The notes under the pieces: generated by a model | The model's input: only the letters and a program-made list of their open reading frames with translations | What the model was told of the DNA's origin: nothing | Database searches by the model: none | Part shown: positions 1 to 64,000 of the stretch, in pieces | How the letters are laid out: each line of letters starts with the position of its first letter | Position numbering within the stretch: position 1 is the first letter of the stretch | From: Herbidospora cretacea | GTDB lineage: Bacteria; Actinomycetota; Actinomycetes; Streptosporangiales; Streptosporangiaceae | Assembly (NCBI RefSeq): GCF_001570605.1 | Contig: NZ_BBXG01000010.1 | Coordinates: 74,592 to 138,591, forward strand | DNA length: 64,000 bases | Reading direction: 5' to 3' | Program-made: the position numbers and the translations under genes

Positions 1-609
1 CCGCCGTCCGCCCGCTGGTACGGCACCCCCGCCCCGCCTCCGCGCCGCATCCCGCGCCGGTACCGCCGCCTCCTCGCCATCGCGCTCACGTCGCTGGGCG
101 CGGGTCTCGTCGTCGGCGGGGTCGTCTTCCTGGTGGTGAACCGCCCGGCCGCGCCGGTCGAGACGGTTCTGGTCACCGACGACCTGGCCGACCTGAGCTA
201 CCCGCTGCCGCCCGGCTGGCACGAGGGCACGCTGGCGCCGGTCACCGGGTTCACCTCGGTCGCGGGCAGCGGCGACCGGGCCGCCGTGATGGCCCGGCCG
301 GGGGAGAAGCTCGACGCGGCCGATCCGCGTCCCGCGCTGCTCAAGCTCGCCAAGACCTACTCGCAGCTGCTGCTGCACGGCGACACCGTCGACGTCGTCG
401 ACGACGAGAAGGTCGCGACCGGCGGGCGCACCGGCCACACCTACGCGGTCAGGGCCTCCTACCGCGACGTGGTGAACCAGCCGGCCTTCCTGCGGGTGAC
501 CGTGCTGACCGCGCCGGAAGGGCGCAGCGTCGTGCTGCTGGGCCTCGCGCACCCCGACGACCCGGCCTCCCGGCGTGAGATAGACACGATCATGGCGGGC
601 GCGCGATAG
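1..609 (+). CDS. Membrane-anchored protein, N-terminus cut by window edge
   Basis: The reading frame is open from base 1, so the start lies upstream of the window; about 202 residues are visible. A proline- and arginine-rich cytoplasmic stretch (residues 1-23) leads into one hydrophobic helix (about 24-44), and the rest (about 160 residues) would be extracytoplasmic. The internal GTG at 133 sits inside the end of the helix and is not a credible start. I do not recognise the family. The layout resembles actinobacterial single-pass proteins with a proline-rich cytoplasmic head. No function is assigned. Confidence 0.75.
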   Translation, partial: PPSARWYGTPAPPPRRIPRRYRRLLAIALTSLGAGLVVGGVVFLVVNRPAAPVETVLVTDDLADLSYPLPPGWHEGTLAPVTGFTSVAGSGDRAAVMARPGEKLDAADPRPALLKLAKTYSQLLLHGDTVDVVDDEKVATGGRTGHTYAVRASYRDVVNQPAFLRVTVLTAPEGRSVVLLGLAHPDDPASRREIDTIMAGAR

Positions 610-738
610 CACTTACCAGGCACGATGGCGAGGATCTCGCGGCCTCGGCACGTCTTGTCGGTCGGTCCGACTACTCTGAGGCCACGTGAGGGGAACCGAT
701 AGATACGGCAATGTCCGAGTGACCGGCGGGAGGCGCGC

Positions 739-2487
739 GTGAGCACGTCGGCCGCGTCCCACCTGTCGCCGTCATATCCCGACCGCGCGGCCTGGGGCAC
801 CGCCCCGAAGTTGCGCGCGTGGCAGCAGGAGGCGTTCGACCTCTACTTCACCCGCGAGCCGCGCGACTTCCTGACCGTCGCGACGCCGGGCGCCGGCAAG
901 ACGACCTACGCGCTGCGCATCGCCAGCGAACTGCTGAGCAGAGGCGTCATCAAGGCCATCACGATCGTGACGCCCACCGAACACCTGAAGCGTCAGTGGG
1001 CCGACGCCGCGGGCCGGGTCGGCATCGGCATCGACCCCGAGTTCAAGAACAGCCAGGGCGCCACCTCGCGCGACTACACGGGTGTCGCGGTGACCTACGC
1101 CCAGGTGGCGATGCATCCCGCGCTCCACCGCGCCCGCACCGAGTCGCGCCGCACGCTCGTCATCTTCGACGAGATCCACCACGCCGGCGACGCCAAGTCG
1201 TGGGGCGACGGCGTGCGCGAGGCGTTCGAACCGGCGACCCGGCGGCTGCAGCTGACCGGCACCCCGTTCCGCTCCGACGACAACCCGATCCCGTTCGTCG
1301 GCTACACCGAAGACGCCGAGGGCGCGCTGCGCAGCGTCTCCGACTACAGCTACGGCTACGGCCCGGCGCTGGCCGACGGGGTCGTCCGCCCGGTCATCTT
1401 CCTGGCCTACAGCGGCGAGATGAAGTGGCGCACCCGCGCCGGCGACGAGATCACCGCCACCCTCGGCACCCCGCTGACCAAAGACCAGCTCGGCCAGGCC
1501 TGGCGGGCCGCCCTCGACCCGAAGGGCGACTGGATCCGCCAGGTCATCCAGGCCGCCGACCGCCGCCTGACGGAGGTCCGCCGGGGCATGCCCGACGCGG
1601 GCGGCCTCATCATCGCCACCGACCACGAAGCCGCCCGCGCCTACGCCAAGCACCTGCGCGCGGTGACCGGCGAGGGCGCGACAGTCGTGCTGTCCGACGA
1701 TCCCGGGGCGTCGGCGAAGATCAAGGAGTTCGGCGCCTCGCAGCAGCGGTGGCTCGTGGCGGTCCGCATGGTGTCCGAGGGCGTCGACATCCCGCGCCTG
1801 GCCGTCGGCATCTACGCCACCAGCATCTCGACGCCGCTGTTCTTCGCGCAGGCCATCGGGCGTTTCGTCCGCATGCGCAAACGGGGCGAGACGGCGTCGG
1901 TGTTCGTGCCGTCGGTGCCGCTGCTGCTCAACTTCGCCGCCGAGATGGAGGCCGAGCGCGACCACGTCCTGAACCGCAAGCGCGACGAAGACGGCCTCGA
2001 CGACCTGCTGCTGGAGCAGGCCCAGCGCGAGCAGAAACAGCCCGACACCCTGGGTGACGAGCTCCCCTTCCAGACCCTGGAGGCGTCGGCGACCTTCGAC
2101 CGCGTCCTCTACGACGGAGGCGAGTTCGGCACGGCCGCCGCCGCCGGGTCACCCGAGGAGGAGGACTTCCTGGGGCTTCCCGGTCTCCTGGAGCCCGAAC
2201 AGGTGGCGTCCCTGCTGCGCAAACGGCAGGCCGACCAGCAGGCGGCCAAGAAGAAGCAGCCGAAGGCCGAACCGGTGGGCCTGGCTCCTCACGAGCAGAT
2301 CGCCGAACTCCGCAAGGAACTCAACGGCCTAGTCGGAGCGTGGAACCACCGCACGGGCCAGCCCCACGGGGTCATCCACGCCGAACTGCGCCGTTCGTGC
2401 GGCGGCCCGGCCATCGCCCAGGCGACGGCCGACCAGATCCGCGAGCGCATCGCGATGATCCGCAAATGGGCAGCCGGACGAAAGTGA
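739..2487 (+). CDS. Superfamily II DEAD/DEAH-box helicase
   Basis: 582 residues, GTG start preceded by a GGCGGGAGG ribosome site. The sequence shows an SF2 helicase core: Walker A ATPGAGKTT (about 48-56), a DEIH box (144-147), a motif III-like LTGTPFR (about 171), and motif VI QAIGRFVRMRKRG near residue 375. The family couples ATP hydrolysis to DNA or RNA strand separation; the substrate cannot be read from the sequence. The C-terminal 150 residues are charged and glutamine/lysine-rich and belong to no domain I recognise. Its last 60-80 bases recur, decayed, in the following 400 bp. It stands alone, with the next gene on the opposite strand. Confidence 0.9.
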   Translation: MSTSAASHLSPSYPDRAAWGTAPKLRAWQQEAFDLYFTREPRDFLTVATPGAGKTTYALRIASELLSRGVIKAITIVTPTEHLKRQWADAAGRVGIGIDPEFKNSQGATSRDYTGVAVTYAQVAMHPALHRARTESRRTLVIFDEIHHAGDAKSWGDGVREAFEPATRRLQLTGTPFRSDDNPIPFVGYTEDAEGALRSVSDYSYGYGPALADGVVRPVIFLAYSGEMKWRTRAGDEITATLGTPLTKDQLGQAWRAALDPKGDWIRQVIQAADRRLTEVRRGMPDAGGLIIATDHEAARAYAKHLRAVTGEGATVVLSDDPGASAKIKEFGASQQRWLVAVRMVSEGVDIPRLAVGIYATSISTPLFFAQAIGRFVRMRKRGETASVFVPSVPLLLNFAAEMEAERDHVLNRKRDEDGLDDLLLEQAQREQKQPDTLGDELPFQTLEASATFDRVLYDGGEFGTAAAAGSPEEEDFLGLPGLLEPEQVASLLRKRQADQQAAKKKQPKAEPVGLAPHEQIAELRKELNGLVGAWNHRTGQPHGVIHAELRRSCGGPAIAQATADQIRERIAMIRKWAAGRK

Positions 2488-2822
2488 GTCGTCGGCCCAG
2501 CCGGCACCGGCCACTTCGTGAAGGCATCACGCTGCCCGGGAAGTGACCGGGAGGTCGGCGGGGCCTGCCACGGACCGCCTCGCCGTGACCGACCACTTTC
2601 GTGAGCGCGTCGCGCTCATCCGGAAGTAGGTGGCCGTGCGGAGGTGAGTGGGGGATCGGCTTGACCTGCCATCGCCAGGCGACCATCGACGGGATCGTGA
2701 GTGCATCGCGGTGATTCGGGAGTAGGCGGTCTCTCGGAAGTGAGCGGGGGATCGGCTTGACCTGCCACTGTGCAGGCGACCATCGACGGGATCGTGAGCG
2801 CATCGCGATTCTTGAAGCGACC
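2431..2822 (+). repeat. Decayed tandem copies of the helicase 3' end
   Basis: The end of the helicase gene (a block starting GACCAGATCCGCGAGCG at 2431 and running through the stop codon) recurs downstream in altered form. Copies begin near 2508, 2591, 2681 and 2778. The last two are nearly identical, sharing GACCATCGACGGGATCGTGA and GGGGGATCGGCTTGACCTGC. Spacing grows from about 77 to 83, 90 and 97 bp. None of the downstream copies keeps an open frame. This fills most of the 430-bp gap between the helicase and the next gene. Similarity of the 2508 copy is weak (about two-thirds identity over 30 bp), the others stronger. Confidence 0.7.
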
Positions 2823-2918
2823 GGCCGGTCGGGTGACTCGTGGGATCGGCTGTTTGGAGATGGCGATTGCGCATCGGCACTGGAAGGTGGCATGCCGTGC
2901 TGGCCGGGCGGTGGGTCC

Positions 2919-3695
2919 TCAAATGCTGCTGAGGTCGGTGCAGTGGGTGATGGTGGCGTCGTCCGGTGGCACCGCGTGGGACTCCTCGGCCTGGCGGACT
3001 TGGTCGATGATGGCGGCCGGGCCGGTCGACGCCAGAACGGTCAGGAGGGCGGGCCAGTCGGTGAGGGCGAAGCGGTCCACGATTCGGCTCGCGCCGTTGC
3101 TCAGGAGGGTGGCGGTGGAGACCTCCGTGACCGGCAGGCGGCCGGTGACCGCTTCGTCGGCTGCGCGCGGATCGTCCTTGGCCACCCAGAAGCCGCCCGG
3201 CCGGTTCCGGTGGGCGCGCAGGTCGCGCAGGACCCGCTGAGGGTCGTCGCCTCTCTCCAGCAGGCGCTGGTAGGCCTGGCTGACGACCACCTCACGGCGG
3301 TCGGTGCTGATGACCGGCGGGCCGTCGGTCCGGCCGAGGACGACGACGGCGTCACCGAGGACCAGATGTTCGAGCAGGTCGCCGGACAGGCGCACGACGG
3401 CCACGGCCGCCGACGGGCTGATGGGGTCGGCCACGTCGCACGTGTCGCGGTGGGCATCCGTCACCCGTGTGATGGCCTCGGCGAGGAGCGCCGGAAGGCT
3501 GTCCGGTGACGACGAGAGGCCGAGCAGGGCGCCGCCCAGACGGTGGGCGTACCAGGCCACCCCGTGACGGCAGACCGCTTCGGCGCCGGGGATGCCGGCG
3601 CCGTCGACGAGCACCGCGGCCGTCGGGGTGGCGCCGGTGAAGTCCTCGTTCGCCCGCCCGGCCCGCGCCGGGACGCTCGCCAAAGTCACCCTCAT
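2919..3695 (-). CDS. PP2C-like serine/threonine phosphatase domain protein
   Basis: 258 residues. The visible PP2C-type signatures are RANEDF near residue 14, VDGAG at 30-34 (first metal aspartate position) and a C-terminal DDAT at 245-248, as in the usual PP2C end motif. The family removes phosphate from Ser/Thr using two Mn/Mg ions. The middle of the protein is divergent and the usual internal DG/GD motifs are weak, so activity is uncertain. It lies 30 bp after a membrane-protein gene on the same strand and may be co-transcribed with it. ATG start at 3695. Confidence 0.65.
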   Translation of the reverse strand: MRVTLASVPARAGRANEDFTGATPTAAVLVDGAGIPGAEAVCRHGVAWYAHRLGGALLGLSSSPDSLPALLAEAITRVTDAHRDTCDVADPISPSAAVAVVRLSGDLLEHLVLGDAVVVLGRTDGPPVISTDRREVVVSQAYQRLLERGDDPQRVLRDLRAHRNRPGGFWVAKDDPRAADEAVTGRLPVTEVSTATLLSNGASRIVDRFALTDWPALLTVLASTGPAAIIDQVRQAEESHAVPPDDATITHCTDLSSI

Positions 3696-3725
3696 GCCCC
3701 GGCAGGCTTCCCCCGGAGGGAGGGT

Positions 3726-4256
3726 TCAGCCGTGGGTGATCGTGGGGATGCGCTTGCCGCTCCGGCCGTCGACCGCGACCCAGCGGTGGCGGGGCAGTTT
3801 GCGGGCCACGTCGACGAACGCCGTGTGACCGTCGATGTTGACCGGCACGACCGACGCCCGGTGGTTGCCCACCAGCGCGCCCTCGTGGACCCACACCTTC
3901 AGGCGGTTGCCTCTCTCGCCCAGCACCACGGCGGCGGTGTCGCACTCGCCGACCACGGCGGGCCAGAGGATGGTCACGTGGGTGCGGGACAGGCGCACCT
4001 CGTCTGGATGGGGGAGCCGCACCGGGCAGGACACGGCGGTCGGCGACGGCACGGGACTCGGCGGCAGCACCGCGGCCACGGGCGGCGGTTCGGGCCGGTG
4101 GCCGCCCGTGGCGAGGAAGATCGTCGCCCCTTCGAGGGCCAGCAGGGTCGCGACGGCCCCGAGGCGGTTGCGGACCGGCTGACCGAGCCCGAACAGCAGC
4201 CAGACGCAGACAGGCGCCAGCACCAACCACGACACACCAAGAGCAAGAGCAAACAT
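3726..4256 (-). CDS. Small membrane protein with proline-rich linker
   Basis: 176 residues. Two hydrophobic segments are visible (about 1-22 and 34-52), followed by a Pro/Ser-rich linker (about 54-74) and a compact C-terminal region of about 100 residues that would face outside. I do not recognise the family. The gene lies just upstream of the PP2C-like gene with a 30-bp gap. Two perfect inverted repeats lie just upstream of its start (4269-4308). Confidence 0.6.
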   Translation of the reverse strand: MFALALGVSWLVLAPVCVWLLFGLGQPVRNRLGAVATLLALEGATIFLATGGHRPEPPPVAAVLPPSPVPSPTAVSCPVRLPHPDEVRLSRTHVTILWPAVVGECDTAAVVLGERGNRLKVWVHEGALVGNHRASVVPVNIDGHTAFVDVARKLPRHRWVAVDGRSGKRIPTITHG

Positions 4257-4268
4257 GACCAGCCGCCG

Positions 4269-4308
4269 ACCTAGAGGATATGACGCTAGGTAAGCGTATC
4301 CCTACGCT
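4269..4308. promoter_or_regulatory. Two adjacent inverted repeats, candidate operator
   Basis: ACCTAG (4269-4274) pairs with CTAGGT (4286-4291), and AGCGTA (4293-4298) pairs with TACGCT (4303-4308). Both have perfect 6-bp arms, and both lie 13-52 bp upstream of the membrane-protein start on the minus strand. They may be regulator sites or 5' UTR hairpins. There is no direct evidence for a specific regulator. Confidence 0.35.
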
Positions 4309-4407
4309 CGGCAATGGCAACCCGGAGCCGGAAACCGCGCCGGCCGCAGGACCAGGCATATCGAAATGCCGAAATTTCGGGCGGCCTCAGCCGCCGACAG
4401 CCGAGTC

Positions 4408-4586
4408 GCCCGCCGGTATCCGAGTTGGCCGCCGTCACCCGCGTTGGCCGCCGGTATCCGCTTCGGCCGCCGTCACCTGCGTCGCCTGCCGTCACCCGCG
4501 TCGCCTGCCGTCGCCCGCCGATCCGCCTCAGCCGCCGTCGCCCGCGTCGCTCGCCGGTATCCGCCTCGGTGGCCGATGCCCGCGTC
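4408..4586. repeat. 19-bp degenerate tandem repeat array
   Basis: At least five exact 19-bp steps can be read from 4408 to 4502, with units such as GGCCGCCGTCACCCGCGTT and GGCCGCCGGTATCCGCTTC. Four less regular units (18-28 bp) continue to 4586, directly into the pncA stop codon. Two unit types, with cores CGTCACC and CGGTATCC, partly alternate. The array sits between pncA and the next gene on the minus strand. The open frames across it in several phases are products of the repeat, not genes. Confidence 0.8.
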
Positions 4587-5178
4587 AGTCCTCGCCGTCG
4601 TCGGCCACGATCGGGCGGCCGGTCAGCTGGACCCCGGCCGCCGCCATCTCCGTCAGCGCCACCTCGGTCGTGACCGGCAGGACGCCCGCCGTCAGGTCGA
4701 GGAGCACCCGCACGTCGAACCCCTGGGTCCGCGCGTCGATCGCCGTGGCCCGGACGCAGTGGTCGGTGGCGATCCCCACCACGTCGACCCGCTGGACACC
4801 GCGTTCCCGCAGCCACGCCGCCAGGCCCACCCCGTCGGGCGAGTGGCCCTCGAACCCGCTGTAGGCGCCGGAATGGGCGCCCTTGCTGAAGATCTCGTCG
4901 ATCGGCTCGGTGTCGAGGTTCTCGTGGAAGTCGGAGCCGGAGGTCCCCACGACGCAGTGGGCGGGCCAGGTCGTCATGAAGTCGGGGTCGATCGAGAAGT
5001 GGGCGCCCGGGTCGACGTGGTAGTCGCGGGTGGCCACGATGTGGTCGTAGTCGCCGCGGGCGGCGTGCACGCTGATCGCGGCGGCGACGCCCGCGCCGCC
5101 GGTCACGGCCAGGCTGCCGCCCTCGCAGAAGTCGTTCTGCACGTCGACGATCACAAGCGCGGTGGTCATGGCGTCCAA
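4585..5178 (-). CDS. pncA: Nicotinamidase
   Basis: 197 residues, the usual size. It hydrolyses nicotinamide to nicotinate and ammonia in the NAD salvage pathway. The cysteine-hydrolase triad is visible: Asp12 in VDVQNDF, Lys99 in FSKGAH, and Cys141 in TDHCVRAT. Metal ligands Asp52, His54 and His60 lie in RDYHVDPGAH. A second ATG three codons in is an alternative start. The next gene upstream on the same strand is pncB, so the two successive salvage steps sit together, 52 bp apart. Its stop codon touches the 19-bp repeat array. Confidence 0.95.
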   Translation of the reverse strand: MDAMTTALVIVDVQNDFCEGGSLAVTGGAGVAAAISVHAARGDYDHIVATRDYHVDPGAHFSIDPDFMTTWPAHCVVGTSGSDFHENLDTEPIDEIFSKGAHSGAYSGFEGHSPDGVGLAAWLRERGVQRVDVVGIATDHCVRATAIDARTQGFDVRVLLDLTAGVLPVTTEVALTEMAAAGVQLTGRPIVADDGED

Positions 5179-5230
5179 TCTAGAAGATCGCGGGAGACCG
5201 GCGTCGTCCTCATGCGCCGCTCCCCCGCGA

Positions 5231-6496
5231 TCAGGAGAAAATACTAGGCACAGCCGGGTCTCCAGGCGAGAGACTATGGGCGATTTGCGGCAATTCCCGC
5301 ATCGACTCGCGGTGCCGGGCCCGCGCCTCGTCTAGGGTCTCGCGGCCGACGATCTCGCCGCCGCTGACCAGAGCGGCCAGCAGGGGGCGGCCCAGGGAAT
5401 CGTCGGCGCGGGTGGAGACGACCTCGCCGACCGCGACGCCGTCGGCGACCGCGCGGTAGGCCCACTTCCGGCCGCCCTTGCTCGGCTTGCCCACCGAGGT
5501 CTTGGCCACCGGCCTCATCCCGCCCGACGCGTCCTCCCGGTCGACCAGCTTGTAGACCAGGTTGGCCGTCGGCGCGCCCGAGCCCGTCACGAGCTTGGTG
5601 CCCACGCCGTATCCGTCGACGGGGGCGACGGCCAGCGCGGCGATGGCGTGTTCGTCGAGGTCGCCGGTGACCACGATGCGGGTGCGGTCGGCCCCGAGGG
5701 AGTCGAGCTGCTCGCGCACCTCGAAGGCGACCACCCCCAGGTCGCCCGAGTCGATGCGGACCGCGCCGAGGTCGCTCCCGGCCAGCTTCACGGCCGTCCG
5801 GACCGCCTCCGGGACGGAGTAGGTGTCCACCAGCAGGGTCGTCGACGCGCCGAGGGCGTCGATCTGGGCCTGGAAGGCGGCCTCCTCCGAGTCGTGGAGC
5901 AGGGTGAAGGCGTGGGCGCTGGTGCCGGCCGTGGGGACGCCGTACTCGAGACCGGCCTGGAGGTTCGAGGTGGTCGCGAACCCGCACAGGTAGGCGGCGC
6001 GGGCGGCGGCGACGGCGGCGCGCTCGTGGGTGCGGCGCGAGCCCATCTCGATCAGGGGGCGGTCACCGGCCGCGTGGGCCATCCGGGAGGCGGCCGAGGC
6101 GATCGCGCAGTCGTGGTTGAGGATCGACAGGACGACCGTCTCCAGGACCACCGCCTCGGCGAAGGTGCCCTCGACGACCATGATCGGGGAGCCGGGGAAG
6201 TAGGTCTCACCTTCGCGGTAGCCGTACACATCGCCGGAGAAACGGAAGCCGGCGAGGAAGGACAGGGTCGGCGGGTCGACGACGCGTTCGAGGAACTCCA
6301 GCTCCGCCTCGCCGAACCGGAAGTTGTCGATCGCCTCAAGGACACGGCCGGTACCTGCGACGACGCCGTAGCGGCGGCCCGCCGGGAGGCGGCGGGCGAA
6401 GACCTCGAACACCGCGCGACGATGGGCGGTGCCGCCGGCCAGCGCCGCCCGCAACATGGTCAACTCATACATGTCTGTTAGCAAGGCCGAGCTCAT
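5231..6496 (-). CDS. pncB: Nicotinate phosphoribosyltransferase
   Basis: It converts nicotinate and PRPP to nicotinate mononucleotide, the step after PncA. The N-terminal ALLTDMYELTML signature, the active-site histidine in TSAHAFTLLH, and RIDSGDL and GVGTKLVTG of the phosphate-binding barrel are all present. The length of about 421 residues fits the family. The start is taken at ATG 6496 because homologues usually begin a few residues before the LLTD motif; a GTG four codons upstream (6508) is also possible. It is divergent from clpS, with about 50 bp for both promoters. Confidence 0.95.
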   Translation of the reverse strand: MSSALLTDMYELTMLRAALAGGTAHRRAVFEVFARRLPAGRRYGVVAGTGRVLEAIDNFRFGEAELEFLERVVDPPTLSFLAGFRFSGDVYGYREGETYFPGSPIMVVEGTFAEAVVLETVVLSILNHDCAIASAASRMAHAAGDRPLIEMGSRRTHERAAVAAARAAYLCGFATTSNLQAGLEYGVPTAGTSAHAFTLLHDSEEAAFQAQIDALGASTTLLVDTYSVPEAVRTAVKLAGSDLGAVRIDSGDLGVVAFEVREQLDSLGADRTRIVVTGDLDEHAIAALAVAPVDGYGVGTKLVTGSGAPTANLVYKLVDREDASGGMRPVAKTSVGKPSKGGRKWAYRAVADGVAVGEVVSTRADDSLGRPLLAALVSGGEIVGRETLDEARARHRESMRELPQIAHSLSPGDPAVPSIFS

Positions 6497-6547
6497 GGAC
6501 GTTTGCACGAGTCGAGAGTACGACCGTGGTGAGGCAGGATTGGGGAT

Positions 6548-6835
6548 GTGGGTAGCACCGCTCCGAGTGAGGTCGAGCGTCCGATAGCTGACGTTCGCCC
6601 AGATGTGCCATGGGTGACCATCGTCTGGAATGACCCGGTCAACCTGATGTCATACGTCACCTATGTCTTCCAGAGCGTCTTCGGCTACGCCCGGGAGAAG
6701 GCCGAGAAGCTCATGCTCGACGTCCACCAGAAGGGGAGGGCGGTCGTGTCCAGCGGCACGCGGGAGGAGATGGAGCGCGACGTCCAGACCCTCCACTCCT
6801 ACGGCCTGTGGGCCACCCTGCAGAAAGACGGCTGA
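6548..6835 (+). CDS. clpS: ATP-dependent Clp protease adaptor ClpS
   Basis: 95 residues. ClpS delivers N-degron substrates to the ClpAP/ClpCP protease. The family core is clear: [11 protein letters not shown] near residue 27, then [16 protein letters not shown] and the terminal [10 protein letters not shown]. The GTG start at 6548 is chosen from the family's short variable N-terminus. It overlaps the next gene by one base (TGATG), so the two are probably translationally coupled. ClpS followed by DUF2017 is a standard actinobacterial pairing. Confidence 0.95.
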
Positions 6836-7362
6836 TGGGTCACGGTTTCAAGGCGACGCGCGACGGCGTCTCGGTCCACCTCGACGCGGCCGAGGCCAGC
6901 GTGCTCCGGTCGCTGGTCTCCTCGATGGTCCTCGACGTGGTCGAGCCGGGGGAGACGGGCGACGACCCGCTGGAGCGGGCGCTGCGCATCGGCCCGGCCG
7001 CCGAGCCGACCGATCCGGTCCTGGCCCGGCTGTTCCCCTCGGCCTACGCCGACGACGACGCCGCCTCGACCGAGTTCCGCCGCTACACCGAGGGCGACCT
7101 CCGCGACGCCAAACGGACCGACGCGCTCACCCTGATCGAGACCGCCGTCGGCGGCCGGATCGTGCTGAACCCCGAGCAGGCCCAGGCCTGGCTGCGCGCC
7201 CTCAACGACCTCCGGCTCGTCCTGGGTGTACGTCTGGAGGTCACCGAGGAGATCCACGAGGAGATCGCCGAGATGGGCGACGACGACCCCCGCTACCCCG
7301 CCTTCGTCACCTACGACTGGCTGACCTACCTGCAGGACACCCTCGTTCAGGCCCTTTGGTAG
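6835..7362 (+). CDS. DUF2017 family protein
   Basis: 175 residues from the ATG at 6835, whose first base is the last base of the clpS stop. An in-frame start at 6808 would overlap clpS further and is less likely. The sequence is acidic and mostly helical; the conserved ending YDWLTYLQDTLVQAL is recognisable. DUF2017 proteins are found next to clpS in actinobacteria; their function is not established. The position suggests a role linked to protein turnover or the sulfur genes that follow. Confidence 0.85.
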   Translation: MGHGFKATRDGVSVHLDAAEASVLRSLVSSMVLDVVEPGETGDDPLERALRIGPAAEPTDPVLARLFPSAYADDDAASTEFRRYTEGDLRDAKRTDALTLIETAVGGRIVLNPEQAQAWLRALNDLRLVLGVRLEVTEEIHEEIAEMGDDDPRYPAFVTYDWLTYLQDTLVQALW

Positions 7363-7371
7363 GTTCGCGGC

Positions 7372-7773
7372 ATGCTGACGATCTCCCGCGAGCTGGTCGA
7401 CCAGATCATCGCCCACGCCACGGCAGACCATCCCGACGAGGCGTGCGGCGTGATCGCCGGCCGCGACGGGGTGCCCGAGCGGTTCGTCCCGATGGAGAAC
7501 GCCGAGCGGTCGCCGACGTTCTACCGCTTCGACTCGATGGAGCAGTTCCGCGTCTGGCGTGACATGGACGACAACGACGAAGAGCCCGTCGTGATCTACC
7601 ACTCCCACACCGCCACCGAGGCCTACCCCTCGCGCACCGACGTCTCCTACGCGAGCGAGCCCCACGCCCACTACGTGCTCTACTCCACCGCCCTCGCCCA
7701 GTTCCGGTCGTTCCGGATCGTCGACGGGGTGGTCGAGGAGGAGGACGTGAAGATCCTGGAACCAGACGCATAA
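7372..7773 (+). CDS. mec: M67 (JAMM) metallopeptidase, Mec-type, acting on CysO
   Basis: 133 residues. The JAMM zinc site is complete: Glu23 in DEACGV, then H77-S-H79 with Ser87 and Asp90 in the HxH-x7-S-x2-D spacing. In mycobacteria the homologue Mec cleaves cysteine off the C-terminus of the CysO sulfur-carrier protein. The neighbouring cysO and cysM genes support the same role here. It begins 9 bp after DUF2017, so it is probably part of the clpS operon. Confidence 0.9.
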   Translation: MLTISRELVDQIIAHATADHPDEACGVIAGRDGVPERFVPMENAERSPTFYRFDSMEQFRVWRDMDDNDEEPVVIYHSHTATEAYPSRTDVSYASEPHAHYVLYSTALAQFRSFRIVDGVVEEEDVKILEPDA

Positions 7774-7783
7774 AATGGGTGAC

Positions 7784-7852
7784 ATGTCCCTGGGCGTGCA
7801 ACCGTGCCTCTTCGCGCACTCTCCTTCCGTCGTGGTCTACGACTGTCGCTGA
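7784..7852 (+). CDS. Candidate 22-residue leader peptide upstream of cysO
   Basis: A short open frame, ATG at 7784 (an in-frame ATG also at 7775), encodes a 22-residue peptide ending SVVVYDCR, with two cysteines. It occupies the 128-bp gap between mec and cysO. Cysteine-containing leader ORFs that sense translation are known upstream of sulfur genes in actinobacteria. The position fits that idea; the ribosome site is poor and the peptide has only two Cys codons, so this remains a proposal. Confidence 0.35.
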   Translation: MSLGVQPCLFAHSPSVVVYDCR

Positions 7853-7901
7853 TCTCGCCTCCCCGTAAACCACAGACCTTTCCCGAAGAGAGAGAACACC
7901 A

Positions 7902-8174
7902 ATGGCCATCGAGGTCCGCATCCCGACCATCCTGCGCACCTACACCGACGGCGCCAAGGCCGTCGACGCCTCCGGCGCCACGCTCGAAGAGCTGATCGGC
8001 GACCTGGAGGCGCGTCACCCGGGGATCAAGGCCCGGATCGTCGACGACGGCAAGCTGCGCCGGTTCGTCAACATCTACCTCAACGACGAGGACGTCCGCT
8101 TCCTCGGCGGCCTCGGCACCCCGATTTCCGACGGCGACACGGTCACCGTGCTGCCCGCCGTCGCCGGTGGCTGA
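7902..8174 (+). CDS. cysO: Sulfur-carrier protein CysO (MoaD/ThiS family)
   Basis: 90 residues with the ubiquitin-like MoaD/ThiS fold signature and the essential C-terminal Gly-Gly. The C-terminal thiocarboxylate supplies sulfur to O-phosphoserine in the CysM reaction, giving a CysO-cysteine adduct that Mec cleaves. A GAAGAGAGAGAA ribosome site lies before the ATG. It is 6 bp from cysM and forms a complete CysO route with mec and cysM. Confidence 0.92.
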   Translation: MAIEVRIPTILRTYTDGAKAVDASGATLEELIGDLEARHPGIKARIVDDGKLRRFVNIYLNDEDVRFLGGLGTPISDGDTVTVLPAVAGG

Positions 8175-9128
<954 letters not shown>

Positions 9129-9138
9129 GAAGCAAAAG

Positions 9139-9180
9139 AGAAGGGCCCCGCCTCCCTGAGAGTTGAGGCGGGGCCCTTCT
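9139..9180. terminator. Bidirectional hairpin terminator
   Basis: A perfect 16-bp inverted repeat (9139-9154 with 9165-9180), core GGGCCCCGCCTC, with a 10-nt loop. The arms begin and end with A/T-rich AGAAG/CTTCT edges. It lies between the convergent cysM and DUF3352 genes and can serve both. Confidence 0.9.
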
Positions 9181-9186
9181 GCGTTA

Positions 9187-10869
9187 CTAATTGAACAGCA
9201 CGCGCAGGGAGAAGTTCGCCTCGCTCCCCGAGTAGCCGCCGCTCATGCCGACCGCGCGGAGCACCTGGAGGTTCGCCTTGTCCTCGTCCTTCATGCCCTG
9301 CAGGTAGAGGTTCTCGATCTTGTCGAGGTCGACGAAGAGTCCGAAGCTGGCCGTGTCGGCGTTCGGGACGGCGGTCTGGAAGGTCTCGCTGTCCTTCAGC
9401 GTGCCCGCCTCGGCGAGCTTGTTCGCGTAGTCCTGGTTGGTGGCGACGACGAGCTTGCCGTCACCGGGGGCCTTGGCGAGCTGGAGCGGCTGACCGGCGA
9501 CCGCGAGCGCCTGCTCGACCTTGGTCAGCACCTCGCCGGCCTTGGCCGGGTCGGTGGCCAGGACCGCACCGGCGTTCGGCATGTTGCCGTCGAGACCCTC
9601 GGAGTCCACCGCGACGGTGACGCTCTCGCCGAGCAGGGTGGCCAGGTCGTCGGGCAGGACCAGGCCGAACTGCTGCTGGGCCTGGGTGATGAACTGGGTG
9701 AACTGGGCGCCGCCGCCGGCGCTCTCGGCCGACTTGACGATCTGGTCCCAGCCGTTCTTGACGCCCTCGCCGAGGCCCGAGATGGCCAGCGCGCCGGCGG
9801 TGGTGTCGGGCAGCTCGCCCAGCTTGACCGGGGTGCCGGTGACCGGGATGGGGCTGGTGACGCCGCGGGTGATGGCGGCGAGTTCCGCGTACGAGCCGTC
9901 GAACCGCAGCGCCCCCGCGAAGCGGCCGTTCTTGATCTGCTCGGTCAGCGTCGGGTCGGCGGCCACCTGCGCGCCGCCCAGTTGGACGAGCTTGCCGAGG
10001 TCGCCCCAGAAGGACAGCACGCCGGGCTCGCCGAGGGCCTCCATGTCGGAGGTGAAGTCGGCCGACTCGGCGAGAGTGGGGCCGGTGGAGTATTTGTCGG
10101 CCTCCGCCTGGGTGGCCGAGACGATGGCGTAGTCGCCGCGGAAGGCGAGGCCGGTCTTGGTGTCGGATCCGGCGTCGAGCTTGGCGATGCCGGCGCGGGC
10201 CGCGTCGGCGTCCTTCACCTGGATGGCCACGGCGAAGCCGGGCTCCTTGGCGTCGGCGCCGGGCATGACCGCGAAGCCGATGCGGTCGCCGAGCCAGGGC
10301 TCGATGTCGGCGGCGTAGTCGATCTTCTCGAAGTTCTCGTTGTCCGCCGAGATTGCCTTGAAGAAGGCCTCGCGCGGGTCCTCGCCGGAGAAGGCGTCCT
10401 TGGTGACGGTGAACTTCCGGGCGATGTTGAACAGCGCCAGCTTCTGGTTGGCGGCCGGGTCGAGGTCGATCCGGGCGTAGGCGAGGGCGCCGGCCGGGAG
10501 GGCCTCGGCGGGCTGCGCGCCGCCACCGCTCAGGGTGGAGAACGCCCACACGCCGCCGCCGCCGACGAGGCCGACGACCACCGCGGCGATCAGCGCGATG
10601 ATGAGGCCCTTGGGGCCGCCGCGCTTCTCGACGGGGGCGTGCACCACGGGGGGCAGGTCGTAGCCGAGTTCCTCCGGCTGGCGCCACTGGCCCTGCTGCT
10701 GGTGCTGCTGCGGCGGGGGAGTGAACATCTGCTGGGTGCCGCCGAAGTCCATCCGGGTCGGCTGCTCCGCGTACGGCTGCGGCTGGGGCTGCGGCGAGCG
10801 GTAGTTGATGGTCCGGTCCGGGTCACCGTTGATGTCGAACGGGAAACCAGGGGGGTTCTCGGCAGGCAT
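9187..10869 (-). CDS. DUF3352 domain protein, membrane-anchored
   Basis: About 560 residues. A Gln/Pro-rich cytoplasmic head (about 1-85) precedes one membrane helix (about 90-112) and a large outer domain matching DUF3352 in its opening LPAGALAYARIDLDP. The function of this family is unknown. The ATG at 10869 is preferred; a TTG five codons upstream (10884), with GGAG 11 bp before it, is possible. It ends 7 bp from the shared terminator. Confidence 0.85.
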   Translation of the reverse strand: MPAENPPGFPFDINGDPDRTINYRSPQPQPQPYAEQPTRMDFGGTQQMFTPPPQQHQQQGQWRQPEELGYDLPPVVHAPVEKRGGPKGLIIALIAAVVVGLVGGGGVWAFSTLSGGGAQPAEALPAGALAYARIDLDPAANQKLALFNIARKFTVTKDAFSGEDPREAFFKAISADNENFEKIDYAADIEPWLGDRIGFAVMPGADAKEPGFAVAIQVKDADAARAGIAKLDAGSDTKTGLAFRGDYAIVSATQAEADKYSTGPTLAESADFTSDMEALGEPGVLSFWGDLGKLVQLGGAQVAADPTLTEQIKNGRFAGALRFDGSYAELAAITRGVTSPIPVTGTPVKLGELPDTTAGALAISGLGEGVKNGWDQIVKSAESAGGGAQFTQFITQAQQQFGLVLPDDLATLLGESVTVAVDSEGLDGNMPNAGAVLATDPAKAGEVLTKVEQALAVAGQPLQLAKAPGDGKLVVATNQDYANKLAEAGTLKDSETFQTAVPNADTASFGLFVDLDKIENLYLQGMKDEDKANLQVLRAVGMSGGYSGSEANFSLRVLFN

Positions 10870-10952
10870 GGGGTCAACTCGCAAAGTGGGGTGATCTCCG
10901 ACGAGTTTGAAAGTATGCCGTGCCGGTAGCGAACCACTTGCAGCCTTCTTGA

Positions 10953-11285
10953 CTATTGACGCGTAAGTACCTCTCGTGGCTCTTTGAGGTGAACCTCACC
11001 TGTATCACTGGTTTCGACCAGATCCCAGGGGACGATCAAGCTCCGGGCGTACAGGAGGCGGGTGAGCTGCTGGAGCGCTCCGTTGACCCGGCCGCCGGCG
11101 TCGCGGTGGACGCCGAGGAGGAACTGCGCCCGGGTGGCTGACACGACCAGTCCGGCGGTCTCCGGCTCGGTGCTCTTCTTGAACGGGTTGCGGCTGCCGA
11201 CGACCATGCGCACGTCCACCACGTGGCCGACCCACACCCCGCGCACGTCCCATACGCACTGGCCGATCAGTTCCCGTCCCGTCAT
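10953..11285 (-). CDS. PRC-barrel-like domain protein
   Basis: 110 residues. The opening GRELIGQCVWDVRGVWVGHV and the later VPWDLVE match the PRC-barrel pattern (small beta-barrels that mediate protein or RNA contacts). No catalytic residues are visible. It lies 83 bp upstream of DUF3352 on the same strand. The role is unknown. Confidence 0.65.
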   Translation of the reverse strand: MTGRELIGQCVWDVRGVWVGHVVDVRMVVGSRNPFKKSTEPETAGLVVSATRAQFLLGVHRDAGGRVNGALQQLTRLLYARSLIVPWDLVETSDTGEVHLKEPREVLTRQ

Positions 11286-11372
11286 GGCCGGTGAATGCCC
11301 GGATCTCCCTGTACGGACGGCTATGGCCCGGTCAAGATACAGTGTTCCAGAACAACATTCGGGAGGGTGTGC

Positions 11373-12167
11373 GTGAGCGGTTTCGGGGAGGCGACCCGGG
11401 CGGTGCGGGTCGGCGAGGGCGTCTACGACGTGTGCCTCGACGACGGATATTCGATCGGCGGCCCGCTCAACGGCGGATATCTGATGGCCGTGCTGCTGCG
11501 GGCGGCAGTCGACGACTCACCGCACGAGCATCCGGTCTCGACCGGCGCCCAGTTCCTGAGGGCGGGCCGCCCCGGCCCGGCGCGGGTCAGGGTCGAGCAG
11601 GTGAAGACCGGCAAGACGACCACCATCAGCAGGGCCTCGCTCGTCTCCGACGACGGACCTCTCCTGGAGACATTGGTCACCACCGCGACCCTCGACCCGC
11701 TGGCCGAGCCGGTCTACTCGGCGGGCCCGGCCGTGAAGATGCCGCCGCCCGAGGAGTGCCTGCCGCTGCCCGAGCCCAAGCCCGAGTCGAACATGAACCT
11801 CAACGGCCAGATGGAGCTGCGGTTCGACCCGCCCACCGTCGGCTGGCTCACCGGCGAGCCGACCGGCCGTCCCGAGTCGCGGGCCTACTTCCGGCTCCGG
11901 CACGGCCAGGAGCCCGACCCCTTCGTGCTGGCCCTCGCGGTCGACGCGCTGCCCCCGGTGGTGTTCAGCGCGGGCCTGCGCGGCTGGGCCCCGACGGTCG
12001 AGCTCACCTGGCACCTGCGCGCCCTGCCCGCCCCCGGATGGCTCACCGTCATCGCCGGCGGGCGGCTCGTCAGCGACGGCTGGTTCGACGAGGAGGCCGA
12101 GGTGTGGGACTCCTCCGGACGGCTCGTCGCACAGTCGCGGCAGCTCGCGAGGGTCGGACGCGGATAG
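11373..12167 (+). CDS. Acyl-CoA thioesterase-like double-hotdog protein
   Basis: 264 residues from GTG 11373, chosen because GGGAGGG lies 5 bp upstream. The pattern GGPLNGGYLMAVLLRA in the first hotdog and a repeated hotdog ending in WLTV and RLVSDGWFDEEAEVWDSSG fits the TesB-like thioesterase family, which hydrolyses acyl-CoA. The substrate is not inferable. It may be transcribed with murI, which starts 55 bp downstream. Confidence 0.75.
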   Translation: MSGFGEATRAVRVGEGVYDVCLDDGYSIGGPLNGGYLMAVLLRAAVDDSPHEHPVSTGAQFLRAGRPGPARVRVEQVKTGKTTTISRASLVSDDGPLLETLVTTATLDPLAEPVYSAGPAVKMPPPEECLPLPEPKPESNMNLNGQMELRFDPPTVGWLTGEPTGRPESRAYFRLRHGQEPDPFVLALAVDALPPVVFSAGLRGWAPTVELTWHLRALPAPGWLTVIAGGRLVSDGWFDEEAEVWDSSGRLVAQSRQLARVGRG

Positions 12168-12222
12168 CGAGTGTGCTCGGTGTCACGGGGACGGGCGGGA
12201 TGATCGGCCATAAGCTGACCCC

Positions 12223-13044
12223 GTGGTGGAGAGTTATGGTCAGGGGTCCATCGGGATCTTCGACAGTGGTTTCGGGGGGCTGACCGTAGCCCGGGCGATC
12301 ATCGACCAGTTGCCCAACGAGCCGGTCTTCTACGTCGCCGACACGGCGCGCCAGCCCTACGGGCCCAAGCGCATCGCCGAGGTCCGGTCCTACGCCCTCG
12401 AACTGCTCGACCATCTGGTGTCCCACGACGTCAAGATGCTCGTGATCGCGTGCAACACGGCCAGCGCGGCGGTGCTGCGCGACGCGAGGGAGCGCTACCG
12501 GGTGCCGGTCGTCGAGGTCATCCAGCCGGCCACCCGGCGCGCCGCCTCGGCGACCCGCAACGGGAAGGTCGGGGTGATCGGCACCCAGGCCACCATCTCG
12601 TCGATGGCCTACCAGGACGCCTTCGCCGCCGCGCCCCACGTGGAGCTCGTCGGCGTCGCCGCGCCGCGTCTGGTCGAGTTCGTCGAACGCGGCGAGACCG
12701 AGAGCGAGGCCGTCATCGAGGCGGTGCGCGAATACCTGACACCGATCCTCGACGCCGGCTGCGACACCCTGATCCTCGGCTGCACCCACTATCCGCTGCT
12801 GCTCGGCGCGATCTCCTACGTCGCCGGAGACGGCGTCACGCTCGTGTCGAGCGCCGAGGAGACCGCCAAGGACGTCTTCCGGGTGCTGCGCGACCGGGGC
12901 CTGGTGCGCGCCTCGGGCGTGCCCGCCCACCGGTTCGGCACCACCGGCGACACGCTGCTGTTCGAGACCCTCGGACGCCGCTTCCTCGGACCGGAGCTCC
13001 AGGCCGTCGAGATGGCCGCACCTGTGTTCGGAGAAACGGTATGA
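12223..13044 (+). CDS. murI: Glutamate racemase
   Basis: 273 residues. It makes D-glutamate for peptidoglycan. The two catalytic cysteines are present: Cys77 in ACNTAS and Cys187 in GCTHYP, along with the N-terminal [16 protein letters not shown] start. Its stop overlaps the next start by four bases (ATGA). The order murI, MBL hydrolase, rph, rdgB is a common actinobacterial arrangement. Confidence 0.96.
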
Positions 13045-13793
13045 AACTGACCATCGTCGGCTGCTCCGGAAGCTTCCCCGGCCCCGCCAGCCCGTCGTCC
13101 TGCTATCTGTACGAGGCCGAGGGCTTCCGGATGCTCGTCGACTTCGGCAACGGCTCCCTGGGGGCGCTGCAGCGCCACATCAGCCCGTTCGACCTCGACG
13201 CGATCTGCCTGTCCCACCTGCACGCCGACCACTGCCTCGACATGTGCTCCTACCACGTCGTCCGCAACTACGGCCCCGGCGCGCCCTACCCCAAGCTGCC
13301 CGTGTACGCCCCCTCCCTGGCGCCCGCGCGACTGGACGCCGCCTACGGCATGCCGCAGGAGCCCAAGATGGAGACCGCGTTCGACTTCACCGAGCTGTCG
13401 CCGGGCACCTTCGAGATCGGCCCCTTCCAGGTCACCGCGGCCCTGATGAACCACCCCGTCGAGACCTACGGCTTCCGCGTCGCCCACAACGGCAGGTCGG
13501 TCGCCTACTCGGCCGACACCGCCGAGTGCGACGAGCTCATCGGCCTGGCCGGCGACGCCGACCTGCTCCTCTGCGAGGCCTCCTTCCTCGACGAGCCCGG
13601 CAATCCGCCCGGCCTCCACCTCACCGGCCGGCAGGCGGCCGAGCACGCCGCCAAGGCGGGCGCGGGAAAGCTCGTCCTCACCCATCTGGTCCCCTGGCAC
13701 GACGAGCAGCGCGTACGCGCCGACGCCGACCGGGGCGGCTACTCGGGCGAGATCGAGTTGGCCCGATCCGGTGCGGTCTATGACCTAGGGTGA
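13041..13793 (+). CDS. MBL-fold metal-dependent hydrolase
   Basis: 250 residues from ATG 13041, overlapping murI by 4 bp. The metal motif [10 protein letters not shown] and later histidines ([28 protein letters not shown]) give a complete metallo-beta-lactamase/RNase Z-like site. It resembles the cyclic-nucleotide phosphodiesterase/RNase Z branch; the substrate is not known. It is co-transcribed with murI and rph. Confidence 0.88.
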
Positions 13794-13798
13794 GGCCC

Positions 13799-14518
13799 AT
13801 GGCTCGCACTGATGGACGTACGCCCGACCAGCTCCGGCCGGTGACGATCACGCGGAACTGGCTGGCCCACGCCGAGGGGTCGGTCCTGGTCGAATTCGGC
13901 GGCACGAAGGTGCTCTGCGCCGCCTCCGTCGAGTCGGGGGTGCCGCGCTGGCGCAAGGGCAGCGGCCTCGGCTGGGTCACCGCCGAATACGCCATGCTGC
14001 CCCGTGCCACCAACACGCGCGGTGAGCGCGAGTCGGTGCGCGGCAAGATCGGCGGCCGGACCCACGAGATCTCCCGCCTGATCGGCCGGTCCCTGCGGGC
14101 CTGCGTCGACTACAAGGCGCTGGGCGAGAACTCGATCGTGCTCGACTGCGACGTCCTCCAGGCCGACGGCGGCACCCGCACCGCCGCGATCACCGGCGCC
14201 TACGTCGCGCTGGCCGACGCCGTGGCGTGGATGCGCAAGAAGCGCATGTGCCCCGGCGACCCGCTGGTCGACTCGGTCGCGGCGGTCTCGGTCGGCATCG
14301 TCGGCACCACCCCGCTGCTCGACCTCTGCTACGTCGAGGACGTCAAGGCCGAGACCGACATGAACGTCGTGATGACCGGCAAGGGCTCCTTCGTCGAGGT
14401 CCAGGGCACCGCCGAGGGCGCGCCGTTCGACCGCGCCGTCCTCAACGAACTGCTCGACCTGGCCACGCTCGGGTGCATCGAGCTGACCGACCTCCAGAAA
14501 GCCGCCCTCGCGTCATGA
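13799..14518 (+). CDS. rph: Ribonuclease PH
   Basis: 239 residues from ATG 13799 ([15 protein letters not shown] matches the conserved N-terminus; a GTG at 13790 is less likely). A phosphorolytic 3'-to-5' exoribonuclease that trims tRNA 3' ends. [15 protein letters not shown] and NVVMTGKG are visible family blocks. It overlaps rdgB by 4 bp (ATGA). Confidence 0.95.
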
Positions 14519-15123
14519 CCAAGCTCCTCCTCGCCACCCGCAACCAGGGCAAGATCGTCGAACTGCGCCGGATCCTCGAAGAGGCCGCGCTGCCGATCGA
14601 GCTGGTCGGGCTGGAGTCCTTCCCCGAGATCGGCGACGTCGCCGAGACCGGCCTCACCTTCGCCGAGAACGCGCTGCTCAAGGCCCACACCGTGGCCCGG
14701 CAGAGCGGCCTGCCCTGCATCGCCGACGACTCGGGCCTGTGCGTCGACGCCCTCAACGGGATGCCGGGCATCTTCTCGGCCCGCTGGTCGGGCGGCCACG
14801 GAAACGACCAGGCCAACCTCGACCTGCTGCTGGCCCAGATCAGCGACGTGCCCGACGACCGCCGCCAGGCCCACTTCGCCTGCGTGGCGGCGCTGGCCCT
14901 GCCGTCGGGCGAGGAGCGCGTGGTCGAGGGCGTCATGCACGGCCACGTGATCCGGGCGCCCCGGGGCACGATGGGCTTCGGCTACGACCCGATCTTCGTC
15001 GCCGACGGCGAGACCCGGACCACCGCCGAGATGTCCCCGGCGGAGAAGGACGCCATCTCCCACCGGGGGATCTCGATGCGCGGGATGGTGCCCGTCCTCG
15101 CCGAGGTGTTCTCCGCTTCGTAA
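14515..15123 (+). CDS. rdgB: dITP/XTP pyrophosphatase (HAM1/RdgB)
   Basis: 202 residues. It hydrolyses non-canonical purine triphosphates such as dITP and XTP to the monophosphates, keeping them out of DNA. The family blocks [37 protein letters not shown] and GFGYDPIF are complete. ATG start overlaps the rph stop. It is the last gene of the murI run. Confidence 0.95.
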
Positions 15124-15168
15124 GAAGTTGGGGCTGCCACCCGACCAGGGCGTTCGTAGGATCCATAT

Positions 15169-16974
15169 GTGACCTCTCGCACCACCGCGCCCGCATGGGC
15201 AGCGGCACTCGCCGGGCTGACCGCCGCCGCCGTCGCGCTCGGGATCGGGCAACTGGTGGCGGGGGTGATCGGCGGCGGCTCCTCGCCCGTGGTGGCGGTC
15301 GGCAACGCCGCCGTCGACCTGACGCCCGCCTGGCTCAAGGACTGGGCCATCGCGACGTTCGGCGAGAACGACAAGAACGTCCTGCTCGGCGGCATTTTCG
15401 TGGTGATCGCGCTGCTGGCCGCCGGGTTCGGGCTGCTCTCCCGGATCAAGGTCGGTTACGGCCGGCTGGCGCTGGTCGTCTTCGGCGCCCTCGGCGCCTG
15501 GGCGGCGGCGACCAGGCCCGACGCGGGCATGATCGACGTTCTCCCCGCCCTGCTGGGCGCCTGGGCCGGAACGTCGGCGCTGACGAGGCTGTTCCGCCGA
15601 CTGGAACCGCAACCGGTGGAAGAGCCGCTGCGTGTCAGACCTGAACCGGCCGCCGAGGATGCACCTCCAGTCAGCGATGACCCGGCCCTCGGAGAAGCAC
15701 CGGCCCTCGGAGAAGCACCGGCCGTCGGGGAAGCATCGGCCGCAAAAGAGGCACCCGCCGTCGGGGAAGCGCCAGCCGCTGGAAAGGCACCGGCCGTCGG
15801 AGAGACAGCGGCCGCTGAAGAGGCACCGGCCGCTGGAGATGAAACGGTCGTTGAGAGCCGGCCGCTGGAGAAGCCGCCCGTCATGCTGGCGGGCGACCGG
15901 CTGTATGCCATCGATCGCCGCCGCCTCTTCACGGGGGTGGCGACCGGTGCGGGGATCGCGGTCGTCGCGGGGGCGGCGGGGGTCTGGATCGGGGACCGGA
16001 ACAACGTCACCGCCGAGCGGGCGCAGGTCGCGGCCGAGTTGCCGAAACCGGCCAAGCCGCTGCCGCCGCTACCCGCCGGGGCCGACTTCAAGGTGCCGAA
16101 CCTGTCCCCGTTCGTCACCCCCAACCACGACTTCTACCGGGTCGACACCGCTCTGGCCCTGCCCAACGTCGACCCCAAGACGTGGTCACTCAAGATCCAC
16201 GGCATGGTCGACCGGCCCATCGAGATCAGCTTCGCCGACCTGCTGAAGCGTCCCATCGTCGAGGCCGACGTCACGCTCGCCTGCGTCTCCAACCCGGTCG
16301 GCGGCCCCTACGTCGGCAACGCCCGCTGGCTCGGCGTCGCCATGGCCGGCGTCCTGCGCGAGGCCGGGATCAGAGCGGGGGCCGACATGCTGCTGTCGAC
16401 CAGCGCCGACGGCTGGACCGCCGGCACCCCGGTCGAGGTCGTCATGGACGGCCGCGACGCCCTGTTCGCCTTCGCCATGAACGGCGAGCCCCTCCCGGTC
16501 TCCCACGGTTTCCCGGTCCGCCAGGTCGTGCCGGGCCTCTACGGCTACGTCTCGGCCACCAAGTGGGTCGTCGACGTCGAGGTCACCCGCTTCGACCAGG
16601 CGCGGGCCTACTGGACCGACCGGGGCTGGGACGCCAAGGGCCCCATCAAGACCCAGTCACGGATCGACACCCCGCGCAACAAGACCAAGCCCGGCCGCAA
16701 CGTCATCGCCGGCGTCGCCTGGGCGCAGACCAAGGGCATCGCGAAGGTCGAGGTCAAGGTCGACGAGGGCCCCTGGCAGGTGGCGAAGCTGGCAGAGGTG
16801 CCGGGCCTGGACACCTGGCGGCAGTGGATGATCGAGGTCGAGCTCGCCGACGGGCTCCACACCCTGTCGTGCCGGGCCACCGACGAGACCGGCTACACCC
16901 AGACCGCCGACGGCGCCCCGCCGGAGCCGAACGGCGCGACCGGTTATCACCAGGTTCTCGTAGAGACCACCTGA
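15169..16974 (+). CDS. Membrane-anchored molybdopterin-dependent oxidoreductase (sulfite oxidase fold)
   Basis: 601 residues, GTG start. Residues 1-145 hold four likely membrane helices. Residues 172-223 form a low-complexity Ala/Glu/Pro linker of hexapeptide repeats. A further hydrophobic segment preceded by RRRLF (250-275) leads to the catalytic domain (about 305-600). Cys372 in TLACVSNPVGG is the expected molybdenum ligand of sulfite-oxidase-type enzymes. The C-terminal immunoglobulin-like dimer domain is present. The catalytic domain should face outside; its substrate is unknown. Confidence 0.88.
   Translation: MTSRTTAPAWAAALAGLTAAAVALGIGQLVAGVIGGGSSPVVAVGNAAVDLTPAWLKDWAIATFGENDKNVLLGGIFVVIALLAAGFGLLSRIKVGYGRLALVVFGALGAWAAATRPDAGMIDVLPALLGAWAGTSALTRLFRRLEPQPVEEPLRVRPEPAAEDAPPVSDDPALGEAPALGEAPAVGEASAAKEAPAVGEAPAAGKAPAVGETAAAEEAPAAGDETVVESRPLEKPPVMLAGDRLYAIDRRRLFTGVATGAGIAVVAGAAGVWIGDRNNVTAERAQVAAELPKPAKPLPPLPAGADFKVPNLSPFVTPNHDFYRVDTALALPNVDPKTWSLKIHGMVDRPIEISFADLLKRPIVEADVTLACVSNPVGGPYVGNARWLGVAMAGVLREAGIRAGADMLLSTSADGWTAGTPVEVVMDGRDALFAFAMNGEPLPVSHGFPVRQVVPGLYGYVSATKWVVDVEVTRFDQARAYWTDRGWDAKGPIKTQSRIDTPRNKTKPGRNVIAGVAWAQTKGIAKVEVKVDEGPWQVAKLAEVPGLDTWRQWMIEVELADGLHTLSCRATDETGYTQTADGAPPEPNGATGYHQVLVETT
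15682..15838 (+). repeat. 18-bp coding minisatellite in the oxidoreductase linker
   Basis: Units close to GCCCTCGGAGAAGCACCG, several adjacent, encode A-L/V-G-E-A-P hexapeptides. The first two are identical and the later ones diverge by substitution without breaking the frame. Copy number may vary between strains. Confidence 0.8.
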
Positions 16975-17050
16975 ACGGCAGGATTCGGGAAAGCCGGTTG
17001 CTCATCGGAGTCGTCCCCTTACCATCGGTCACATCGAAGGGAAGGGGACG

Positions 17051-17818
17051 ATGGCCGATCGTCAGTCCCGGTGGCGGTTGCCGACCGGCGTCTACAATCC
17101 CGTCGTCACCGGCGACGGGCGCCGGTGGCGCGACTACGAGAAGGCCGCCGAGGCCCCGGCGCCGTCCCTCGACCCGTGGCAGGCGAGGCTGCCGCCGTCC
17201 GGCGACGACTGGTTCGACCGGGCGACGCGGCCTCGCGCGCTGGAGGAGTCGCGGCCCTACGGCGTCCCCGGCGGGCTGGCGCGGCCCGATCCCGCGGCGC
17301 AGCGCGATCTCGCCGAGGCGTTGAGCGGCCGGTTCCCCGATCCGCGCGGGACCTGGATCCGGCTGATCAACGCCGAAGGGCCGACCGACGACCCGTTCCG
17401 GTCGACCAACGCCATCGACTGCGCGCTGTCGGTCATGTCGTCGTGGCACGGCGAACCCGTCGTCGCGGCGGCCCGGCAGCCGGAATACGACCGGGTCGGC
17501 AAACCCGTCCTCTCGGGGGAGGCGGGCGGGGTGGCCAGGGCCGAGCAGTGGCTCGGCCATCGTTTCGAGTACGTCGGGCAGGGCCGCCGCGCCTACGGGG
17601 TGGTGGCCGGGCGGTTGCGGGCGGCCGGGCACGGCGCCGCGACCGTGCTCATCACGCGCTGGCCCCACGGGGGCAGCCATGCGTGGAACGCGGTGAACTC
17701 TATGGGGGAGGTGCTGTGGATCGACGCGCAGCGGGGGCATATGGCGATCGAGCCGCCGTACGAGAACGTGACGGGGGTCTTCTGCGTGGTCCTGGACCGC
17801 GGGGGGCAACGGGTGTGA
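17051..17818 (+). CDS. Papain-fold glutamine-deamidase toxin-like protein (Tox-PL type)
   Basis: 255 residues with no signal peptide or membrane segment. Residues 1-85 are Arg/Pro/Asp-rich. Residues about 108-245 match the papain-like toxin deamidase pattern: FRSTNAIDCALSVMSSWHG supplies the nucleophile Cys, GGSHAWNAVN the histidine, and VLWIDAQ the third site. Such domains usually form the C-terminal tip of large secreted polymorphic toxins that deamidate glutamine in target proteins. Here the domain is nearly alone, without a secretion module. A GTGA overlap ties it to a small immunity-like gene. Confidence 0.7.
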   Translation: MADRQSRWRLPTGVYNPVVTGDGRRWRDYEKAAEAPAPSLDPWQARLPPSGDDWFDRATRPRALEESRPYGVPGGLARPDPAAQRDLAEALSGRFPDPRGTWIRLINAEGPTDDPFRSTNAIDCALSVMSSWHGEPVVAAARQPEYDRVGKPVLSGEAGGVARAEQWLGHRFEYVGQGRRAYGVVAGRLRAAGHGAATVLITRWPHGGSHAWNAVNSMGEVLWIDAQRGHMAIEPPYENVTGVFCVVLDRGGQRV

Positions 17819-18078
17819 GCCCGGAGACCGCCCGCGCGCTGGCCGAAGAGTGGTTCAACGGGGGGCGGGGACACGCCTTCGAGGTCGCCATCTACGCCTT
17901 CGACGACGGTTTCGTGGCCTGGGTCAGGGACGACGAGCCGGCCGACCCGACCGTCCTCCCGTCGACCGTGGGGGGCGGCTGCATCGTCATCGACCGGCGC
18001 ACCGGCGAACTGGCCGTCCGCCCCCTGCTGGGGCCGGAGTTCGTGGCCGAGCAGTGGCCCGACCACGTTCCCCGATGA
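17815..18078 (+). CDS. Imm35/YrhB-like immunity protein
   Basis: 87 residues from GTG 17815, whose last three bases share the stop region of the toxin-like gene (GTGA overlap). The pattern A-x-x-L-AEEWF, then FVAWVRDD, and GGGCIVIDRRTGELAVRP near residue 50 resembles the Imm35/YrhB fold that neutralises papain-fold toxins. Translational coupling after a deamidase-type gene supports the assignment. It is convergent with the FtsX gene, 10 bp away. Confidence 0.6.
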   Translation: MSPETARALAEEWFNGGRGHAFEVAIYAFDDGFVAWVRDDEPADPTVLPSTVGGGCIVIDRRTGELAVRPLLGPEFVAEQWPDHVPR

Positions 18079-18088
18079 CCGTGCCCCG

Positions 18089-20581
18089 CTAACTGCTCGC
18101 GAGTGACCCCACGATCGAGGCGTTGGCGGCGCGGCGCGCGGGGAGCACCGCCGCGAGCACGCCGGCCAGCGCCGACAGCACCAGGTAGAGCAGCACCTGG
18201 AGCACCGGCACGACGAAGACGGTCTCGTTGGGGATGGTCTGCAGCGCCGCCCAGCCGAAGGCGACGCCGATGACGATGCCGATCAGCGCCCCGATCAGGC
18301 CGAGCACGAGCGCCTCGATCGACAGCATGCCGCGCAGTTGCGGCCGGGTCAGGCCGAGGGCGCGCAGCAGCGCCGATTCGCGGGTGCGTTCGTGCACCGA
18401 CAGCGACAGGGTGTTGGCGATGCCGAGCAGCGAGATGAGGATGGCCAGCCCGAGCAGCCCGGCGAAGATGGTGAACATCATGTCGAAGGCGTCGTCGAAC
18501 TCGCCGCGCACGTCGGCCGCGCTGACCAGCTGCGCGGTCGGGTAGGCCGTCAGCGCCGCCTCCACGGCCCGGCGGGAGACGTCGGCGGCGATGCCGTCCG
18601 CGGCCTTGACGTAGACGCGGACCGGGCCGACCGGGCCGAAGTACTTCTCGAAGTCGGCCACGCCGACCGTGTAGGGCATCGTCCCGGTCACGCTGTCGTC
18701 GCTGAGGATCGCGACCACCTTCACCTCGACCTTCCCGGCCTCGGTGGTGGTGAGGGGGACGGTGCCGCCCACGCGCGCGCTCCCCAGGTTCCCGGCCTGC
18801 GACTCCGACAGTGCGACGGTGCCGGTCGTCAGGTCGGCCAGCGAGCCGGACACGACCTTCGGCCGGAACGCCGCGCCGTCGGGCAGGCTGGCGATCTCGC
18901 CGCTGGGGTCCTGCCGCATCTCGGCGACCAGCCCGACCTCGGGCAGCGCGCGCAGCTTCCCGGGCACGTCGGGGGAGAGGGTGGGCATGCCGTCGGCGCG
19001 GCCGTGCTGGGCGGTGATCATGAAGTCGACGGGGAACTGCTCGTCGAGGCTGCCGGTCACGGTCTCTCGGGTGCTGGCGGTGATCACCGAGATGAGGGTC
19101 ATCAGGGTGACGCCGATGGTCAGCGCGACGGTCGTGGTCGCGGCCCGCTTGGGGTTGCGGCGCGAGTTGTCGACGGCCAGCCGTCCCGGCACCCCGAAGA
19201 GGCGGCGCGGCGCCCACCCGGCGAACGCGGCCAGCGGGCCCATCAGCATCGGCCCGATCGCGATCACGCCGAGGAAGAACACCGCGCCCCCGGCCATCGC
19301 GGTCAGCAGCCCGACGTCGCCGTCGAGCACCCAGATCGCCACGGCGGTCAGCCCGAGCCCACCGGCCAGCAGCAGCCCGGCGATGATCGACCGGGTCAGC
19401 CCGGCACGGAACGACTGCTCCTCGACCTGGCTGCGCAGCGCCGCGATCGGCGCCACCCGGGTCGCCCCACGGGCCGGCAGCACCGCCGAGCCCACGGTCA
19501 CCAGCAGCCCGACGACCAGCCCGAGCACGATCGTCCGGGGCGTCAGCGTCACGTCCGCCCCCACCGGGACCGGCGCGTCGAAGGAGGCCAGCGCGTTGAG
19601 CGCCACCGCCCCGAGCCCGAGCCCGGCCAGCAGCCCCAGCGCCGAGGAGACCAGCCCGACCACCGCCGACTCCAGCAGGATCGACCGGAACACCTGCCCC
19701 CGGGTCGCCCCGATGCAGCGCAGCAGCGCCATCTCCCGGGTCCGCTGCGCGACCAGGATGTTGAACGTGTTGTAGATGACCAGCGCCGCCACGAACATGG
19801 CGACGAACCCGAACAGCAGCAGCACCAGCACCAGGTAGTCGAGTTCCACGTTGCTGTCGAGGGCCAGCTTCTGGGCCAGTTCGTCCCCGGTCCTGATCGT
19901 GTACGCCTTCCCGAGGGCCTCCGAAGCGGTCTTCTTGAGCGTCTCGGGGGTCACGCCGGGCGCGGCGGCCACGTCGATCTCCCGGTAGGACTTCACCCCG
20001 GTCATCTCCAGCGCCGTCGCGGTGTCGAACCCGACCGCGCCGGTGTAGGCGAGGCTCTGGTCGACGCCCACGTCGACGATGCCGACCAGGGTGAACTGGC
20101 GGCGCTTCTCGGCGAGGTCGAGGACGGTGATCGTGTCGCCGACCGCGAACTGGCGGGTCTTGGCGGTGTTCTCGTCGAGCACCGCCTCGCTCCCGCCGGC
20201 CGGGGCCCTGCCGCTGACGTAGTTCGTCCGGTCGAGCGGCCCCTTCACGATGGCGATGCCGCTGGTCGCGACGCTTCCGGCGGCCCGTCCCGACCGGTCG
20301 AGCAGCGGCGCGGAGCCCTGCACGAGCCCCTGCGCGTCGGCGACCCCGGGAAGCGCCCTGATCTTCTTCAGTACGGCCTCGGTGATCTCCTTCTCCTTGG
20401 GGGTGACCGCGACGGCGACCTTGTCGGCGTCGGCGGTGAAGAGCTGGCGGAAGCCCTGCTCGATGGTGTCGGTCAGCACGAACGTGCCCGCGATGAAGCC
20501 GACGCCGAGGGTGATGGCCAGCGAGGTGAGCAGCAGGCGCGTCTTGTGCGCCAGCAGCCCGGCCAGTGTGGTGCGGAGCAC
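18089..20581 (-). CDS. FtsX/MacB-type ABC transporter permease
   Basis: 830 residues in two homologous halves: an N-terminal helix followed by an extracellular domain, then several membrane helices near residues 255-370, a repeat of the same design, and final helices near 700-815. The half-signature [16 protein letters not shown] and its counterpart [16 protein letters not shown] mark FtsX domains. It partners the ATPase encoded 3 bp upstream. The two-component system beyond is a common regulator of such exporters, often of peptide antibiotics or envelope stress. The substrate is unknown. Confidence 0.92.
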
Positions 20582-20584
20582 GGC

Positions 20585-21328
20585 TCAGGCCTCCAGCTTC
20601 AGCAGCATGTCGTGCACGCTCTGCGGGGTCGGCCCGGTCACTTCGCTGACCAGCAGCCCGTCGCGGAGGAAGACCACGCGGTCGGCGTAGGAGGCGGCCT
20701 GCGGGTCGTGGGTGACCATCACGATGGTCTGGCCGAGCTCGCGCACCGACCTGCGGAGGAAGGCGAGGACCTCCGCGCCGCTGCGCGAGTCGAGGTTGCC
20801 GGTCGGCTCGTCCGCGAAGATCACCTGGGGCTTGCTGATGAGGGCGCGGGCCACCGCCACGCGCTGCTGCTGACCGCCGGACAGCTGGCTCGGCTTGTGG
20901 GAGAGCCGGTCGCGCAGCCCCACGGTCTCCACCACGCGGTCCATCAGCACCTGGTCGGCCTGCCGCCCGGCGATCTCCAGGGGGAGCCGGATGTTCTGCT
21001 CGGCGGTCAGGGTCGGCAGCAGGTTGAACGCCTGGAACACGAACCCGATGCGCTCGCGGCGCAGCAGCGTGAGCTGCTTGTCGGACAGGGTCGTGATGTC
21101 GGCGTCGCCGATGTGCACGTTGCCCGCGCTGACCGTGTCGAGCCCGGCCAGGCAGTGCATCAGGGTGGACTTGCCCGACCCCGACGGTCCCATGATCGCC
21201 GTGAACGCCTCCGTGGCGAAGCTCACGTCGATGCCGCGCAGCGCCCGCACGGCGGCGTCGCCCTGGCCGTAGACCTTGGTGAGTCCACGGGCCACCACGG
21301 CGGCGCGGACATCGGTAGTCATCGTCAT
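20585..21328 (-). CDS. ABC transporter ATP-binding protein (MacB/LolD type)
   Basis: About 247 residues. Walker A GPSGSGKST, Q-loop FVFQAFNLLPTL, signature LSGGQQQRVAVARAL, Walker B VIFADEPTGNLDS and the H-switch VTHD are complete. The start is taken at ATG 21328; the frame extends nine codons further and another ATG lies two codons in. It energises the FtsX-type permease that follows directly. Confidence 0.93.
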   Translation of the reverse strand: MTMTTDVRAAVVARGLTKVYGQGDAAVRALRGIDVSFATEAFTAIMGPSGSGKSTLMHCLAGLDTVSAGNVHIGDADITTLSDKQLTLLRRERIGFVFQAFNLLPTLTAEQNIRLPLEIAGRQADQVLMDRVVETVGLRDRLSHKPSQLSGGQQQRVAVARALISKPQVIFADEPTGNLDSRSGAEVLAFLRRSVRELGQTIVMVTHDPQAASYADRVVFLRDGLLVSEVTGPTPQSVHDMLLKLEA

Positions 21329-21420
21329 GGTCAGCAACGCTATTGACGCGACCATGGCTTTTCCTCGACCGCCCGGACGGCCTCGGTGTGCGTCCCGGGT
21401 CGCCCGCGCGGCCCGCGCTG

Positions 21421-22098
21421 CTACCGGCGGGGTAGCCGGGGGTCAGACTTTCGGCCGACGACCCCGGTCTCGTACGCGTAGACCACCACCTGCGCCCGGT
21501 CGCGCAGCTCCAGCTTGGCCAGGATCCGCCCCAGGTGCGTCTTCACGGTGGCCTCGGCGAGGGTGAGCCGGGTGGCGATCTCGGCGTTGGACAACCCCCG
21601 CGCGACGTGGACGAGGACCTCCCGCTCCCGCGCGGTGAGACTGTCGGGCTCCGACGGCGCGGTCGCCTCGGGCAGGTAGGCCGAGACGAGGTCGAGCAGC
21701 CGCCGCGTGGTCGACGGCGCGACCACGGCGTCGCCGTCGTGGACCGACCGGATGGCGCTGAGCAGATCGGCCGGCGGCACGTCCTTCAGCAGGAACCCCG
21801 ACGCGCCCGACCGGATCGCCGCGAAGGCGTATTCGTCGAGGTCGAACGTGGTGAGGATGAGCACCTTGGGCGGGCTCGGCAGCGAGGTGATCAGGCGGGT
21901 CGCCTCGACGCCGTCCATGCGCGGCATCCGGACGTCCATCAGCACGACGTCGGCGACCAGCCCGCCCTTGACGAGCTCGACGGCCGCCGCGCCGTCACCG
22001 GCCTCACCGGCGACCTCGATGTCGGGCTGCGCGCCGAGCACCATCCGGAACCCGGCCCGGACGAGCTCCTGGTCGTCGACCAGCAGAACACGGATCAC
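21421..22098 (-). CDS. NarL/LuxR-family response regulator
   Basis: 225 residues. Receiver domain with the phosphoacceptor Asp55 in VVLMDVRMP and the conserved Lys in FLLKD. The C-terminal LuxR helix-turn-helix starts SLTAREREVLVHVARG with the recognition part AEATVKTHL. ATG start overlaps the kinase stop by 4 bp. It probably controls the ABC exporter encoded 92 bp downstream. Confidence 0.95.
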   Translation of the reverse strand: MIRVLLVDDQELVRAGFRMVLGAQPDIEVAGEAGDGAAAVELVKGGLVADVVLMDVRMPRMDGVEATRLITSLPSPPKVLILTTFDLDEYAFAAIRSGASGFLLKDVPPADLLSAIRSVHDGDAVVAPSTTRRLLDLVSAYLPEATAPSEPDSLTAREREVLVHVARGLSNAEIATRLTLAEATVKTHLGRILAKLELRDRAQVVVYAYETGVVGRKSDPRLPRR

Positions 22099-23276
22099 CG
22101 CACACCTCCCGCCGGGATGCGCGCCACCACGAGGAAGCCGCCACCGGATTTGGGCGCCGCGTGGACGTCGCCGCCGTACATGGACACCCGTTCGCGCATG
22201 CCGATCAGGCCGTGGCCGCCCTCACCGGTCGCGGAGGCCGCGCCCCGGCCGTCGTCGGCGATCCGCAGCAGCACGTCATGGCTTCCGTAGACGACCTGGA
22301 CGCTGGCCGCCGCCGCGGGGCCGCCGTGTTTGAGCGTGTTGGTCAGGGCCTCCTGGACGATCCGGTAGATCACCAGCTGCAGTCCTTCCGAGAGATGATC
22401 GGGGGTGCCGTCCACCCGGATGTCGACCCGCAGGCCGGATGCGCGCACCTGACGTACGAGATCATCAAGCTGCCCGAGGCCCGGCTGGGGCGCGTAGTCC
22501 TCCGACTCGGCCCCGTCGTCGCGCAGCACCCCGACCAGCCGCCGCATCTCGGCGAGCGCCTGCCGCCCGGTCGCGGAGATGGCCTCGACCGCCCGTTTGG
22601 CCTGGTCGGGGTCGCTGTCGATGGCGAACCCGGCCCCGTCGGCCTGGACGACGATGACGCTGACGTTGTGGGCGACGACGTCGTGCAGTTCCCGCGCGAT
22701 GCGGGCCCGCTCGGCGGCGGTGGCGATGAGCGCCTGCTGGTCGCGCTCCCGCTCGGCCCGCTCGGCCCGCTCGACCAGGTTCGCCACGAACCGCCGCCGC
22801 ATGTTGACGTAGACGCCGCTGATCCAGACGGCCCCCACGAACGCCGAACCGGCCAGGAACACCTCGGCGTCGAACCCCTTCACGTCGTCGAGCGACATGG
22901 CGATCCCGACCTCGGCGATGACCCCCGCGCCGATGGCCCACGGCAGCCGGCACGACGCGACCACGCCGAACATGGCGACCAGCACGGCCATGTTGGCCGG
23001 GATCGGCGCCACGTGCCCGAGCCACTGGAGGAAACTGACCGCCGAGACGACCGCCATGACCTGCAGCGGGAACCGCCGCCGCCAGAACAGCGGCACGACC
23101 AGCAGCGCGGAGAGCCCGAACACCCCCGCGCCCCCGATGTCCGGGCTGCCCATGTCGACGAGCCCGGTGGCGATGTAGGAGGAGCTCAGCAGGGAGTACA
23201 GCACGAGGGGCGACACCACGAGCGCGTCGATCCACGCCGTGTGCCGCCGCCGGAACGCGCGAAGCTTGCCGAGCAC
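22095..23276 (-). CDS. Two-component sensor histidine kinase (HisKA_3 type)
   Basis: 393 residues. Five to six membrane helices fill residues 17-155 with little outside, typical of sensors that read the membrane itself. The phosphoacceptor is His198 in RIARELHDVVAHNVS. An ATPase domain with DDGRGA and GEGGHGLIGMRERV follows. It pairs with the NarL-type regulator through an overlapping stop/start. Confidence 0.95.
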   Translation of the reverse strand: MLGKLRAFRRRHTAWIDALVVSPLVLYSLLSSSYIATGLVDMGSPDIGGAGVFGLSALLVVPLFWRRRFPLQVMAVVSAVSFLQWLGHVAPIPANMAVLVAMFGVVASCRLPWAIGAGVIAEVGIAMSLDDVKGFDAEVFLAGSAFVGAVWISGVYVNMRRRFVANLVERAERAERERDQQALIATAAERARIARELHDVVAHNVSVIVVQADGAGFAIDSDPDQAKRAVEAISATGRQALAEMRRLVGVLRDDGAESEDYAPQPGLGQLDDLVRQVRASGLRVDIRVDGTPDHLSEGLQLVIYRIVQEALTNTLKHGGPAAAASVQVVYGSHDVLLRIADDGRGAASATGEGGHGLIGMRERVSMYGGDVHAAPKSGGGFLVVARIPAGGVR

Positions 23277-23443
23277 GCCTCAAGAGTACGTATGCGCAGT
23301 TCCCGGCACGGTCCCCCTAGCGGCCGATTCGGTCCTACGACCCAGGTCGCAGACCGGACGGTGCTTACACGCCTCTTACGCGCCGACGGGCAGTATGAAT
23401 CCCGGGAGCGCATCCTTGGGGTGTAAAGGGAGACAGATTCGCG

Positions 23444-23818
23444 ATGACGGATCACGGTACCGGGCCGCGTGGCACTGAGGAGACGAACACGACGCCACGC
23501 GGCCCGGCCGGCTCTTCCCACTACCGGAACTCCTCCAGCGCCTACGCCTTCGCCGCCGGGGGTCCCGGCTGGGACGCTCCCGGCTGGCGCGTGACCGATC
23601 CCGAGCCCGCGAAGCCCAAGAGGTTCGCCCGTTATCTGCCACTGCTGGCGGCCGGGCTGGTGGGCGCGATCCTGGGCGGTCTGCTGGTCGGCACCCTCGT
23701 CCATCCGTGGCGCGACGACCGCGACAGTTTCCGTGTGGAGATGAACCAGCAGGGTCCGGGGATGCCCAGGAACTGCGTGCGCACCGAAATGGGCTTCCGC
23801 TGCGAGTTCCCCCGGTAG
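23444..23818 (+). CDS. Small single-pass membrane protein
   Basis: 124 residues. A polar Gly/Ser/Thr-rich head (1-60) precedes one helix (about 63-85) and a short tail with a Cys pair in NCVRTEMGFRCEFPR. ATG start. It is divergent from the histidine kinase (167-bp gap that should hold both promoters) and ends 6 bp before a convergent gene. Family not recognised. Confidence 0.65.
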   Translation: MTDHGTGPRGTEETNTTPRGPAGSSHYRNSSSAYAFAAGGPGWDAPGWRVTDPEPAKPKRFARYLPLLAAGLVGAILGGLLVGTLVHPWRDDRDSFRVEMNQQGPGMPRNCVRTEMGFRCEFPR

Positions 23819-23824
23819 GAGCCG

Positions 23825-24892
23825 CTAGGACGCCGTGGACAGGACCGGGCCGGCGGGATAGGTGTCGGACAGCAGCCACAGGCGTGCGGTGGACAGCTCG
23901 ACGCCGAGGGTGTCGCGTCCTTCGTGGTGGACGCCGAACTCCCCGACGCCGGGCACTTCCAGGATCGTCCAGGCGATGGAACCGGGTGACGTCCCGATGA
24001 CCACCGGCCGCTGCTGAGCGCCCTCCTCCGGTGAGAGGGCCAGCCCCGAGATCCAGATCTTGCCCGCCTGGTCCTGCGCGATGGACTGCAGGCCGATGAT
24101 CTCGGGCGGCAGCGGGACCGTGTTCCACGTGACGCCGTCGTAGCGGCTGAGCAGGGGTTCGGTGGGCCGGGGCTCGCCACGCGTGTAGTTCGTCCCGACG
24201 ACCCAGACGTCGTCGGAGGCCAGGGGCAGCACGTCCTCCAGCGTCGCCCCCTCGCTGTCCGGCACGGGGTAGGGGACGTTCTCCCAGGCGGTTCCGGTGA
24301 AACGGGCGGCGCCGGGGGCGAAGTCGTCCTCGTCCGGAGCGTTCCCGACCGCCCAGCTCCCCTTGACGGCCAGCACCTTCCGCATCGGCATCGGGTAGGG
24401 CGCCCAGGTGGCCGCCTCCCTGCGCCAGATCGTGCGGTTCCCGGGCAGCCAGACGCCGGAAGAGGTGACCTCGGGCGCGGCCGAGGCCAGCCCCGCGGGG
24501 GCCGGGACCTCGACGAAGCCGCCGTTGACCAGCCGCGCGATGTAGGCCGACCCGTTGCGGGTCCCGCCGATCCACACCTCGCCCGCCGCCGTGGCGCTCA
24601 CGCTGGCGAGCACGCCCCGGCTGGAGAAGTTCGGGATCGTGAACCCCGCCCACCGCTGTCCGTTCCAGCGGTGGACGACGGGGTTGCCGGGATAGCCCGG
24701 CTTGAGCGCCTGGTAGCCGGCGATCCAGACCTGGTTCCGCTCGGGCGCCGCCAGGTCCAGCAGATCGGCCTCAGCCCGTAACCCGGGGAGGGGATGGTTC
24801 AGCAGAACCGGGTCGGCGGCCAGCGCGGGCGAGGGAACCATGACGGCGGAGAGCGCGAGAGCTGCCACCGCGAATCGGGCCAAAGGTCTCAT
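23825..24892 (-). CDS. Secreted beta-propeller-like protein
   Basis: 355 residues from ATG 24892. The first 27 residues are a clear signal peptide ending ALA-AD. The open frame extends upstream to 25162 but that part runs antisense to the TIR-like gene and has no signal. The mature part holds repeats of the type W-IAG/W-IGG-T (VWIAGYQAL, VWIGGTRNG, VWVVGTNY, KIWISGLAL), as in beta-propellers. No catalytic site is seen. Likely an exported binding protein of unknown ligand. Confidence 0.7.
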   Translation of the reverse strand: MRPLARFAVAALALSAVMVPSPALAADPVLLNHPLPGLRAEADLLDLAAPERNQVWIAGYQALKPGYPGNPVVHRWNGQRWAGFTIPNFSSRGVLASVSATAAGEVWIGGTRNGSAYIARLVNGGFVEVPAPAGLASAAPEVTSSGVWLPGNRTIWRREAATWAPYPMPMRKVLAVKGSWAVGNAPDEDDFAPGAARFTGTAWENVPYPVPDSEGATLEDVLPLASDDVWVVGTNYTRGEPRPTEPLLSRYDGVTWNTVPLPPEIIGLQSIAQDQAGKIWISGLALSPEEGAQQRPVVIGTSPGSIAWTILEVPGVGEFGVHHEGRDTLGVELSTARLWLLSDTYPAGPVLSTAS

Positions 24893-24983
24893 TGGCCAAT
24901 CTTCTCGCGAATGACCCCCTTTCCCCGGCCCCTTCGCTGAATACGAAATAGAGCGATAAATGCCGTTTTGTGTGGGTCGAATA

Positions 24984-25559
24984 CTAGGGCCGTTCGGCGG
25001 GACGCCGGTCATAAGCGTCAAGGCGGGAGAAACGCCGCGTATCACGCCAGTCGCCGCCCCGGTCGTCCACCGCGCACCCGGCCGACTTGAGCCGTTCGAC
25101 GAGCTTTCCCATGGACGCCGGCGAGCCGTCGAAGCGGATGACATTACGCCCCCCGATGTCACTGATCGGCCGCAGCTCGCCCATCTCCACCATGATCGTC
25201 CGCGCCGGGCTGACGGCGAGCGCCATCCCGAGCTCGATCAGCACGTTCGGCCGGGGCTGGCAGGTCGCCTCCGCCTCGTGAGAGGTCTCCCGCCTGGCGT
25301 GCAACCGGGGGTGCAGGCGGACGACGTCGTCCGGCGTGAGCAGCACCACCACCGCCTGCGCCTCGGCCAGCGCGGACGGTGGCACGTCACCGAGGAACGG
25401 CGTGGCGCTGTCCGTCGTCAGCACGCACGACTCCCACTCCAGCGGCTTGAGGTCGAGAGCCCGCAGGAACTCGAACAGGCGATCGCGGGCGACCTCGTCC
25501 CGCCCGTGGACGACGAAAACCCGGCGCCGGTCGCGGGTGGGGCGCTTCCTCCACAGCAT
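24984..25559 (-). CDS. TIR-like NADase-type protein (PF10137/CAP12-like)
   Basis: 191 residues, ATG preceded by AGGGAGA. The fold signature is VFVVHGRDEVARDRLFEFL (14-32), VVLLTPDD (71-78) and NVLIELGMALA (105-115). Glu109 in IELG is the position of the catalytic glutamate in TIR NADases. The distal block RPISDIGGRNVIRFDG (130-145) fits PF10137, the TIR-like nucleotide-binding family. Such domains act as NAD-depleting effectors in several anti-phage systems. Here it stands alone with no fused sensor, and is divergent from an HTH protein. Confidence 0.75.
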   Translation of the reverse strand: MLWRKRPTRDRRRVFVVHGRDEVARDRLFEFLRALDLKPLEWESCVLTTDSATPFLGDVPPSALAEAQAVVVLLTPDDVVRLHPRLHARRETSHEAEATCQPRPNVLIELGMALAVSPARTIMVEMGELRPISDIGGRNVIRFDGSPASMGKLVERLKSAGCAVDDRGGDWRDTRRFSRLDAYDRRPAERP

Positions 25560-25740
25560 GGGCTCTCCCTGGAGAGTCGGGCCCCAGCCGTTCCGGGGCG
25601 CTGCGCCCCAGTTCAGAGCGGTGATCGACGGTCCGGCAACGAATCCGGACGATGTCGGAGGAGGTGCGTCCGGGATCGCGTTCGCCGCGTTTCCGGATAT
25701 GTCGTTGTAGCGTTTGTTTCAGCCGCTCCGAAGGAATCCC

Positions 25741-26937
25741 ATGACAAATGATCAACAATTCCCTCGACCCGAGTATGTCGGCACGCCGCTCGAATTCGCG
25801 GAGGCGATGAAAGCGCTGAGCCGCGGCCGTTCCTACGCGGTTCTGGGAAAACAGGCCCGAGACCTGGGCCGGGAAATGCCGAAGAGCACCCTGAGCGATC
25901 TCTGCACCAAGGGGAAGACGAGCGAGCAGACCCTCGACACGTTCCTGACCCTCTGCGGCGTCATCGGGGAGGAACGGGATCGGTGGGTGACCGCGTGGCA
26001 GCGCTCACGCGGTGAGCTGGGATCCGTCCGCGTGACCCCGGAGACCGGCGGCGTCGAAGCCGCACCCGACCACCTCGCGGAGATAGAGGCCTGGCTCACC
26101 CGCCATGAGCGGGAGCTGCGAGATCCGTCGGTCACCACCCAAGCCCGCCTGAACGACCTCGTGCGGGTGGCGGAAAGCAGCCTCAGCCTCTTCACGGAGG
26201 TGTCGCGCCTCGTCAACTCGCTGCCGGACAAGCCGTCCGGCACCACCGACCCGGTCGCCTTCGGGCGATGGGTCGCCGACGCGGTGGGCATGGCCGCCGC
26301 CCACTTGCAGAAGATGCCCGAGGCGATCAACGGGGCGTCGGCTCCTCCGGACCAGGAGGCCCTCCAGCACGACGTGACCGTGTACATCGAGAAGGCCCGT
26401 AGGACGCTCATCGCCCGCGCGCACTCCCTGATGTCGAAATGGCCCGCCTGCGGCTTGGCGACGACGCTCGTCAACCCTGGCGAGGTGCCCTTCCTGGGAC
26501 TGACCATCCGTCTCACCTTTCCCGAGGGCGTCCGGCCGATTCCGCCCTCCGTGGCCCGCACACCGCCCCCCGCGCTGCCGATGCCGCCCACCGCCGCCGG
26601 TATGACCTCCGTCCGAGGCTTCTCCGTGCACGACACCATCGGGCAGAACTTCGGCCTGATCCACGACTTCACGAAGTCCTTCTCCGAAGAGGACACCCCG
26701 GACGACTACACCGTGACCGCCGGGAACGCCGTGGAGGTCGGCGGCATCGACCTGGGCGCCGGAGAGACGGTGGCGCTTCCCGTGATCCCGCTGGCCGTCA
26801 GTCGCCCAGTGGGCACCGAGCTGACCATCCACTGGACCGTCACCGGAAACGTCGCCCAGCAGCACTTCTCCGGCAAGATCACCCGAACGGTGACCACGTC
26901 GACCCTCGGCGCGGAGGGCCTGTTCCCCAAGATCTGA
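25741..26937 (+). CDS. Helix-turn-helix protein of unknown function, divergent from TIR-like gene
   Basis: 398 residues from ATG 25741 (GAAGGA site upstream; the frame opens at 25714). Residues about 15-90 form a small HTH-like domain with MPKSTLSDLCTKGKTSEQT, as seen at the N-terminus of many actinobacterial signalling proteins. Residues 110-235 are helical. Residues about 245-398 are a probable beta-rich domain without recognised motif. The 181-bp divergent region shared with the TIR-like gene suggests common regulation; it could be a sensor or regulator. Confidence 0.6.
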   Translation: MTNDQQFPRPEYVGTPLEFAEAMKALSRGRSYAVLGKQARDLGREMPKSTLSDLCTKGKTSEQTLDTFLTLCGVIGEERDRWVTAWQRSRGELGSVRVTPETGGVEAAPDHLAEIEAWLTRHERELRDPSVTTQARLNDLVRVAESSLSLFTEVSRLVNSLPDKPSGTTDPVAFGRWVADAVGMAAAHLQKMPEAINGASAPPDQEALQHDVTVYIEKARRTLIARAHSLMSKWPACGLATTLVNPGEVPFLGLTIRLTFPEGVRPIPPSVARTPPPALPMPPTAAGMTSVRGFSVHDTIGQNFGLIHDFTKSFSEEDTPDDYTVTAGNAVEVGGIDLGAGETVALPVIPLAVSRPVGTELTIHWTVTGNVAQQHFSGKITRTVTTSTLGAEGLFPKI

Positions 26938-27175
26938 GGCCTCCCTGTGCGGTGCGTCGCATCGCCGAGGCCGGTAGAAATCGGCGAGCGAAGCGAGTGC
27001 GGTCCGAGCGGAGCGAGGCCTGGCCGGGAGCGGGAGGGGCGGAGCCCTTCGCGTGGAGCGAAGCGACCCAGAGCGAAGCGATGCCGGGCCGCGAAGGCGG
27101 ACCAGGGGGAGCGCGAGGGGGCGCGAGCCCCTTCGCATCGGGGGGTTCGGGGGGGTCGTCCCCCCGTGGAGAGCA
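26938..27175. other. GC-rich spacer with AGCGAAGCGA motifs
   Basis: No gene is supported here. The stretch carries three GAGCGAAGCGA-type words (near 26983, 27056 and 27071), two related blocks ending GAGCCC(C)TTCGC, long G runs, and a hairpin of six G-C pairs with loop TCGT (27150-27165). Open frames across it are low complexity and look non-coding. It lies downstream of the tRNA (which is on the minus strand). Confidence 0.5.
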
Positions 27176-27222
27176 GGAACGGCTCGCGAAAGGCGCCGAA
27201 GGCGCCGCCCACGAGCCGTTCC
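27176..27222. terminator. Large hairpin 3' of the tRNA
   Basis: An 11-bp perfect outer stem, GGAACGGCTCG (27176-27186) with CGAGCCGTTCC (27212-27222), encloses a second hairpin GGCGCC-GAA-GGCGCC (27192-27206). It starts 5 bp after the 3' end of the minus-strand tRNA and is probably its terminator; it may also stop transcription from the HTH gene. Confidence 0.7.
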
Positions 27223-27227
27223 GAGTA

Positions 27228-27301
27228 TGGGGTTGGCGGGACTCGAACCCGCACTGGCATGATCCTAAGTCATGTGCCTCTGCCAATTGGGCTACAACCC
27301 C
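27228..27301 (-). tRNA. tRNA with anticodon UAG (Leu codon CUA), short variable arm
   Basis: The minus strand folds as a 74-nt tRNA: acceptor GGGGTTG/CAACCCC, D-arm with GCCC/AGGC, anticodon stem CATGA/TCATG with loop CTTAGGA, a 5-nt variable region CCAGT, T-stem GCGGG/CCCGC with TTCGAGT, discriminator A73. No CCA is encoded. The anticodon UAG reads CUA (leucine), and G37 and A73 fit leucine. Bacterial tRNA-Leu normally has a long variable arm, which is missing, so the amino-acid identity is less certain than the tRNA call itself. Confidence 0.85.
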
Positions 27302-27338
27302 GCTGGGCGGAAGCGATCCTACCTCCCGCCCCAGGGCA

Positions 27339-27809
27339 TCAGGAAACCCCGAGTTCCTTCAGGAGCCGGGCCACGTGTCCGGTCGCTTTGACGTTGTAGA
27401 GCGCCTTCTCGATCTTGCCGTCGGCGTTGATGACGAAGGTCGACCTGATCACGCCCATGATCGTCTTCCCGTAGTTCTGCTTCTCGCCGTACACCCCGTA
27501 GGCCTTGTGGACTTCGAGGCTCTCGTCGGACAGCAGGGGGAAGGTCAGCGCGTCGCGTTCGGCGAACTGGCGGAGTTTGGCCGGCTTGTCCTTCGAGACG
27601 CCGAGGACGGTGAAGCCGTGGTCGGCGAGGGCGCCGATGTTGTCGCGGAAGTCGCAGGCCTGCTTGGTGCAGCCTGGAGTCATCGCCGCTGGGTAGAAGT
27701 ACAGGACGACTCGCTTGCCGTGGAGCGAGTCGAGCGACACTTCGTCGCCGTCGGCGCTGGTCAGGGTGAAGCCGGGGGCGGCGTCGCCGGGTTCGAGTCG
27801 CTGGGTCAT
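27339..27809 (-). CDS. bcp: Thioredoxin-dependent peroxiredoxin (BCP type)
   Basis: 156 residues. It reduces hydroperoxides using thioredoxin. Active-site block MTPGCTKQACDF holds the peroxidatic Cys47 and resolving Cys52 in the five-residue spacing of the BCP/PrxQ class. ATG start. It is divergent from a DUF3618 gene (115-bp gap) and lies upstream of the tRNA on the same strand. Confidence 0.95.
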   Translation of the reverse strand: MTQRLEPGDAAPGFTLTSADGDEVSLDSLHGKRVVLYFYPAAMTPGCTKQACDFRDNIGALADHGFTVLGVSKDKPAKLRQFAERDALTFPLLSDESLEVHKAYGVYGEKQNYGKTIMGVIRSTFVINADGKIEKALYNVKATGHVARLLKELGVS

Positions 27810-27924
27810 GTCGCCTCCGTTGCGGTACGTCTCGACGCGAACAAACTACCGGTTCGGCCGCTGCGGGTTGTGCGGCCCGCACCTGGCAGACTTGATCGAA
27901 CACACCCTGTGACAGGAGGCGACC

Positions 27925-28272
27925 ATGACCGACACCGATCCGGACACGCTGGAAGGGCGCATTGAGCGCACGCGTGCCGAACTGGCCAAGACGGTCGACG
28001 CGATCGCCGACCGGGTCAGCCCGAAGAAGGTCGCCGGTCGCAGTGTGGCCAAGATGAAGTCGCAGGTCAAGGCGCAGACGGAGCACGTCGTGTCGACCAT
28101 AGGGGACATGGTGGGCAACCCGGCCGCCCAGAGCCCCAACGGCCACCGCCCGGCCGAGGAGCCGTGGGACGACGACTACCCGGCGACCCCGGCCGCCCCG
28201 GTGCTGATCGCCGTCGGCGCGGTGGTCGTGATCGGCGCCCTCATCGTGATCATGCGCCGCCGCAGGCGCTGA
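27925..28272 (+). CDS. DUF3618 family membrane protein
   Basis: 115 residues, ATG with ACAGGAGG upstream. The family block LEGRIERTRAELAKTVDAIADRVSPKK (a helical N-terminus) and a C-terminal helix (about 90-110) ending in RMRRRRR-like basic residues identify DUF3618. Function is unknown. It is next to bcp, as in several actinobacteria. Confidence 0.88.
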   Translation: MTDTDPDTLEGRIERTRAELAKTVDAIADRVSPKKVAGRSVAKMKSQVKAQTEHVVSTIGDMVGNPAAQSPNGHRPAEEPWDDDYPATPAAPVLIAVGAVVVIGALIVIMRRRRR

Positions 28273-28286
28273 CCCATCCCGGCACG

Positions 28287-28309
28287 GCCCCCGAGTCCCA
28301 GCCGGGGGC
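28287..28309 (+). terminator. Possible hairpin after the DUF3618 gene
   Basis: GCCCCCG (28287-28293) pairs with CGGGGGC (28303-28309), loop 9 nt, 14 bp after the stop. No T-run follows. It could serve DUF3618 and the convergent gene that ends at 28472. The remaining 160 bp to that gene show nothing else I can name. Confidence 0.4.
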
Positions 28310-28471
28310 GAGCCGGGGTGCCCCGTCAGACGAACAGATGGTCGTCCTCCCGAGAAAGTCCCCTCCCGCCAGGCGCAGTCCCCCGACTTTCGTGCCACGA
28401 GCCACGTCCAGCCCTAGAGCTTGACCTGTTGGCGGTCCCGCCGTGCAGGCGGCGGATGCCGGGTGATCGTT

Positions 28472-29629
28472 CTACAGGAAGGTCTGGCCCTCGCCCCGGT
28501 AGGTCAGGGCCGTTCCCGTCACGTGGTCGCCTTCGACCAGGTGCAGGGTGCTGAAGCGTTCGCAGAGTTCGCCGGCCTTCGCGTGACGGAACCACACGCG
28601 GTCGCCGACCTTCAGTTCGTCGGCGGCGCGGCCGTGCAGGGGGGTCTGGACCTCGCCGCCGCCTTCGTCGCCGTTGTAGCGCAGCCCTTCGGGCAGGTAG
28701 GGGACGGGGAGCCGGCCCGGACCGGCGCCGGAGGCGGGGTAGCCGCCGCCGAGGACCGTCACCACGCCGGGGGCGGGGCGGCGGACGACGGGGAGGGCGA
28801 ACAGGGCCGCGGGGCGGCCGGTGAAGTTGCTGTAGCGGTCGAACAGGGCAGGGTGGAAGAAGCCCGATCCGGCGGCGACCTCGGTGACGGCCTCTTCGCG
28901 TGCGGTCGTCTCGATGCTGCCGGTGCCGCCGCCGTTGACGAACTCCAGGTCCGCGACCTCCCGCACCGCCTTGACGATCGCGGCCCGGCGGACGGCCAGC
29001 TCACGGCGTGAGCGGCGCTGCATGGCGCGGACCGCCACGCCGTAGGGGCCGGGGATGAGGTCGCCCAGGCCGGCGATCTGGCTCTCGTAGGCCATCAGGC
29101 CGACCAGGCGCAGCGACGGGTTCTTGCCGATCTGCTCCGCGAGTTCGGCGGCCTGAGCGGGGGTGCGGACGGGGGAGCGCAGGGCGCCGGCGCGGAAGGC
29201 CCCCAGGACGTAGGCGGCGCAGACGTCGAGGCAGACGCGGATGGGATGGCGGCCGGTCAGCAGGGGGAAGTGCTCGGGGGAGTCGATCATGAGGGTGATC
29301 TCCCGGCTGGCGCGTTCGTCGTCGGCCAGCGCGGCGATGGCGGCGCGGTCGGCGGTGGGGTAGGCCACCAGGACGTCCCGGAACCCGCAGGAGACCAGCC
29401 ACAGCGCCTCGGGCAGGGTGAACGCCATGATCCCCTGGTATCCGGGCAGCTCGAGGACCCTCCGGAGCACCTCCCGGGAGCGGATCGACTTGGACGCCAC
29501 CCTGATCGGCTTGCCGCCGGCCCGCCGGGTCATCGACCGCGCGTTGTCCGCCAGCGCGTCGAGGTCGACGACGGCGAGCGGGGGGGCGAGACGGGCCGTG
29601 GCCCGGTCGTATCGCTGCCGGTCGCTCAT
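28472..29629 (-). CDS. PLP-dependent amino-acid deaminase/aldolase (DSD1-like, alanine-racemase fold)
   Basis: 385 residues from ATG 29629 (the frame opens 16 codons upstream but family members start near SDRQRYDRAT). A fold-type III enzyme: PLP lysine is Lys47 in VASKSIRS, and the barrel strands carry VNGGGTGS. The C-terminal metal-binding part (VWFRHAKAGELCERF) has the His and Cys expected of D-threonine aldolase/D-serine dehydratase relatives. The substrate (a D-amino acid or 3-hydroxy amino acid) is inferred only. Confidence 0.78.
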   Translation of the reverse strand: MSDRQRYDRATARLAPPLAVVDLDALADNARSMTRRAGGKPIRVASKSIRSREVLRRVLELPGYQGIMAFTLPEALWLVSCGFRDVLVAYPTADRAAIAALADDERASREITLMIDSPEHFPLLTGRHPIRVCLDVCAAYVLGAFRAGALRSPVRTPAQAAELAEQIGKNPSLRLVGLMAYESQIAGLGDLIPGPYGVAVRAMQRRSRRELAVRRAAIVKAVREVADLEFVNGGGTGSIETTAREEAVTEVAAGSGFFHPALFDRYSNFTGRPAALFALPVVRRPAPGVVTVLGGGYPASGAGPGRLPVPYLPEGLRYNGDEGGGEVQTPLHGRAADELKVGDRVWFRHAKAGELCERFSTLHLVEGDHVTGTALTYRGEGQTFL

Positions 29630-29752
29630 GGGCAGCACTCTAACCTTTTGTGAGCATGTTTCATATTTGCCCGGCAAAACCTGTCACAAGATCGAGTCAT
29701 CCGGGCCCGGCGCGCTGATCACGGCCGCGCGGCCGTGTATCCCTGGGTGACC

Positions 29753-30340
29753 ATGAGCGCGGTAGACGAGATCCGGACGACCAAGGACCGCCGCCGCGCC
29801 CGCCGCCGCACGGCCATGCGAGCCCTGCGGCCGGGACGGACCCCGGCGGGCGCGGGTGTCGCGGGCGCCCTGCTGGTGCTGGGCACGGCCCTGGTGGGCG
29901 AGATGGTGAGCGCCTTCGCCGGCTGGCCCACGGGCTGGTCGGGGCTGCCCGGCCTGCTCGGCCTGGCCTGGGGCGAGCCGCTGGTCGCGCTGACGGGGTC
30001 ACTGATGGTGGTGAGCGGGACCGTGCTGGTCCTGCTGGCGATGGTCCCGGGGCGGCCCCGGCTGGTGCCGCTGGAGGTGTCCGACGACGCCCTGGTCATG
30101 GGGCTGTCGCGGACCGGGCTGAAGCGGACCCTGGTCGCGGTGGTGATGACGGTGCCGGGGGTCGACCTGGCCTTCGTCCGGCTGCGCCGGGGGCAGATCG
30201 AGGTGACCGTGCTGACCAAGGGCAGCCGGACCGGCGAGCTGCTCAAGGAGGTCGGCGCCGTGGTCGGCGACCGGCTGGCGGGCCTGGGCGTGTACGGCCG
30301 CAACGAGGTCGTCGTGCGCCTGCGGCGCAAGAACATCTGA
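29753..30340 (+). CDS. DUF6286-like membrane protein
   Basis: 195 residues from ATG 29753 (GTG at 29747 is possible). A basic, Arg-rich head is followed by two helices (about 35-58 and 85-106) and a C-terminal domain LTKGSRTGELLKEVG. It resembles the DUF6286 proteins encoded with Asp23/AmaP envelope-stress genes. No Asp23 gene is present. It is 10 bp from the AmaP-like gene, so one operon. Confidence 0.6.
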   Translation: MSAVDEIRTTKDRRRARRRTAMRALRPGRTPAGAGVAGALLVLGTALVGEMVSAFAGWPTGWSGLPGLLGLAWGEPLVALTGSLMVVSGTVLVLLAMVPGRPRLVPLEVSDDALVMGLSRTGLKRTLVAVVMTVPGVDLAFVRLRRGQIEVTVLTKGSRTGELLKEVGAVVGDRLAGLGVYGRNEVVVRLRRKNI

Positions 30341-30350
30341 AGGAGTCTGC

Positions 30351-30842
30351 ATGCAGCCCGTGCTGCGTACCCCGATCGGTGACCGCGTCGGGCTGGCCGT
30401 CGTCGGCTTCGTGCTCGTGACCGGCGGGAACTATGTCCTGTTCGCGTCCGACGCGCGGGCCGCGTACAAGATCGGGGAGTTGGCGGCGTTCACGGCCCAC
30501 CCCTGGGCGCGGTCGGTCGCGGCGGCGCTGGTGGTGCTGCTCGTGTTCGTCACGGCGCGGTGGCTGATCTGCTCGATGGGGGTCGGGCAGGACGGCGTGC
30601 GCCACGGCTTCGGCACCGCGACGCTGGCCATCGCGCTCAAGGACCTGCCCGGGGTCGACAAGATCAGCGTGCGGGCCGTGGGGGAGGAGAAGCTCCATCT
30701 CTCGGTACGCTGCCTCCCCGGCGCCCCCCTCGACGAGATCGTCGCCCGGGTCGACACCGAGGCGGTGTCACGCGTGCGCGGCGCGGCGGGCCGGGACCCG
30801 CTCTTCCCGGTCCTGGTCACGCTGCACGTTCGCCGCGGGTGA
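30351..30842 (+). CDS. AmaP-like envelope membrane protein
   Basis: 163 residues, ATG after AAGGAG. Two helices (about 12-34 and 52-74) precede a C-terminal domain of about 85 residues with LPGVDKISVRAVGEEKLHLS, similar to the alkaline-shock membrane anchor AmaP. In Gram-positives AmaP docks Asp23 to the membrane. The last 75 bases overlap the end of the convergent gene on the other strand. Confidence 0.6.
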   Translation: MQPVLRTPIGDRVGLAVVGFVLVTGGNYVLFASDARAAYKIGELAAFTAHPWARSVAAALVVLLVFVTARWLICSMGVGQDGVRHGFGTATLAIALKDLPGVDKISVRAVGEEKLHLSVRCLPGAPLDEIVARVDTEAVSRVRGAAGRDPLFPVLVTLHVRRG

Positions 30843-32171
30843 CCGCCAGCCCACCGCGCAGGCGGCCGCCAGGCATGCGAGGGGGACCACCGGGACGACG
30901 TAACGATGGTCGAAGGCGGCGACCAGCGGAGGCAGCAGCAGCAGGGTGACCGCGAAGCCCAGCGGGAGCAGGGTCGCCGCCCGGAACCGGATGATCATCA
31001 CCAGGAACGTGAAGACGAAGATCGCCGCCAGGATCGGGCCGCGCAGGTAGACGTACCGCTGGTAGGCGCGCGTCCACGACGCGAACGGCTCGACGATCTG
31101 CGTGTCGGCGCGGCTGCCCTGGTATTCGAGCATCAGCTCGGGCGCCGACCGCCCGGCCGAGGCGATCTTATTGGTCAGCGGTTTCACGTAGTCGGGGAAC
31201 TGGTAGGCGCTCTGGGTGCCCGGCGACGGGTAGACCACCCGGTCCCAGTGGAACGCCCACATCGCGTCGCCCAGACCGGCCGTCAGGAAGTCGAGCGGCT
31301 GGCTGCGCAGCGCCAGCATCGAGAACTCCGACGCCAGTTCGTCGCGCTGCTTGCCGGTCTTCATGATGGGCGAGGCCGGATCCCAGATGTAGGCGGGCGC
31401 GGCCAGGCGGGGGCCGATGTCGGGACACAGGACCTTCAGGTGGTCGGGCGGGTCCATCCGGCCGCAGTCGGCGAAGGTCATCGTCCGCGACCAGAGCCAC
31501 ACGCTGCTGCTGCCCAGGCCGTAGGAGCCGTAGGCCGCGCCGTACCAGACGGCGTATCCGGCCACCGCCACCCCGGCGACGCCGAGCCCGGCCACCACCC
31601 GCCGCCAGCCCGCCCGCGCGATCAGCAGCCACACGGCCGCCACCGCGATCAGCGGCAGCCCGAGCGTGCGGGTCATCGCCGAGAAGGCCAGCAGCAGGAA
31701 CGCCAGGGTGACCACGAACCAGCTCTGCGGCTTCAGCAGCAGGAGGGTCACCGCGGCCACCACGAGGAACGTGAACAGCAGGTCGGCCATCACGAGGTGT
31801 TCGAGCTGGATCTGGTACGCGTCCAGCAGGATCGGCGCGGTCGCCAGCCCGGCCGCCCAGGCGGGCAGGAAGGTGCGTCTGCGCAGGACCGCGTACACGC
31901 AGACCGCGATGCCCAGCCCGAGCAGGTGCTGCACGGTGACGAGGGCCAGGACCGAGTGGAACGGCGCGAGGAACACCGAGTATCCGGAGGGCCGCGACTC
32001 CAGGGGTCGCATGTCCAGCGCCGAGCTCAGGTAGGAGAACGAGTCGGCCCAGAACCAGAGCGCGGGACGGTATCCGAGGCTCGCGACGACCCGGACGGCG
32101 ATCCCTGCCACGAGGAGGCCGACGAAGACCGCGTGGGTCCGGAGGAAGCTGCCTGCGGGAATGATGTCCAC
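30768..32171 (-). CDS. Multi-pass membrane protein, GT-C glycosyltransferase-like
   Basis: 467 residues with about ten membrane helices. The first loop WADSFSYLSSALDMRPLESR, with acidic residues after helix 1, and a later ordered loop (about 225-340) follow the GT-C plan (mannosyltransferase/PMT-like enzymes that use lipid-linked sugars). Family assignment is by topology only. Its last 25 residues are hydrophilic and lie antisense to the end of the AmaP-like gene. Transcription runs toward the AmaP-like gene. Confidence 0.65.
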   Translation of the reverse strand: MDIIPAGSFLRTHAVFVGLLVAGIAVRVVASLGYRPALWFWADSFSYLSSALDMRPLESRPSGYSVFLAPFHSVLALVTVQHLLGLGIAVCVYAVLRRRTFLPAWAAGLATAPILLDAYQIQLEHLVMADLLFTFLVVAAVTLLLLKPQSWFVVTLAFLLLAFSAMTRTLGLPLIAVAAVWLLIARAGWRRVVAGLGVAGVAVAGYAVWYGAAYGSYGLGSSSVWLWSRTMTFADCGRMDPPDHLKVLCPDIGPRLAAPAYIWDPASPIMKTGKQRDELASEFSMLALRSQPLDFLTAGLGDAMWAFHWDRVVYPSPGTQSAYQFPDYVKPLTNKIASAGRSAPELMLEYQGSRADTQIVEPFASWTRAYQRYVYLRGPILAAIFVFTFLVMIIRFRAATLLPLGFAVTLLLLPPLVAAFDHRYVVPVVPLACLAAACAVGWRSPAANVQRDQDREERVPARRAAHA

Positions 32172-32339
32172 CGCCTTTCAGGGGGACATTTCAGCACTGG
32201 ACGGGAGTGAACGCCAGTGAAAGCGGAGACCTGAGGGTCTCGACTACAGAGAGTGACCCGAGGGGGATTCGCCATCGATGGGGACTCCACATGGCCGTTC
32301 GACCGGCTGGGTGGAGTACACGCTCGGCAAGCGATATTG

Positions 32340-32355
32340 GCGCCTACGAAGGCGC
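32340..32355 (-). terminator. Short hairpin after sdaA
   Basis: GCGCCT-ACGA-AGGCGC, 13 bp after the sdaA stop on the minus strand, with a short T-containing flank. A weak terminator candidate. The rest of the 197-bp gap up to the membrane-protein start (32172-32339) shows no gene. Confidence 0.4.
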
Positions 32356-32368
32356 GTTCACCGGCTGA

Positions 32369-33745
32369 TCAGCACTCGATGACGTTGACCGCGAGGCCGC
32401 CGCGGCTGGTCTCCTTGTACTTGGCGTGCATGTCGCGGCCCGTGTCGCGCATCGTCTTGATCGCCTTGTCGAGCGACACGAAGTGCCGTCCGTCGCCGCG
32501 CAGCGCGATGCGGGCCGCCGCGATGGCCTTCACCGAGGCGACGGCGTTGCGTTCGATGCACGGGATCTGCACCAGGCCGCCGATCGGGTCGCAGGTCAGG
32601 CCGAGGTTGTGCTCGATGCCGATCTCGGCGGCGTTCTCCACCTGTTCCGGGGTGCCGCCCAGCACCTCGGTCAGCCCGGCCGCCGCCATCGAGCAGGCCG
32701 AACCGACCTCGCCCTGGCAGCCGACCTCGGCGCCGGAGATCGACGCGTTCTCCTTGAACAGCACGCCGACCGCGCCCGCGGTGAGCAGGAAGCGCACCAC
32801 CGCGTCGTCGTCGGCGCCGGGGATGAAGCGCGTGTAGTAGGAGATCACCGCCGGGATGATGCCCGCCGCGCCGTTGGTCGGGGCGGTCACGATGCGGCCG
32901 CCGGCCGCGTTCTCCTCGTTCACGGCCAGGGCGAACAGCGTCACCCAGTCCATCGCCTGGAGCGGGTCGCGTTCGGCCGCCTCGCTCTGGAGCTGCCGCT
33001 GGAGCTGGTGGGCGCGGCGCTTCACCTTCAGCCCGCCCGGCAGGACGCCCTCGCGGGACGAACCGCGCCGGACGCACTCGTCCATGACCCGCCACAGGTT
33101 CAGCAGGCCCGACTTGATCTCGGCCTCGGTGCGGCCGAAGGCCTGCTCGTTGGCCATCATCAGGCCGGAGATCGACAGGCCCGTCTCGTCGCACCGCGCC
33201 AGCAGCTCGCCCGCCGTGAGGAACGGGTGGGGGAGCACGGTGTCGTCGGGCTTGATGCGGTCGGCGCCGGTGGCGTTCTCGTCGACGACGAAGCCGCCGC
33301 CGACCGAGTAGTAGATCTTCTCCCTCAGGACGTCGCCCGCCTCGCCCCACGCCGTGAAGCGCATGCCGTTGGGGTGGCCCGGGAGCGAGACCTTGCGTTC
33401 GAAGACCAGGTCGTCGCCCACCACGAACGGGACGGACTGCTGCCCCATCAGCGACACCGTGCCCGCCTCGCGCATCGCGGCCAGCATGCCCTCGACCGCG
33501 TCGACGTCGACGAGCTCGGGCTTCTCGCCGGACAGGCCCAGCAGCACGGCCTTGTCGCTGCCGTGGCCCTTGCCGGTCAGGCCGAGAGAGCCGTAGAGGA
33601 TGACCTGGACCTTCGCGGTCTTCTCCAGCAGGCCGTCGTGGAGCAGGCCGCGCGCGAACTTGTGCGCGGCGGCCATCGGGCCGCCCGTGTGGGAGCTGGA
33701 CGGCCCGATGCCGACCTTGAACAGGTCGAAGACGCTGATCGCCAT
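32369..33745 (-). CDS. sdaA: L-serine ammonia-lyase (iron-sulfur type)
   Basis: 458 residues. It converts L-serine to pyruvate and ammonia with a 4Fe-4S cluster. Both halves are fused in one chain: the beta-type domain with [10 protein letters not shown] at the N-terminus, and the alpha-type domain with the cluster cysteines in [12 protein letters not shown] and [14 protein letters not shown]. It is the last gene of the gcvT-gcvH-sdaA run (10-bp gap), so the glycine riboswitch upstream of gcvT should also control it. Confidence 0.95.
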
Positions 33746-33755
33746 CGGCTGGAGA

Positions 33756-34145
33756 TCAGGACTCGGCGGCGGTGAGGGTGGCGTACTCCTCGTTGGTGAG
33801 CAGGTCGTCGGGGGCGCCCTCGATGCGCACGCGGAACAGCCAGCCGTCGCCGTAGGGGTCGCTGTTCACCAGGGACGGGTCGTCGACCACGGTCTGGTTG
33901 ATCTCCACGATCTCACCGCCGACGGGGGCGTAGATGTCGCTGACCGACTTGGTCGACTCGACCTCGCCGACCGCGTCGCCCGCCTCGACCGTCGCCCCGG
34001 CCTCGGGGAGCTGGACGTACACCACGTCACCCAGGGACTCGGCGGCGTAGGCGGTGATTCCCACGGTGACCGTCAGCCCGTCGTCGAGCCCGGCCACCCA
34101 CTCGTGCTCCTTGGTGTAGCTGAGCTCGTCGGGAATGCTGCTCAC
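33756..34145 (-). CDS. gcvH: Glycine cleavage system H protein
   Basis: 129 residues. The lipoyl lysine is Lys66 in [14 protein letters not shown]. It shuttles the aminomethyl group between the P, T and L proteins. ATG start overlaps gcvT's stop by 4 bp. gcvP is not in this window. Confidence 0.96.
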
Positions 34146-35218
34146 TTCTTCCTCCTGTAGAAAGGCAGGTCAACGACGTCGACCGGTTCGTGGGAGCCGC
34201 GGATGTCCACGGCTGCGGGGGTGGCGTTCACGTCGACGTAGGCCATCGCGATCGGGCGGCCGATCGACGGCGAGGGGGCCCCGCTGGTGACCTCGCCGAC
34301 GACAGCGCCGCCGGCGTCGACGACGGCGAAGCCGTGGCGGGGCACCCGGCGGCCCTTCATCACCAGGCCGACCAGGCGCCTGCCCGTCTCGGCGGCCGAC
34401 AGCGCCGCGCGGCCGACGAAGTCGCCGGCCTTGTCGAAGCGGACGACCCGGCCGAGACCGGCGTCCATGGGCGTGGTGGCCGAGGTGAGCTCGTTGCCGT
34501 ACAGCGGCATCCCGGCTTCGAGCCGCAGGGTGTCGCGGGCGCTCAGCCCGGCCGGGACCAGGCCCTCGTCGCTCCCGGCCTCCATGAGCGCGTGCCAGAG
34601 CTTCACCGCGTCGTCGGCGGCGACGAACAGCTCGAAGCCGTCTTCGCCGGTGTAGCCGGTGCGGGCGATCAGCGCCTCGACGCCCGCGACGGTGCCGGGC
34701 AGGCCCGTGTAGTACTTCAGGCCGTCGAGGTCGGCGTCGGTGAGCTTGGCCAGGATCTGCGGGGAGCGCGGGCCCTGCACGGCCAGCAGCGCGTAGGAGT
34801 CGGAGCGGTCGTCGACCACGGCGTCGTGGTTCTTGGACCGGTCGGTGAGCTCCTGGGCGACGCGGAGGTAGTTGGACGCGTTCGCGCAGACCATGAACTC
34901 CTCCGCCGATAGGCGGTAGACGATCAGGTCGTCGACGATCCCGCCGTCGGCGTCGCACATCATCGTGTAGCGGGCCCGGCCCGGCGAAAGGCCGCCGAGG
35001 TTGCCGACCAGCGCGTGGTCGAGCGCGTCGGCCGCGCCCTCGCCGGTCACGTGGATCTCCCCCATGTGGGAGAGGTCGAACAGCCCCGCGGCGGTGCGGA
35101 CGGCGGTGTGCTCGGCCGACTCGCTGCCGTAGCGCAGCGGCATCAGCCAGCCGGCGAAGTCGGTCAGGGTCGCGCCGAGGCTCTGGTGCACCTCGTGCAG
35201 CGGGGTCGGTCGGGACAT
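34142..35218 (-). CDS. gcvT: Glycine cleavage system T protein (aminomethyltransferase)
   Basis: 358 residues from ATG 35218 (GAGGTG ribosome site; a GTG three codons upstream also exists). It transfers the methylene group to tetrahydrofolate and releases ammonia. DLSHMGEI and [13 protein letters not shown] with [16 protein letters not shown] are the typical folate-binding blocks. It is first in the gcvT-gcvH-sdaA operon, directly behind a tandem glycine riboswitch. Confidence 0.96.
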
Positions 35219-35254
35219 GAAGCGCACCTCGAATAAGGTCGGATGTCAGCATCC

Positions 35255-35446
35255 TCCCCCTCTGTCATGGGTGCCTGAGAGCTTCGCCCGAGTTTTGCCG
35301 GACTTTCACCTTCGGCGAGGCCCGCACGGCCTGCTTTCCAGAGGACACCTCGCCCGCACGGTCCTTTGCCTTGAGAGGTTCGCGGGGAGGGCTTGCTCCT
35401 TCAGGGACCCTGGCCGGCTGCCAGGGCGCTCTCCCGCGCGGGATCA
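35255..35446 (-). promoter_or_regulatory. Tandem glycine riboswitch upstream of gcvT
   Basis: On the minus strand two glycine aptamers follow one another. The first shows GCGGGAGAGCGCC, CTGAAGGAGCAA and CCTCTCAAGGCAAAGGACC. The second shows TCTGGAAAGCAGG, GCCGAAGGTGAAAGTCC and CTCTCAGGCACCCATGACAG. These are the conserved glycine-riboswitch boxes. It ends about 37 bp before gcvT. Glycine binding normally turns the gcv operon on. The polyamine-operon PuuD gene ends 17 bp upstream on the same strand. Confidence 0.93.
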
Positions 35447-35462
35447 CTGGTGTGCCGTCAGC

Positions 35463-36164
35463 CTATCTGCCCCTCCCGGCCGGGCGAAACCCGGCGCGAG
35501 TGACGAAGGCCCCAAAGAGTTCGGCCCCTCCGTGCACTTCGGGATGCCATTGAACCGCCCAGACCGTGTCGTCATACATGACCGCCTCGATGACGCCGTC
35601 GTCGGCGGTGGCCGTGACGGTCAGGCCCGGTGCCAGCTTGTCGATGGCCTGGTGATGGTAGTGGGCCGGGTTGATCTCCGGGGTTCCGTAAATGCGCGCG
35701 AGGGGTGGCTCAAGTCGTACCGGCACCCGCCCATAGACCCCCGGGGCGGGGGAGTGGCGGTGGGTTCCGGTCACATCGGGCAGGTGCTGGACCAGCGTTC
35801 CGCCGAACGCGACGTTGATCACTTGGAGGCCGCGGCAGATGCCGAGGACCGGCAGCCGGGTCGCCAGGGCCGCCTCCACGAGCGAGAACTCGGCGTCGTC
35901 GCGGAAGTCGCGGATATAGGCGGTCTTGGGGTGCTTGCTCGCACCGTAACGGTCAGGGTCGACGTCGCCGCCTCCGGCCAGGATCAGGCCGTCGAGACGG
36001 CCGACGAGCTCGCCCGGGTCACTAGCGGGCGGCAGGATCACCGGCTGCCCGCCCGCTCTGTCGACCTGCCGCACGTAGTCCCACGGCAGCAGTGCCGTCG
36101 TGGTGTCCCAGACCGCGAAACGGGCCTCTTCCACGTAGCACGTGATGCCGATCAGAGGTCTCAC
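35463..36164 (-). CDS. puuD: Gamma-glutamyl-GABA hydrolase (PuuD type)
   Basis: 233 residues from GTG 36164, which overlaps the SDR stop (GTGA). Class I glutamine-amidotransferase fold: nucleophile Cys110 in LGICRGLQVINVAFGG, His in WAVQWHPEVHGG. It releases GABA from gamma-glutamyl-GABA in the glutamylated polyamine route. Last gene of a four-gene operon with a glutamylpolyamine synthetase-like gene and an aldehyde dehydrogenase, which supports the assignment. Confidence 0.88.
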   Translation of the reverse strand: MRPLIGITCYVEEARFAVWDTTTALLPWDYVRQVDRAGGQPVILPPASDPGELVGRLDGLILAGGGDVDPDRYGASKHPKTAYIRDFRDDAEFSLVEAALATRLPVLGICRGLQVINVAFGGTLVQHLPDVTGTHRHSPAPGVYGRVPVRLEPPLARIYGTPEINPAHYHHQAIDKLAPGLTVTATADDGVIEAVMYDDTVWAVQWHPEVHGGAELFGAFVTRAGFRPAGRGR

Positions 36165-36925
36165 AGCGGGGTCACGTACGCCCCGGAGATGCCGCCGTCG
36201 ACGAGGAACTCGGCGGCGGTGACGAACGACGCGTCGTCGGAGGCGAGGAACGCCACAGCGGCGGCGATCTCCTCGGCCCGCGCGAACCGGCCGAGCGGCA
36301 CGTGCACCAGACGGCGCTGCGCCCGCTCGGGGTCCTTGGCGAACAGCTCGCGCAGCAGCGGGGTGTCGACCGGGCCGGGGCACAGCGCGTTGACCCGGAT
36401 GCCCTCGCGGGCGAACTGCACGCCCAGCTCACGGGTCATCGCCAGCACGCCGCCCTTGGACGCGGTGTAGGAGATCTGCGAGGTCGCCGACCCCATGACC
36501 GCCACGAACGACGCGGTGTTGATGATCGAGCCCTTGCCCTGCCGCTGCATGTAGGGGATGACGTGCTTGCAGCACAGGTACACGCTCGTCAGGTTGACCT
36601 CCTGGACGCGCCGCCAGGCGTCCATGCCGGTGGTCAGGATCGAGTCGTCGTCGGCGGGGGAGATCCCGGCGTTGTTGAACGCGATGTCGACGCTGCCGAA
36701 CTCGTCGTACGCCGTGGCGAACATCCGGACGACGTCGTCCTCGTCGGCCACGTCCGCCCTGACGAAGATGCCGCCGACCTCCTGGGCGGCGCGCTGCCCG
36801 GCCTCCTCGTCGAGGTCGGCGAGGACGAGCCTGGCGCCCTCCTCGGCGAACCGGCGCGCGGTCGCCATCCCGATGCCCCCGGCGGCGCCGGTGATGACGG
36901 CGACCCGGTCCTGCAAGCGTTGCAT
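36161..36925 (-). CDS. Short-chain dehydrogenase/reductase
   Basis: 254 residues. Classical SDR with TGAAGGIG, NNAG, catalytic Ser and YTASK (about 150s), NAD-type acidic residue after beta-2 (LADLDE). Placed inside the polyamine-type operon, 6 bp before ALDH's stop and overlapping puuD. Its substrate in that pathway is not obvious. Confidence 0.88.
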   Translation of the reverse strand: MQRLQDRVAVITGAAGGIGMATARRFAEEGARLVLADLDEEAGQRAAQEVGGIFVRADVADEDDVVRMFATAYDEFGSVDIAFNNAGISPADDDSILTTGMDAWRRVQEVNLTSVYLCCKHVIPYMQRQGKGSIINTASFVAVMGSATSQISYTASKGGVLAMTRELGVQFAREGIRVNALCPGPVDTPLLRELFAKDPERAQRRLVHVPLGRFARAEEIAAAVAFLASDDASFVTAAEFLVDGGISGAYVTPL

Positions 36926-36931
36926 GTGTCC

Positions 36932-38269
36932 CTACTCCGTTGCGATGAAGACGTTCTTGGTCTCGGTGAAGGCGGTCAGGGCGTCGGGGCCCAGTTCCCG
37001 GCCCAGGCCCGACTGCTTGAAACCGCCGAAGGGCGTCCAGTAGCGGACCGACGAATGGGAGTTGACGCTGAGGTTCCCGGCCTCGACACCCCGCGCCACC
37101 CGCAGCGCCCGGCCGACGTCACGGGTCCAGATCGAGCCGGACAGGCCGTAGGGGGTGTCGTTGGCCTTGAGGACCGCGTCCCGCTCGTCGTCGAACGCGA
37201 CGACCGAGACGACCGGGCCGAAGACCTCTTCGCGGTAGGCGGGGTCGTCGGCGCCGGTGAGGACGGTCGGCGGGAACCAGTAGCCGGGGCCCTCCGGGCA
37301 ACTGCCCTGGAAGTAGGGGTCCGACACGTAGGACCGGACCCTGGCCAGGTGTTCGGCGCTGACCAGCGGGCCCATCTGGGTGTCCGCGCTGTTCGGGTCG
37401 CCGGTGCGGATCGCCTTCACGGCTTCGGTCAGCTTCGCGAGGAACTCGTCGTGGACGGAACGCTCCACCAGGATCCGGGACCGCGCGCAGCAGTCCTGGC
37501 CGCTGTTGTCGAACACGGCCATGGGGGCACTCGATGCCGCCTTGTCGAGATCGGAGTCGGCGAACACGATGTTCGCGGACTTGCCGCCCAGTTCCAGGGT
37601 CACCCTCTTGACCTGCCGCGCGGCCTGCGCCGCGATCAGCTTGCCGACCTCGGTCGAGCCGGTGAAGACGATCTTCGCGACGCCGGGGTGCTCGACCAGC
37701 CGGGCGCCCGCGACCTCCCCTTCGCCGGGAACGACCTGGAGCACGCCCTCGGGGAGACCGGCCGCGAGGGCCAGCTCGGCCAGCTTCAGTGCGGACATCG
37801 GCGTCCACTCGGCGGGCTTCACGATGACGGTGTTGCCGGCCGCGAGCGCCGGGGCGGCGCCCCACATCATGATCACCATCGGGAAGTTCCACGGCACGAT
37901 GATCCCGACCACGCCCAGCGGCTCCTGGAACGTGAGGTCGACGCCGCCGGCCACCGGGATCTGCCTGCCGTGGTTGCGCTCGGGCGCTCCCGCGTAGAAG
38001 TTCAGCACGTCACGGACGTTGCCGGCCTCCCAGCGGGCGTTGCCCACGGTGTGCCCGGCGTTCGCGATCTCCAGCTGCGCGAGCTCCTCGGCGTGCTCCT
38101 CGACCAGCGCCGCGAAGCGCCGCAGCAGCCGCGCGCGCTCGCCGGGCGCGACGTCCCTCCAGGTCGTGTACGCCCTGCGGGCCTGCTCGACGGCCCGGTC
38201 GACCTCGGCGGGGTCGGCGAGTTCGACGTCGGCCAGGATCTGCTCCGTGGCCGGGTTGATGATCTTCAC
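36932..38269 (-). CDS. Aldehyde dehydrogenase, probably gamma-glutamyl-aminobutyraldehyde
   Basis: 445 residues. NAD(P)-dependent ALDH with catalytic Cys260 in NSGQDCCARSR, general base Glu226 in LELGGK, and WNFPMVI and FTGSTEVGK of the Rossmann part. GTG start overlapping the synthetase stop (GTGA). In the polyamine route it would oxidise the glutamylated aldehyde made after amine oxidation (PuuC-like role); specificity is inferred from context. Confidence 0.88.
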   Translation of the reverse strand: MKIINPATEQILADVELADPAEVDRAVEQARRAYTTWRDVAPGERARLLRRFAALVEEHAEELAQLEIANAGHTVGNARWEAGNVRDVLNFYAGAPERNHGRQIPVAGGVDLTFQEPLGVVGIIVPWNFPMVIMMWGAAPALAAGNTVIVKPAEWTPMSALKLAELALAAGLPEGVLQVVPGEGEVAGARLVEHPGVAKIVFTGSTEVGKLIAAQAARQVKRVTLELGGKSANIVFADSDLDKAASSAPMAVFDNSGQDCCARSRILVERSVHDEFLAKLTEAVKAIRTGDPNSADTQMGPLVSAEHLARVRSYVSDPYFQGSCPEGPGYWFPPTVLTGADDPAYREEVFGPVVSVVAFDDERDAVLKANDTPYGLSGSIWTRDVGRALRVARGVEAGNLSVNSHSSVRYWTPFGGFKQSGLGRELGPDALTAFTETKNVFIATE

Positions 38270-39612
38270 AGCCGTTCGAACCCCCGATAGAGCTCCCAGT
38301 CGGTGACCGCCGCGTCGTAGGCGGCCAGTTCGACCCGGGCGTTGTTGGCGTAGTGGTCGACGACCTGGTCGCCGAGCGCCTCCCTGGCGAGCGTAGAGCC
38401 CTCGAACAGCGCGAGCGCGTCACGCAGCGTCGAGGGGACCGTGTCGGCCCCCGAGGCGTAGGCGTTGCCGGTGAACGCGTCCTCCAGCGGGAGTTCGTCG
38501 TCGATGCCCTTCAGCCCTGCGGCGATGAGGGCCGAGACGGCCAGGTAGGGGTTCACGTCGCCGCCGGGGACGCGGTTCTCGATGCGCAGCGAGCCGCCGT
38601 GGCCGACCAGGCGCAGGGAGCAGGTGCGGTTGTCCACGCCCCACTTGACCGCCGTGGGGGCGAACGAACCGGCCACATAGCGCTTGTAGGAGTTGATGTT
38701 GGGGGCGTACAGGAGCGTGAACTCGCGCATCGCCCTGAGCTGACCGGCGATGAAGTGCTCGCCCGTCTTCGACAGGCCGTGGGGGCCCTCGCCCGCCATG
38801 ACCGGGCCGCCGTCGTCGTCCCTGAGGGAGATGTGGACGTGGCAGGAGTTGCCCTCGCGCTGGTTCGGCTTGGCCATGAACGTGAGGGACATGCCCTCCT
38901 CGGCCGCGATCTCCTTGGCGCCGTTCTTGTAGATCGAGTGGTTGTCGCAGGTGGTGAGGGCGTCGGCGTACTTGAAAGCGATCTCGTGTTGACCAAGGTT
39001 GCATTCGCCCTTGGCCGACTCCACGTACAGGCCGGCGCCCTCCATGCTGAGACGGATGCGGCGCAGCAACGGTTCCACCCGGGCCGTGCCGAGCAGGGAG
39101 TAGTCGACGTTGTAGAGGTTGCCGGGCTCCAGGTTCCGGTAGCCGTTCCTCCAGGCGTCCTCGTAGCTGGTGCGGTAGACGCAGAACTCCAGTTCGGTGC
39201 CCACGAAGGCGGTCCAGCCGCGCTCGGCCAGCCTGGCGGTCTGCCTCCTGAGGATCTGGCGGGGGCTCGGGACGACGTCGGAGCCGTCCTCCCAGACCAG
39301 GTCGGCCAGCAGCAGGGCGGTGCCCTCCTGCCAGGGGACCCTTCTCAGGGTGGCCAGGTCGGGCTTCATGACGAAGTCACCGTAGCCGTGCTCCCACGAC
39401 GACATCGCGTATCCGCCGACCGTGTTCATCTCGACGTCCACGGCGAGCAGGTAGTTGCAGCCCTCGGCGGCGTGGTGGAGGACCTCGTCGAGGAAGTGCC
39501 GAGCCGACAGCCGCTTGCCCTGGAGCCGTCCCTGCATGTCCGTCACGGCGAGCAGGACGGTGTCGATGCGGCCCGCCTGCACGTCTTCTCGAAGTTCGTC
39601 GACTGTCAGCAC
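38266..39612 (-). CDS. Glutamine-synthetase-like gamma-glutamylpolyamine synthetase
   Basis: 448 residues from GTG 39612 (GGTGAGG upstream). Glutamine synthetase fold: GTELEFCVYRTSYEDAW, NLGQHEIAFKYADAL, HVHISL and the C-terminal RIENRVPGGDVNPYLA. Enzymes of this subgroup (PuuA/GlnA3) join glutamate to putrescine or other amines with ATP. The downstream ALDH and PuuD support that role over ordinary ammonia assimilation. It is the first gene of the operon and diverges from a FadR-like regulator. Confidence 0.85.
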   Translation of the reverse strand: MLTVDELREDVQAGRIDTVLLAVTDMQGRLQGKRLSARHFLDEVLHHAAEGCNYLLAVDVEMNTVGGYAMSSWEHGYGDFVMKPDLATLRRVPWQEGTALLLADLVWEDGSDVVPSPRQILRRQTARLAERGWTAFVGTELEFCVYRTSYEDAWRNGYRNLEPGNLYNVDYSLLGTARVEPLLRRIRLSMEGAGLYVESAKGECNLGQHEIAFKYADALTTCDNHSIYKNGAKEIAAEEGMSLTFMAKPNQREGNSCHVHISLRDDDGGPVMAGEGPHGLSKTGEHFIAGQLRAMREFTLLYAPNINSYKRYVAGSFAPTAVKWGVDNRTCSLRLVGHGGSLRIENRVPGGDVNPYLAVSALIAAGLKGIDDELPLEDAFTGNAYASGADTVPSTLRDALALFEGSTLAREALGDQVVDHYANNARVELAAYDAAVTDWELYRGFERL

Positions 39613-39630
39613 ACTCGCCTCACCTTCTAC

Positions 39631-39646
39631 GGTATGAAAAAATACC
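39631..39646. promoter_or_regulatory. Palindrome between polyamine operon and its regulator
   Basis: GGTAT-GAAAAA-ATACC lies 18 bp upstream of the synthetase start and 28 bp upstream of the regulator start used here. This is a likely binding site for the adjacent GntR/FadR-type protein, controlling both divergent units. An alternative regulator start at 39648 would put its start codon next to this site. Confidence 0.55.
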
Positions 39647-39674
39647 AATGAAGGGGCTAAATGGGGAGGGTGGG

Positions 39675-40397
39675 GTGAAGGAAACACAACTCGGATCGCT
39701 GCTGCGTCCGGTCCGGGCCGGGAACGCGTTCGAGGAGACCGTCGAGCGGCTGCTCCAGGCCGTCAAGCTGGGCGTCGTCCCGTTCGGGGAGCGGCTGCCG
39801 TCCGAGCGTGACCTGGCCGTCCACCTGGGCATCAGCAGGGTCACCCTGCGCGAGGCGATCCGCTCGCTTCAGGAGGCGGGCTACCTCGACGTCCGCCGGG
39901 GGCGCTACGGCGGCGCGTTCGTCGTCTACCGGCCGCCCGACCCCGGCGGCGGCGACCTGGCCGAGGCGGTCAACCAGATGGGCGCGGGCGACCTGGCCGA
40001 CGCGCTGACCTACCGGATGGCCATCGAGTGCGGCGCGGCCCAGATCCTGGCCACCACCACGCTCGACTCGGCGCAGCGGGCGATGCTGCTGCGCCGCCTG
40101 TCCGACGTGAACGAGGCCGACCCCGCCGACTACCGGCGTCTCGACACGGCCTTCCACCTGTCCATCGCGGAGCTGACCGGTTCGCCGCTGCTCGCCGCCG
40201 CGTGCGCCGACGCCCGGCTGCGCGTCACCGACCTGCTCAACGCGATCCCGGTGCTCGGCCCGAACATCGCCCACGCCGGGGCGCAGCACCAGGCGATCGT
40301 GTCGGCGATCCTGGCCGGCGACCCCGACGGGGCGTCCCGGGCGGTGGCCGAGCACCTCGAAGGAACCGCCGCGCTTTTGCGTGGGTTCCTGGCCTGA
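39675..40397 (+). CDS. FadR-family (GntR) transcriptional regulator
   Basis: 240 residues from GTG 39675 (GGGAGGG six bp upstream); ATG at 39648 is a weaker option because it has no ribosome site. Winged-helix DNA-binding part with LPSERDLAVHLGISRVTLRE, then an all-helical FCD ligand domain with the metal-binding Asp/His pattern DTAFHLSIAELTGS and HQAIVSAI. It diverges from the glutamylpolyamine operon and probably represses it in the absence of an amine-derived signal. Confidence 0.9.
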   Translation: MKETQLGSLLRPVRAGNAFEETVERLLQAVKLGVVPFGERLPSERDLAVHLGISRVTLREAIRSLQEAGYLDVRRGRYGGAFVVYRPPDPGGGDLAEAVNQMGAGDLADALTYRMAIECGAAQILATTTLDSAQRAMLLRRLSDVNEADPADYRRLDTAFHLSIAELTGSPLLAAACADARLRVTDLLNAIPVLGPNIAHAGAQHQAIVSAILAGDPDGASRAVAEHLEGTAALLRGFLA

Positions 40398-40436
40398 ACG
40401 CCTCGCCTGGGTAGAGTCGCCCCGGGGGCGGTGACC

Positions 40437-41168
40437 ATGGGTGACATTTTCCAGCGGGCGGTGGTCGACACCCACCGGCTGCCGCTGTTCTGCTTCTTCG
40501 TGGCGCTGATCGTCACGTTCGTGTTCACGCGCATCAACGTGCGGCTCATCCGGGCCGAGGTCCGGTGGTGGCTCAAGAACGTCAGCGTGGGCGAGACGCA
40601 CGTCCACCACGTCGTGTTCGGCGTGATCCTGATGATGGCCAGCGGCGTGGCCGCTCTGCTGGTGGGCCCGGCGGCCGAGGGATGGCACGCCATCACCGCC
40701 GCGCTGTTCGGCGTCGGCTCGGGGCTGGTGCTCGACGAGTTCGCGCTGCTGCTGCACCTGCGCGACGTCTACTGGGCCGAGGAGGGCCGCACCTCCGTCG
40801 ACGCGGTCTTCGTCGCCGTCGCGGTGACCGGCCTGCTCCTGCTCGGCGCCCGGCCGCTGGGCTGGGACGACGTCACCGGCGACTTCTGGGTCGCGGTGTT
40901 CCTCCTCGCCGTCAACCTCTTCTTCGCCGTCGTCACGCTGCTCAAGGGGAAGATCTGGTCGGGCCTGCTCGGGGTGTTCGTGCCGATCTTCGGGTACGTC
41001 GGCGCGATCCGCCTCGCCCGCCCGGGGTCGCCGTGGGCCCGCTGGTTCTACGACGACAAGCCGGTGAAGATGGCCAAGGCGCTGCGGCGGGAGAATCGCT
41101 GGCGGCGGCCGGTCATCAAGGCCAAGATCGCCGTCCAGGAGTTCGTGTCCGGCCGCCACGCAGGTTAG
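40437..41168 (+). CDS. Integral membrane protein
   Basis: 243 residues from ATG 40437. About six helices. Two conserved-looking motifs face the same side: HVHHVVFG after helix 1 and VLDEFALLLHLRDVYW after helix 3, possibly a metal site. A basic C-terminal tail follows. Family not recognised. Confidence 0.65.
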   Translation: MGDIFQRAVVDTHRLPLFCFFVALIVTFVFTRINVRLIRAEVRWWLKNVSVGETHVHHVVFGVILMMASGVAALLVGPAAEGWHAITAALFGVGSGLVLDEFALLLHLRDVYWAEEGRTSVDAVFVAVAVTGLLLLGARPLGWDDVTGDFWVAVFLLAVNLFFAVVTLLKGKIWSGLLGVFVPIFGYVGAIRLARPGSPWARWFYDDKPVKMAKALRRENRWRRPVIKAKIAVQEFVSGRHAG

Positions 41169-41199
41169 CCTGCGGGTTCCCGGGGCAGTCCGGTATGCC

Positions 41200-41382
41200 A
41201 TGGAACTCTTCACCAGACTTCGTGAGATGAAGGCCAGGGCCAAGACCGAGATCGGCGCCCGGACGGGCAACCGCCCCCTCGCCGCCGAGGGCCGCACCGA
41301 ACAGGCGGAGGCCAAGCTGCTCCGCACCCAGGACCGCCTCCGGAGCGTGGCCAACGAGATCCGCAGGAAGTACAAGCGTTGA
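41200..41382 (+). CDS. CsbD-like small protein
   Basis: 60 residues, helical and very basic. RAKTEIGARTGNRPLAAEGR and EQAEAK follow the CsbD pattern (a general-stress protein of unknown mechanism). ATG start, short gap from the membrane-protein gene. Confidence 0.6.
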   Translation: MELFTRLREMKARAKTEIGARTGNRPLAAEGRTEQAEAKLLRTQDRLRSVANEIRRKYKR

Positions 41383-41392
41383 TACTTGGTCG

Positions 41393-42022
41393 GTGAGTCA
41401 AACGCCGTTCCTCGGGGTCTTCCCCGACCGCATCCTGGCCGCCGTCCGTCCCGGGCCGCTGGGCCTCGCCCTGGTGGGCGGCCCGGCCCTGCGTCTCCAC
41501 GGCATGCGCGCGGACACCACGGGCGAGCTGCGCCTCGCCACCACCGGCAAGCTCGTCGAACCGGCCTGGCAGGCGACCGAGTCGCTGCAGCGGGCCGGTT
41601 TCGACGTCTCGGCCGAGGACGCCTCACCCCGGGTGACCCGGCTGACCGTCCACGACCCGGTCACCGAGCAGACCTGCCCGGTCGACCTGCTGCGCGAGGA
41701 CCTGGCCGAGCCGGTCGAGGAGATCGACGGGACGCCGGTGGTGTCGCTGATCGACGCCACCGGGCTGGCCATGCGCGACCTGCACGAACGCGGGACGGCC
41801 GCCGACGTGGTGAACGTGGCGTCGGTGCGGGGGCTCTACTCGTACCGAGAGCTCGAAGGCATGGGCCGCGACCACCTCGACGACTTCGCGGCCGAGGAGC
41901 TGGCCGACCGCCTCGACGCCGCCGAGATGATGCCGCTGCCCCGCGAGATCCGCTCGTGGGCGCTGGCCTGGGCGGAGGACATCCGCCTGCGCCGCCCCGA
42001 GGAGGGCGACACCGACTGGTGA
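41393..42022 (+). CDS. Nucleotidyltransferase-like protein (AbiEii/MNT resemblance)
   Basis: 209 residues, GTG start 10 bp after the CsbD-like gene. LALVGGPALRLHGMR and TCPVDLLRED suggest the G-G/S-x10-D-x-D layout of nucleotidyltransferases, though the first aspartates are displaced (TTGELRLATTG). The C-terminal half is helical (LIDATGLAMRDLHERGTAAD). AbiEii-type proteins can be toxins, but no partner antitoxin lies next to it. Function uncertain. Confidence 0.5.
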   Translation: MSQTPFLGVFPDRILAAVRPGPLGLALVGGPALRLHGMRADTTGELRLATTGKLVEPAWQATESLQRAGFDVSAEDASPRVTRLTVHDPVTEQTCPVDLLREDLAEPVEEIDGTPVVSLIDATGLAMRDLHERGTAADVVNVASVRGLYSYRELEGMGRDHLDDFAAEELADRLDAAEMMPLPREIRSWALAWAEDIRLRRPEEGDTDW

Positions 42023-42115
42023 GTGCCAAGGTGCACTCTGCGTAATTAGCCGCAGAAAGCGACATAGCGGGATTTCTATGGTCTGAGCCGACCTTCTACG
42101 AGGAGTTGGCTCATC

Positions 42116-43462
42116 ATGGATTTCACCGGCGACCTGCACGGCCGTCTCGTCCTCCCGCACGACCCCGACTGGCACACCGCCCGGATGGCCTGGCAACTCG
42201 CCGTCGACCAGCGGCCCGCCGCCGTCGTCCACGCCGCGACGGCCCAGGACGTCTGCGCGACCGTGCTGGCCGCGCAGCAGCTCGGCCTCCGCGTCGCCCC
42301 CCAGGGCACCGGCCACAACGCCGCGCCCCTGGGCTCGCTGCACCGCACGATCCTGCTGCGCACCGACCGGCTCGGCGAGGTCTCCATCGACCCGCTGACC
42401 AGGATCGCCCGGGTGGGCGCCGGGGTGCGCTGGGCCCAGGTGACCGACGAGGCCTCCAAATACGGCCTGATGGCCCTGGCCGGCAGCGCGGCCGACGTCG
42501 GCGTGGTCGGCTACACCCTCGGCGGCGGGGTGTCCTGGTTCGCCCGCTCCCACGGCCTGGCCTCCAACCAGGTCGTCGCCGCCGACGTCGTCCTGGCCGA
42601 CGGGACCCTGGTCCGCGTCGACGCGGACAACCACCCCGAGCTGTTCTGGGCGCTGCGCGGCGGCGGGGGCGTCGCGGGGATCGTGACGGCGCTGGAGTTC
42701 CGGCTCTTCCCCAAGACCGAGGTGCAGGCCGGGATGCTGGCGTGGCCCCTGGAGCAGGCGGCCACCGTCCTGACGGCGTGGCGGCGCTGGGTCGACGACG
42801 TGCCCGACGCGGTGACCTCGCTCGGGCGGATGCTGCGCCTGCCGCCCCTCCCCGACCTGCCCGAACCGCTGCGCGGCCGGTCACTGGTGGCGATCGAGGC
42901 CGTCTGCGACCTGCCCGCCCCCCAGGCCGACGCCCTGCTGGCCCCCCTCCGCGACCTCGGCCCCTTCCTCGACACCTTCGCCCCCACCGCCGTCAGCGAC
43001 CTGCACCTCCTGCACATGGACCCGCCCTATCCGGTGCCCGCCGCCGGTGACGGCCTGCTGCTGTCGGGGCTGCCCTCCGGCGCGCTGGCCGCCTTCCTCG
43101 GGATGACCGGCGCGGGGCGGGACCTGCCCCTGCTGTCGGTGGAACTGCGCCACCTGGGCGGGGCGCTGCGACCGGGGGCGGTGCCGGGCGGCGCCGTCGA
43201 CGGGCTGGACGCGGAGTTCGCCATGTTCGGCGTGGGGATCACGCCTGACGCGACGAGCGTGGCGGCGGTCCATGAGGTTCTGGACGAGCTGCGGGAGGCG
43301 ATGGGGCCGTGGGAGGCGGCGACGGGCTATCGGAACTTCGCCGAACGGTCACGGGGGCGGTTCGACCCGGCGGAGGTGACGGAGCGACTCCGCGCGGTGA
43401 AGAGGGCCTACGACCCGCACGACCTGATCCACGCCAACCATCCGGTGGCCCCGGAACGCTGA
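42116..43462 (+). CDS. FAD-dependent oxidoreductase (BBE/PCMH type)
   Basis: 448 residues, ATG after GGAG. PCMH FAD domain with His67 in GTGHNAAP (the usual covalent flavin histidine) and GYTLGGGVSWFARSHG, where a second covalent Cys is absent. The C-terminal BBE block YRNFAERSRGRFDP with AYDPHDLIHANHPV is present. Such enzymes oxidise sugars, alcohols or alkaloids; substrate unknown. Confidence 0.88.
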   Translation: MDFTGDLHGRLVLPHDPDWHTARMAWQLAVDQRPAAVVHAATAQDVCATVLAAQQLGLRVAPQGTGHNAAPLGSLHRTILLRTDRLGEVSIDPLTRIARVGAGVRWAQVTDEASKYGLMALAGSAADVGVVGYTLGGGVSWFARSHGLASNQVVAADVVLADGTLVRVDADNHPELFWALRGGGGVAGIVTALEFRLFPKTEVQAGMLAWPLEQAATVLTAWRRWVDDVPDAVTSLGRMLRLPPLPDLPEPLRGRSLVAIEAVCDLPAPQADALLAPLRDLGPFLDTFAPTAVSDLHLLHMDPPYPVPAAGDGLLLSGLPSGALAAFLGMTGAGRDLPLLSVELRHLGGALRPGAVPGGAVDGLDAEFAMFGVGITPDATSVAAVHEVLDELREAMGPWEAATGYRNFAERSRGRFDPAEVTERLRAVKRAYDPHDLIHANHPVAPER

Positions 43463-43621
43463 TCAGGTCGGTGTGTTCAGGGATTCGCGGGTGTGCCCGA
43501 AGAGCGTGATCACCTCGTCCAGCGAGGTGCGATGGCCGCTGTCGGCCAGTTGCCGGGCCAGCACCAGCGCCAGATCCCCGAGATCCGCGGCGGTTTCTGT
43601 GACCGTGAACTCTCCACGCAT
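43463..43621 (-). CDS. Small 52-residue protein after the broken vapC
   Basis: Too short for most gene callers. The ATG at 43621 has a near-consensus AGGAGGGG site 4 bp upstream. The product is an acidic, probably helical peptide with TAADLGDLALVLARQLADSG and RTSLDEVITLFGHT. Its stop codon lies next to that of the convergent FAD enzyme with no gap. It is third in the vapB-vapC run. It resembles small antitoxin-like or accessory peptides, but I cannot name a family. Confidence 0.5.
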   Translation of the reverse strand: MRGEFTVTETAADLGDLALVLARQLADSGHRTSLDEVITLFGHTRESLNTPT

Positions 43622-43629
43622 GTCCCCTC

Positions 43630-44024
43630 CTAGTTCGGCAGCAGACGGAAGGCGGGGACGTGCGCGGGCCTGACCACGGAGAAGTGATGCACGTCCAACG
43701 TGAAGATCTCGTCGATCTTCAGTCGTTCGGCGACCGTGATGATCGAGGCGTCGGTCGAACCCAGCGGCAAGTCGGCGTACCGCTCGATCAGAACGGCGAT
43801 TCTGGCCAAATCGGGGCGAGTCAGTTCGATCATCTGGATCGTTCCAGATTCGAGAGCAGGGATGAACTCAGCCTCGGTGGCGGTGCCCCGGCCGCCACGA
43901 AGCTGGTGGTGATCAGCTTTCGGCGCGTCGCGTTCAGGCGGGTGAACTCACGAACGCACTGCTCGTGGTGGGTCTCATCAGAGTCGGCGGCGGCGACCAG
44001 CGGGCCGGTGTCAACTATGATCAC
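43630..44024 (-). pseudogene. VapC-like PIN toxin broken by a deletion and frameshift
   Basis: Two frames together make one PIN domain. The N-terminal part (from GTG 44024) reads MIIVDTGPLVAAAD and ends in sense at TTSFVAA, then runs out of frame. The C-terminal part (43630-43833 and the bases before it) reads GTATEAEFIPALESG, then STDASIITVAERL and LDVHHFSVVRP. About eight residues expected between them, including the second catalytic acid (AEV position), are missing. The break lies near 43880-43895. The first, third and fourth acidic sites remain. A toxin of this type would be an RNase, now probably inactive. Confidence 0.75.
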
Positions 44025-44254
44025 TCGTCGCGCCCGAAGCCCTCGGCGAGGTACTCATCCGTGCGGGTGGCCAGGTCGGAGCGCCCAGATCGCATGGAGC
44101 CGAAGAACGACGGGGGCCACGCGCCGCCTTCGGCCGACTCTTCCGGGTGGACCAGGCGAAGGGTGTGCTCGCGAATCTCCCGGAGCTGGTCGCCGTTGAG
44201 CTGGTCGACCAGCCGGTGGAGGTCTTCGTATTCTTCGGGCGCTGCTGCCGTCAT
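44021..44254 (-). CDS. VapB-like antitoxin
   Basis: 77 residues from ATG 44254. EYEDLHRLVDQLNGDQLREI (helical) and a charged C-terminus with DLATRTDEYLAEGFG. It overlaps the PIN gene start by four bases (GTGA), the standard antitoxin-toxin layout. Assignment rests mostly on that position. It lies 41 bp downstream of the transporter gene of the next operon, on the same strand. Confidence 0.6.
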   Translation of the reverse strand: MTAAAPEEYEDLHRLVDQLNGDQLREIREHTLRLVHPEESAEGGAWPPSFFGSMRSGRSDLATRTDEYLAEGFGRDE

Positions 44255-44295
44255 GTCACGAAGTTTACGACTGCCCCCTATCGGCCGCCCGTGGA

Positions 44296-45762
44296 TCAGC
44301 CCAGAGATCGGAGGGCCAGGCCCAGGCCCAGGACGATGACGATCACGGCGGTGCCGATCGGGGCCAGGCGGGAGAGGTGGGTGGCGGTGGCGGAGAGGCG
44401 GCCCAGTTTGAGGAGGGCTTCGGCTCGGTCGGCGAGTTTGACCAGCAGGAGGCCGGTGGCCGTGAGGGTGGCGGCCATGCCGGCGCCGTAGGCGAGGACC
44501 AGGGCCACGCCGAACCAGGTGCGGCCCAGGGCGATCGCACCCAGCAGGACGATCAGGGCCGAGGGGCTGGGGACAAGGCCGCCGGCGATGCCCATGCCGA
44601 TCAGGCCTGTTCGTGACTGCTTGTCGGGTGTCGTGGTGGTCTCCGCGCGGGTCAGAACCGCCACCGCATGTCCCGAAATTTCGTGACCCGTTTCGTCGTG
44701 GCCGTGCCCGTGGCCATGTCCGTGGCCATGTCCGTGGCCATGCCCGTGGCCGTGCCCGTGCCCGTGCCCGTGGCCGTGGCCGTGGCCGTGGTTGGGGGAG
44801 GTGCCTTTCAGAGCGGTCTGGAGGAGGTGGAGGCCTATTGCGGTGACCAATGCGCCGCTGGCTGCGCCCAGCCACGTCAGCACTCGGTCGCCTGACAGGG
44901 ACGACACCGCCGTCAAAGCCAGGCCGACGACCAGGACGCCTGCCGTGTGGGTCGCTGTCACGGTGAAGCCGACGGCCAGGGCGTCTCGGGGGCGGCCGCG
45001 CCTTCCGGCCAGGTAGGCGGCCATGATGGTCTTGCCGTGGCCGGGGATCAGTGCGTGGCCCGCGCCGAGGACGAGGGCCAGGGCCACGCCGAGCAGGCCG
45101 ATGCCCACGGTCAGGGATTCGGCGCCGACCAGGTCGGTGAAGGTGCGGTCGAGAGCGGTGAGCCAGTCGCCGAGCGGGCCGGGGGCGGTGATGGCCGGGG
45201 AGGCGGTCGGGAGGACGCCGTCCGGGTTCACGGTCAGGGTGACCGCGCGCTGGTCCAAGGGCGAGGCCAGCAGGTCGTCGGGGTAGGAGCGGAGTTCGTC
45301 GCTGACGCTCGTGGCGGGGACCTCGGGAGGGGTGAGCCGGACCTCCGAGGAGGTGACGGTGATCTCGCGCCAGCCGATGCGGTCCGGGGCGTGGGCGTCA
45401 GTGAGGGTGATGCGCCCGGCAGGGACTACGTCGGCGACGAACTCGCACGCCAGGCGGGTGGTTTTCAGGCCGCCCTGGCCTTCGGGGTGGGTCAGGTCGC
45501 CGCCGGCGACGCGCCAGGGCACGCGCCGGCCGTTCACCTCCAGCGTCTGGGCGGCGGCCACGGCTGCGCATTCCGGGCGGTCGCCCTGCAGGGTGGGGAG
45601 TTCGGCCACGTCCACGACCGCGGTGTTCTCCAGGCGGTCCGCGTACAGGCGCAGGCCGTTGTAGTGGTTCACGGTGAAGTTGCCGAGAGGGTGCGCCTGG
45701 GCCGCCGTGCCCAGGGCCAGGAAGGTCGCCAGGCCGACGAGGAAGGCGCGTGCGAATCTCAT
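44296..45762 (-). CDS. NicO/RcnA-like metal transporter with His-rich loop
   Basis: 488 residues from ATG 45762, overlapping the TPR gene by 4 bp. A signal peptide (1-23, ending AQA-HP) is followed by an outer domain of about 185 residues and then a NicO-type membrane domain of six to seven helices. The signature GHALIPGHGKT (235-245) fits nickel/cobalt permeases. A His-Gly loop with 16 alternating histidines (about 325-356) would face the cytoplasm or hold metal. Direction (uptake or efflux) is unknown. Confidence 0.8.
   Translation of the reverse strand: MRFARAFLVGLATFLALGTAAQAHPLGNFTVNHYNGLRLYADRLENTAVVDVAELPTLQGDRPECAAVAAAQTLEVNGRRVPWRVAGGDLTHPEGQGGLKTTRLACEFVADVVPAGRITLTDAHAPDRIGWREITVTSSEVRLTPPEVPATSVSDELRSYPDDLLASPLDQRAVTLTVNPDGVLPTASPAITAPGPLGDWLTALDRTFTDLVGAESLTVGIGLLGVALALVLGAGHALIPGHGKTIMAAYLAGRRGRPRDALAVGFTVTATHTAGVLVVGLALTAVSSLSGDRVLTWLGAASGALVTAIGLHLLQTALKGTSPNHGHGHGHGHGHGHGHGHGHGHGHGHGHGHGHDETGHEISGHAVAVLTRAETTTTPDKQSRTGLIGMGIAGGLVPSPSALIVLLGAIALGRTWFGVALVLAYGAGMAATLTATGLLLVKLADRAEALLKLGRLSATATHLSRLAPIGTAVIVIVLGLGLALRSLG
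44698..44790 (-). repeat. 6-bp His-Gly coding repeat
   Basis: Sixteen alternating GTG/ATG (His) and GCC/CCC/TCC (Gly) codons on the plus strand read as (His-Gly)n in the transporter. Such tracts change length easily and may vary the metal-binding capacity. Confidence 0.85.
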
Positions 45763-46973
45763 GAGGACCTCTGGAGGGCGGGGAGGGCGGCGGAGAAACG
45801 GGGGTTGTACTCGCGGACCAGCCGCGCGGAGTCCGTCTTCAGGCCCAGGGCCTGCTCGATCTCGGCGCGGTGGTGCATGACCAGGGCGTTGCGCCAGCCG
45901 GTCGCGGTGGCCTCCTTCGCGTGGCGCAGCGCCTCGGCGGAGCGGCCCGACCGGTGCAGGGCCCAGGCCAGGGCGTCGGCCGCGGCGACGTTGGGGTTCC
46001 TGGCGTACTCGGCCCGCGCGAAGGCGACGGCCTCCGTCGGTGAGCCGTGGTCGGCTTCGAACTCGGCCCAGGTGATGTCGTCGCGGACGCCGTTGAGTCG
46101 CATGAGTTCGCGCTGCGCCTTCAACGTCGCCCACCCCGGGTCGCGCCCCAGCGCCTTCAGGACCTCCCCCTGCTCCACCAGGGTCTGGGTCAGGGGCAGG
46201 CGGGCGGTCGAGGCGGCGTACAGGGAAGCGGCCTTCTCCAGGTCGCCGGACAGGGCGGTGACGCGCGCCAGACCGGCCCGCGCGGGGTCGAAACCCGGGT
46301 CGGCGGTCAGGGCCTTGGCGTAGTGCGACCGGGCCTCGTCGTAGCGGCCCTGGCGGAGGGCGAGTTCGCCCAGGTAGTGCTCGCAGAAGGCGACGTCGGC
46401 CGGTTGGTAGGCGTCGCGGCGGGCGTATTCGAGCATGTCGCGGGCGGTCTTCAGGTCGCCGCGCAGCTCCGCGTCGTAGGAGGCCCGGGTGAAGGACGAC
46501 ACCCCGGGCGCCAGCGACATCATCGCGTCGACCGCCTCGGTCGCCTCGGGGTAGCGGCCCAGCTGGTGGAGGCTGTCGGCGAGCACCCCGTAGGCCGGCG
46601 CGCCGTACGGGTTGACCGCGATGGCCTGGCGCGCGGTCGTGACCGCCTGGGTGAACTCGTGGCGGCCCGCCTCCAGGGAGGCCCGGCCGGTCAGTCCGGC
46701 GGCGTTGCCGGGGCGCACGGTCAGCGACTTCGCCACCGCCTGTTCGGCCTTGCCGTACCACGACGGATCGCCGGTGAGGCGGGCCCTGTCGACGTACGAC
46801 GACCCGAGGGCGGCCCACCCCTCGTAGTCGCCGGGCAGCCGGCGCAGGCGTTCCTGCAGGTCGGATGTGGGCGCTGCGGCCACTTCCGGGGCGGTGCGCG
46901 GGAAGAGGGTGGCGGCGGCGGTGATGGCGACGATCCCGGCCAGCGCCACGCCGCCGCGCTTGAGATAGCGCAT
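45759..46973 (-). CDS. Tetratricopeptide repeat protein
   Basis: 404 residues from ATG 46973; the frame opens upstream at 47036 without a start signal. An N-terminal helix (about 8-27) anchors or exports it. TPR-type units follow through most of the chain: AQAVAKSLTVRPGNAAG, RQAIAVNPYGAPAYGVLADS and AEARSHY-type repeats ending ALTADPGFDPARAGLARV. It would act as a scaffold between the secreted DUF4331 protein and the transporter encoded on either side. Confidence 0.82.
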   Translation of the reverse strand: MRYLKRGGVALAGIVAITAAATLFPRTAPEVAAAPTSDLQERLRRLPGDYEGWAALGSSYVDRARLTGDPSWYGKAEQAVAKSLTVRPGNAAGLTGRASLEAGRHEFTQAVTTARQAIAVNPYGAPAYGVLADSLHQLGRYPEATEAVDAMMSLAPGVSSFTRASYDAELRGDLKTARDMLEYARRDAYQPADVAFCEHYLGELALRQGRYDEARSHYAKALTADPGFDPARAGLARVTALSGDLEKAASLYAASTARLPLTQTLVEQGEVLKALGRDPGWATLKAQRELMRLNGVRDDITWAEFEADHGSPTEAVAFARAEYARNPNVAAADALAWALHRSGRSAEALRHAKEATATGWRNALVMHHRAEIEQALGLKTDSARLVREYNPRFSAALPALQRSS

Positions 46974-47042
46974 GGCAAGGAACTCCAGAGAAGGAAGAAG
47001 GGGGTGCCGCCGCGGGGAGGGCGCGGCGGCGTTCACACGGGA

Positions 47043-48434
47043 TCAGGAGCCGGAGAGCGCCCGGTTCACGGCCACGTTGCTCGGGCCGGGGATGTACGGG
47101 AACTTCGCCAGGGCGGGCTGGTCGTTGGCGTCGACCTTGTCGCCGGCCGCCAGGGCCGGGACGAGCTGACCCGTCTGCGCCGCGCCCGCCATGGCCTGGA
47201 TCGCGATGTCGACCACGTCGTCGCCGAGGCGGCGGCCGTTCGGGAAGCCCTGCAGGTCACCGCCGAGCACGCCCAGGCGGTTGGGGTTGGCCGTCACCGG
47301 CACGGCCATGTTCAGCCGCAGCATCTCGGCGGGGCGGAGCTTCCCGGCGTCCTTGTTGAGCGTCTGGGAGTTGAGGTCGGCGTTGATCGGGCCGTTGCCC
47401 TTCGCGATGCCGGTCAGGAAGATCTCGACCAGGTCGGTGCGCGGGGTCTTGGGGGCCTTCAGGCCGTAGATGCCCTCCAGCAGCTTGGGCAGCTCGGGGT
47501 CGGTGACCCGCTTGACCACCTCGGGGATCGAGGCGTCCTTGTCGGGGCTGATCGAGTTGAAGGCGTCCTTCAGCCCGGCGGGCACGACGACCTCGTTGAC
47601 CAGCGGCTGGCCCAGGCGCGACACCTGCACGTAGCCCCTCGGCGACCACTTGTCGGTGGTGGCCCAGACGCCGACGACCGGGTTGCGGCCGACGTTCCCG
47701 CGCAGCGCGATCTCCTTCTTGGGCACCTGCAGCGCCAGCGTGTGGACGTTGTAGCCGCGCGTGGTGTCCTGGCCGACCTCCGACAGGTCGCCGCCGTAGA
47801 GCAGGTCGAAGACGCGCAGGTCGAGGAAGAACGCCTCGTCCGACTGGCCCGCGAACTGCTTGCCGCCGCCCTTGACGGAGTCGACGGCCTGGGAGCGCAG
47901 CGCGTTGTAGTCGGGCATCGAGGCCCGGCCGGTGTTGCTGGGCGCGACCGTGCCCCGGCCGATGACCGTGGCGCCCCGGTGGGTGATCCTCTTGAGCGTG
48001 TACGTCTGCTTGAACAGCAGGTTGGGGTCGTCCAGCGACGTGACCGGGCCGTTGTTGTAGAGGAACGTGGAATTGCCGCGATTGTCGACGTCCTTGAACG
48101 TCCACTGGTAGACGACGTCGGGCTTGGCGTCGCCGTTGTTGTCGATCTTGATGTTGTAGCGCGAGTTGGTGTCGAAGAAGTAGAAGTTCGGGCCGCCGTT
48201 GGGCTCCTCGAACGGGATCCAGTTGGCCAGCAGGGTGACGGTGTCCTGCTTGTCGGGGCTGGTGAAGGCGTACACGTCGGTGTTGTCGTTGCGGGGGTCG
48301 CCCGCGATCAGCGGGGCCTCCCGGTGGGAGGAGGCGCTCGGCGCCTCCGGCCGGAGGATGACGAAGGACGCGGCGGCGAGGGCGCCCGCCACACCCACGG
48401 CGACCAGCGATCGCGGGGTGATCCGGAGCTCCAT
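47043..48434 (-). CDS. DUF4331 family secreted protein
   Basis: 463 residues from ATG 48434. A signal anchor (about 8-25) precedes SSHREAPLIAGDPRNDNTDV, the DUF4331 opening. KIDNNGDAKPDV near residue 100 looks like a calcium-binding loop. Function is not established. The operon is DUF4331, TPR, NicO-type transporter, with a 69-bp gap and then a 4-bp overlap. Confidence 0.88.
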   Translation of the reverse strand: MELRITPRSLVAVGVAGALAAASFVILRPEAPSASSHREAPLIAGDPRNDNTDVYAFTSPDKQDTVTLLANWIPFEEPNGGPNFYFFDTNSRYNIKIDNNGDAKPDVVYQWTFKDVDNRGNSTFLYNNGPVTSLDDPNLLFKQTYTLKRITHRGATVIGRGTVAPSNTGRASMPDYNALRSQAVDSVKGGGKQFAGQSDEAFFLDLRVFDLLYGGDLSEVGQDTTRGYNVHTLALQVPKKEIALRGNVGRNPVVGVWATTDKWSPRGYVQVSRLGQPLVNEVVVPAGLKDAFNSISPDKDASIPEVVKRVTDPELPKLLEGIYGLKAPKTPRTDLVEIFLTGIAKGNGPINADLNSQTLNKDAGKLRPAEMLRLNMAVPVTANPNRLGVLGGDLQGFPNGRRLGDDVVDIAIQAMAGAAQTGQLVPALAAGDKVDANDQPALAKFPYIPGPSNVAVNRALSGS

Positions 48435-48546
48435 GACGATGGGGTCCTCTCGGGACGATGGGACGGAACGGGAGGGTCCGGCCGGAGTCCTCGCCCGCCT
48501 ATTCGCCCCATCGCCACGATCGGATTGGTGCCTTTTTCTCAAGGAC

Positions 48547-50202
48547 CTACGCGCAGGTGTACGACGTCACCGTCGCGGTGTTCCCGTTGGGCCGGGTGAC
48601 CTGGAACCCGAACGACGTGCTCGCGCCGGAGCCGAGGGCGCCGTTGTAGCCCATGCTCGACGCGGTCACCGTCTGCCCCGAGACGCTGACGTCGGCGTTC
48701 CACGAACCCGACAGGGTGTGGCCGGAGGGCAGCGTGAACGTCACCGTCCACGAGGTCCGGGCGGTGGTCCCGTTGGTCACGGTCACCGGCTGGACGACGT
48801 AGCCGTTGCCCCACTGACTCTGCACGGTCCCGGTCGCGGCGCAGCCGCCGGAGGTGCCGCTCGTGGTCGTGAAGGTCACCGACGCCGAGTTCGCCGACAG
48901 GTTCCCGGCGCCGTCGCGGGCCCGGACATGAACCGTGTAAGCGGTGGACGGCGTCAGCCCGGTCAGCGCCAGAGAGTTGGTCGTGGTGGTGCCGAGCTGG
49001 GTGCCGTTGGAGCGGTAGACGTTGTACCCGGCCAGGCCGGAGCCGCCGCTGTCGGTGGAGGCGGCCCAGGTCAGCGAGGCGCCCGACGACGTCACCGACG
49101 ACGCGGCGGGGGTGCCCGGAGTGGTCGGCGGGGTGGTGTCGACCGGCGGGGTGCCGCCGCCGCACATCGTGCACTCCACGGCGGTGGAGGCGATGCCGTT
49201 CGCGCCGTTGAACAGGCGCGTTCCCCATGAGGTGAGCTGGTTGGGGTTGAAGTTGGTGACCTGGTCGAGGTACTCGACGCCGCCGCCGTTGCCCGACCAC
49301 GACCAGCCCAGGTAGCCGAGGCCGCGCGCCTGCGCCTCGGCCATGATCGTGTCCTCGTCGGGGTTGCCGTCGGAGTGGTTGAAGCCGAACTCGCCGATGA
49401 CCAGGGGCAGCCCGGCGGTCTGGAAGGCGTTCAGGTAGGAGGTGATCTCGGCGGCGGTGTCGAAGACGCCGTACATGTGCACCGAGAAGACGGTGTTGCG
49501 CTGCGGGTCGGCGGCGGCGACCGTCGTGGCGTTGTCGCGCATCGTGAACGACCAGTCCTGGCCCCAGTTGGGGGCGTCCACCATGAGCAGGTGCTGGAAT
49601 CCAGCGGTGCGCATGCGCTGGATGGCGGCCGAGGTGGCCTGGGTCCAGCCCGGGGTCACCGCGTTGTTGCCGATCGGCTCGTTGCCGATGTTGATGATGA
49701 CGTTGTTCTCCTCGCCGGTGAGCACGCTCTGGAGGCTGATCCAGTAGTCGACCGCCGCGTCGAGGCTGACCGACCCGCTCTGCTCGCCGAAGCCGGTGGT
49801 GTCGTGGTTCTCCAGGATGCAGATCAGCTTGCTGGCCTTGCACAGGGAGATGACGTTGGCGACGTCCGAGGGGCCGTTGGCGGGCCAGCGCCCGCCGCTG
49901 AGCACGACGCGGACCGCGTTGGCGCCCTTGGCCTTGATGTTGGCGATCGAGCTCGTCTGGGTGGTGTACCAGGTGTGCGCGTGGCTCGTGCCGCGGATGA
50001 CGAAGACGCTGCCGTTGGCCTCCACGATGTTGCGGCCGCTGACCCGCAGGCCGACGGCGGCCTGGGCGGGAGAGGCGGCGACCAGCAGGGACGCGATCAG
50101 GGTGAGGACCGCAGCGCAGGTCAGCGCGATCCGTCGCGAGCGAGACGCGGCCGGCCGAAGGCCGGCCGTGGCTCGCGCCCTGAATCTGCCTGAGAGAAAC
50201 AT
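48547..50202 (-). CDS. Secreted endo-beta-1,4-mannanase (GH5_8) with FN3 and CBM2
   Basis: 551 residues. Signal peptide to about residue 48 (AQA-AV). GH5 catalytic domain (about 50-345) with acid/base Glu in INIGNEP and nucleophile in LVIGEFGFNHSDGNPDED. The pattern IKAKGANAVRVVLSGG and LENHDTTGFGEQSG matches the subfamily 8 bacterial mannanases. An FN3 domain (about 365-445) and a CBM2 (about 453-551, flanked by cysteines) complete it. It would cut mannans in plant matter. Confidence 0.92.
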   Translation of the reverse strand: MFLSGRFRARATAGLRPAASRSRRIALTCAAVLTLIASLLVAASPAQAAVGLRVSGRNIVEANGSVFVIRGTSHAHTWYTTQTSSIANIKAKGANAVRVVLSGGRWPANGPSDVANVISLCKASKLICILENHDTTGFGEQSGSVSLDAAVDYWISLQSVLTGEENNVIINIGNEPIGNNAVTPGWTQATSAAIQRMRTAGFQHLLMVDAPNWGQDWSFTMRDNATTVAAADPQRNTVFSVHMYGVFDTAAEITSYLNAFQTAGLPLVIGEFGFNHSDGNPDEDTIMAEAQARGLGYLGWSWSGNGGGVEYLDQVTNFNPNQLTSWGTRLFNGANGIASTAVECTMCGGGTPPVDTTPPTTPGTPAASSVTSSGASLTWAASTDSGGSGLAGYNVYRSNGTQLGTTTTNSLALTGLTPSTAYTVHVRARDGAGNLSANSASVTFTTTSGTSGGCAATGTVQSQWGNGYVVQPVTVTNGTTARTSWTVTFTLPSGHTLSGSWNADVSVSGQTVTASSMGYNGALGSGASTSFGFQVTRPNGNTATVTSYTCA

Positions 50203-50381
50203 GGCGTGACTCTTTTCATGAACCGGTTAAGGGGAGCGGATCCCCAGAGTCGGGCGAAGCGCCGGAGGTGTACAGGAATCCACCTCTGGCAGGAGCCGAA
50301 ACCCGAGGTGACCGGCGAGACTCGGATGAAAGCTTCAAGCGAGACGCGGCCGGCCGAAGGTCGGCTGTGGCTCGCGCCTGA
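50140..50381. repeat. Direct repeat: start of the mannanase gene duplicated upstream
   Basis: The 44-bp segment 50140-50183, inside the mannanase signal-peptide region, returns as 50339-50381 with two mismatches and one gap. Core: GCGAGACGCGGCCGGCCGAA. Both copies have the same orientation and are about 199 bp apart. The copy upstream is non-coding here. An 8-bp inverted repeat CGGCCGGC/GCCGGCCG lies within the coding copy. Confidence 0.8.
50219..50230. promoter_or_regulatory. LacI-type operator candidate upstream of the mannanase
   Basis: TGAACCGGTTAA, a near-perfect 12-bp palindrome with central CG, sits 17 bp upstream of the mannanase start. This is the shape of LacI-family sugar regulator sites. 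No LacI-family gene is in the window. Confidence 0.45.
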
Positions 50382-50397
50382 CATCTTTCTCAGACAC

Positions 50398-50460
50398 GTC
50401 AATCTGGGTTGACACCCTCCTGGGCGTCAACCTAGATTGACGTCGTCAACCTTCATTGAC
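50398..50460. promoter_or_regulatory. Three GTCAA-N6-TTGAC palindromes before the ABC exporter
   Basis: Copies at 50398-50413, 50426-50441 and 50445-50460, each with perfect 5-bp arms and different 6-bp centres (TCTGGG, CCTAGA, CCTTCA). They end 18 bp before the exporter start. Triplicated operators of this kind suggest cooperative repression, most like a MarR- or TetR-type regulator; none is encoded next door. Confidence 0.75.
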
Positions 50461-50478
50461 GTCCTTCAGGGGGCTCAC

Positions 50479-52197
50479 GTGACGTCGTCCTGGCGAATGC
50501 TCGCCGACCTGCTCAAACCGCACCGGCGCACGCTCGTGCTGGCCGGTGTCCTCACTCTCGCCGGTTCGGCCGGCGGGCTGGCCATGCCGCTGTTCGTCCG
50601 GTCGGTGATCGACCGGTTCGGGGCGGGGGAGAGCGTGCTCGCGCCCGTGTTACTCCTCACGGTCGTGGTGCTCCTCGGCGCCTCGATCTCGGCCTTCGGG
50701 CAGTTCGTGCTGGAGCGGATGGGCGAGGGGATCGTCCTGTCGGCCCGGGTGCGGCTCGTCGACCGGGTGCTCCGGCTGCGGGTGCCGGAGGTCGACCGGC
50801 TCAAGCCCGGGGACCTGCTGTCGCGGGTGACCTCGGACACCACGCTGCTGCGCACCGTCACCACCGACGGCCTGGTCGGCGCGGTCGGCTCGGCGGTGCT
50901 GTTCGTCGGCGCGGCCGTGCTGATGGGCGTCATGGACTGGGTGCTGCTCGTGGTCACCCTCGGGGTGGTGGCCGGGGTCGGCGGGCTCGGGTCGCTGCTG
51001 TTCCCGCGCATCCGCAAGGCCTCCCTCCGCGCGCAGGAGGCGCTGGGCGACATGGGCTCGGCGCTCGACCGGGCCCTTCAGGCCTTCCGTACGGTCAAGG
51101 CCTCCGGCGCCGAGGACCGCGAGATCGCCGTCATCGAGGCCGCCGCCAGGAAGGCCCGCGACCGGGGCGTGCTCTCCTCGGCCTACCAGTCGATCGCCGG
51201 CACCACCGCGTGGCTGTCGGTCCAGCTCGCCTTCCTGGTCGTGCTGGCGGTCGGCGGCGCGCGCGTGGCCAGTGGCGCGATGACCATCGCCACCCTGATC
51301 GCGTTCCTGCTCTACCTGTTCTTCCTGGTCGCGCCGCTCGGCCAGATGGTCCAGGCGGGCACCCAGCTCCAGAACGGCCTGGCCGCGCTGACCCGGATCA
51401 AGGAGATCGACGACCTCCCGGTCGAACCGGCCGCCACCCGGGGGCAGACCACCGGAGTCCCGGTCGGGGTGGTCTTCGACGACGTGGTGTTCCGCTACGG
51501 CGAGGACCGCCCGACCGTCCACCACGGCGTCAGCTTCGAGGCGCCCCCTGGCCGCCTGTCGGCTCTGGTCGGCCCGTCGGGCGCGGGCAAGTCGACCGTG
51601 TTCGGGCTGGTCGAGAGGTTCTACGAGCCCGAGTCGGGCCGCATCAGCGTCGGCGGCACGGACATCGCCGACTGGCCCCTGCCCGACCTGCGGGCCGCCG
51701 TCGGCTACGTCGAGCAGGACGCCCCCGTCCTCGACGGCACCCTCCGGGAGAACCTCACCTTCGCCGCCCCCGACGTGACCGAGGAGGAGATCGGCCGGGC
51801 GCTGGCCCGCACGCGGCTCGACGACCTGGTGGCGAACCTGCCCGAAGGTCTGGAGACCCAGGTCGGCCACCGGGGCATCCTGCTGTCGGGCGGCGAACGC
51901 CAGCGCGTCGCCATCGCCCGCGCCCTCCTTCGGCGGCCCCGCCTGCTCCTCCTGGACGAGGCCACCTCCCAGCTCGACGCCGTCAACGAGCTGCGGCTGC
52001 GCGAGGTCATCGCCGAGGTCGCCCGCGAGACGACCGTGCTGGTCATCGCCCACCGTCTGTCCACCGTCACCGGCGCAGACCGGATCATCGTCATGGAGGC
52101 CGGGAAGGTCCGCGCCAGCGGCACCCACGACGAGCTGATCGCCCAGGACGACCTCTACCGCGAACTGGCGGCCACCCAGTTCCTGGTCAACTCCTAG
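50479..52197 (+). CDS. ABC exporter, fused permease and ATPase
   Basis: 572 residues from GTG 50479 (CAGGGGG upstream; the frame opens 14 codons earlier at 50437 inside the operator region). Six helices in residues 1-300, then a nucleotide-binding domain with Walker A GPSGAGKST (about 365), signature LLSGGERQRVAIARAL and Walker B LLLLDEATSQLD. A type IV half-transporter that works as a homodimer, typical of drug or lipid export. A hairpin CTCCGC/GCGGAG at 52245-52261 is a weak terminator. Confidence 0.93.
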   Translation: MTSSWRMLADLLKPHRRTLVLAGVLTLAGSAGGLAMPLFVRSVIDRFGAGESVLAPVLLLTVVVLLGASISAFGQFVLERMGEGIVLSARVRLVDRVLRLRVPEVDRLKPGDLLSRVTSDTTLLRTVTTDGLVGAVGSAVLFVGAAVLMGVMDWVLLVVTLGVVAGVGGLGSLLFPRIRKASLRAQEALGDMGSALDRALQAFRTVKASGAEDREIAVIEAAARKARDRGVLSSAYQSIAGTTAWLSVQLAFLVVLAVGGARVASGAMTIATLIAFLLYLFFLVAPLGQMVQAGTQLQNGLAALTRIKEIDDLPVEPAATRGQTTGVPVGVVFDDVVFRYGEDRPTVHHGVSFEAPPGRLSALVGPSGAGKSTVFGLVERFYEPESGRISVGGTDIADWPLPDLRAAVGYVEQDAPVLDGTLRENLTFAAPDVTEEEIGRALARTRLDDLVANLPEGLETQVGHRGILLSGGERQRVAIARALLRRPRLLLLDEATSQLDAVNELRLREVIAEVARETTVLVIAHRLSTVTGADRIIVMEAGKVRASGTHDELIAQDDLYRELAATQFLVNS

Positions 52198-52385
52198 CCG
52201 GAGCTTTCCTCTCGGGGGGAGGTGACGGGAGGGGATCGGGGGCACTCCGCAAGGAGCGGAGCCTCTCCTTCGCCACAGAGCCGGAACCGGGTTGCGCGTA
52301 CGTGCGGTCGCGTCCGGGACGGGGTGCCCCGGGACGCCGGGGTGCCCCACCGACTCTCGCCGCCGTATCCTTCGGGAGACGGTTG

Positions 52386-52401
52386 TGAATGCTTTCATTC
52401 A
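52386..52401. promoter_or_regulatory. hut operator 1, TGAATG-N4-CATTCA
   Basis: TGAATG-CTTT-CATTCA, a perfect 16-bp palindrome 12 bp upstream of the hutU start, partly overlapping the region of the ribosome site. The same arms occur at 60182-60197 before the second hut transcript. The neighbouring RpiR-type regulator is the natural candidate protein. Confidence 0.75.
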
Positions 52402-52413
52402 GGAGAGTGCGCC

Positions 52414-54060
52414 ATGCCTATCGTGCGGAGCCCCCGAGGCACGACCCTGACCGCCAAGGGCTGGCCCCAGGAGGCCGCGCTCCGGATGATCCAGAACAAC
52501 CTCGACCCCGAGGTGGCCGAACACCCCGAACAGCTCGTCGTCTACGGCGGCTCGGGCAAGGCGGCCCGCGACTGGCCGTCGTTCCAGGCGATCGTCCGGA
52601 CGCTCACCACGCTCGACCCCGACGAGACGCTGCTCGTGCAGTCGGGCCGTCCGGTCGGCGTGATGCGGACCCACGAATGGGCTCCCCGGGTGCTGATCGC
52701 CAACTCCAACCTCGTGCCCGACTGGGCCAACTGGGAGGAGTTCCGCCGCCTGGAGGCCGCCGGTCTCACCATGTACGGCCAGATGACCGCCGGTTCCTGG
52801 ATCTACATCGGCACCCAGGGCATCCTCCAGGGCACCTACGAGACCTTCGCCGCCGTCGCCGCCAAGAGGTTCGGCGGCAGCCTGGCCGGGACCATCACCC
52901 TGACCGCCGGCCTCGGCGGCATGGGCGGCGCCCAGCCGCTGGCCGTGACGATGAACGGCGGCGTGGCCATCTGCGTCGACTGCGACCCCCGGTCCATCGA
53001 ACGCCGCATCGAGCACCGCTATCTGGACGTGAAGGCCTCCTCCCTCGCCGACGCCCTGCGGATGGCCTACCAGGCCCGCGACGAGCGCAGGCCGCTGAGC
53101 ATCGGCGTCGAGGCCAACGCCGCCGACGCCCTCCCCGAACTCCTCGCCATGGGCGCCGAGATCGACGTCGTCACCGACCAGACCTCCGCCCACGACCCGC
53201 TCATGTACCTGCCGAGAGGCGTCGCCTTCGCCGACATGGCCGCCGAACGCGAGAAGGACCCGGCGGGCTTCACCGTGCGGGCCCGCGAGTCGATGGCCCG
53301 CCACGTCGAGGCCATGGTCGGCTTCCTCGACGGCGGGGCCGAGGTCTTCGACTACGGCAACTCGATCCGGGGAGAGGCGAAGCTCGCCGGTTACGACCGC
53401 GCGTTCGCCTTCCCCGGCTTCGTGCCCGCCTACATCCGCCCGCTGTTCTGCGAGGGCAAGGGCCCGTTCCGCTGGGCCGCGCTGAGCGGCGACCCGCGCG
53501 ACATCGCCGCCACCGACAGGGCGATTCTCGACCTGTTCCCCGACAACGAGCCGCTGGCCCGGTGGATCCGGCTGGCCGGGGAGCGGGTCCACTTCCAGGG
53601 CCTGCCGGCCCGCATCTGCTGGCTCGGCTACGGCGAACGCGACAAGGCGGGCGAGCGGTTCAACCAGATGGTCGCCGACGGGGTGCTCCAGGCCCCGGTC
53701 GTCATCGGCCGCGACCACCTCGACTGCGGGAGCGTCGCGTCCCCGTACAGAGAGACCGAGGGCATGCTCGACGGGTCGGACGCCATCGCCGACTGGCCCC
53801 TGCTCAACGCCATGGTGAACGTCGCCTCGGGGGCGTCGTGGGTGTCGATCCACCACGGCGGCGGCGTCGGCATCGGCCGCTCGATCCACGCGGGCCAGGT
53901 CACCGTGGCCGACGGCACCGCGCTCGCGGCCGAGAAACTGAACCGCGTCCTCACCAACGACCCCGGCATGGGCGTCATCCGCCACGTCGACGCCGGCTAT
54001 CCCGAAGCCGCCGAAGTGGCGGCCGGCACGGGGGTCCGGGTGCCGATGCGGGAGAATTGA
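52414..54060 (+). CDS. hutU: Urocanate hydratase
   Basis: 548 residues from ATG 52414 (AGGAGA upstream). Second step of histidine degradation: urocanate to imidazolonepropionate, with tightly bound NAD as electrophile. GLGGMGG (166-172) binds NAD, and Cys438 in [18 protein letters not shown] is the expected active-site cysteine. Its stop is 3 bp before the RpiR gene. The two are probably co-transcribed. Confidence 0.97.
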
Positions 54061-54063
54061 GGC

Positions 54064-54882
54064 GTGCTCGACGGTCTCGAACGCCTCCTCGACGGCCGCC
54101 GCCTCTCCCCGGCGCAGCGCCGCATCGCCCACTACCTGGGCGAACACCTCCATGAAGCGATCTTCCTGTCGAGCGTGGAGCTGGCCGAACGCGCCGGGGT
54201 GAGCCAGCCGTCGGTGACCAGGTTCGCCGCGGCGCTGGGCTTCGCCGGCTATCCGGAACTGCGCCACGCCCTGCGCCCCCTGGTGCTGGGCGGCCCGCCG
54301 CCGAGAGTGGAGGCGGGCCCCGACGCCCTCGACGCCGAGATCGGCAACCTGCGCTCCCTGCGCGACCGCGTCGAACCCCTGACCAAGACGATCGGCGAGG
54401 TCGGCGCGGCCCTGGCGGCCAGCGAGCCGCTCACCGTCCTGGGCCTGCGCGTCTCCAGCGGCCTGGCCACCACCTTCGCCTACTTCGCCCGCCGCATCCA
54501 TCCGGACGTCCGCCTGTTCACCCACGGCGGCTCGGAACTGGCCGACGGCCTCCACGCCGCCCGGCGGGCCGGGGCGGGCTGGCTCCTCGCGGTGGTCCTG
54601 CCCCGTTACCCCGCCGAGGCGGCGGCGGCCCTGACCGAGGCCCGCGACCTGGGCCTGTCGATCGCCGTGGTCACCGACCGCCCGGACGTGCCGTTCCCCG
54701 CCGACGTCGTGCTCGACGCGCCGGTCGGGGAGCGGCTGGTCTTCGACTCCCACGTGGCGCCGCTGGCCCTGGCGATGCTCCTGGTGGAGGCCATGGCCGA
54801 CGCGGCGCCGCTGCGGACCCAGGCCCGCCTGGAGGAACACGAACGCTTCACCGAGCAGACGGGCACCTTCCTGGAGCGGTGA
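54064..54882 (+). CDS. RpiR/MurR-family regulator, probable hut regulator
   Basis: 272 residues, GTG start, 3 bp after hutU. N-terminal HTH_6 domain with LSPAQRRIAHYLGEHLHEAI and AGVSQPSVTRFAAALGF, then a SIS-type sugar/phosphate-binding domain (about 120-250). Members usually bind sugar phosphates and palindromic operators. Its coupling to hutU and the shared operator at both hut promoters suggest control of histidine use, perhaps by a non-sugar ligand. Convergent with the ABC-2 genes, 7 bp away. Confidence 0.88.
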   Translation: MLDGLERLLDGRRLSPAQRRIAHYLGEHLHEAIFLSSVELAERAGVSQPSVTRFAAALGFAGYPELRHALRPLVLGGPPPRVEAGPDALDAEIGNLRSLRDRVEPLTKTIGEVGAALAASEPLTVLGLRVSSGLATTFAYFARRIHPDVRLFTHGGSELADGLHAARRAGAGWLLAVVLPRYPAEAAAALTEARDLGLSIAVVTDRPDVPFPADVVLDAPVGERLVFDSHVAPLALAMLLVEAMADAAPLRTQARLEEHERFTEQTGTFLER

Positions 54883-54889
54883 GGGCCCC

Positions 54890-55639
54890 TCAGGCGGCGA
54901 GCCGCCGCAGTGACCGCATCGACCAGACCAGCGTCAGCATCGCCAGCCCGATGAGCAGCGCGAACGCGATCGGGATCGTCGAGTCGCCGAGGTCGCCGCG
55001 GAACAGCGAGCGGCCGGCCTCCACGCCGTAGTAGAGCGGGTTGAATTTGGCCAGCGTCTGGAGCCAGTCGGGGCCGAGGGAGACCGGCAGGAACAGGCCC
55101 GCGATCAGGGTCAGCGGCATCGCGAAGAACTGCACGAGCTGCGAGACGCCGTTCTCGTCCTTGATGGCCAGCGCCAGGCCGTAGGAGAGGCTGGCGGCGA
55201 ACAGGCCGGTCACGGCCATCAGCAGCAGCATGATGAGGAAGCCGGGCACGCCGATCCGCAGCCCCATCAGGATGGCCACGCCCATGACCAGGATCGCCTG
55301 GAGCACCAGGACCAGCATGTCCTTGGCGACCCGGCCAAGGATGATCGCGGGCGGCCACGCCGGGGAGACCGCCAGCCGTTCGAGCACCCCGTTCCGGGTC
55401 TCGTTGATCATGCCGAAGCCGGCGAACAGCGAGCCGAACAGGGCGATCATCATCATCGAACCGGGGGTGAACATGGCCAGCACCTCGGGCATCGAGCCGC
55501 TGGAGGTCGTCTTCCCGAGCAGCGGCGCGAAGAAGACCAGATAGAGGACCGGCTGCATGATGCCGAACAGCGGCCACACCGGGTTGCGGAACAGGAACCG
55601 GAGTTCGTAGACGAGGAAGAGGGAGATCTGACGGATCAT
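54890..55639 (-). CDS. ABC-2 type permease (DrrB-like)
   Basis: 249 residues with six helices. The NGVLERLAVSPAWPPAIILGR loop is the DrrB-family signature. It forms an exporter with the ATPase encoded immediately upstream (overlap of 4 bp). Substrate unknown. Confidence 0.92.
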   Translation of the reverse strand: MIRQISLFLVYELRFLFRNPVWPLFGIMQPVLYLVFFAPLLGKTTSSGSMPEVLAMFTPGSMMMIALFGSLFAGFGMINETRNGVLERLAVSPAWPPAIILGRVAKDMLVLVLQAILVMGVAILMGLRIGVPGFLIMLLLMAVTGLFAASLSYGLALAIKDENGVSQLVQFFAMPLTLIAGLFLPVSLGPDWLQTLAKFNPLYYGVEAGRSLFRGDLGDSTIPIAFALLIGLAMLTLVWSMRSLRRLAA

Positions 55640-56595
55640 GCGGCATCTCGCAGGGATCGGCCCGTGTGGCGGAGGAAGACGTCGTCGAGGGTGGCCCGGT
55701 CGAGGGAGATCGACTCAAGGCTCAGGGAGCGCTCTTCGAGCACCCGCAGCAAATGGGGGAGGCCGTGTTCGCCGTCGTCGAGGTAGGCCCGCAGCAGGCC
55801 GTCCTCGGTGCGCACCTCCTTGACGTAGGACTGCGCGCGCAGCGCCTCGGCCGCCTCGTCGACGCCCTTCAGCTTGAGCGTGACGACGTCGCCGGCGACC
55901 TCCTTCTTGAGGGAGGCCGGAGTGCCCTCGGCGACGACGGTGCCGTTGTCGATGATGACCAGGCGGTCGCAGAGCGCGTCGGCCTCGTCGAGGTAGTGGG
56001 TGGTCAGCAGCACGCTGGTGCCCCGGTCGCGCAGGGCGCGCACCTCGTCCCACAGGTTGGCGCGGTTCTGCGGGTCGAGCCCGGTCGTGGGCTCGTCGAG
56101 GAAGACCAGCGGGGGAGCGGTGACCAGGCCGAGCGCGATGGCGAACCGGCGCTTCTGCCCGCCGGACAGCGTGCGGGCCGGGCGGCGGGCGATCTCGGTC
56201 AGGCTGAACGCGGCCAGCAGCTCGTCGGCGCGGGCCTGGGCGGCCTTCTTCGACAGCCCGGCGATCCGCCCGGCGAGCATGAGCTGGTCGATGCCGGGGT
56301 TGTTCTCGTCGACGCCGCCGGCCTGGCTGACGTAGCCGATGCTCTCGCGGACCTTCGCGGCCTCCTTGACCACGTCGAACCCGGCCACCCGGGCGGTCCC
56401 GGCGGTGGGGGCGATGAAGGTGGCGAGCATCCGGACGGTGGTGGTCTTGCCCGCGCCGTTGGGCCCGAGCGCGGCGAAGATCTCGCCCTCCCGGACCTCC
56501 AGGTCGATGCCCCGGACGGCCTCGACCTCCTCGGTCTTGCCACGGCCGCGTTTGGCGTGGAAGGTCTTGCGCAACCCGTGCGCCTCGATGATCAT
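55636..56595 (-). CDS. ABC transporter ATPase (DrrA-like)
   Basis: 319 residues from ATG 56595 (AAAAGG upstream; six codons downstream of the frame opening). Walker A LGPNGAGKTTT (43-53), signature LSGGQKRRFAIALGL, Walker B VFLDEPTTGLD. The C-terminal 100 residues match the DrrA extension. It partners the ABC-2 permease, and a PadR-type gene lies 67 bp upstream, as in many drug-resistance exporters. Confidence 0.93.
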   Translation of the reverse strand: MIIEAHGLRKTFHAKRGRGKTEEVEAVRGIDLEVREGEIFAALGPNGAGKTTTVRMLATFIAPTAGTARVAGFDVVKEAAKVRESIGYVSQAGGVDENNPGIDQLMLAGRIAGLSKKAAQARADELLAAFSLTEIARRPARTLSGGQKRRFAIALGLVTAPPLVFLDEPTTGLDPQNRANLWDEVRALRDRGTSVLLTTHYLDEADALCDRLVIIDNGTVVAEGTPASLKKEVAGDVVTLKLKGVDEAAEALRAQSYVKEVRTEDGLLRAYLDDGEHGLPHLLRVLEERSLSLESISLDRATLDDVFLRHTGRSLRDAA

Positions 56596-56662
56596 TCGGA
56601 AACCTTTTCGCATAGGGGGATGACCCAGCCTCGGGGATGACGCCGGGTGAAGGTCAACCGGT

Positions 56663-57193
56663 TTACGGCAGCTCGCCGTCCTCGACCCGCCCGACCGCGT
56701 CCTCGATCCAGTCGACCTGCGCCCGGAGCTGGGCGTTGGCCAGCCGGATGCACTCGTCGACGTGACGGGGGGCGTCGAAGGCGAACTTGGCCTGCAGCGC
56801 GCGTTCGGTGGCCGAGACGGCCGCCCGCAGCGCCACCAGGCGGGCCTCCATGGCGTTGACCAGGTCGGCGGGCGACAGCCGGTCCAGGAACGTCAGCGCG
56901 ACCTGGAACGGGTCGACGATCGGCTTGATCTCCCACCAGTAGGTGAGGAGCTGGCGCTGGAACTCCTCGCGGCCGATGGCGGTGATCTCGTACACAGTCT
57001 TGCCCGCTTTGCCCTGCTCGACGACGGCGAGCAGGCCTTCGTCGGCCATCTTGGCGAGCCCGTGGTAGATCGACCCGTAAGCCACGTTGGCCCAATAACC
57101 GGCCCCCCACAGTTCCAGGCGGCGGCGCACCTCATAGCCGTGCAGCGGCCCGTCGAGCAGAGTGCCCAGGATGAGGACCCTTGTGGAGGACAT
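56663..57193 (-). CDS. PadR-family transcriptional regulator
   Basis: 176 residues from ATG 57193 (homologues begin ahead of LILGTLLDGPLHGYEV). Winged helix with NVAYGSIYHGLAKMADEGLL and a helical dimer tail. It probably represses the DrrAB-like genes that follow and itself. The start codon is only one base from a palindrome at 57195-57218, with no clear ribosome site between. Confidence 0.9.
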   Translation of the reverse strand: MSSTRVLILGTLLDGPLHGYEVRRRLELWGAGYWANVAYGSIYHGLAKMADEGLLAVVEQGKAGKTVYEITAIGREEFQRQLLTYWWEIKPIVDPFQVALTFLDRLSPADLVNAMEARLVALRAAVSATERALQAKFAFDAPRHVDECIRLANAQLRAQVDWIEDAVGRVEDGELP

Positions 57194-57194
57194 G

Positions 57195-57218
57195 CTCAAA
57201 TTTATACACAAATTTGAG
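57195..57218. promoter_or_regulatory. Palindrome CTCAAATTT-N6-AAATTTGAG, PadR operator
   Basis: Perfect 9-bp arms directly upstream of the padR start. A/T-rich against the 70% G+C background, so it also likely holds promoter elements. Binding here would block expression of padR and the exporter genes, the usual PadR autoregulation. Confidence 0.7.
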
Positions 57219-57313
57219 TAGCTGTCGCAACGGCTTTCCCGCCGTCGACGGTTCAAGAGCCTTCTTCCGTTACGCCTCCGGAGTGGCAGACCGCCCGACC
57301 ACCCTGGGGCCGG

Positions 57314-58114
57314 TCAGCCCGCCACCTGCACGAGGTACATCGCCGCGGTCGCCGTGGCCGACGTGCCGAGGATCAGCACCAGCGCCCGCTCACCGGCGCG
57401 TTCGGCCGTCCTGGCCCCGAGGAGCGCCCCGGCGATGCCCCCCAGACCGGTCGCGATGCCGATGTGCCAGACCGGGCTGGCCGGCGGCGTGCCCACCGCC
57501 AGGGTGTCGAACAGGGTGTAGGCGATCAGGCCGGTGAGCGAGGTCGACAGTGTGGAGGTCAGGGCCAGGGGCGCGCTGCGCCGGACCGGCTGGCGCAGGA
57601 CCGCCACCAGGATGGGGGCCAGCACCGACCCGCCGCCGATGCCTATGGTGCCGCCGACCGCGCCGGTCGCCAGCACCAGGGCGGTCAGCGTGAACGGGTT
57701 GAGCGGGGGCGCGTCGTCCCCGGCCCCGGTCACCCGGCGGGGCGTCCTGCGCGCCGCCCTGACCAGGAGCTGGACCCCCAGCGGCGCGAGCACCGCGAGG
57801 ACCAGCAGCCGGAACCGGGCGGGATCGGCGAACAGCGTCACCCGCAGGAACGCCCCGAGCGCCGCCGCCGGGACGCAGGCCGCGGTGACGATCGCCAGGT
57901 CGGCGGTGCGGGCCCGCGCCGCCGCCGACCGCGCCAGCGCCAGCGGGGTCGACATGGCGTTGAACACCAGGTTGGTGGCGCTGATCGCCGGGCCGCTCAC
58001 GCCGAGCAGCCCTGCCTGCAGCGGCAGCAGGAACACCGCCCCCGACACGCCGACCGGAGTGCCGAGCGCCGCCACCACGAACCCCGCCACGAGAGCCAGC
58101 AGCACTTCAGCCAT
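57314..58114 (-). CDS. TauE/SafE-family permease
   Basis: 266 residues from ATG 58114 (AGAGGAAC upstream). About eight helices with two homologous halves, GTPVGVSGAVFLLPLQA and GAVGGTIGIGGGSVLAPIL, the family repeat. These proteins move sulfite, sulfonates or organic anions. The substrate is unknown. Divergent from an SDR gene (85-bp gap). Confidence 0.88.
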   Translation of the reverse strand: MAEVLLALVAGFVVAALGTPVGVSGAVFLLPLQAGLLGVSGPAISATNLVFNAMSTPLALARSAAARARTADLAIVTAACVPAAALGAFLRVTLFADPARFRLLVLAVLAPLGVQLLVRAARRTPRRVTGAGDDAPPLNPFTLTALVLATGAVGGTIGIGGGSVLAPILVAVLRQPVRRSAPLALTSTLSTSLTGLIAYTLFDTLAVGTPPASPVWHIGIATGLGGIAGALLGARTAERAGERALVLILGTSATATAAMYLVQVAG

Positions 58115-58199
58115 GGGGATGTTCCTCTGAATCGTGAGTTTTCCGGTAAAGATAGTGGGAAATCCGGCCCGCCCTCGCGAGGTAACTAAGGTGATCGCT

Positions 58200-58868
58200 A
58201 TGAGTGATCGACCAGTCGCCCTCATCACGGGCGGTTCCCGCGGCCTCGGCGCCGCCGTCGCGCGCGCCCTCTCCTCCACCCACGACCTGATCCTCGGCGG
58301 CAGGGGCGGAGGCAAGCTCGACGAGCTCTGCAAGGAACTCGGCGCGCGGCCCTTCCCGGTCGAGTTGACCGAGGCCACCGCCCGCGACGTCGAAGGGCTC
58401 GGCCGCATCGACCTGCTGGTGCACAGCGCCGGGGTCGTCACCCTCGGGCCCGTGGCGGAGACCCCGATCCGCGTCTGGCGGGAGACCTTCGAGGTCAACG
58501 TCTTCGCCGTGGCCGAGCTGACCCGGCTGCTGCTGCCCTCGCTGCGGGCGGCCGGGGGCCAGGTCGTTCTGGTCAACTCGGGGGCCGGGCAGCGGGCCCA
58601 CCCCGACTGGGGCTCCTACGCCGCCAGCAAGTGGGCCCTGCGCGCCTACGCCGACGTGCTCCGCCAGGAGGAGCCCGACCTGCGGGTCACCACGGTCTAC
58701 CCGGGCCGCATCGACACCGACATGCAGCGCGACGTGCGCGAGCAGGAGGGCGGCGCGTACGAGCCGGACCGCTACCTCAAGGCCGACTCGGTGGCCAGAG
58801 CGGTGGTCGCGGCGGTCACCGCGCCGGCCGACGCCCACCTGACCGAGGTGATCGTCCGGCCCCGCTAG
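58200..58868 (+). CDS. Short-chain dehydrogenase/reductase
   Basis: 222 residues from ATG 58200 (AAGGTG upstream). Classical SDR: TGGSRGLG, an Arg at the end of beta-2 region (GGRGGG) suggesting NADPH, HSAGV, YAASKWALRAYADVL, and PGRIDTDM. Substrate unknown. Divergent from the TauE/SafE gene; convergent with the radical-SAM gene, 10 bp away. Confidence 0.88.
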   Translation: MSDRPVALITGGSRGLGAAVARALSSTHDLILGGRGGGKLDELCKELGARPFPVELTEATARDVEGLGRIDLLVHSAGVVTLGPVAETPIRVWRETFEVNVFAVAELTRLLLPSLRAAGGQVVLVNSGAGQRAHPDWGSYAASKWALRAYADVLRQEEPDLRVTTVYPGRIDTDMQRDVREQEGGAYEPDRYLKADSVARAVVAAVTAPADAHLTEVIVRPR

Positions 58869-58878
58869 ATCCCGCGGG

Positions 58879-60156
58879 TCAGATGCGGCGGCGCGGGGTC
58901 CGGCGCGGATACTGCTTGGCCGTCTCGGCCAGCACCTGGGCGTGTTCGGCCTGCTTGCGCCAGTGGCCGTAGGCGTCGCCGCGCCGGGCCAGCCGGTCGA
59001 GCTCGCTCGTCGTGGTCAGCGGGATCAGCGCCGGTTCGGCGTCGCGCCACGGCGTGCCGGGCAGCGGCATGAAGGTGTGGGTGTGGATGCGGGCGCCCAG
59101 GTCGGCCAGGTCGGAGGCCAGTTTCAGGGACGCCCGCTGGTCGTCCTCGGTCTCGCCCGGCATGCCGAAGATGAAGTCGACGTTGGGCCGGAACCCGAAG
59201 TCGATCGCGATCCTGGCCGCGTCGAGCACCGGCGCGGCCCCGTGGCCCCGGCCCGAACTGGCCAGGATCCGGTCGGAGCCCGACTGGGCGCCGATGATGA
59301 TGTTGTCGTTGGCGACGTATTTGCGCAGCATCCGCATCGCCTCGGGCGTGACGTGCTCGGGGCGGATCTCCGAGGGGAAGCTGCCGAAGAACACCCGGCC
59401 GTCGGCGGGCGCCTCCTCCTTGCAGGCCACCAGCAGCTCCTCGACCTTGCCCAGGTCGGGGTCGGCGGTCTGGCTGCCGTAGCTGAGCGAGGTCGGGGTG
59501 ATGAACCGGACGTCCCGCAGCCCCCGGGCGGCCATCCGCCTCACGTGGTCGCGCACGCTCTCGACCGAGCGGTGCCGGAACTGGGCCCCGAACATGAACG
59601 GGGTCTGGCAGAACTTGCAGGTGTAGCGGCAGCCGCGGGTGATCTCGATGGGCCCGGCCCGCCCGGCCGGGAACGACGGGAAGCTGTCGAGCGGCAGCTG
59701 CGGGACGCCGGGGGTGCGGAGCGCGATCCCGTCGTGGTCGCGGATCGCCAGCCCCGGGACCCTGCGCAGGTCTGATTCGGCGACCAGGGCGATGATCGTG
59801 GTCTCGCCCTCGCCGATCGCGGCGACGTCCCAGCCCGCGTCGATCACCTGCTGGGGTTCGGCGGTCGCGTGGACACCGCCCGCCACGTGGACGACGTCGT
59901 TCCTGGTGGTGAGCGCCCTGACTTCGGCCAGTTCGGCCGTCATTAACGGGAAGTCGGGCGAGTAGAAGGACCAGAGCACCAGGACCCGGCCGGCGTCGGC
60001 CTGGCCGATCTGGATCGCCGTCTCCTCGGCGCTGGTGGCGAACCTGACCTCGAAGTCGACCGCCGGAGGCGCGGCTTCGAGGGCCGCCAGCAGGGCGTGC
60101 ATGCCGTAGGTCACCGCCTTGCGGTAACGAACGACCACGCTGACATCGAAACTCAT
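58879..60156 (-). CDS. B12-binding-like/radical-SAM protein
   Basis: 425 residues from ATG 60156; the frame continues far upstream but only as antisense of hut genes. Residues 1-135 resemble the cobalamin-type domain (without a clear B12 histidine motif), with GEGETT near 115. The radical-SAM cluster is C176-x3-C180-x2-C183 in RGCRYTCKFCQ. GMPGETEDDQRASL is the later strand of the barrel. It resembles the MJ1487-type B12/radical-SAM family of unknown reaction. Confidence 0.8.
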   Translation of the reverse strand: MSFDVSVVVRYRKAVTYGMHALLAALEAAPPAVDFEVRFATSAEETAIQIGQADAGRVLVLWSFYSPDFPLMTAELAEVRALTTRNDVVHVAGGVHATAEPQQVIDAGWDVAAIGEGETTIIALVAESDLRRVPGLAIRDHDGIALRTPGVPQLPLDSFPSFPAGRAGPIEITRGCRYTCKFCQTPFMFGAQFRHRSVESVRDHVRRMAARGLRDVRFITPTSLSYGSQTADPDLGKVEELLVACKEEAPADGRVFFGSFPSEIRPEHVTPEAMRMLRKYVANDNIIIGAQSGSDRILASSGRGHGAAPVLDAARIAIDFGFRPNVDFIFGMPGETEDDQRASLKLASDLADLGARIHTHTFMPLPGTPWRDAEPALIPLTTTSELDRLARRGDAYGHWRKQAEHAQVLAETAKQYPRRTPRRRI

Positions 60157-60181
60157 CGGGTCAGGGTAGCCCTCCCTGACG

Positions 60182-60197
60182 TGAATGGAGCCATTCA
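60182..60197. promoter_or_regulatory. hut operator 2, TGAATG-N4-CATTCA
   Basis: TGAATG-GAGC-CATTCA, 13 bp upstream of the M20 hydrolase start. Same arms as the hutU site at 52386-52401, different centre. Confidence 0.75.
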
Positions 60198-60210
60198 GTA
60201 GGGTGGAGTA

Positions 60211-61380
60211 ATGCTGGCGGACATCGAGCAGATCGGCAGAAATCCGCGCACCGGGGGCTATCGGCGGGACGCCTGGTCGCCCGCCGACATGCAGTTGCGC
60301 GAGTGGTTCACCCACCAGGCCGTCACCCGTGGGCTGACCAGCCACGAAGACCGCAACGGCAACCTGTGGGCGTGGTGGGGCGACCCGGCGGCCGACGGGC
60401 CCGGACTGGTCACGGGGAGCCACCTCGACTCGGTCCGCGAAGGCGGCGCGTTCGACGGTCCCCTCGGCGTGGCGTCCGCGTTCCAGGCGATCGATCTGCT
60501 CCGGGGTGACGGCTTCCGGCCCGACCGCCCGATCGCGGTCGCCTGCTTCACCGACGAGGAGGGCGCCCGGTTCGGGGTGCCCTGCATCGGCTCGCGGCTG
60601 CTGACCGGCGTCCTCGACCCGTCGCGGGCCCGCGGCCTGGCCGACGACGAGGGGCTGTGCCTCGACGAGGTGCTCCGGGGACAGGGCCGCGACCCCGGCG
60701 GCCTGGGCCGCGACGACGAGACCCTCGCCCACATCGGGGTCTTCGTCGAACTCCACGTCGAGCAGGGGCGCGCCCTCCAGGCCCCGGTGGGGGTGGCCAG
60801 CGCCATCTGGCCGCACGGCCGCTGGCGCTTCGACTTCCGGGGCACGGCCGACCACGCCGGCACCACGGCGCTGGAGGACCGCGACGACCCGATGCTCGCC
60901 TACGCCCGCGCCGTGCTCGCCGCCCGCCTCCAGGCCGAGACCCACGGGGTCAGGGCCACCTTCGGCAAGGTGCGGGTCGAGCCCGGCAACGCCAACGCGA
61001 TCCCCTCCCTGGTCACCGCCTGGCTCGACGCCCGGGGCCCGGAGACCGCCGCCGTCCGCCGCCTGGTCGAGGAACTGTCCCACGGGGTCGAGGTCACCGA
61101 GGAGTCGTGGACGCCCGAGGTGGTCTTCGACGACGTGCTGCGCCTGCGGGTCGCCTGCGCGGCCGGGTTCGACGGCCATCCCGCGCCGATCCTGCCGACC
61201 GCCGCCGGGCACGACGCCGGGATCCTCGCCTCCGCCGGGGTGCCGACCGCGATGCTGTTCGTCCGCAACCCGACCGGGGTCTCGCACGCCCCCGGCGAGT
61301 TCGCCGAACCGGCCGACTGCGTCTCCGGGGTCGTCGCGCTGGCCGCCGTGCTGGCCGACCTGACCGGGGGAGGGGCCTGA
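60211..61380 (+). CDS. M20-type amidohydrolase of the hut cluster (allantoate-amidohydrolase-like)
   Basis: 389 residues, ATG after GGGTGGAG. Zinc-dependent hydrolase with metal ligands His71 in GSHLDSV, Asp82 in AFDGPLGV and Glu116/117 in TDEEGARFG; then ELHVEQG. Homologues act on allantoate or N-carbamoyl amino acids. Between hut genes it may perform the last step, N-formylglutamate to glutamate, in place of a HutG enzyme; that is inference from position. Overlaps hutF by one base. Confidence 0.82.
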   Translation: MLADIEQIGRNPRTGGYRRDAWSPADMQLREWFTHQAVTRGLTSHEDRNGNLWAWWGDPAADGPGLVTGSHLDSVREGGAFDGPLGVASAFQAIDLLRGDGFRPDRPIAVACFTDEEGARFGVPCIGSRLLTGVLDPSRARGLADDEGLCLDEVLRGQGRDPGGLGRDDETLAHIGVFVELHVEQGRALQAPVGVASAIWPHGRWRFDFRGTADHAGTTALEDRDDPMLAYARAVLAARLQAETHGVRATFGKVRVEPGNANAIPSLVTAWLDARGPETAAVRRLVEELSHGVEVTEESWTPEVVFDDVLRLRVACAAGFDGHPAPILPTAAGHDAGILASAGVPTAMLFVRNPTGVSHAPGEFAEPADCVSGVVALAAVLADLTGGGA

Positions 61381-62711
61381 TGCAGACGTACTGGTGCGAG
61401 ATGGCCTGGGTCGGCGGCGCGGTCGCCGAAGGGGTCCAGGTCGACGTCGACGGCCACCGCGTCACCGAGGTGAAACAGGGGGTGCCGCCGAGCGGCGAGA
61501 TCCTCGAAGGCCTGACCGTGCCGGGCATGGCCAACGCCCACTCCCACGCCTTCCACCGCGCCCTGCGTGGCCACACCCAGGTGGGCAGGGGCAGCTTCTG
61601 GACCTGGCGCGAGCAGATGTACGCCGTCGCCGGCCGCCTCGACCCCGACACCTATTACCGGCTGGCCCGCGCCGCCTACGCCGAGATGGCCCTGGCCGGG
61701 ATCACCGCCGTGGGCGAGTTCCACTACCTTCACCACGATGTCTCTGGCGTCCCCTACGACGACCCCAACGAGATGGGCCACTCCCTGGTCCGGGCCGCCC
61801 GCGACGCCGGGGTGCGGCTCGCCCTCCTCGACACGTGTTATCTGTCCGGCGGTTTCGGGGCTCCCCTGGAAGGGGTGCAGACCCGGTTCGGCGACGGCGA
61901 CGTCCACCAGTGGGCCGGCCGGGCCGACCGGCTCGCCGCGGCCTACGCCGGGGCCGAGGACGTCGAGATCGGCGCGGCCATCCACTCGGTCAGGGCCATG
62001 CGCCCCGAGCAGATGCCCGTCGTCGTCGAGTTCACCCACCACCACGCGGGCCCGCTGCACGTCCACGTCTCCGAGCAGCTCGCCGAGAACGAGCAGTGCG
62101 TGGCCGCCTACGCCGCCTCCCCGGTCCGGGTCCTGCACGAAGCCGGCGCGCTGGGCCCCCGGTCCACGGCCGTCCACGCCACCCACGTCTCCGACGAGGA
62201 CGTCGCCCTGCTGGGCGGCTCGGGCACCCACGTCTGCGTCTGCCCGACCACCGAACGCGACCTGGCCGACGGCGTCTGCGCCACCCGCCGCCTCCACCTG
62301 GCCGGGAGCCCGATCACGCTCGGCTCCGACAGCCACGCCGTGGTCGACCTGTTCGAGGAGGCCCGCGCCGTCGAACTCGGCGAGCGCATCGTCAGCGGCG
62401 AACGCGGTCACTGGCGCGCCGACGAACTGCTCACCGCCGCCACCGTGACCGGCCACACCTCGCTCGGCTTCCCCGACGGCGGCCAGATCGCCCCGGGCGC
62501 CTGGGCCGATCTGGTCACAGTAAGGCTCGACTCGGTCCGTACGGCTGGCGCGACCGCCCGATCGGCAGTGGAATCGGTGGTGTTCGCGGCGACGGGGGCC
62601 GATGTCGTGTCCGTCGTGTCGGGTGGACGGCGGATCGTCGAGGCCGGACGCCATGTGACAGGTGAGATCGGCCACCTGCTGCGGGACGCCATCGGCGCGG
62701 TCCGCGGCTGA
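61380..62711 (+). CDS. hutF: N-formimidoyl-L-glutamate deiminase
   Basis: 443 residues from ATG 61380. Amidohydrolase fold with His54 and His56 in ANAHSHAFHRAL, then HVHVSEQ, HATHVSDED and LGSDSHAVVDLFEE. It deiminates formiminoglutamate to N-formylglutamate, so the route here is the five-step one. 18 bp from hutI. Confidence 0.93.
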   Translation: MQTYWCEMAWVGGAVAEGVQVDVDGHRVTEVKQGVPPSGEILEGLTVPGMANAHSHAFHRALRGHTQVGRGSFWTWREQMYAVAGRLDPDTYYRLARAAYAEMALAGITAVGEFHYLHHDVSGVPYDDPNEMGHSLVRAARDAGVRLALLDTCYLSGGFGAPLEGVQTRFGDGDVHQWAGRADRLAAAYAGAEDVEIGAAIHSVRAMRPEQMPVVVEFTHHHAGPLHVHVSEQLAENEQCVAAYAASPVRVLHEAGALGPRSTAVHATHVSDEDVALLGGSGTHVCVCPTTERDLADGVCATRRLHLAGSPITLGSDSHAVVDLFEEARAVELGERIVSGERGHWRADELLTAATVTGHTSLGFPDGGQIAPGAWADLVTVRLDSVRTAGATARSAVESVVFAATGADVVSVVSGGRRIVEAGRHVTGEIGHLLRDAIGAVRG

Positions 62712-62729
62712 CGTGATTGCGGGTGCTGA

Positions 62730-63878
62730 GTGAGCGCGACGCTCTTCTATGACATCGGACTGCTCTTCACCTCCGACGGGTGCCGGGAGGAGATCGCCAA
62801 GGCGGCGGTGGTGGTCGAGGGCGCCGAGATCGCCTGGGTCGGCGAGGCCGCCCGCGCCCCGGCCGCCGACCGCCGCGTCGACGTGCGCGGCCGGGCCATG
62901 CTCCCCGGGTTCGTCGACAGCCACGCCCACCTGGTCTTCGCCGGCGACCGGACCGCCGAGTTCGCCGCCCGGATGGCGGGGGAGCGCTACACCGCCGGCG
63001 GCATCCGGACCACGGTCGCCGCGACGCGGGCCGCGTCCACCCCGGAACTGGCCACCCGGACCGCCGGGCTGGTCCACGAGATGACCAGCCAGGGCACCAC
63101 CACCGTCGAGATCAAGAGCGGCTACGGCCTGACGACCGGCGACGAGCGACGCTCCCTGGAGGTGGCGCGGGCGTTCACCGAGGAGTCGACGTTCCTGGGC
63201 GCCCACGTCGTGCCGCCCGGCGCCGACCCCGACGACTACACGCGGCTGGTGGCCGGGCCGATGCTGGCGGCCTGCGCGCCCTACGCCAAGTGGATCGACG
63301 TGTTCTGCGAGCGGGGCGCCTTCGACGAGGACCGGAGCCGGGAGATCCTGACCGCCGGGAAGGCGGCCGGGCTGGGCCTGCGGGTGCACGCCAACCAGCT
63401 CGGGGAGGGCCCCGGGGTCCGGCTGGCCTGCGAGCTCGGCGCCGCCTCCGCCGACCACTGCACCCACCTGACCGGTGAGGACGTCGGCATGCTGGCCGAC
63501 GCCGGGGTGGTCGCCACGCTGCTGCCCGGGGCCGAGTTCTCCACCCGCTCGCCCTATCCCGAGGCCCGGCGGCTGCTCGACGCCGGGGTCACGGTGGCGC
63601 TGGCGACCGACTGCAACCCCGGCTCCTCGTTCACCTCGTCGATGCCGTTCTGCGTGGCGCTGGCCGTACGCGAGATGGGGATGACCCCGGCCGAGGCGGT
63701 CCGGGCCGCGACGGCGGGCGGGGCGGCGGCGCTGCGCCGGACCGACGTCGGGGTGATCAGGCCGGGGGCGCGGGCCGACCTGGTGATCCTGGAGGCGGCG
63801 TCGTACGTGCACCTGGCGTACCGCCCCGGCGTGCCGCTCGTCACGCAGGTCTGGCAGGCGGGACGTAGGGTGGTGTGA
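62730..63878 (+). CDS. hutI: Imidazolonepropionase
   Basis: 382 residues, GTG start. Amidohydrolase with His65 and His67 in [30 protein letters not shown] and the Asp in ATDCNPGSS. It opens the imidazolone ring to formiminoglutamate, between the HutU and HutF steps. Last recognised gene of the window; hutH is not seen. Confidence 0.96.
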
Positions 63879-64000
63879 AAATTCCGGCCAAAGTACGGCG
63901 CATCCTCCTTTAGGAGGAATTGAAAACCATTCTGCTGGCGTATCTCTTGAGGGAATCTTTGCCCTGATCGAACCGTTGGCCAGTTCAGGACGAGGGTGTT
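63879..64000. other. 3' end of the window with a short hairpin
   Basis: TCCTCC-TTTA-GGAGGA at 63903-63918 may end the hutI transcript, although no T-run follows. It also buries an AGGAGG sequence. No gene start is convincing before base 64000. Confidence 0.4.

Follow-up and report, generated by a model that had tools for sequence, protein, structure and literature searches.

Background

Two separate runs of hut genes for histidine breakdown are located within a 64,000-nucleotide stretch of the Herbidospora cretacea genome (the window), each preceded by a palindrome with the same arms, and one of them includes a gene for an RpiR-type protein. This raises the question of whether the split hut regulon is controlled by that protein. 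Regulators of the RpiR family are generally read as sugar-phosphate sensors, and SIS domains usually possess a phosphosugar-binding Ser/Thr loop.

Results and discussion

Organization of the two hut operons

The following features were assigned (positions refer to the window):

52386..52401, no strand: candidate operator 1, TGAATG-N4-CATTCA with centre CTTT (TGAATGCTTTCATTCA), exact, before hutU
52414..54060, + strand: hutU, urocanate hydratase (NCBIfam hutU, 889 bits; cut-off 375)
54064..54882, + strand: rpiR, RpiR-type regulator with HTH_6 and SIS fold (Pfam, predicted structure)
60182..60197, no strand: candidate operator 2, TGAATG-N4-CATTCA with centre GAGC (TGAATGGAGCCATTCA), exact, before the M20 gene
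60211..61380, + strand: M20-family amidohydrolase, opening the M20-hutF-hutI run (Pfam M20; NCBIfam name allantoate amidohydrolase)
61380..62711, + strand: hutF, formimidoylglutamate deiminase (NCBIfam hutF, 474 bits; cut-off 413)
62730..63878, + strand: hutI, imidazolonepropionase (NCBIfam hutI, 367 bits; cut-off 298)

An earlier sequence-only reading of this DNA had recognized an RpiR/MurR-family gene 3 bp behind hutU as well as an M20-hutF-hutI run. Both assignments were borne out: rpiR starts 3 bp past the hutU stop codon and its product carries Pfam HTH_6, hutF and hutI exceed their NCBIfam cut-offs, and the M20 gene was identified by Pfam. Presumably, rpiR is cotranscribed with hutU, and its place directly after that gene makes autoregulation probable. 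The M20 amidohydrolase possibly represents N-formylglutamate hydrolase.

Genome-wide distribution of the palindrome

The two palindromes had been described in the same reading as having identical arms and unlike centres, and both are indeed exact at 52386–52401 and 60182–60197. A whole-genome scan retrieved only these two exact copies of TGAATG-N4-CATTCA in 8.28 Mb, located at the hutU and M20-hutF-hutI promoters, whereas base composition predicts 0.0002 copies per 64 kb or about 0.025 per 8.28 Mb; the backwards pattern used as control yielded 0 exact matches. The palindrome is hence not common genome-wide; a high genome-wide frequency had been named beforehand as speaking against the proposed link. 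The accompanying expectation that genome hits would be restricted to hut promoters and hutH held for the former, but not for hutH (C8:242881-244266), which has no nearby site at up to two mismatches, the closest among the matches listed lying ~4.6 kb away.

With up to two mismatches allowed, still just the two palindromes were detected in the 64-kb window (shuffle mean 0.29; 2 matches reached in 4 out of 100 shuffles of the window). Three one-mismatch sites exist genome-wide, and no hut-gene matches were found in the 3 kb around each of them. At up to two mismatches, 44 genome sites compare to 18 for the backwards control, and such loose matches therefore carry little meaning.

Conservation across related loci

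The locus set comprised the window and 80 related loci (81 in total); since these loci partly overlap with, and are related to, the 100 family genomes considered below, the respective counts are not independent. All of the 112 exact palindromes in the 81 loci are located just upstream of hutU (41), M20 (60), hutF (4) or rpiR (7), always with a spacer of 4, while 89 permuted arms used as control produced 0 matches. The arms are nearly invariant and the centre is variable. If one mismatch is permitted, a site precedes hutU in 62 of the 64 loci having this gene and M20 in 62 of 63 (window included in both cases). Where M20 was not found, an exact site is present upstream of hutF in 4 out of 11 loci and absent in 7. 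Among the 17 loci with hutU not near rpiR, rpiR itself is preceded by the site in 11, and the site before rpiR is absent in 6. Loss of the pathway, suspected for genomes in which hutU is not close to rpiR, was ruled out: 17 of 17 have hutU elsewhere, in 12 of the 17 with an rpiR relative inside the 1.5 kb flanks examined.

Domain structure of the RpiR-type protein

The N-terminal HTH_6 domain (Pfam PF01418) was detected with 56.8 bits (cut-off 28.3), whereas Pfam SIS remained below its cut-off (13.7 of 25 bits). On the basis of the predicted structure (pLDDT 91.6, pTM 0.68), which matches the RpiR SIS structure 3sho (TM 0.87–0.90 by target length) and NanR 4ivn, the protein is assigned a C-terminal SIS-fold domain. 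No GntR or IclR domain was found among the matches reported up to E 10.

A Ser/Thr loop of the phosphosugar type is absent: LPRYPA aligns with SSSGST of Vibrio vulnificus NanR, the latter presumably being the phosphosugar loop. PRYPxE is invariant among 13 orthologues, and P180 and R181 are conserved in 42 relatives. As 3sho, deposited as RpiR, displays VWRYLR at this position, the Ser/Thr loop was not treated as family-defining. Replacement of the phosphosugar loop by PRYPxE makes a pathway intermediate, e.g. urocanate, a likely inducer, and the protein has the appearance of a sugar-type sensor redeployed in the service of amino-acid breakdown.

Co-occurrence of palindrome and rpiR

Among the 100 family genomes, 25 harbour palindrome and rpiR, 7 the palindrome alone, 6 rpiR alone and 62 neither (Fisher p 5.7e-12, for genomes related to one another); the backwards control gave 2 matches vs 48 for the palindrome. 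The rpiR count of 31 results from 34 matched genomes after removal of three (G022, G077 and G097) with a 49–50 % paralogue as best match; the distant G032 and G082 (54 and 58 %), both without exact site, were retained. One of the six rpiR genomes without exact site (G069) has a one-mismatch site before M20. In the seven genomes with a lone exact palindrome and no rpiR, hut genes are absent from the surrounding stretch examined. Another 17 genomes contain 18 TGAATR-N4-CATTCA sites, two of which are located away from rpiR (one of them in G387, C3). In G383, a distant hutU is preceded by a third exact site, which was considered as a case of trans regulation. This reading was rejected, as the site aligns to a promoter belonging to the other type of hut cluster, and the site was not counted as support.

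A hut-linked paralogue with a related palindrome

Presumed Streptomyces and others possess a paralogue, here termed RpiR-B, which like the Herbidospora protein is encoded near hut clusters and shares 47–55 % identity with it. Its associated site, found ahead of either rpiR-B itself or the preceding gene, is TGCATR-N4-YATGCA, which agrees with TGAATG-N4-CATTCA in length and spacing and differs in one symmetric base. In the stretch compared, the two proteins differ in residues 43, 61 and 65 plus six others. In presumed Streptomyces, 33 out of 60 genome-wide sites are located ≤4 kb upstream of rpiR-B, in 32 of the 58 genomes having this gene; the other 27 sites lie elsewhere, and 26 genomes lack an exact site near rpiR-B. 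The motif shows no global enrichment in these genomes (60 sites vs 70 for the backwards control); closeness to rpiR-B alone is informative. When hut promoters of greater distance were scanned for inverted repeats, G+C-rich noise predominated, TGCAT palindromes excepted. The odds appear even that, in an RpiR branch spread across Actinobacteria, a phosphosugar-sensing SIS domain has exchanged its Ser/Thr loop for one of the PR(Y/H)PxE type and come to sense an intermediate of histidine breakdown, and that protein and operator co-diverged (TGAATG with R43/A61/E65, TGCATR with L43/D61/A65).

Proposed mode of regulation

The palindromes, their confinement to the promoters of hut genes and rpiR, their co-occurrence with rpiR and their position in the M20 promoter can be read from the genomes directly. 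They suggest that, in this group of soil bacteria, the RpiR-type protein regulates hutU-rpiR and M20-hutF-hutI locally via the predicted operators, in all likelihood by repression (probability roughly 0.78). The sequence-only reading had already tied the split regulon to the RpiR-type protein by means of the palindromes, a link which gains strong comparative support from genome-wide specificity, the promoter sites (112/112), the co-occurrence, rpiR's own site and the related palindrome of RpiR-B. According to the proposed mechanism, an RpiR dimer would bind TGAATG-N4-CATTCA, each half-site taking one recognition helix, and would block RNA polymerase at both hut promoters; urocanate (most likely), supplied by the separately encoded HutH, would bind to the SIS domain and release RpiR.

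Two further elements were assigned upstream of M20:

60176..60181, + strand: candidate -35 (CTGACG), read by eye, not conserved across genera
60199..60204, + strand: candidate -10 (TAGGGT), 6 nt upstream of the start codon of the apparently leaderless M20 gene

Operator 2 sits within the 17-bp spacer separating the two. A TAnnnT -10 box is located 1 bp past the palindrome before M20 in 47 out of 62 cases, and CATAAT/GATAAT occurs in another 14. Repression is predicted from the palindrome filling the spacer of this promoter. Operator 1 abuts the Shine-Dalgarno-like GGAG (52402–52405) of hutU and therefore probably coincides in part with the promoter or with the start region; a clear -35/-10 pair was not found for hutU.

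That RpiR, bound to the predicted sites, activates rather than represses the hut operons appears doubtful. Such a role has a precedent in Streptococcus pneumoniae NanR (SpNanR), an RpiR-family activator of the nan operons according to PMC12713135, but the M20 site, between candidate -35 and -10 and 1 bp from the latter, occupies a classical repressor position.

Slightly less probable still is binding of the palindrome by another transcription factor, with rpiR as a mere neighbour. This would fit the seven genomes with site but without rpiR, and likewise Spongiactinospora, in which hutU-rpiR and the same HTH are retained and the palindrome is absent (missing at hutU and M20 in L087, apparently the genome G068, and in G099; missing at hutU in L091, the locus of which lacks M20). 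It is opposed by the distance of ≤7.8 kb from rpiR that holds for every exact site (41 of 41) in the 25 genomes having both, by the site preceding rpiR itself in 11 of the 17 loci lacking a nearby hutU, and by the related palindrome ahead of rpiR-B. Moreover, the palindromic operator described for SpNanR in PMC12713135 has similar TGAA/TTCA half-sites, although arms and spacing differ.

Function of the palindrome as an RNA hairpin in the leader (attenuator or translation control) is very improbable: the palindrome does abut the hutU Shine-Dalgarno sequence, but the copy at M20 precedes the -10 box and, with this gene apparently leaderless, would not be transcribed, and 6-bp A+T-rich arms form a weak stem as judged by eye. 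Chance likeness of the two palindromes, conceivable for so short a motif, is refuted by the expectation of 0.025 per genome and conservation at the same promoters across genera.

Relation to known regulators

HutP of Bacillus also controls hut genes, but as an RNA-binding antiterminator. Urocanate is the inducer of HutC, which resembles the RpiR-type protein in the local hut regulation and the inducer proposed here, the protein families being unrelated. HutC belongs to the GntR family and is the proteobacterial hut repressor (PMC5343134). HutR of Corynebacterium resistens, an IclR-family member, recognizes the site GTCTGWWATWCCAGAC (PMC8222616); it, too, comes from an actinobacterium, regulates hut genes and has a palindrome as its site, yet differs from the RpiR-type protein in family and site. 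With the RpiR/MurR family (NanR, MurR, RccR, HexR), the Herbidospora protein shares HTH_6 and SIS fold, but unlike these relatives it is linked to amino-acid degradation, and it has LPRYPA at the position of SSSGST in V. vulnificus NanR.

Conclusions

An RpiR-type hut regulator was not recognized among the literature matches listed, which covered open-licence papers and are weak evidence of absence; the new aspect would be an amino-acid-catabolic regulon under a predicted RpiR-type regulator. If true, Streptosporangiaceae, and perhaps Streptomyces, would possess a local hut regulator not found described in the literature searched, and the protein/operator variant pairs would form a natural series for work on specificity. 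Moreover, conserved control of histidine breakdown by an RpiR protein would widen the sensing range of the family and provide a concrete ligand hypothesis.

Palindromes and hut genes in the Herbidospora genome

The palindrome TGAATG-N4-CATTCA occurs exactly in two places in the Herbidospora cretacea genome (8.28 Mb, 36 contigs scanned), both within the window, and is hence not common genome-wide; base composition predicts 0.0002 exact copies for the window and 0.025 for the whole genome. Both copies were found exactly as in the sequence-only reading, as was the location of rpiR, an RpiR/MurR-family gene:

52386-52401, palindrome before hutU
52414, + strand, start codon of hutU, named above its NCBIfam cut-off
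54064-54882, + strand, rpiR, first base 3 bp past the end of hutU
60182-60197, palindrome before M20
60211-61380, + strand, M20, amidohydrolase gene with start at 60211, heading the M20-hutF-hutI run

NCBIfam names were obtained for hutU, hutF and hutI, each above cut-off. Exact hits had been expected at hut promoters and at hutH: they are indeed restricted to hut promoters, hutH (contig C8) having no copy nearby at up to 2 mismatches (closest listed about 4.6 kb off). For none of the three one-mismatch sites in the genome did the surrounding 3 kb match a hut gene, and at up to 2 mismatches 44 genome sites compare with 18 for the backwards control (the pattern reversed), so loose matches are mostly background.

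hutH is not the only aromatic amino acid lyase-family gene of the genome; another lies at G000:C29:64121-65350 (310.8 bits). A minus-strand ORF (44296-46818), presumably resembling nickel/cobalt exporters, encodes a long His-Gly repeat within membrane-protein-like sequence.

Conservation of the site and co-occurrence with rpiR

A protein search confirmed 150 RpiR relatives, the best 80 of which were kept as loci; these belong to genera which we assign to the family Streptosporangiaceae, the closest being Herbidospora (92-93 % identity). With up to one mismatch, a site lies within 250 bp upstream of hutU in 62 of 64 hutU loci (41 exact) and of M20 in 62 of 63 M20 loci (60 exact), window included. 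In the window plus 80 loci (1.69 Mb, picked by rpiR and hence no genome-wide sample), all 112 exact copies precede hutU (41), M20 (60), hutF (4) or rpiR (7), with none elsewhere, and none of 89 other arm permutations matched. Among spacers of 0-11, matches were obtained at 4 only, save six at 0, all within TGAATG-CATT-CATTCA copies. The arms are near-invariant and the four central bases variable; the left arm is TGAATA in 19 of 21 one-mismatch hutU sites. Eleven loci have hutF but no M20 was found there: hutF is preceded by an exact site in four of them and by a two-mismatch site in one; in the other six any match has three or more mismatches.

Pattern and protein were both run on one set of 100 genomes of the family, which partly overlaps the genomes of the fetched loci. 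The palindrome gave 48 hits (backwards control, 2) and was exact in 32 genomes, rpiR orthologues were called in 31 by a cut of our own, and 25 genomes contained both and 62 neither (Fisher p 5.7e-12, a guide only, the genomes being related). The 25 co-occurring genomes contain 41 exact sites, none further than 7.8 kb from rpiR. Seven rpiR-less genomes (loci L199-L205) have one lone exact palindrome each, and the 3-10 kb of sequence retrieved for them contains no hut gene. Seventeen loci lack hutU near rpiR: in 11, a site (up to one mismatch) precedes rpiR itself, nine times within 250 bp, in L028 at 272 bp and in L094 at 778 bp (measured to a partial match); in six, no site lies ahead of rpiR. 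TGAATR-N4-CATTCA occurs 18 times in 11 of these 17 genomes, and by their coordinates 16 of these sites belong to the rpiR locus, the other two lying elsewhere (G383 C51, G387 C3).

Counter-evidence comes from Spongiactinospora, in which hutU and rpiR are both present and the HTH is the same, yet no palindrome accompanies them: it is missing at hutU and M20 in locus L087 and genome G099, and at hutU in L091. Spongiactinospora-type loci combining hutU-rpiR and this HTH with no palindrome are L087, L091, L194 and L198.

A paralogue with a related site

Searched class-wide, RpiR relatives were detected in at least 41 of 296 genomes; the true number may be higher, as only eight candidates were scored per genome. 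In genus f18/g85, presumably Streptomyces, a paralogue about 50 % identical (rpiR-B) is located near hutU and present in 58 of 61 genomes. TGCATR-N4-YATGCA, which departs from the Herbidospora palindrome at one symmetric base, precedes rpiR-B in 5 of 8 fetched loci. Genome-wide, 33 of its 60 sites in this genus lie up to 4 kb upstream of rpiR-B (32 genomes; 21 sites at 59-150 bp) and 27 elsewhere; 26 of the 58 genomes have none near rpiR-B, and overall enrichment is absent (60 sites versus 70 for the backwards control, our own sum). HTH residues 43, 61 and 65 are R, A and E versus L, D and A in the paralogue (80 and 30 sequences). Since six more positions of the compared stretch also differ between both groups, protein-operator co-variation at these residues is suggestive only. 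A mixed site, TGAATACTTTCATGCA, occurs in one genome (G081, L189).

In the presumed Streptomyces, hutU promoters (L207, L209, L211, L213-L216, L219) display TTGACT followed by TATTCA, most also with TGAATA further on, facing outward; the half-site is shared and the arrangement different. Clusters at L189, L192, L193, L197 and L213 pair an RpiR relative with an adjacent divergent lyase relative (31-34 % identity to HutH).

Promoter context and proposed control

Of 62 M20 loci, 47 show a TAnnnT box 1 bp from the palindrome ahead of the gene, and in 45 of these the box is 6-7 nt ahead of an in-frame start codon; 14 of the remaining loci have CATAAT or GATAAT and one neither. With a -10-type box at this distance, M20 appears leaderless. 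The candidate promoter in the window reads CTGACG-17-TAGGGT-6-ATG with the palindrome inside the spacer; its -35 is not conserved across genera. Protein bound there would exclude RNA polymerase. The hutU site abuts the Shine-Dalgarno sequence, with no clear promoter boxes. As second gene behind hutU, rpiR would be autoregulated if both are cotranscribed, and HutH, its gene having no site, could supply inducer while itself outside this control. Binding by RpiR, direction of control and ligand are all predicted; the protein could activate the hut operons instead of repressing them, as has precedent in the family with SpNanR (excerpts of PMC12713135).

M20 occupies the place where HutG would be expected. 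Since the genome encodes no PF05013 N-formylglutamate amidohydrolase, M20 may perform N-formylglutamate hydrolysis; its NCBIfam hit, at 575 bits against a cut-off of 372, is allantoate amidohydrolase, and its match to N-carbamyl-L-glutamate amidohydrolase ErtE is below cut-off. A B12-binding radical SAM gene (58879-60156), divergent from M20, shares the operator region, an arrangement present in 6 of 62 fetched M20 loci, all from Herbidospora (L018-L023).

The RpiR protein and the proposed hut regulon

Its domain content places the protein in the RpiR family. The predicted structure (pLDDT 91.6, pTM 0.68) comprises HTH and SIS domains, and the nearest structures are RpiR proteins, including SIS domain 3sho and NanR. 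At the position of NanR SSSGST, which we take to be the phosphosugar loop, the Herbidospora protein has LPRYPA; PRYPxE is invariant in 13 orthologues, P180 and R181 in 42 relatives, and 3sho likewise has RY there. We infer a carboxylate such as urocanate as ligand. Linked pathway and ligand loop depart from the characterised RpiR proteins encountered.

HutP is another known hut regulator, and neither it nor the GntR-family HutC (excerpts of PMC5343134) nor the IclR-family HutR (excerpts of PMC3350403, PMC8222616) is RpiR-type; among the open-licence papers listed by literature searches, no RpiR-type hut regulator was encountered. The SpNanR operator, an 18-bp near-palindrome with consensus TCTGAAACTACTTTCAAA in the excerpts of PMC12713135, has its TGAA/TTCA half-sites two bases nearer each other than the Herbidospora palindrome.

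The proposal of a split hut regulon linked to an RpiR-type regulator finds no support at hutH; for the two hut operons, comparison across genomes supports it well, and with hutH excepted the palindromes are well-supported candidates for shared RpiR sites of the hut operons.
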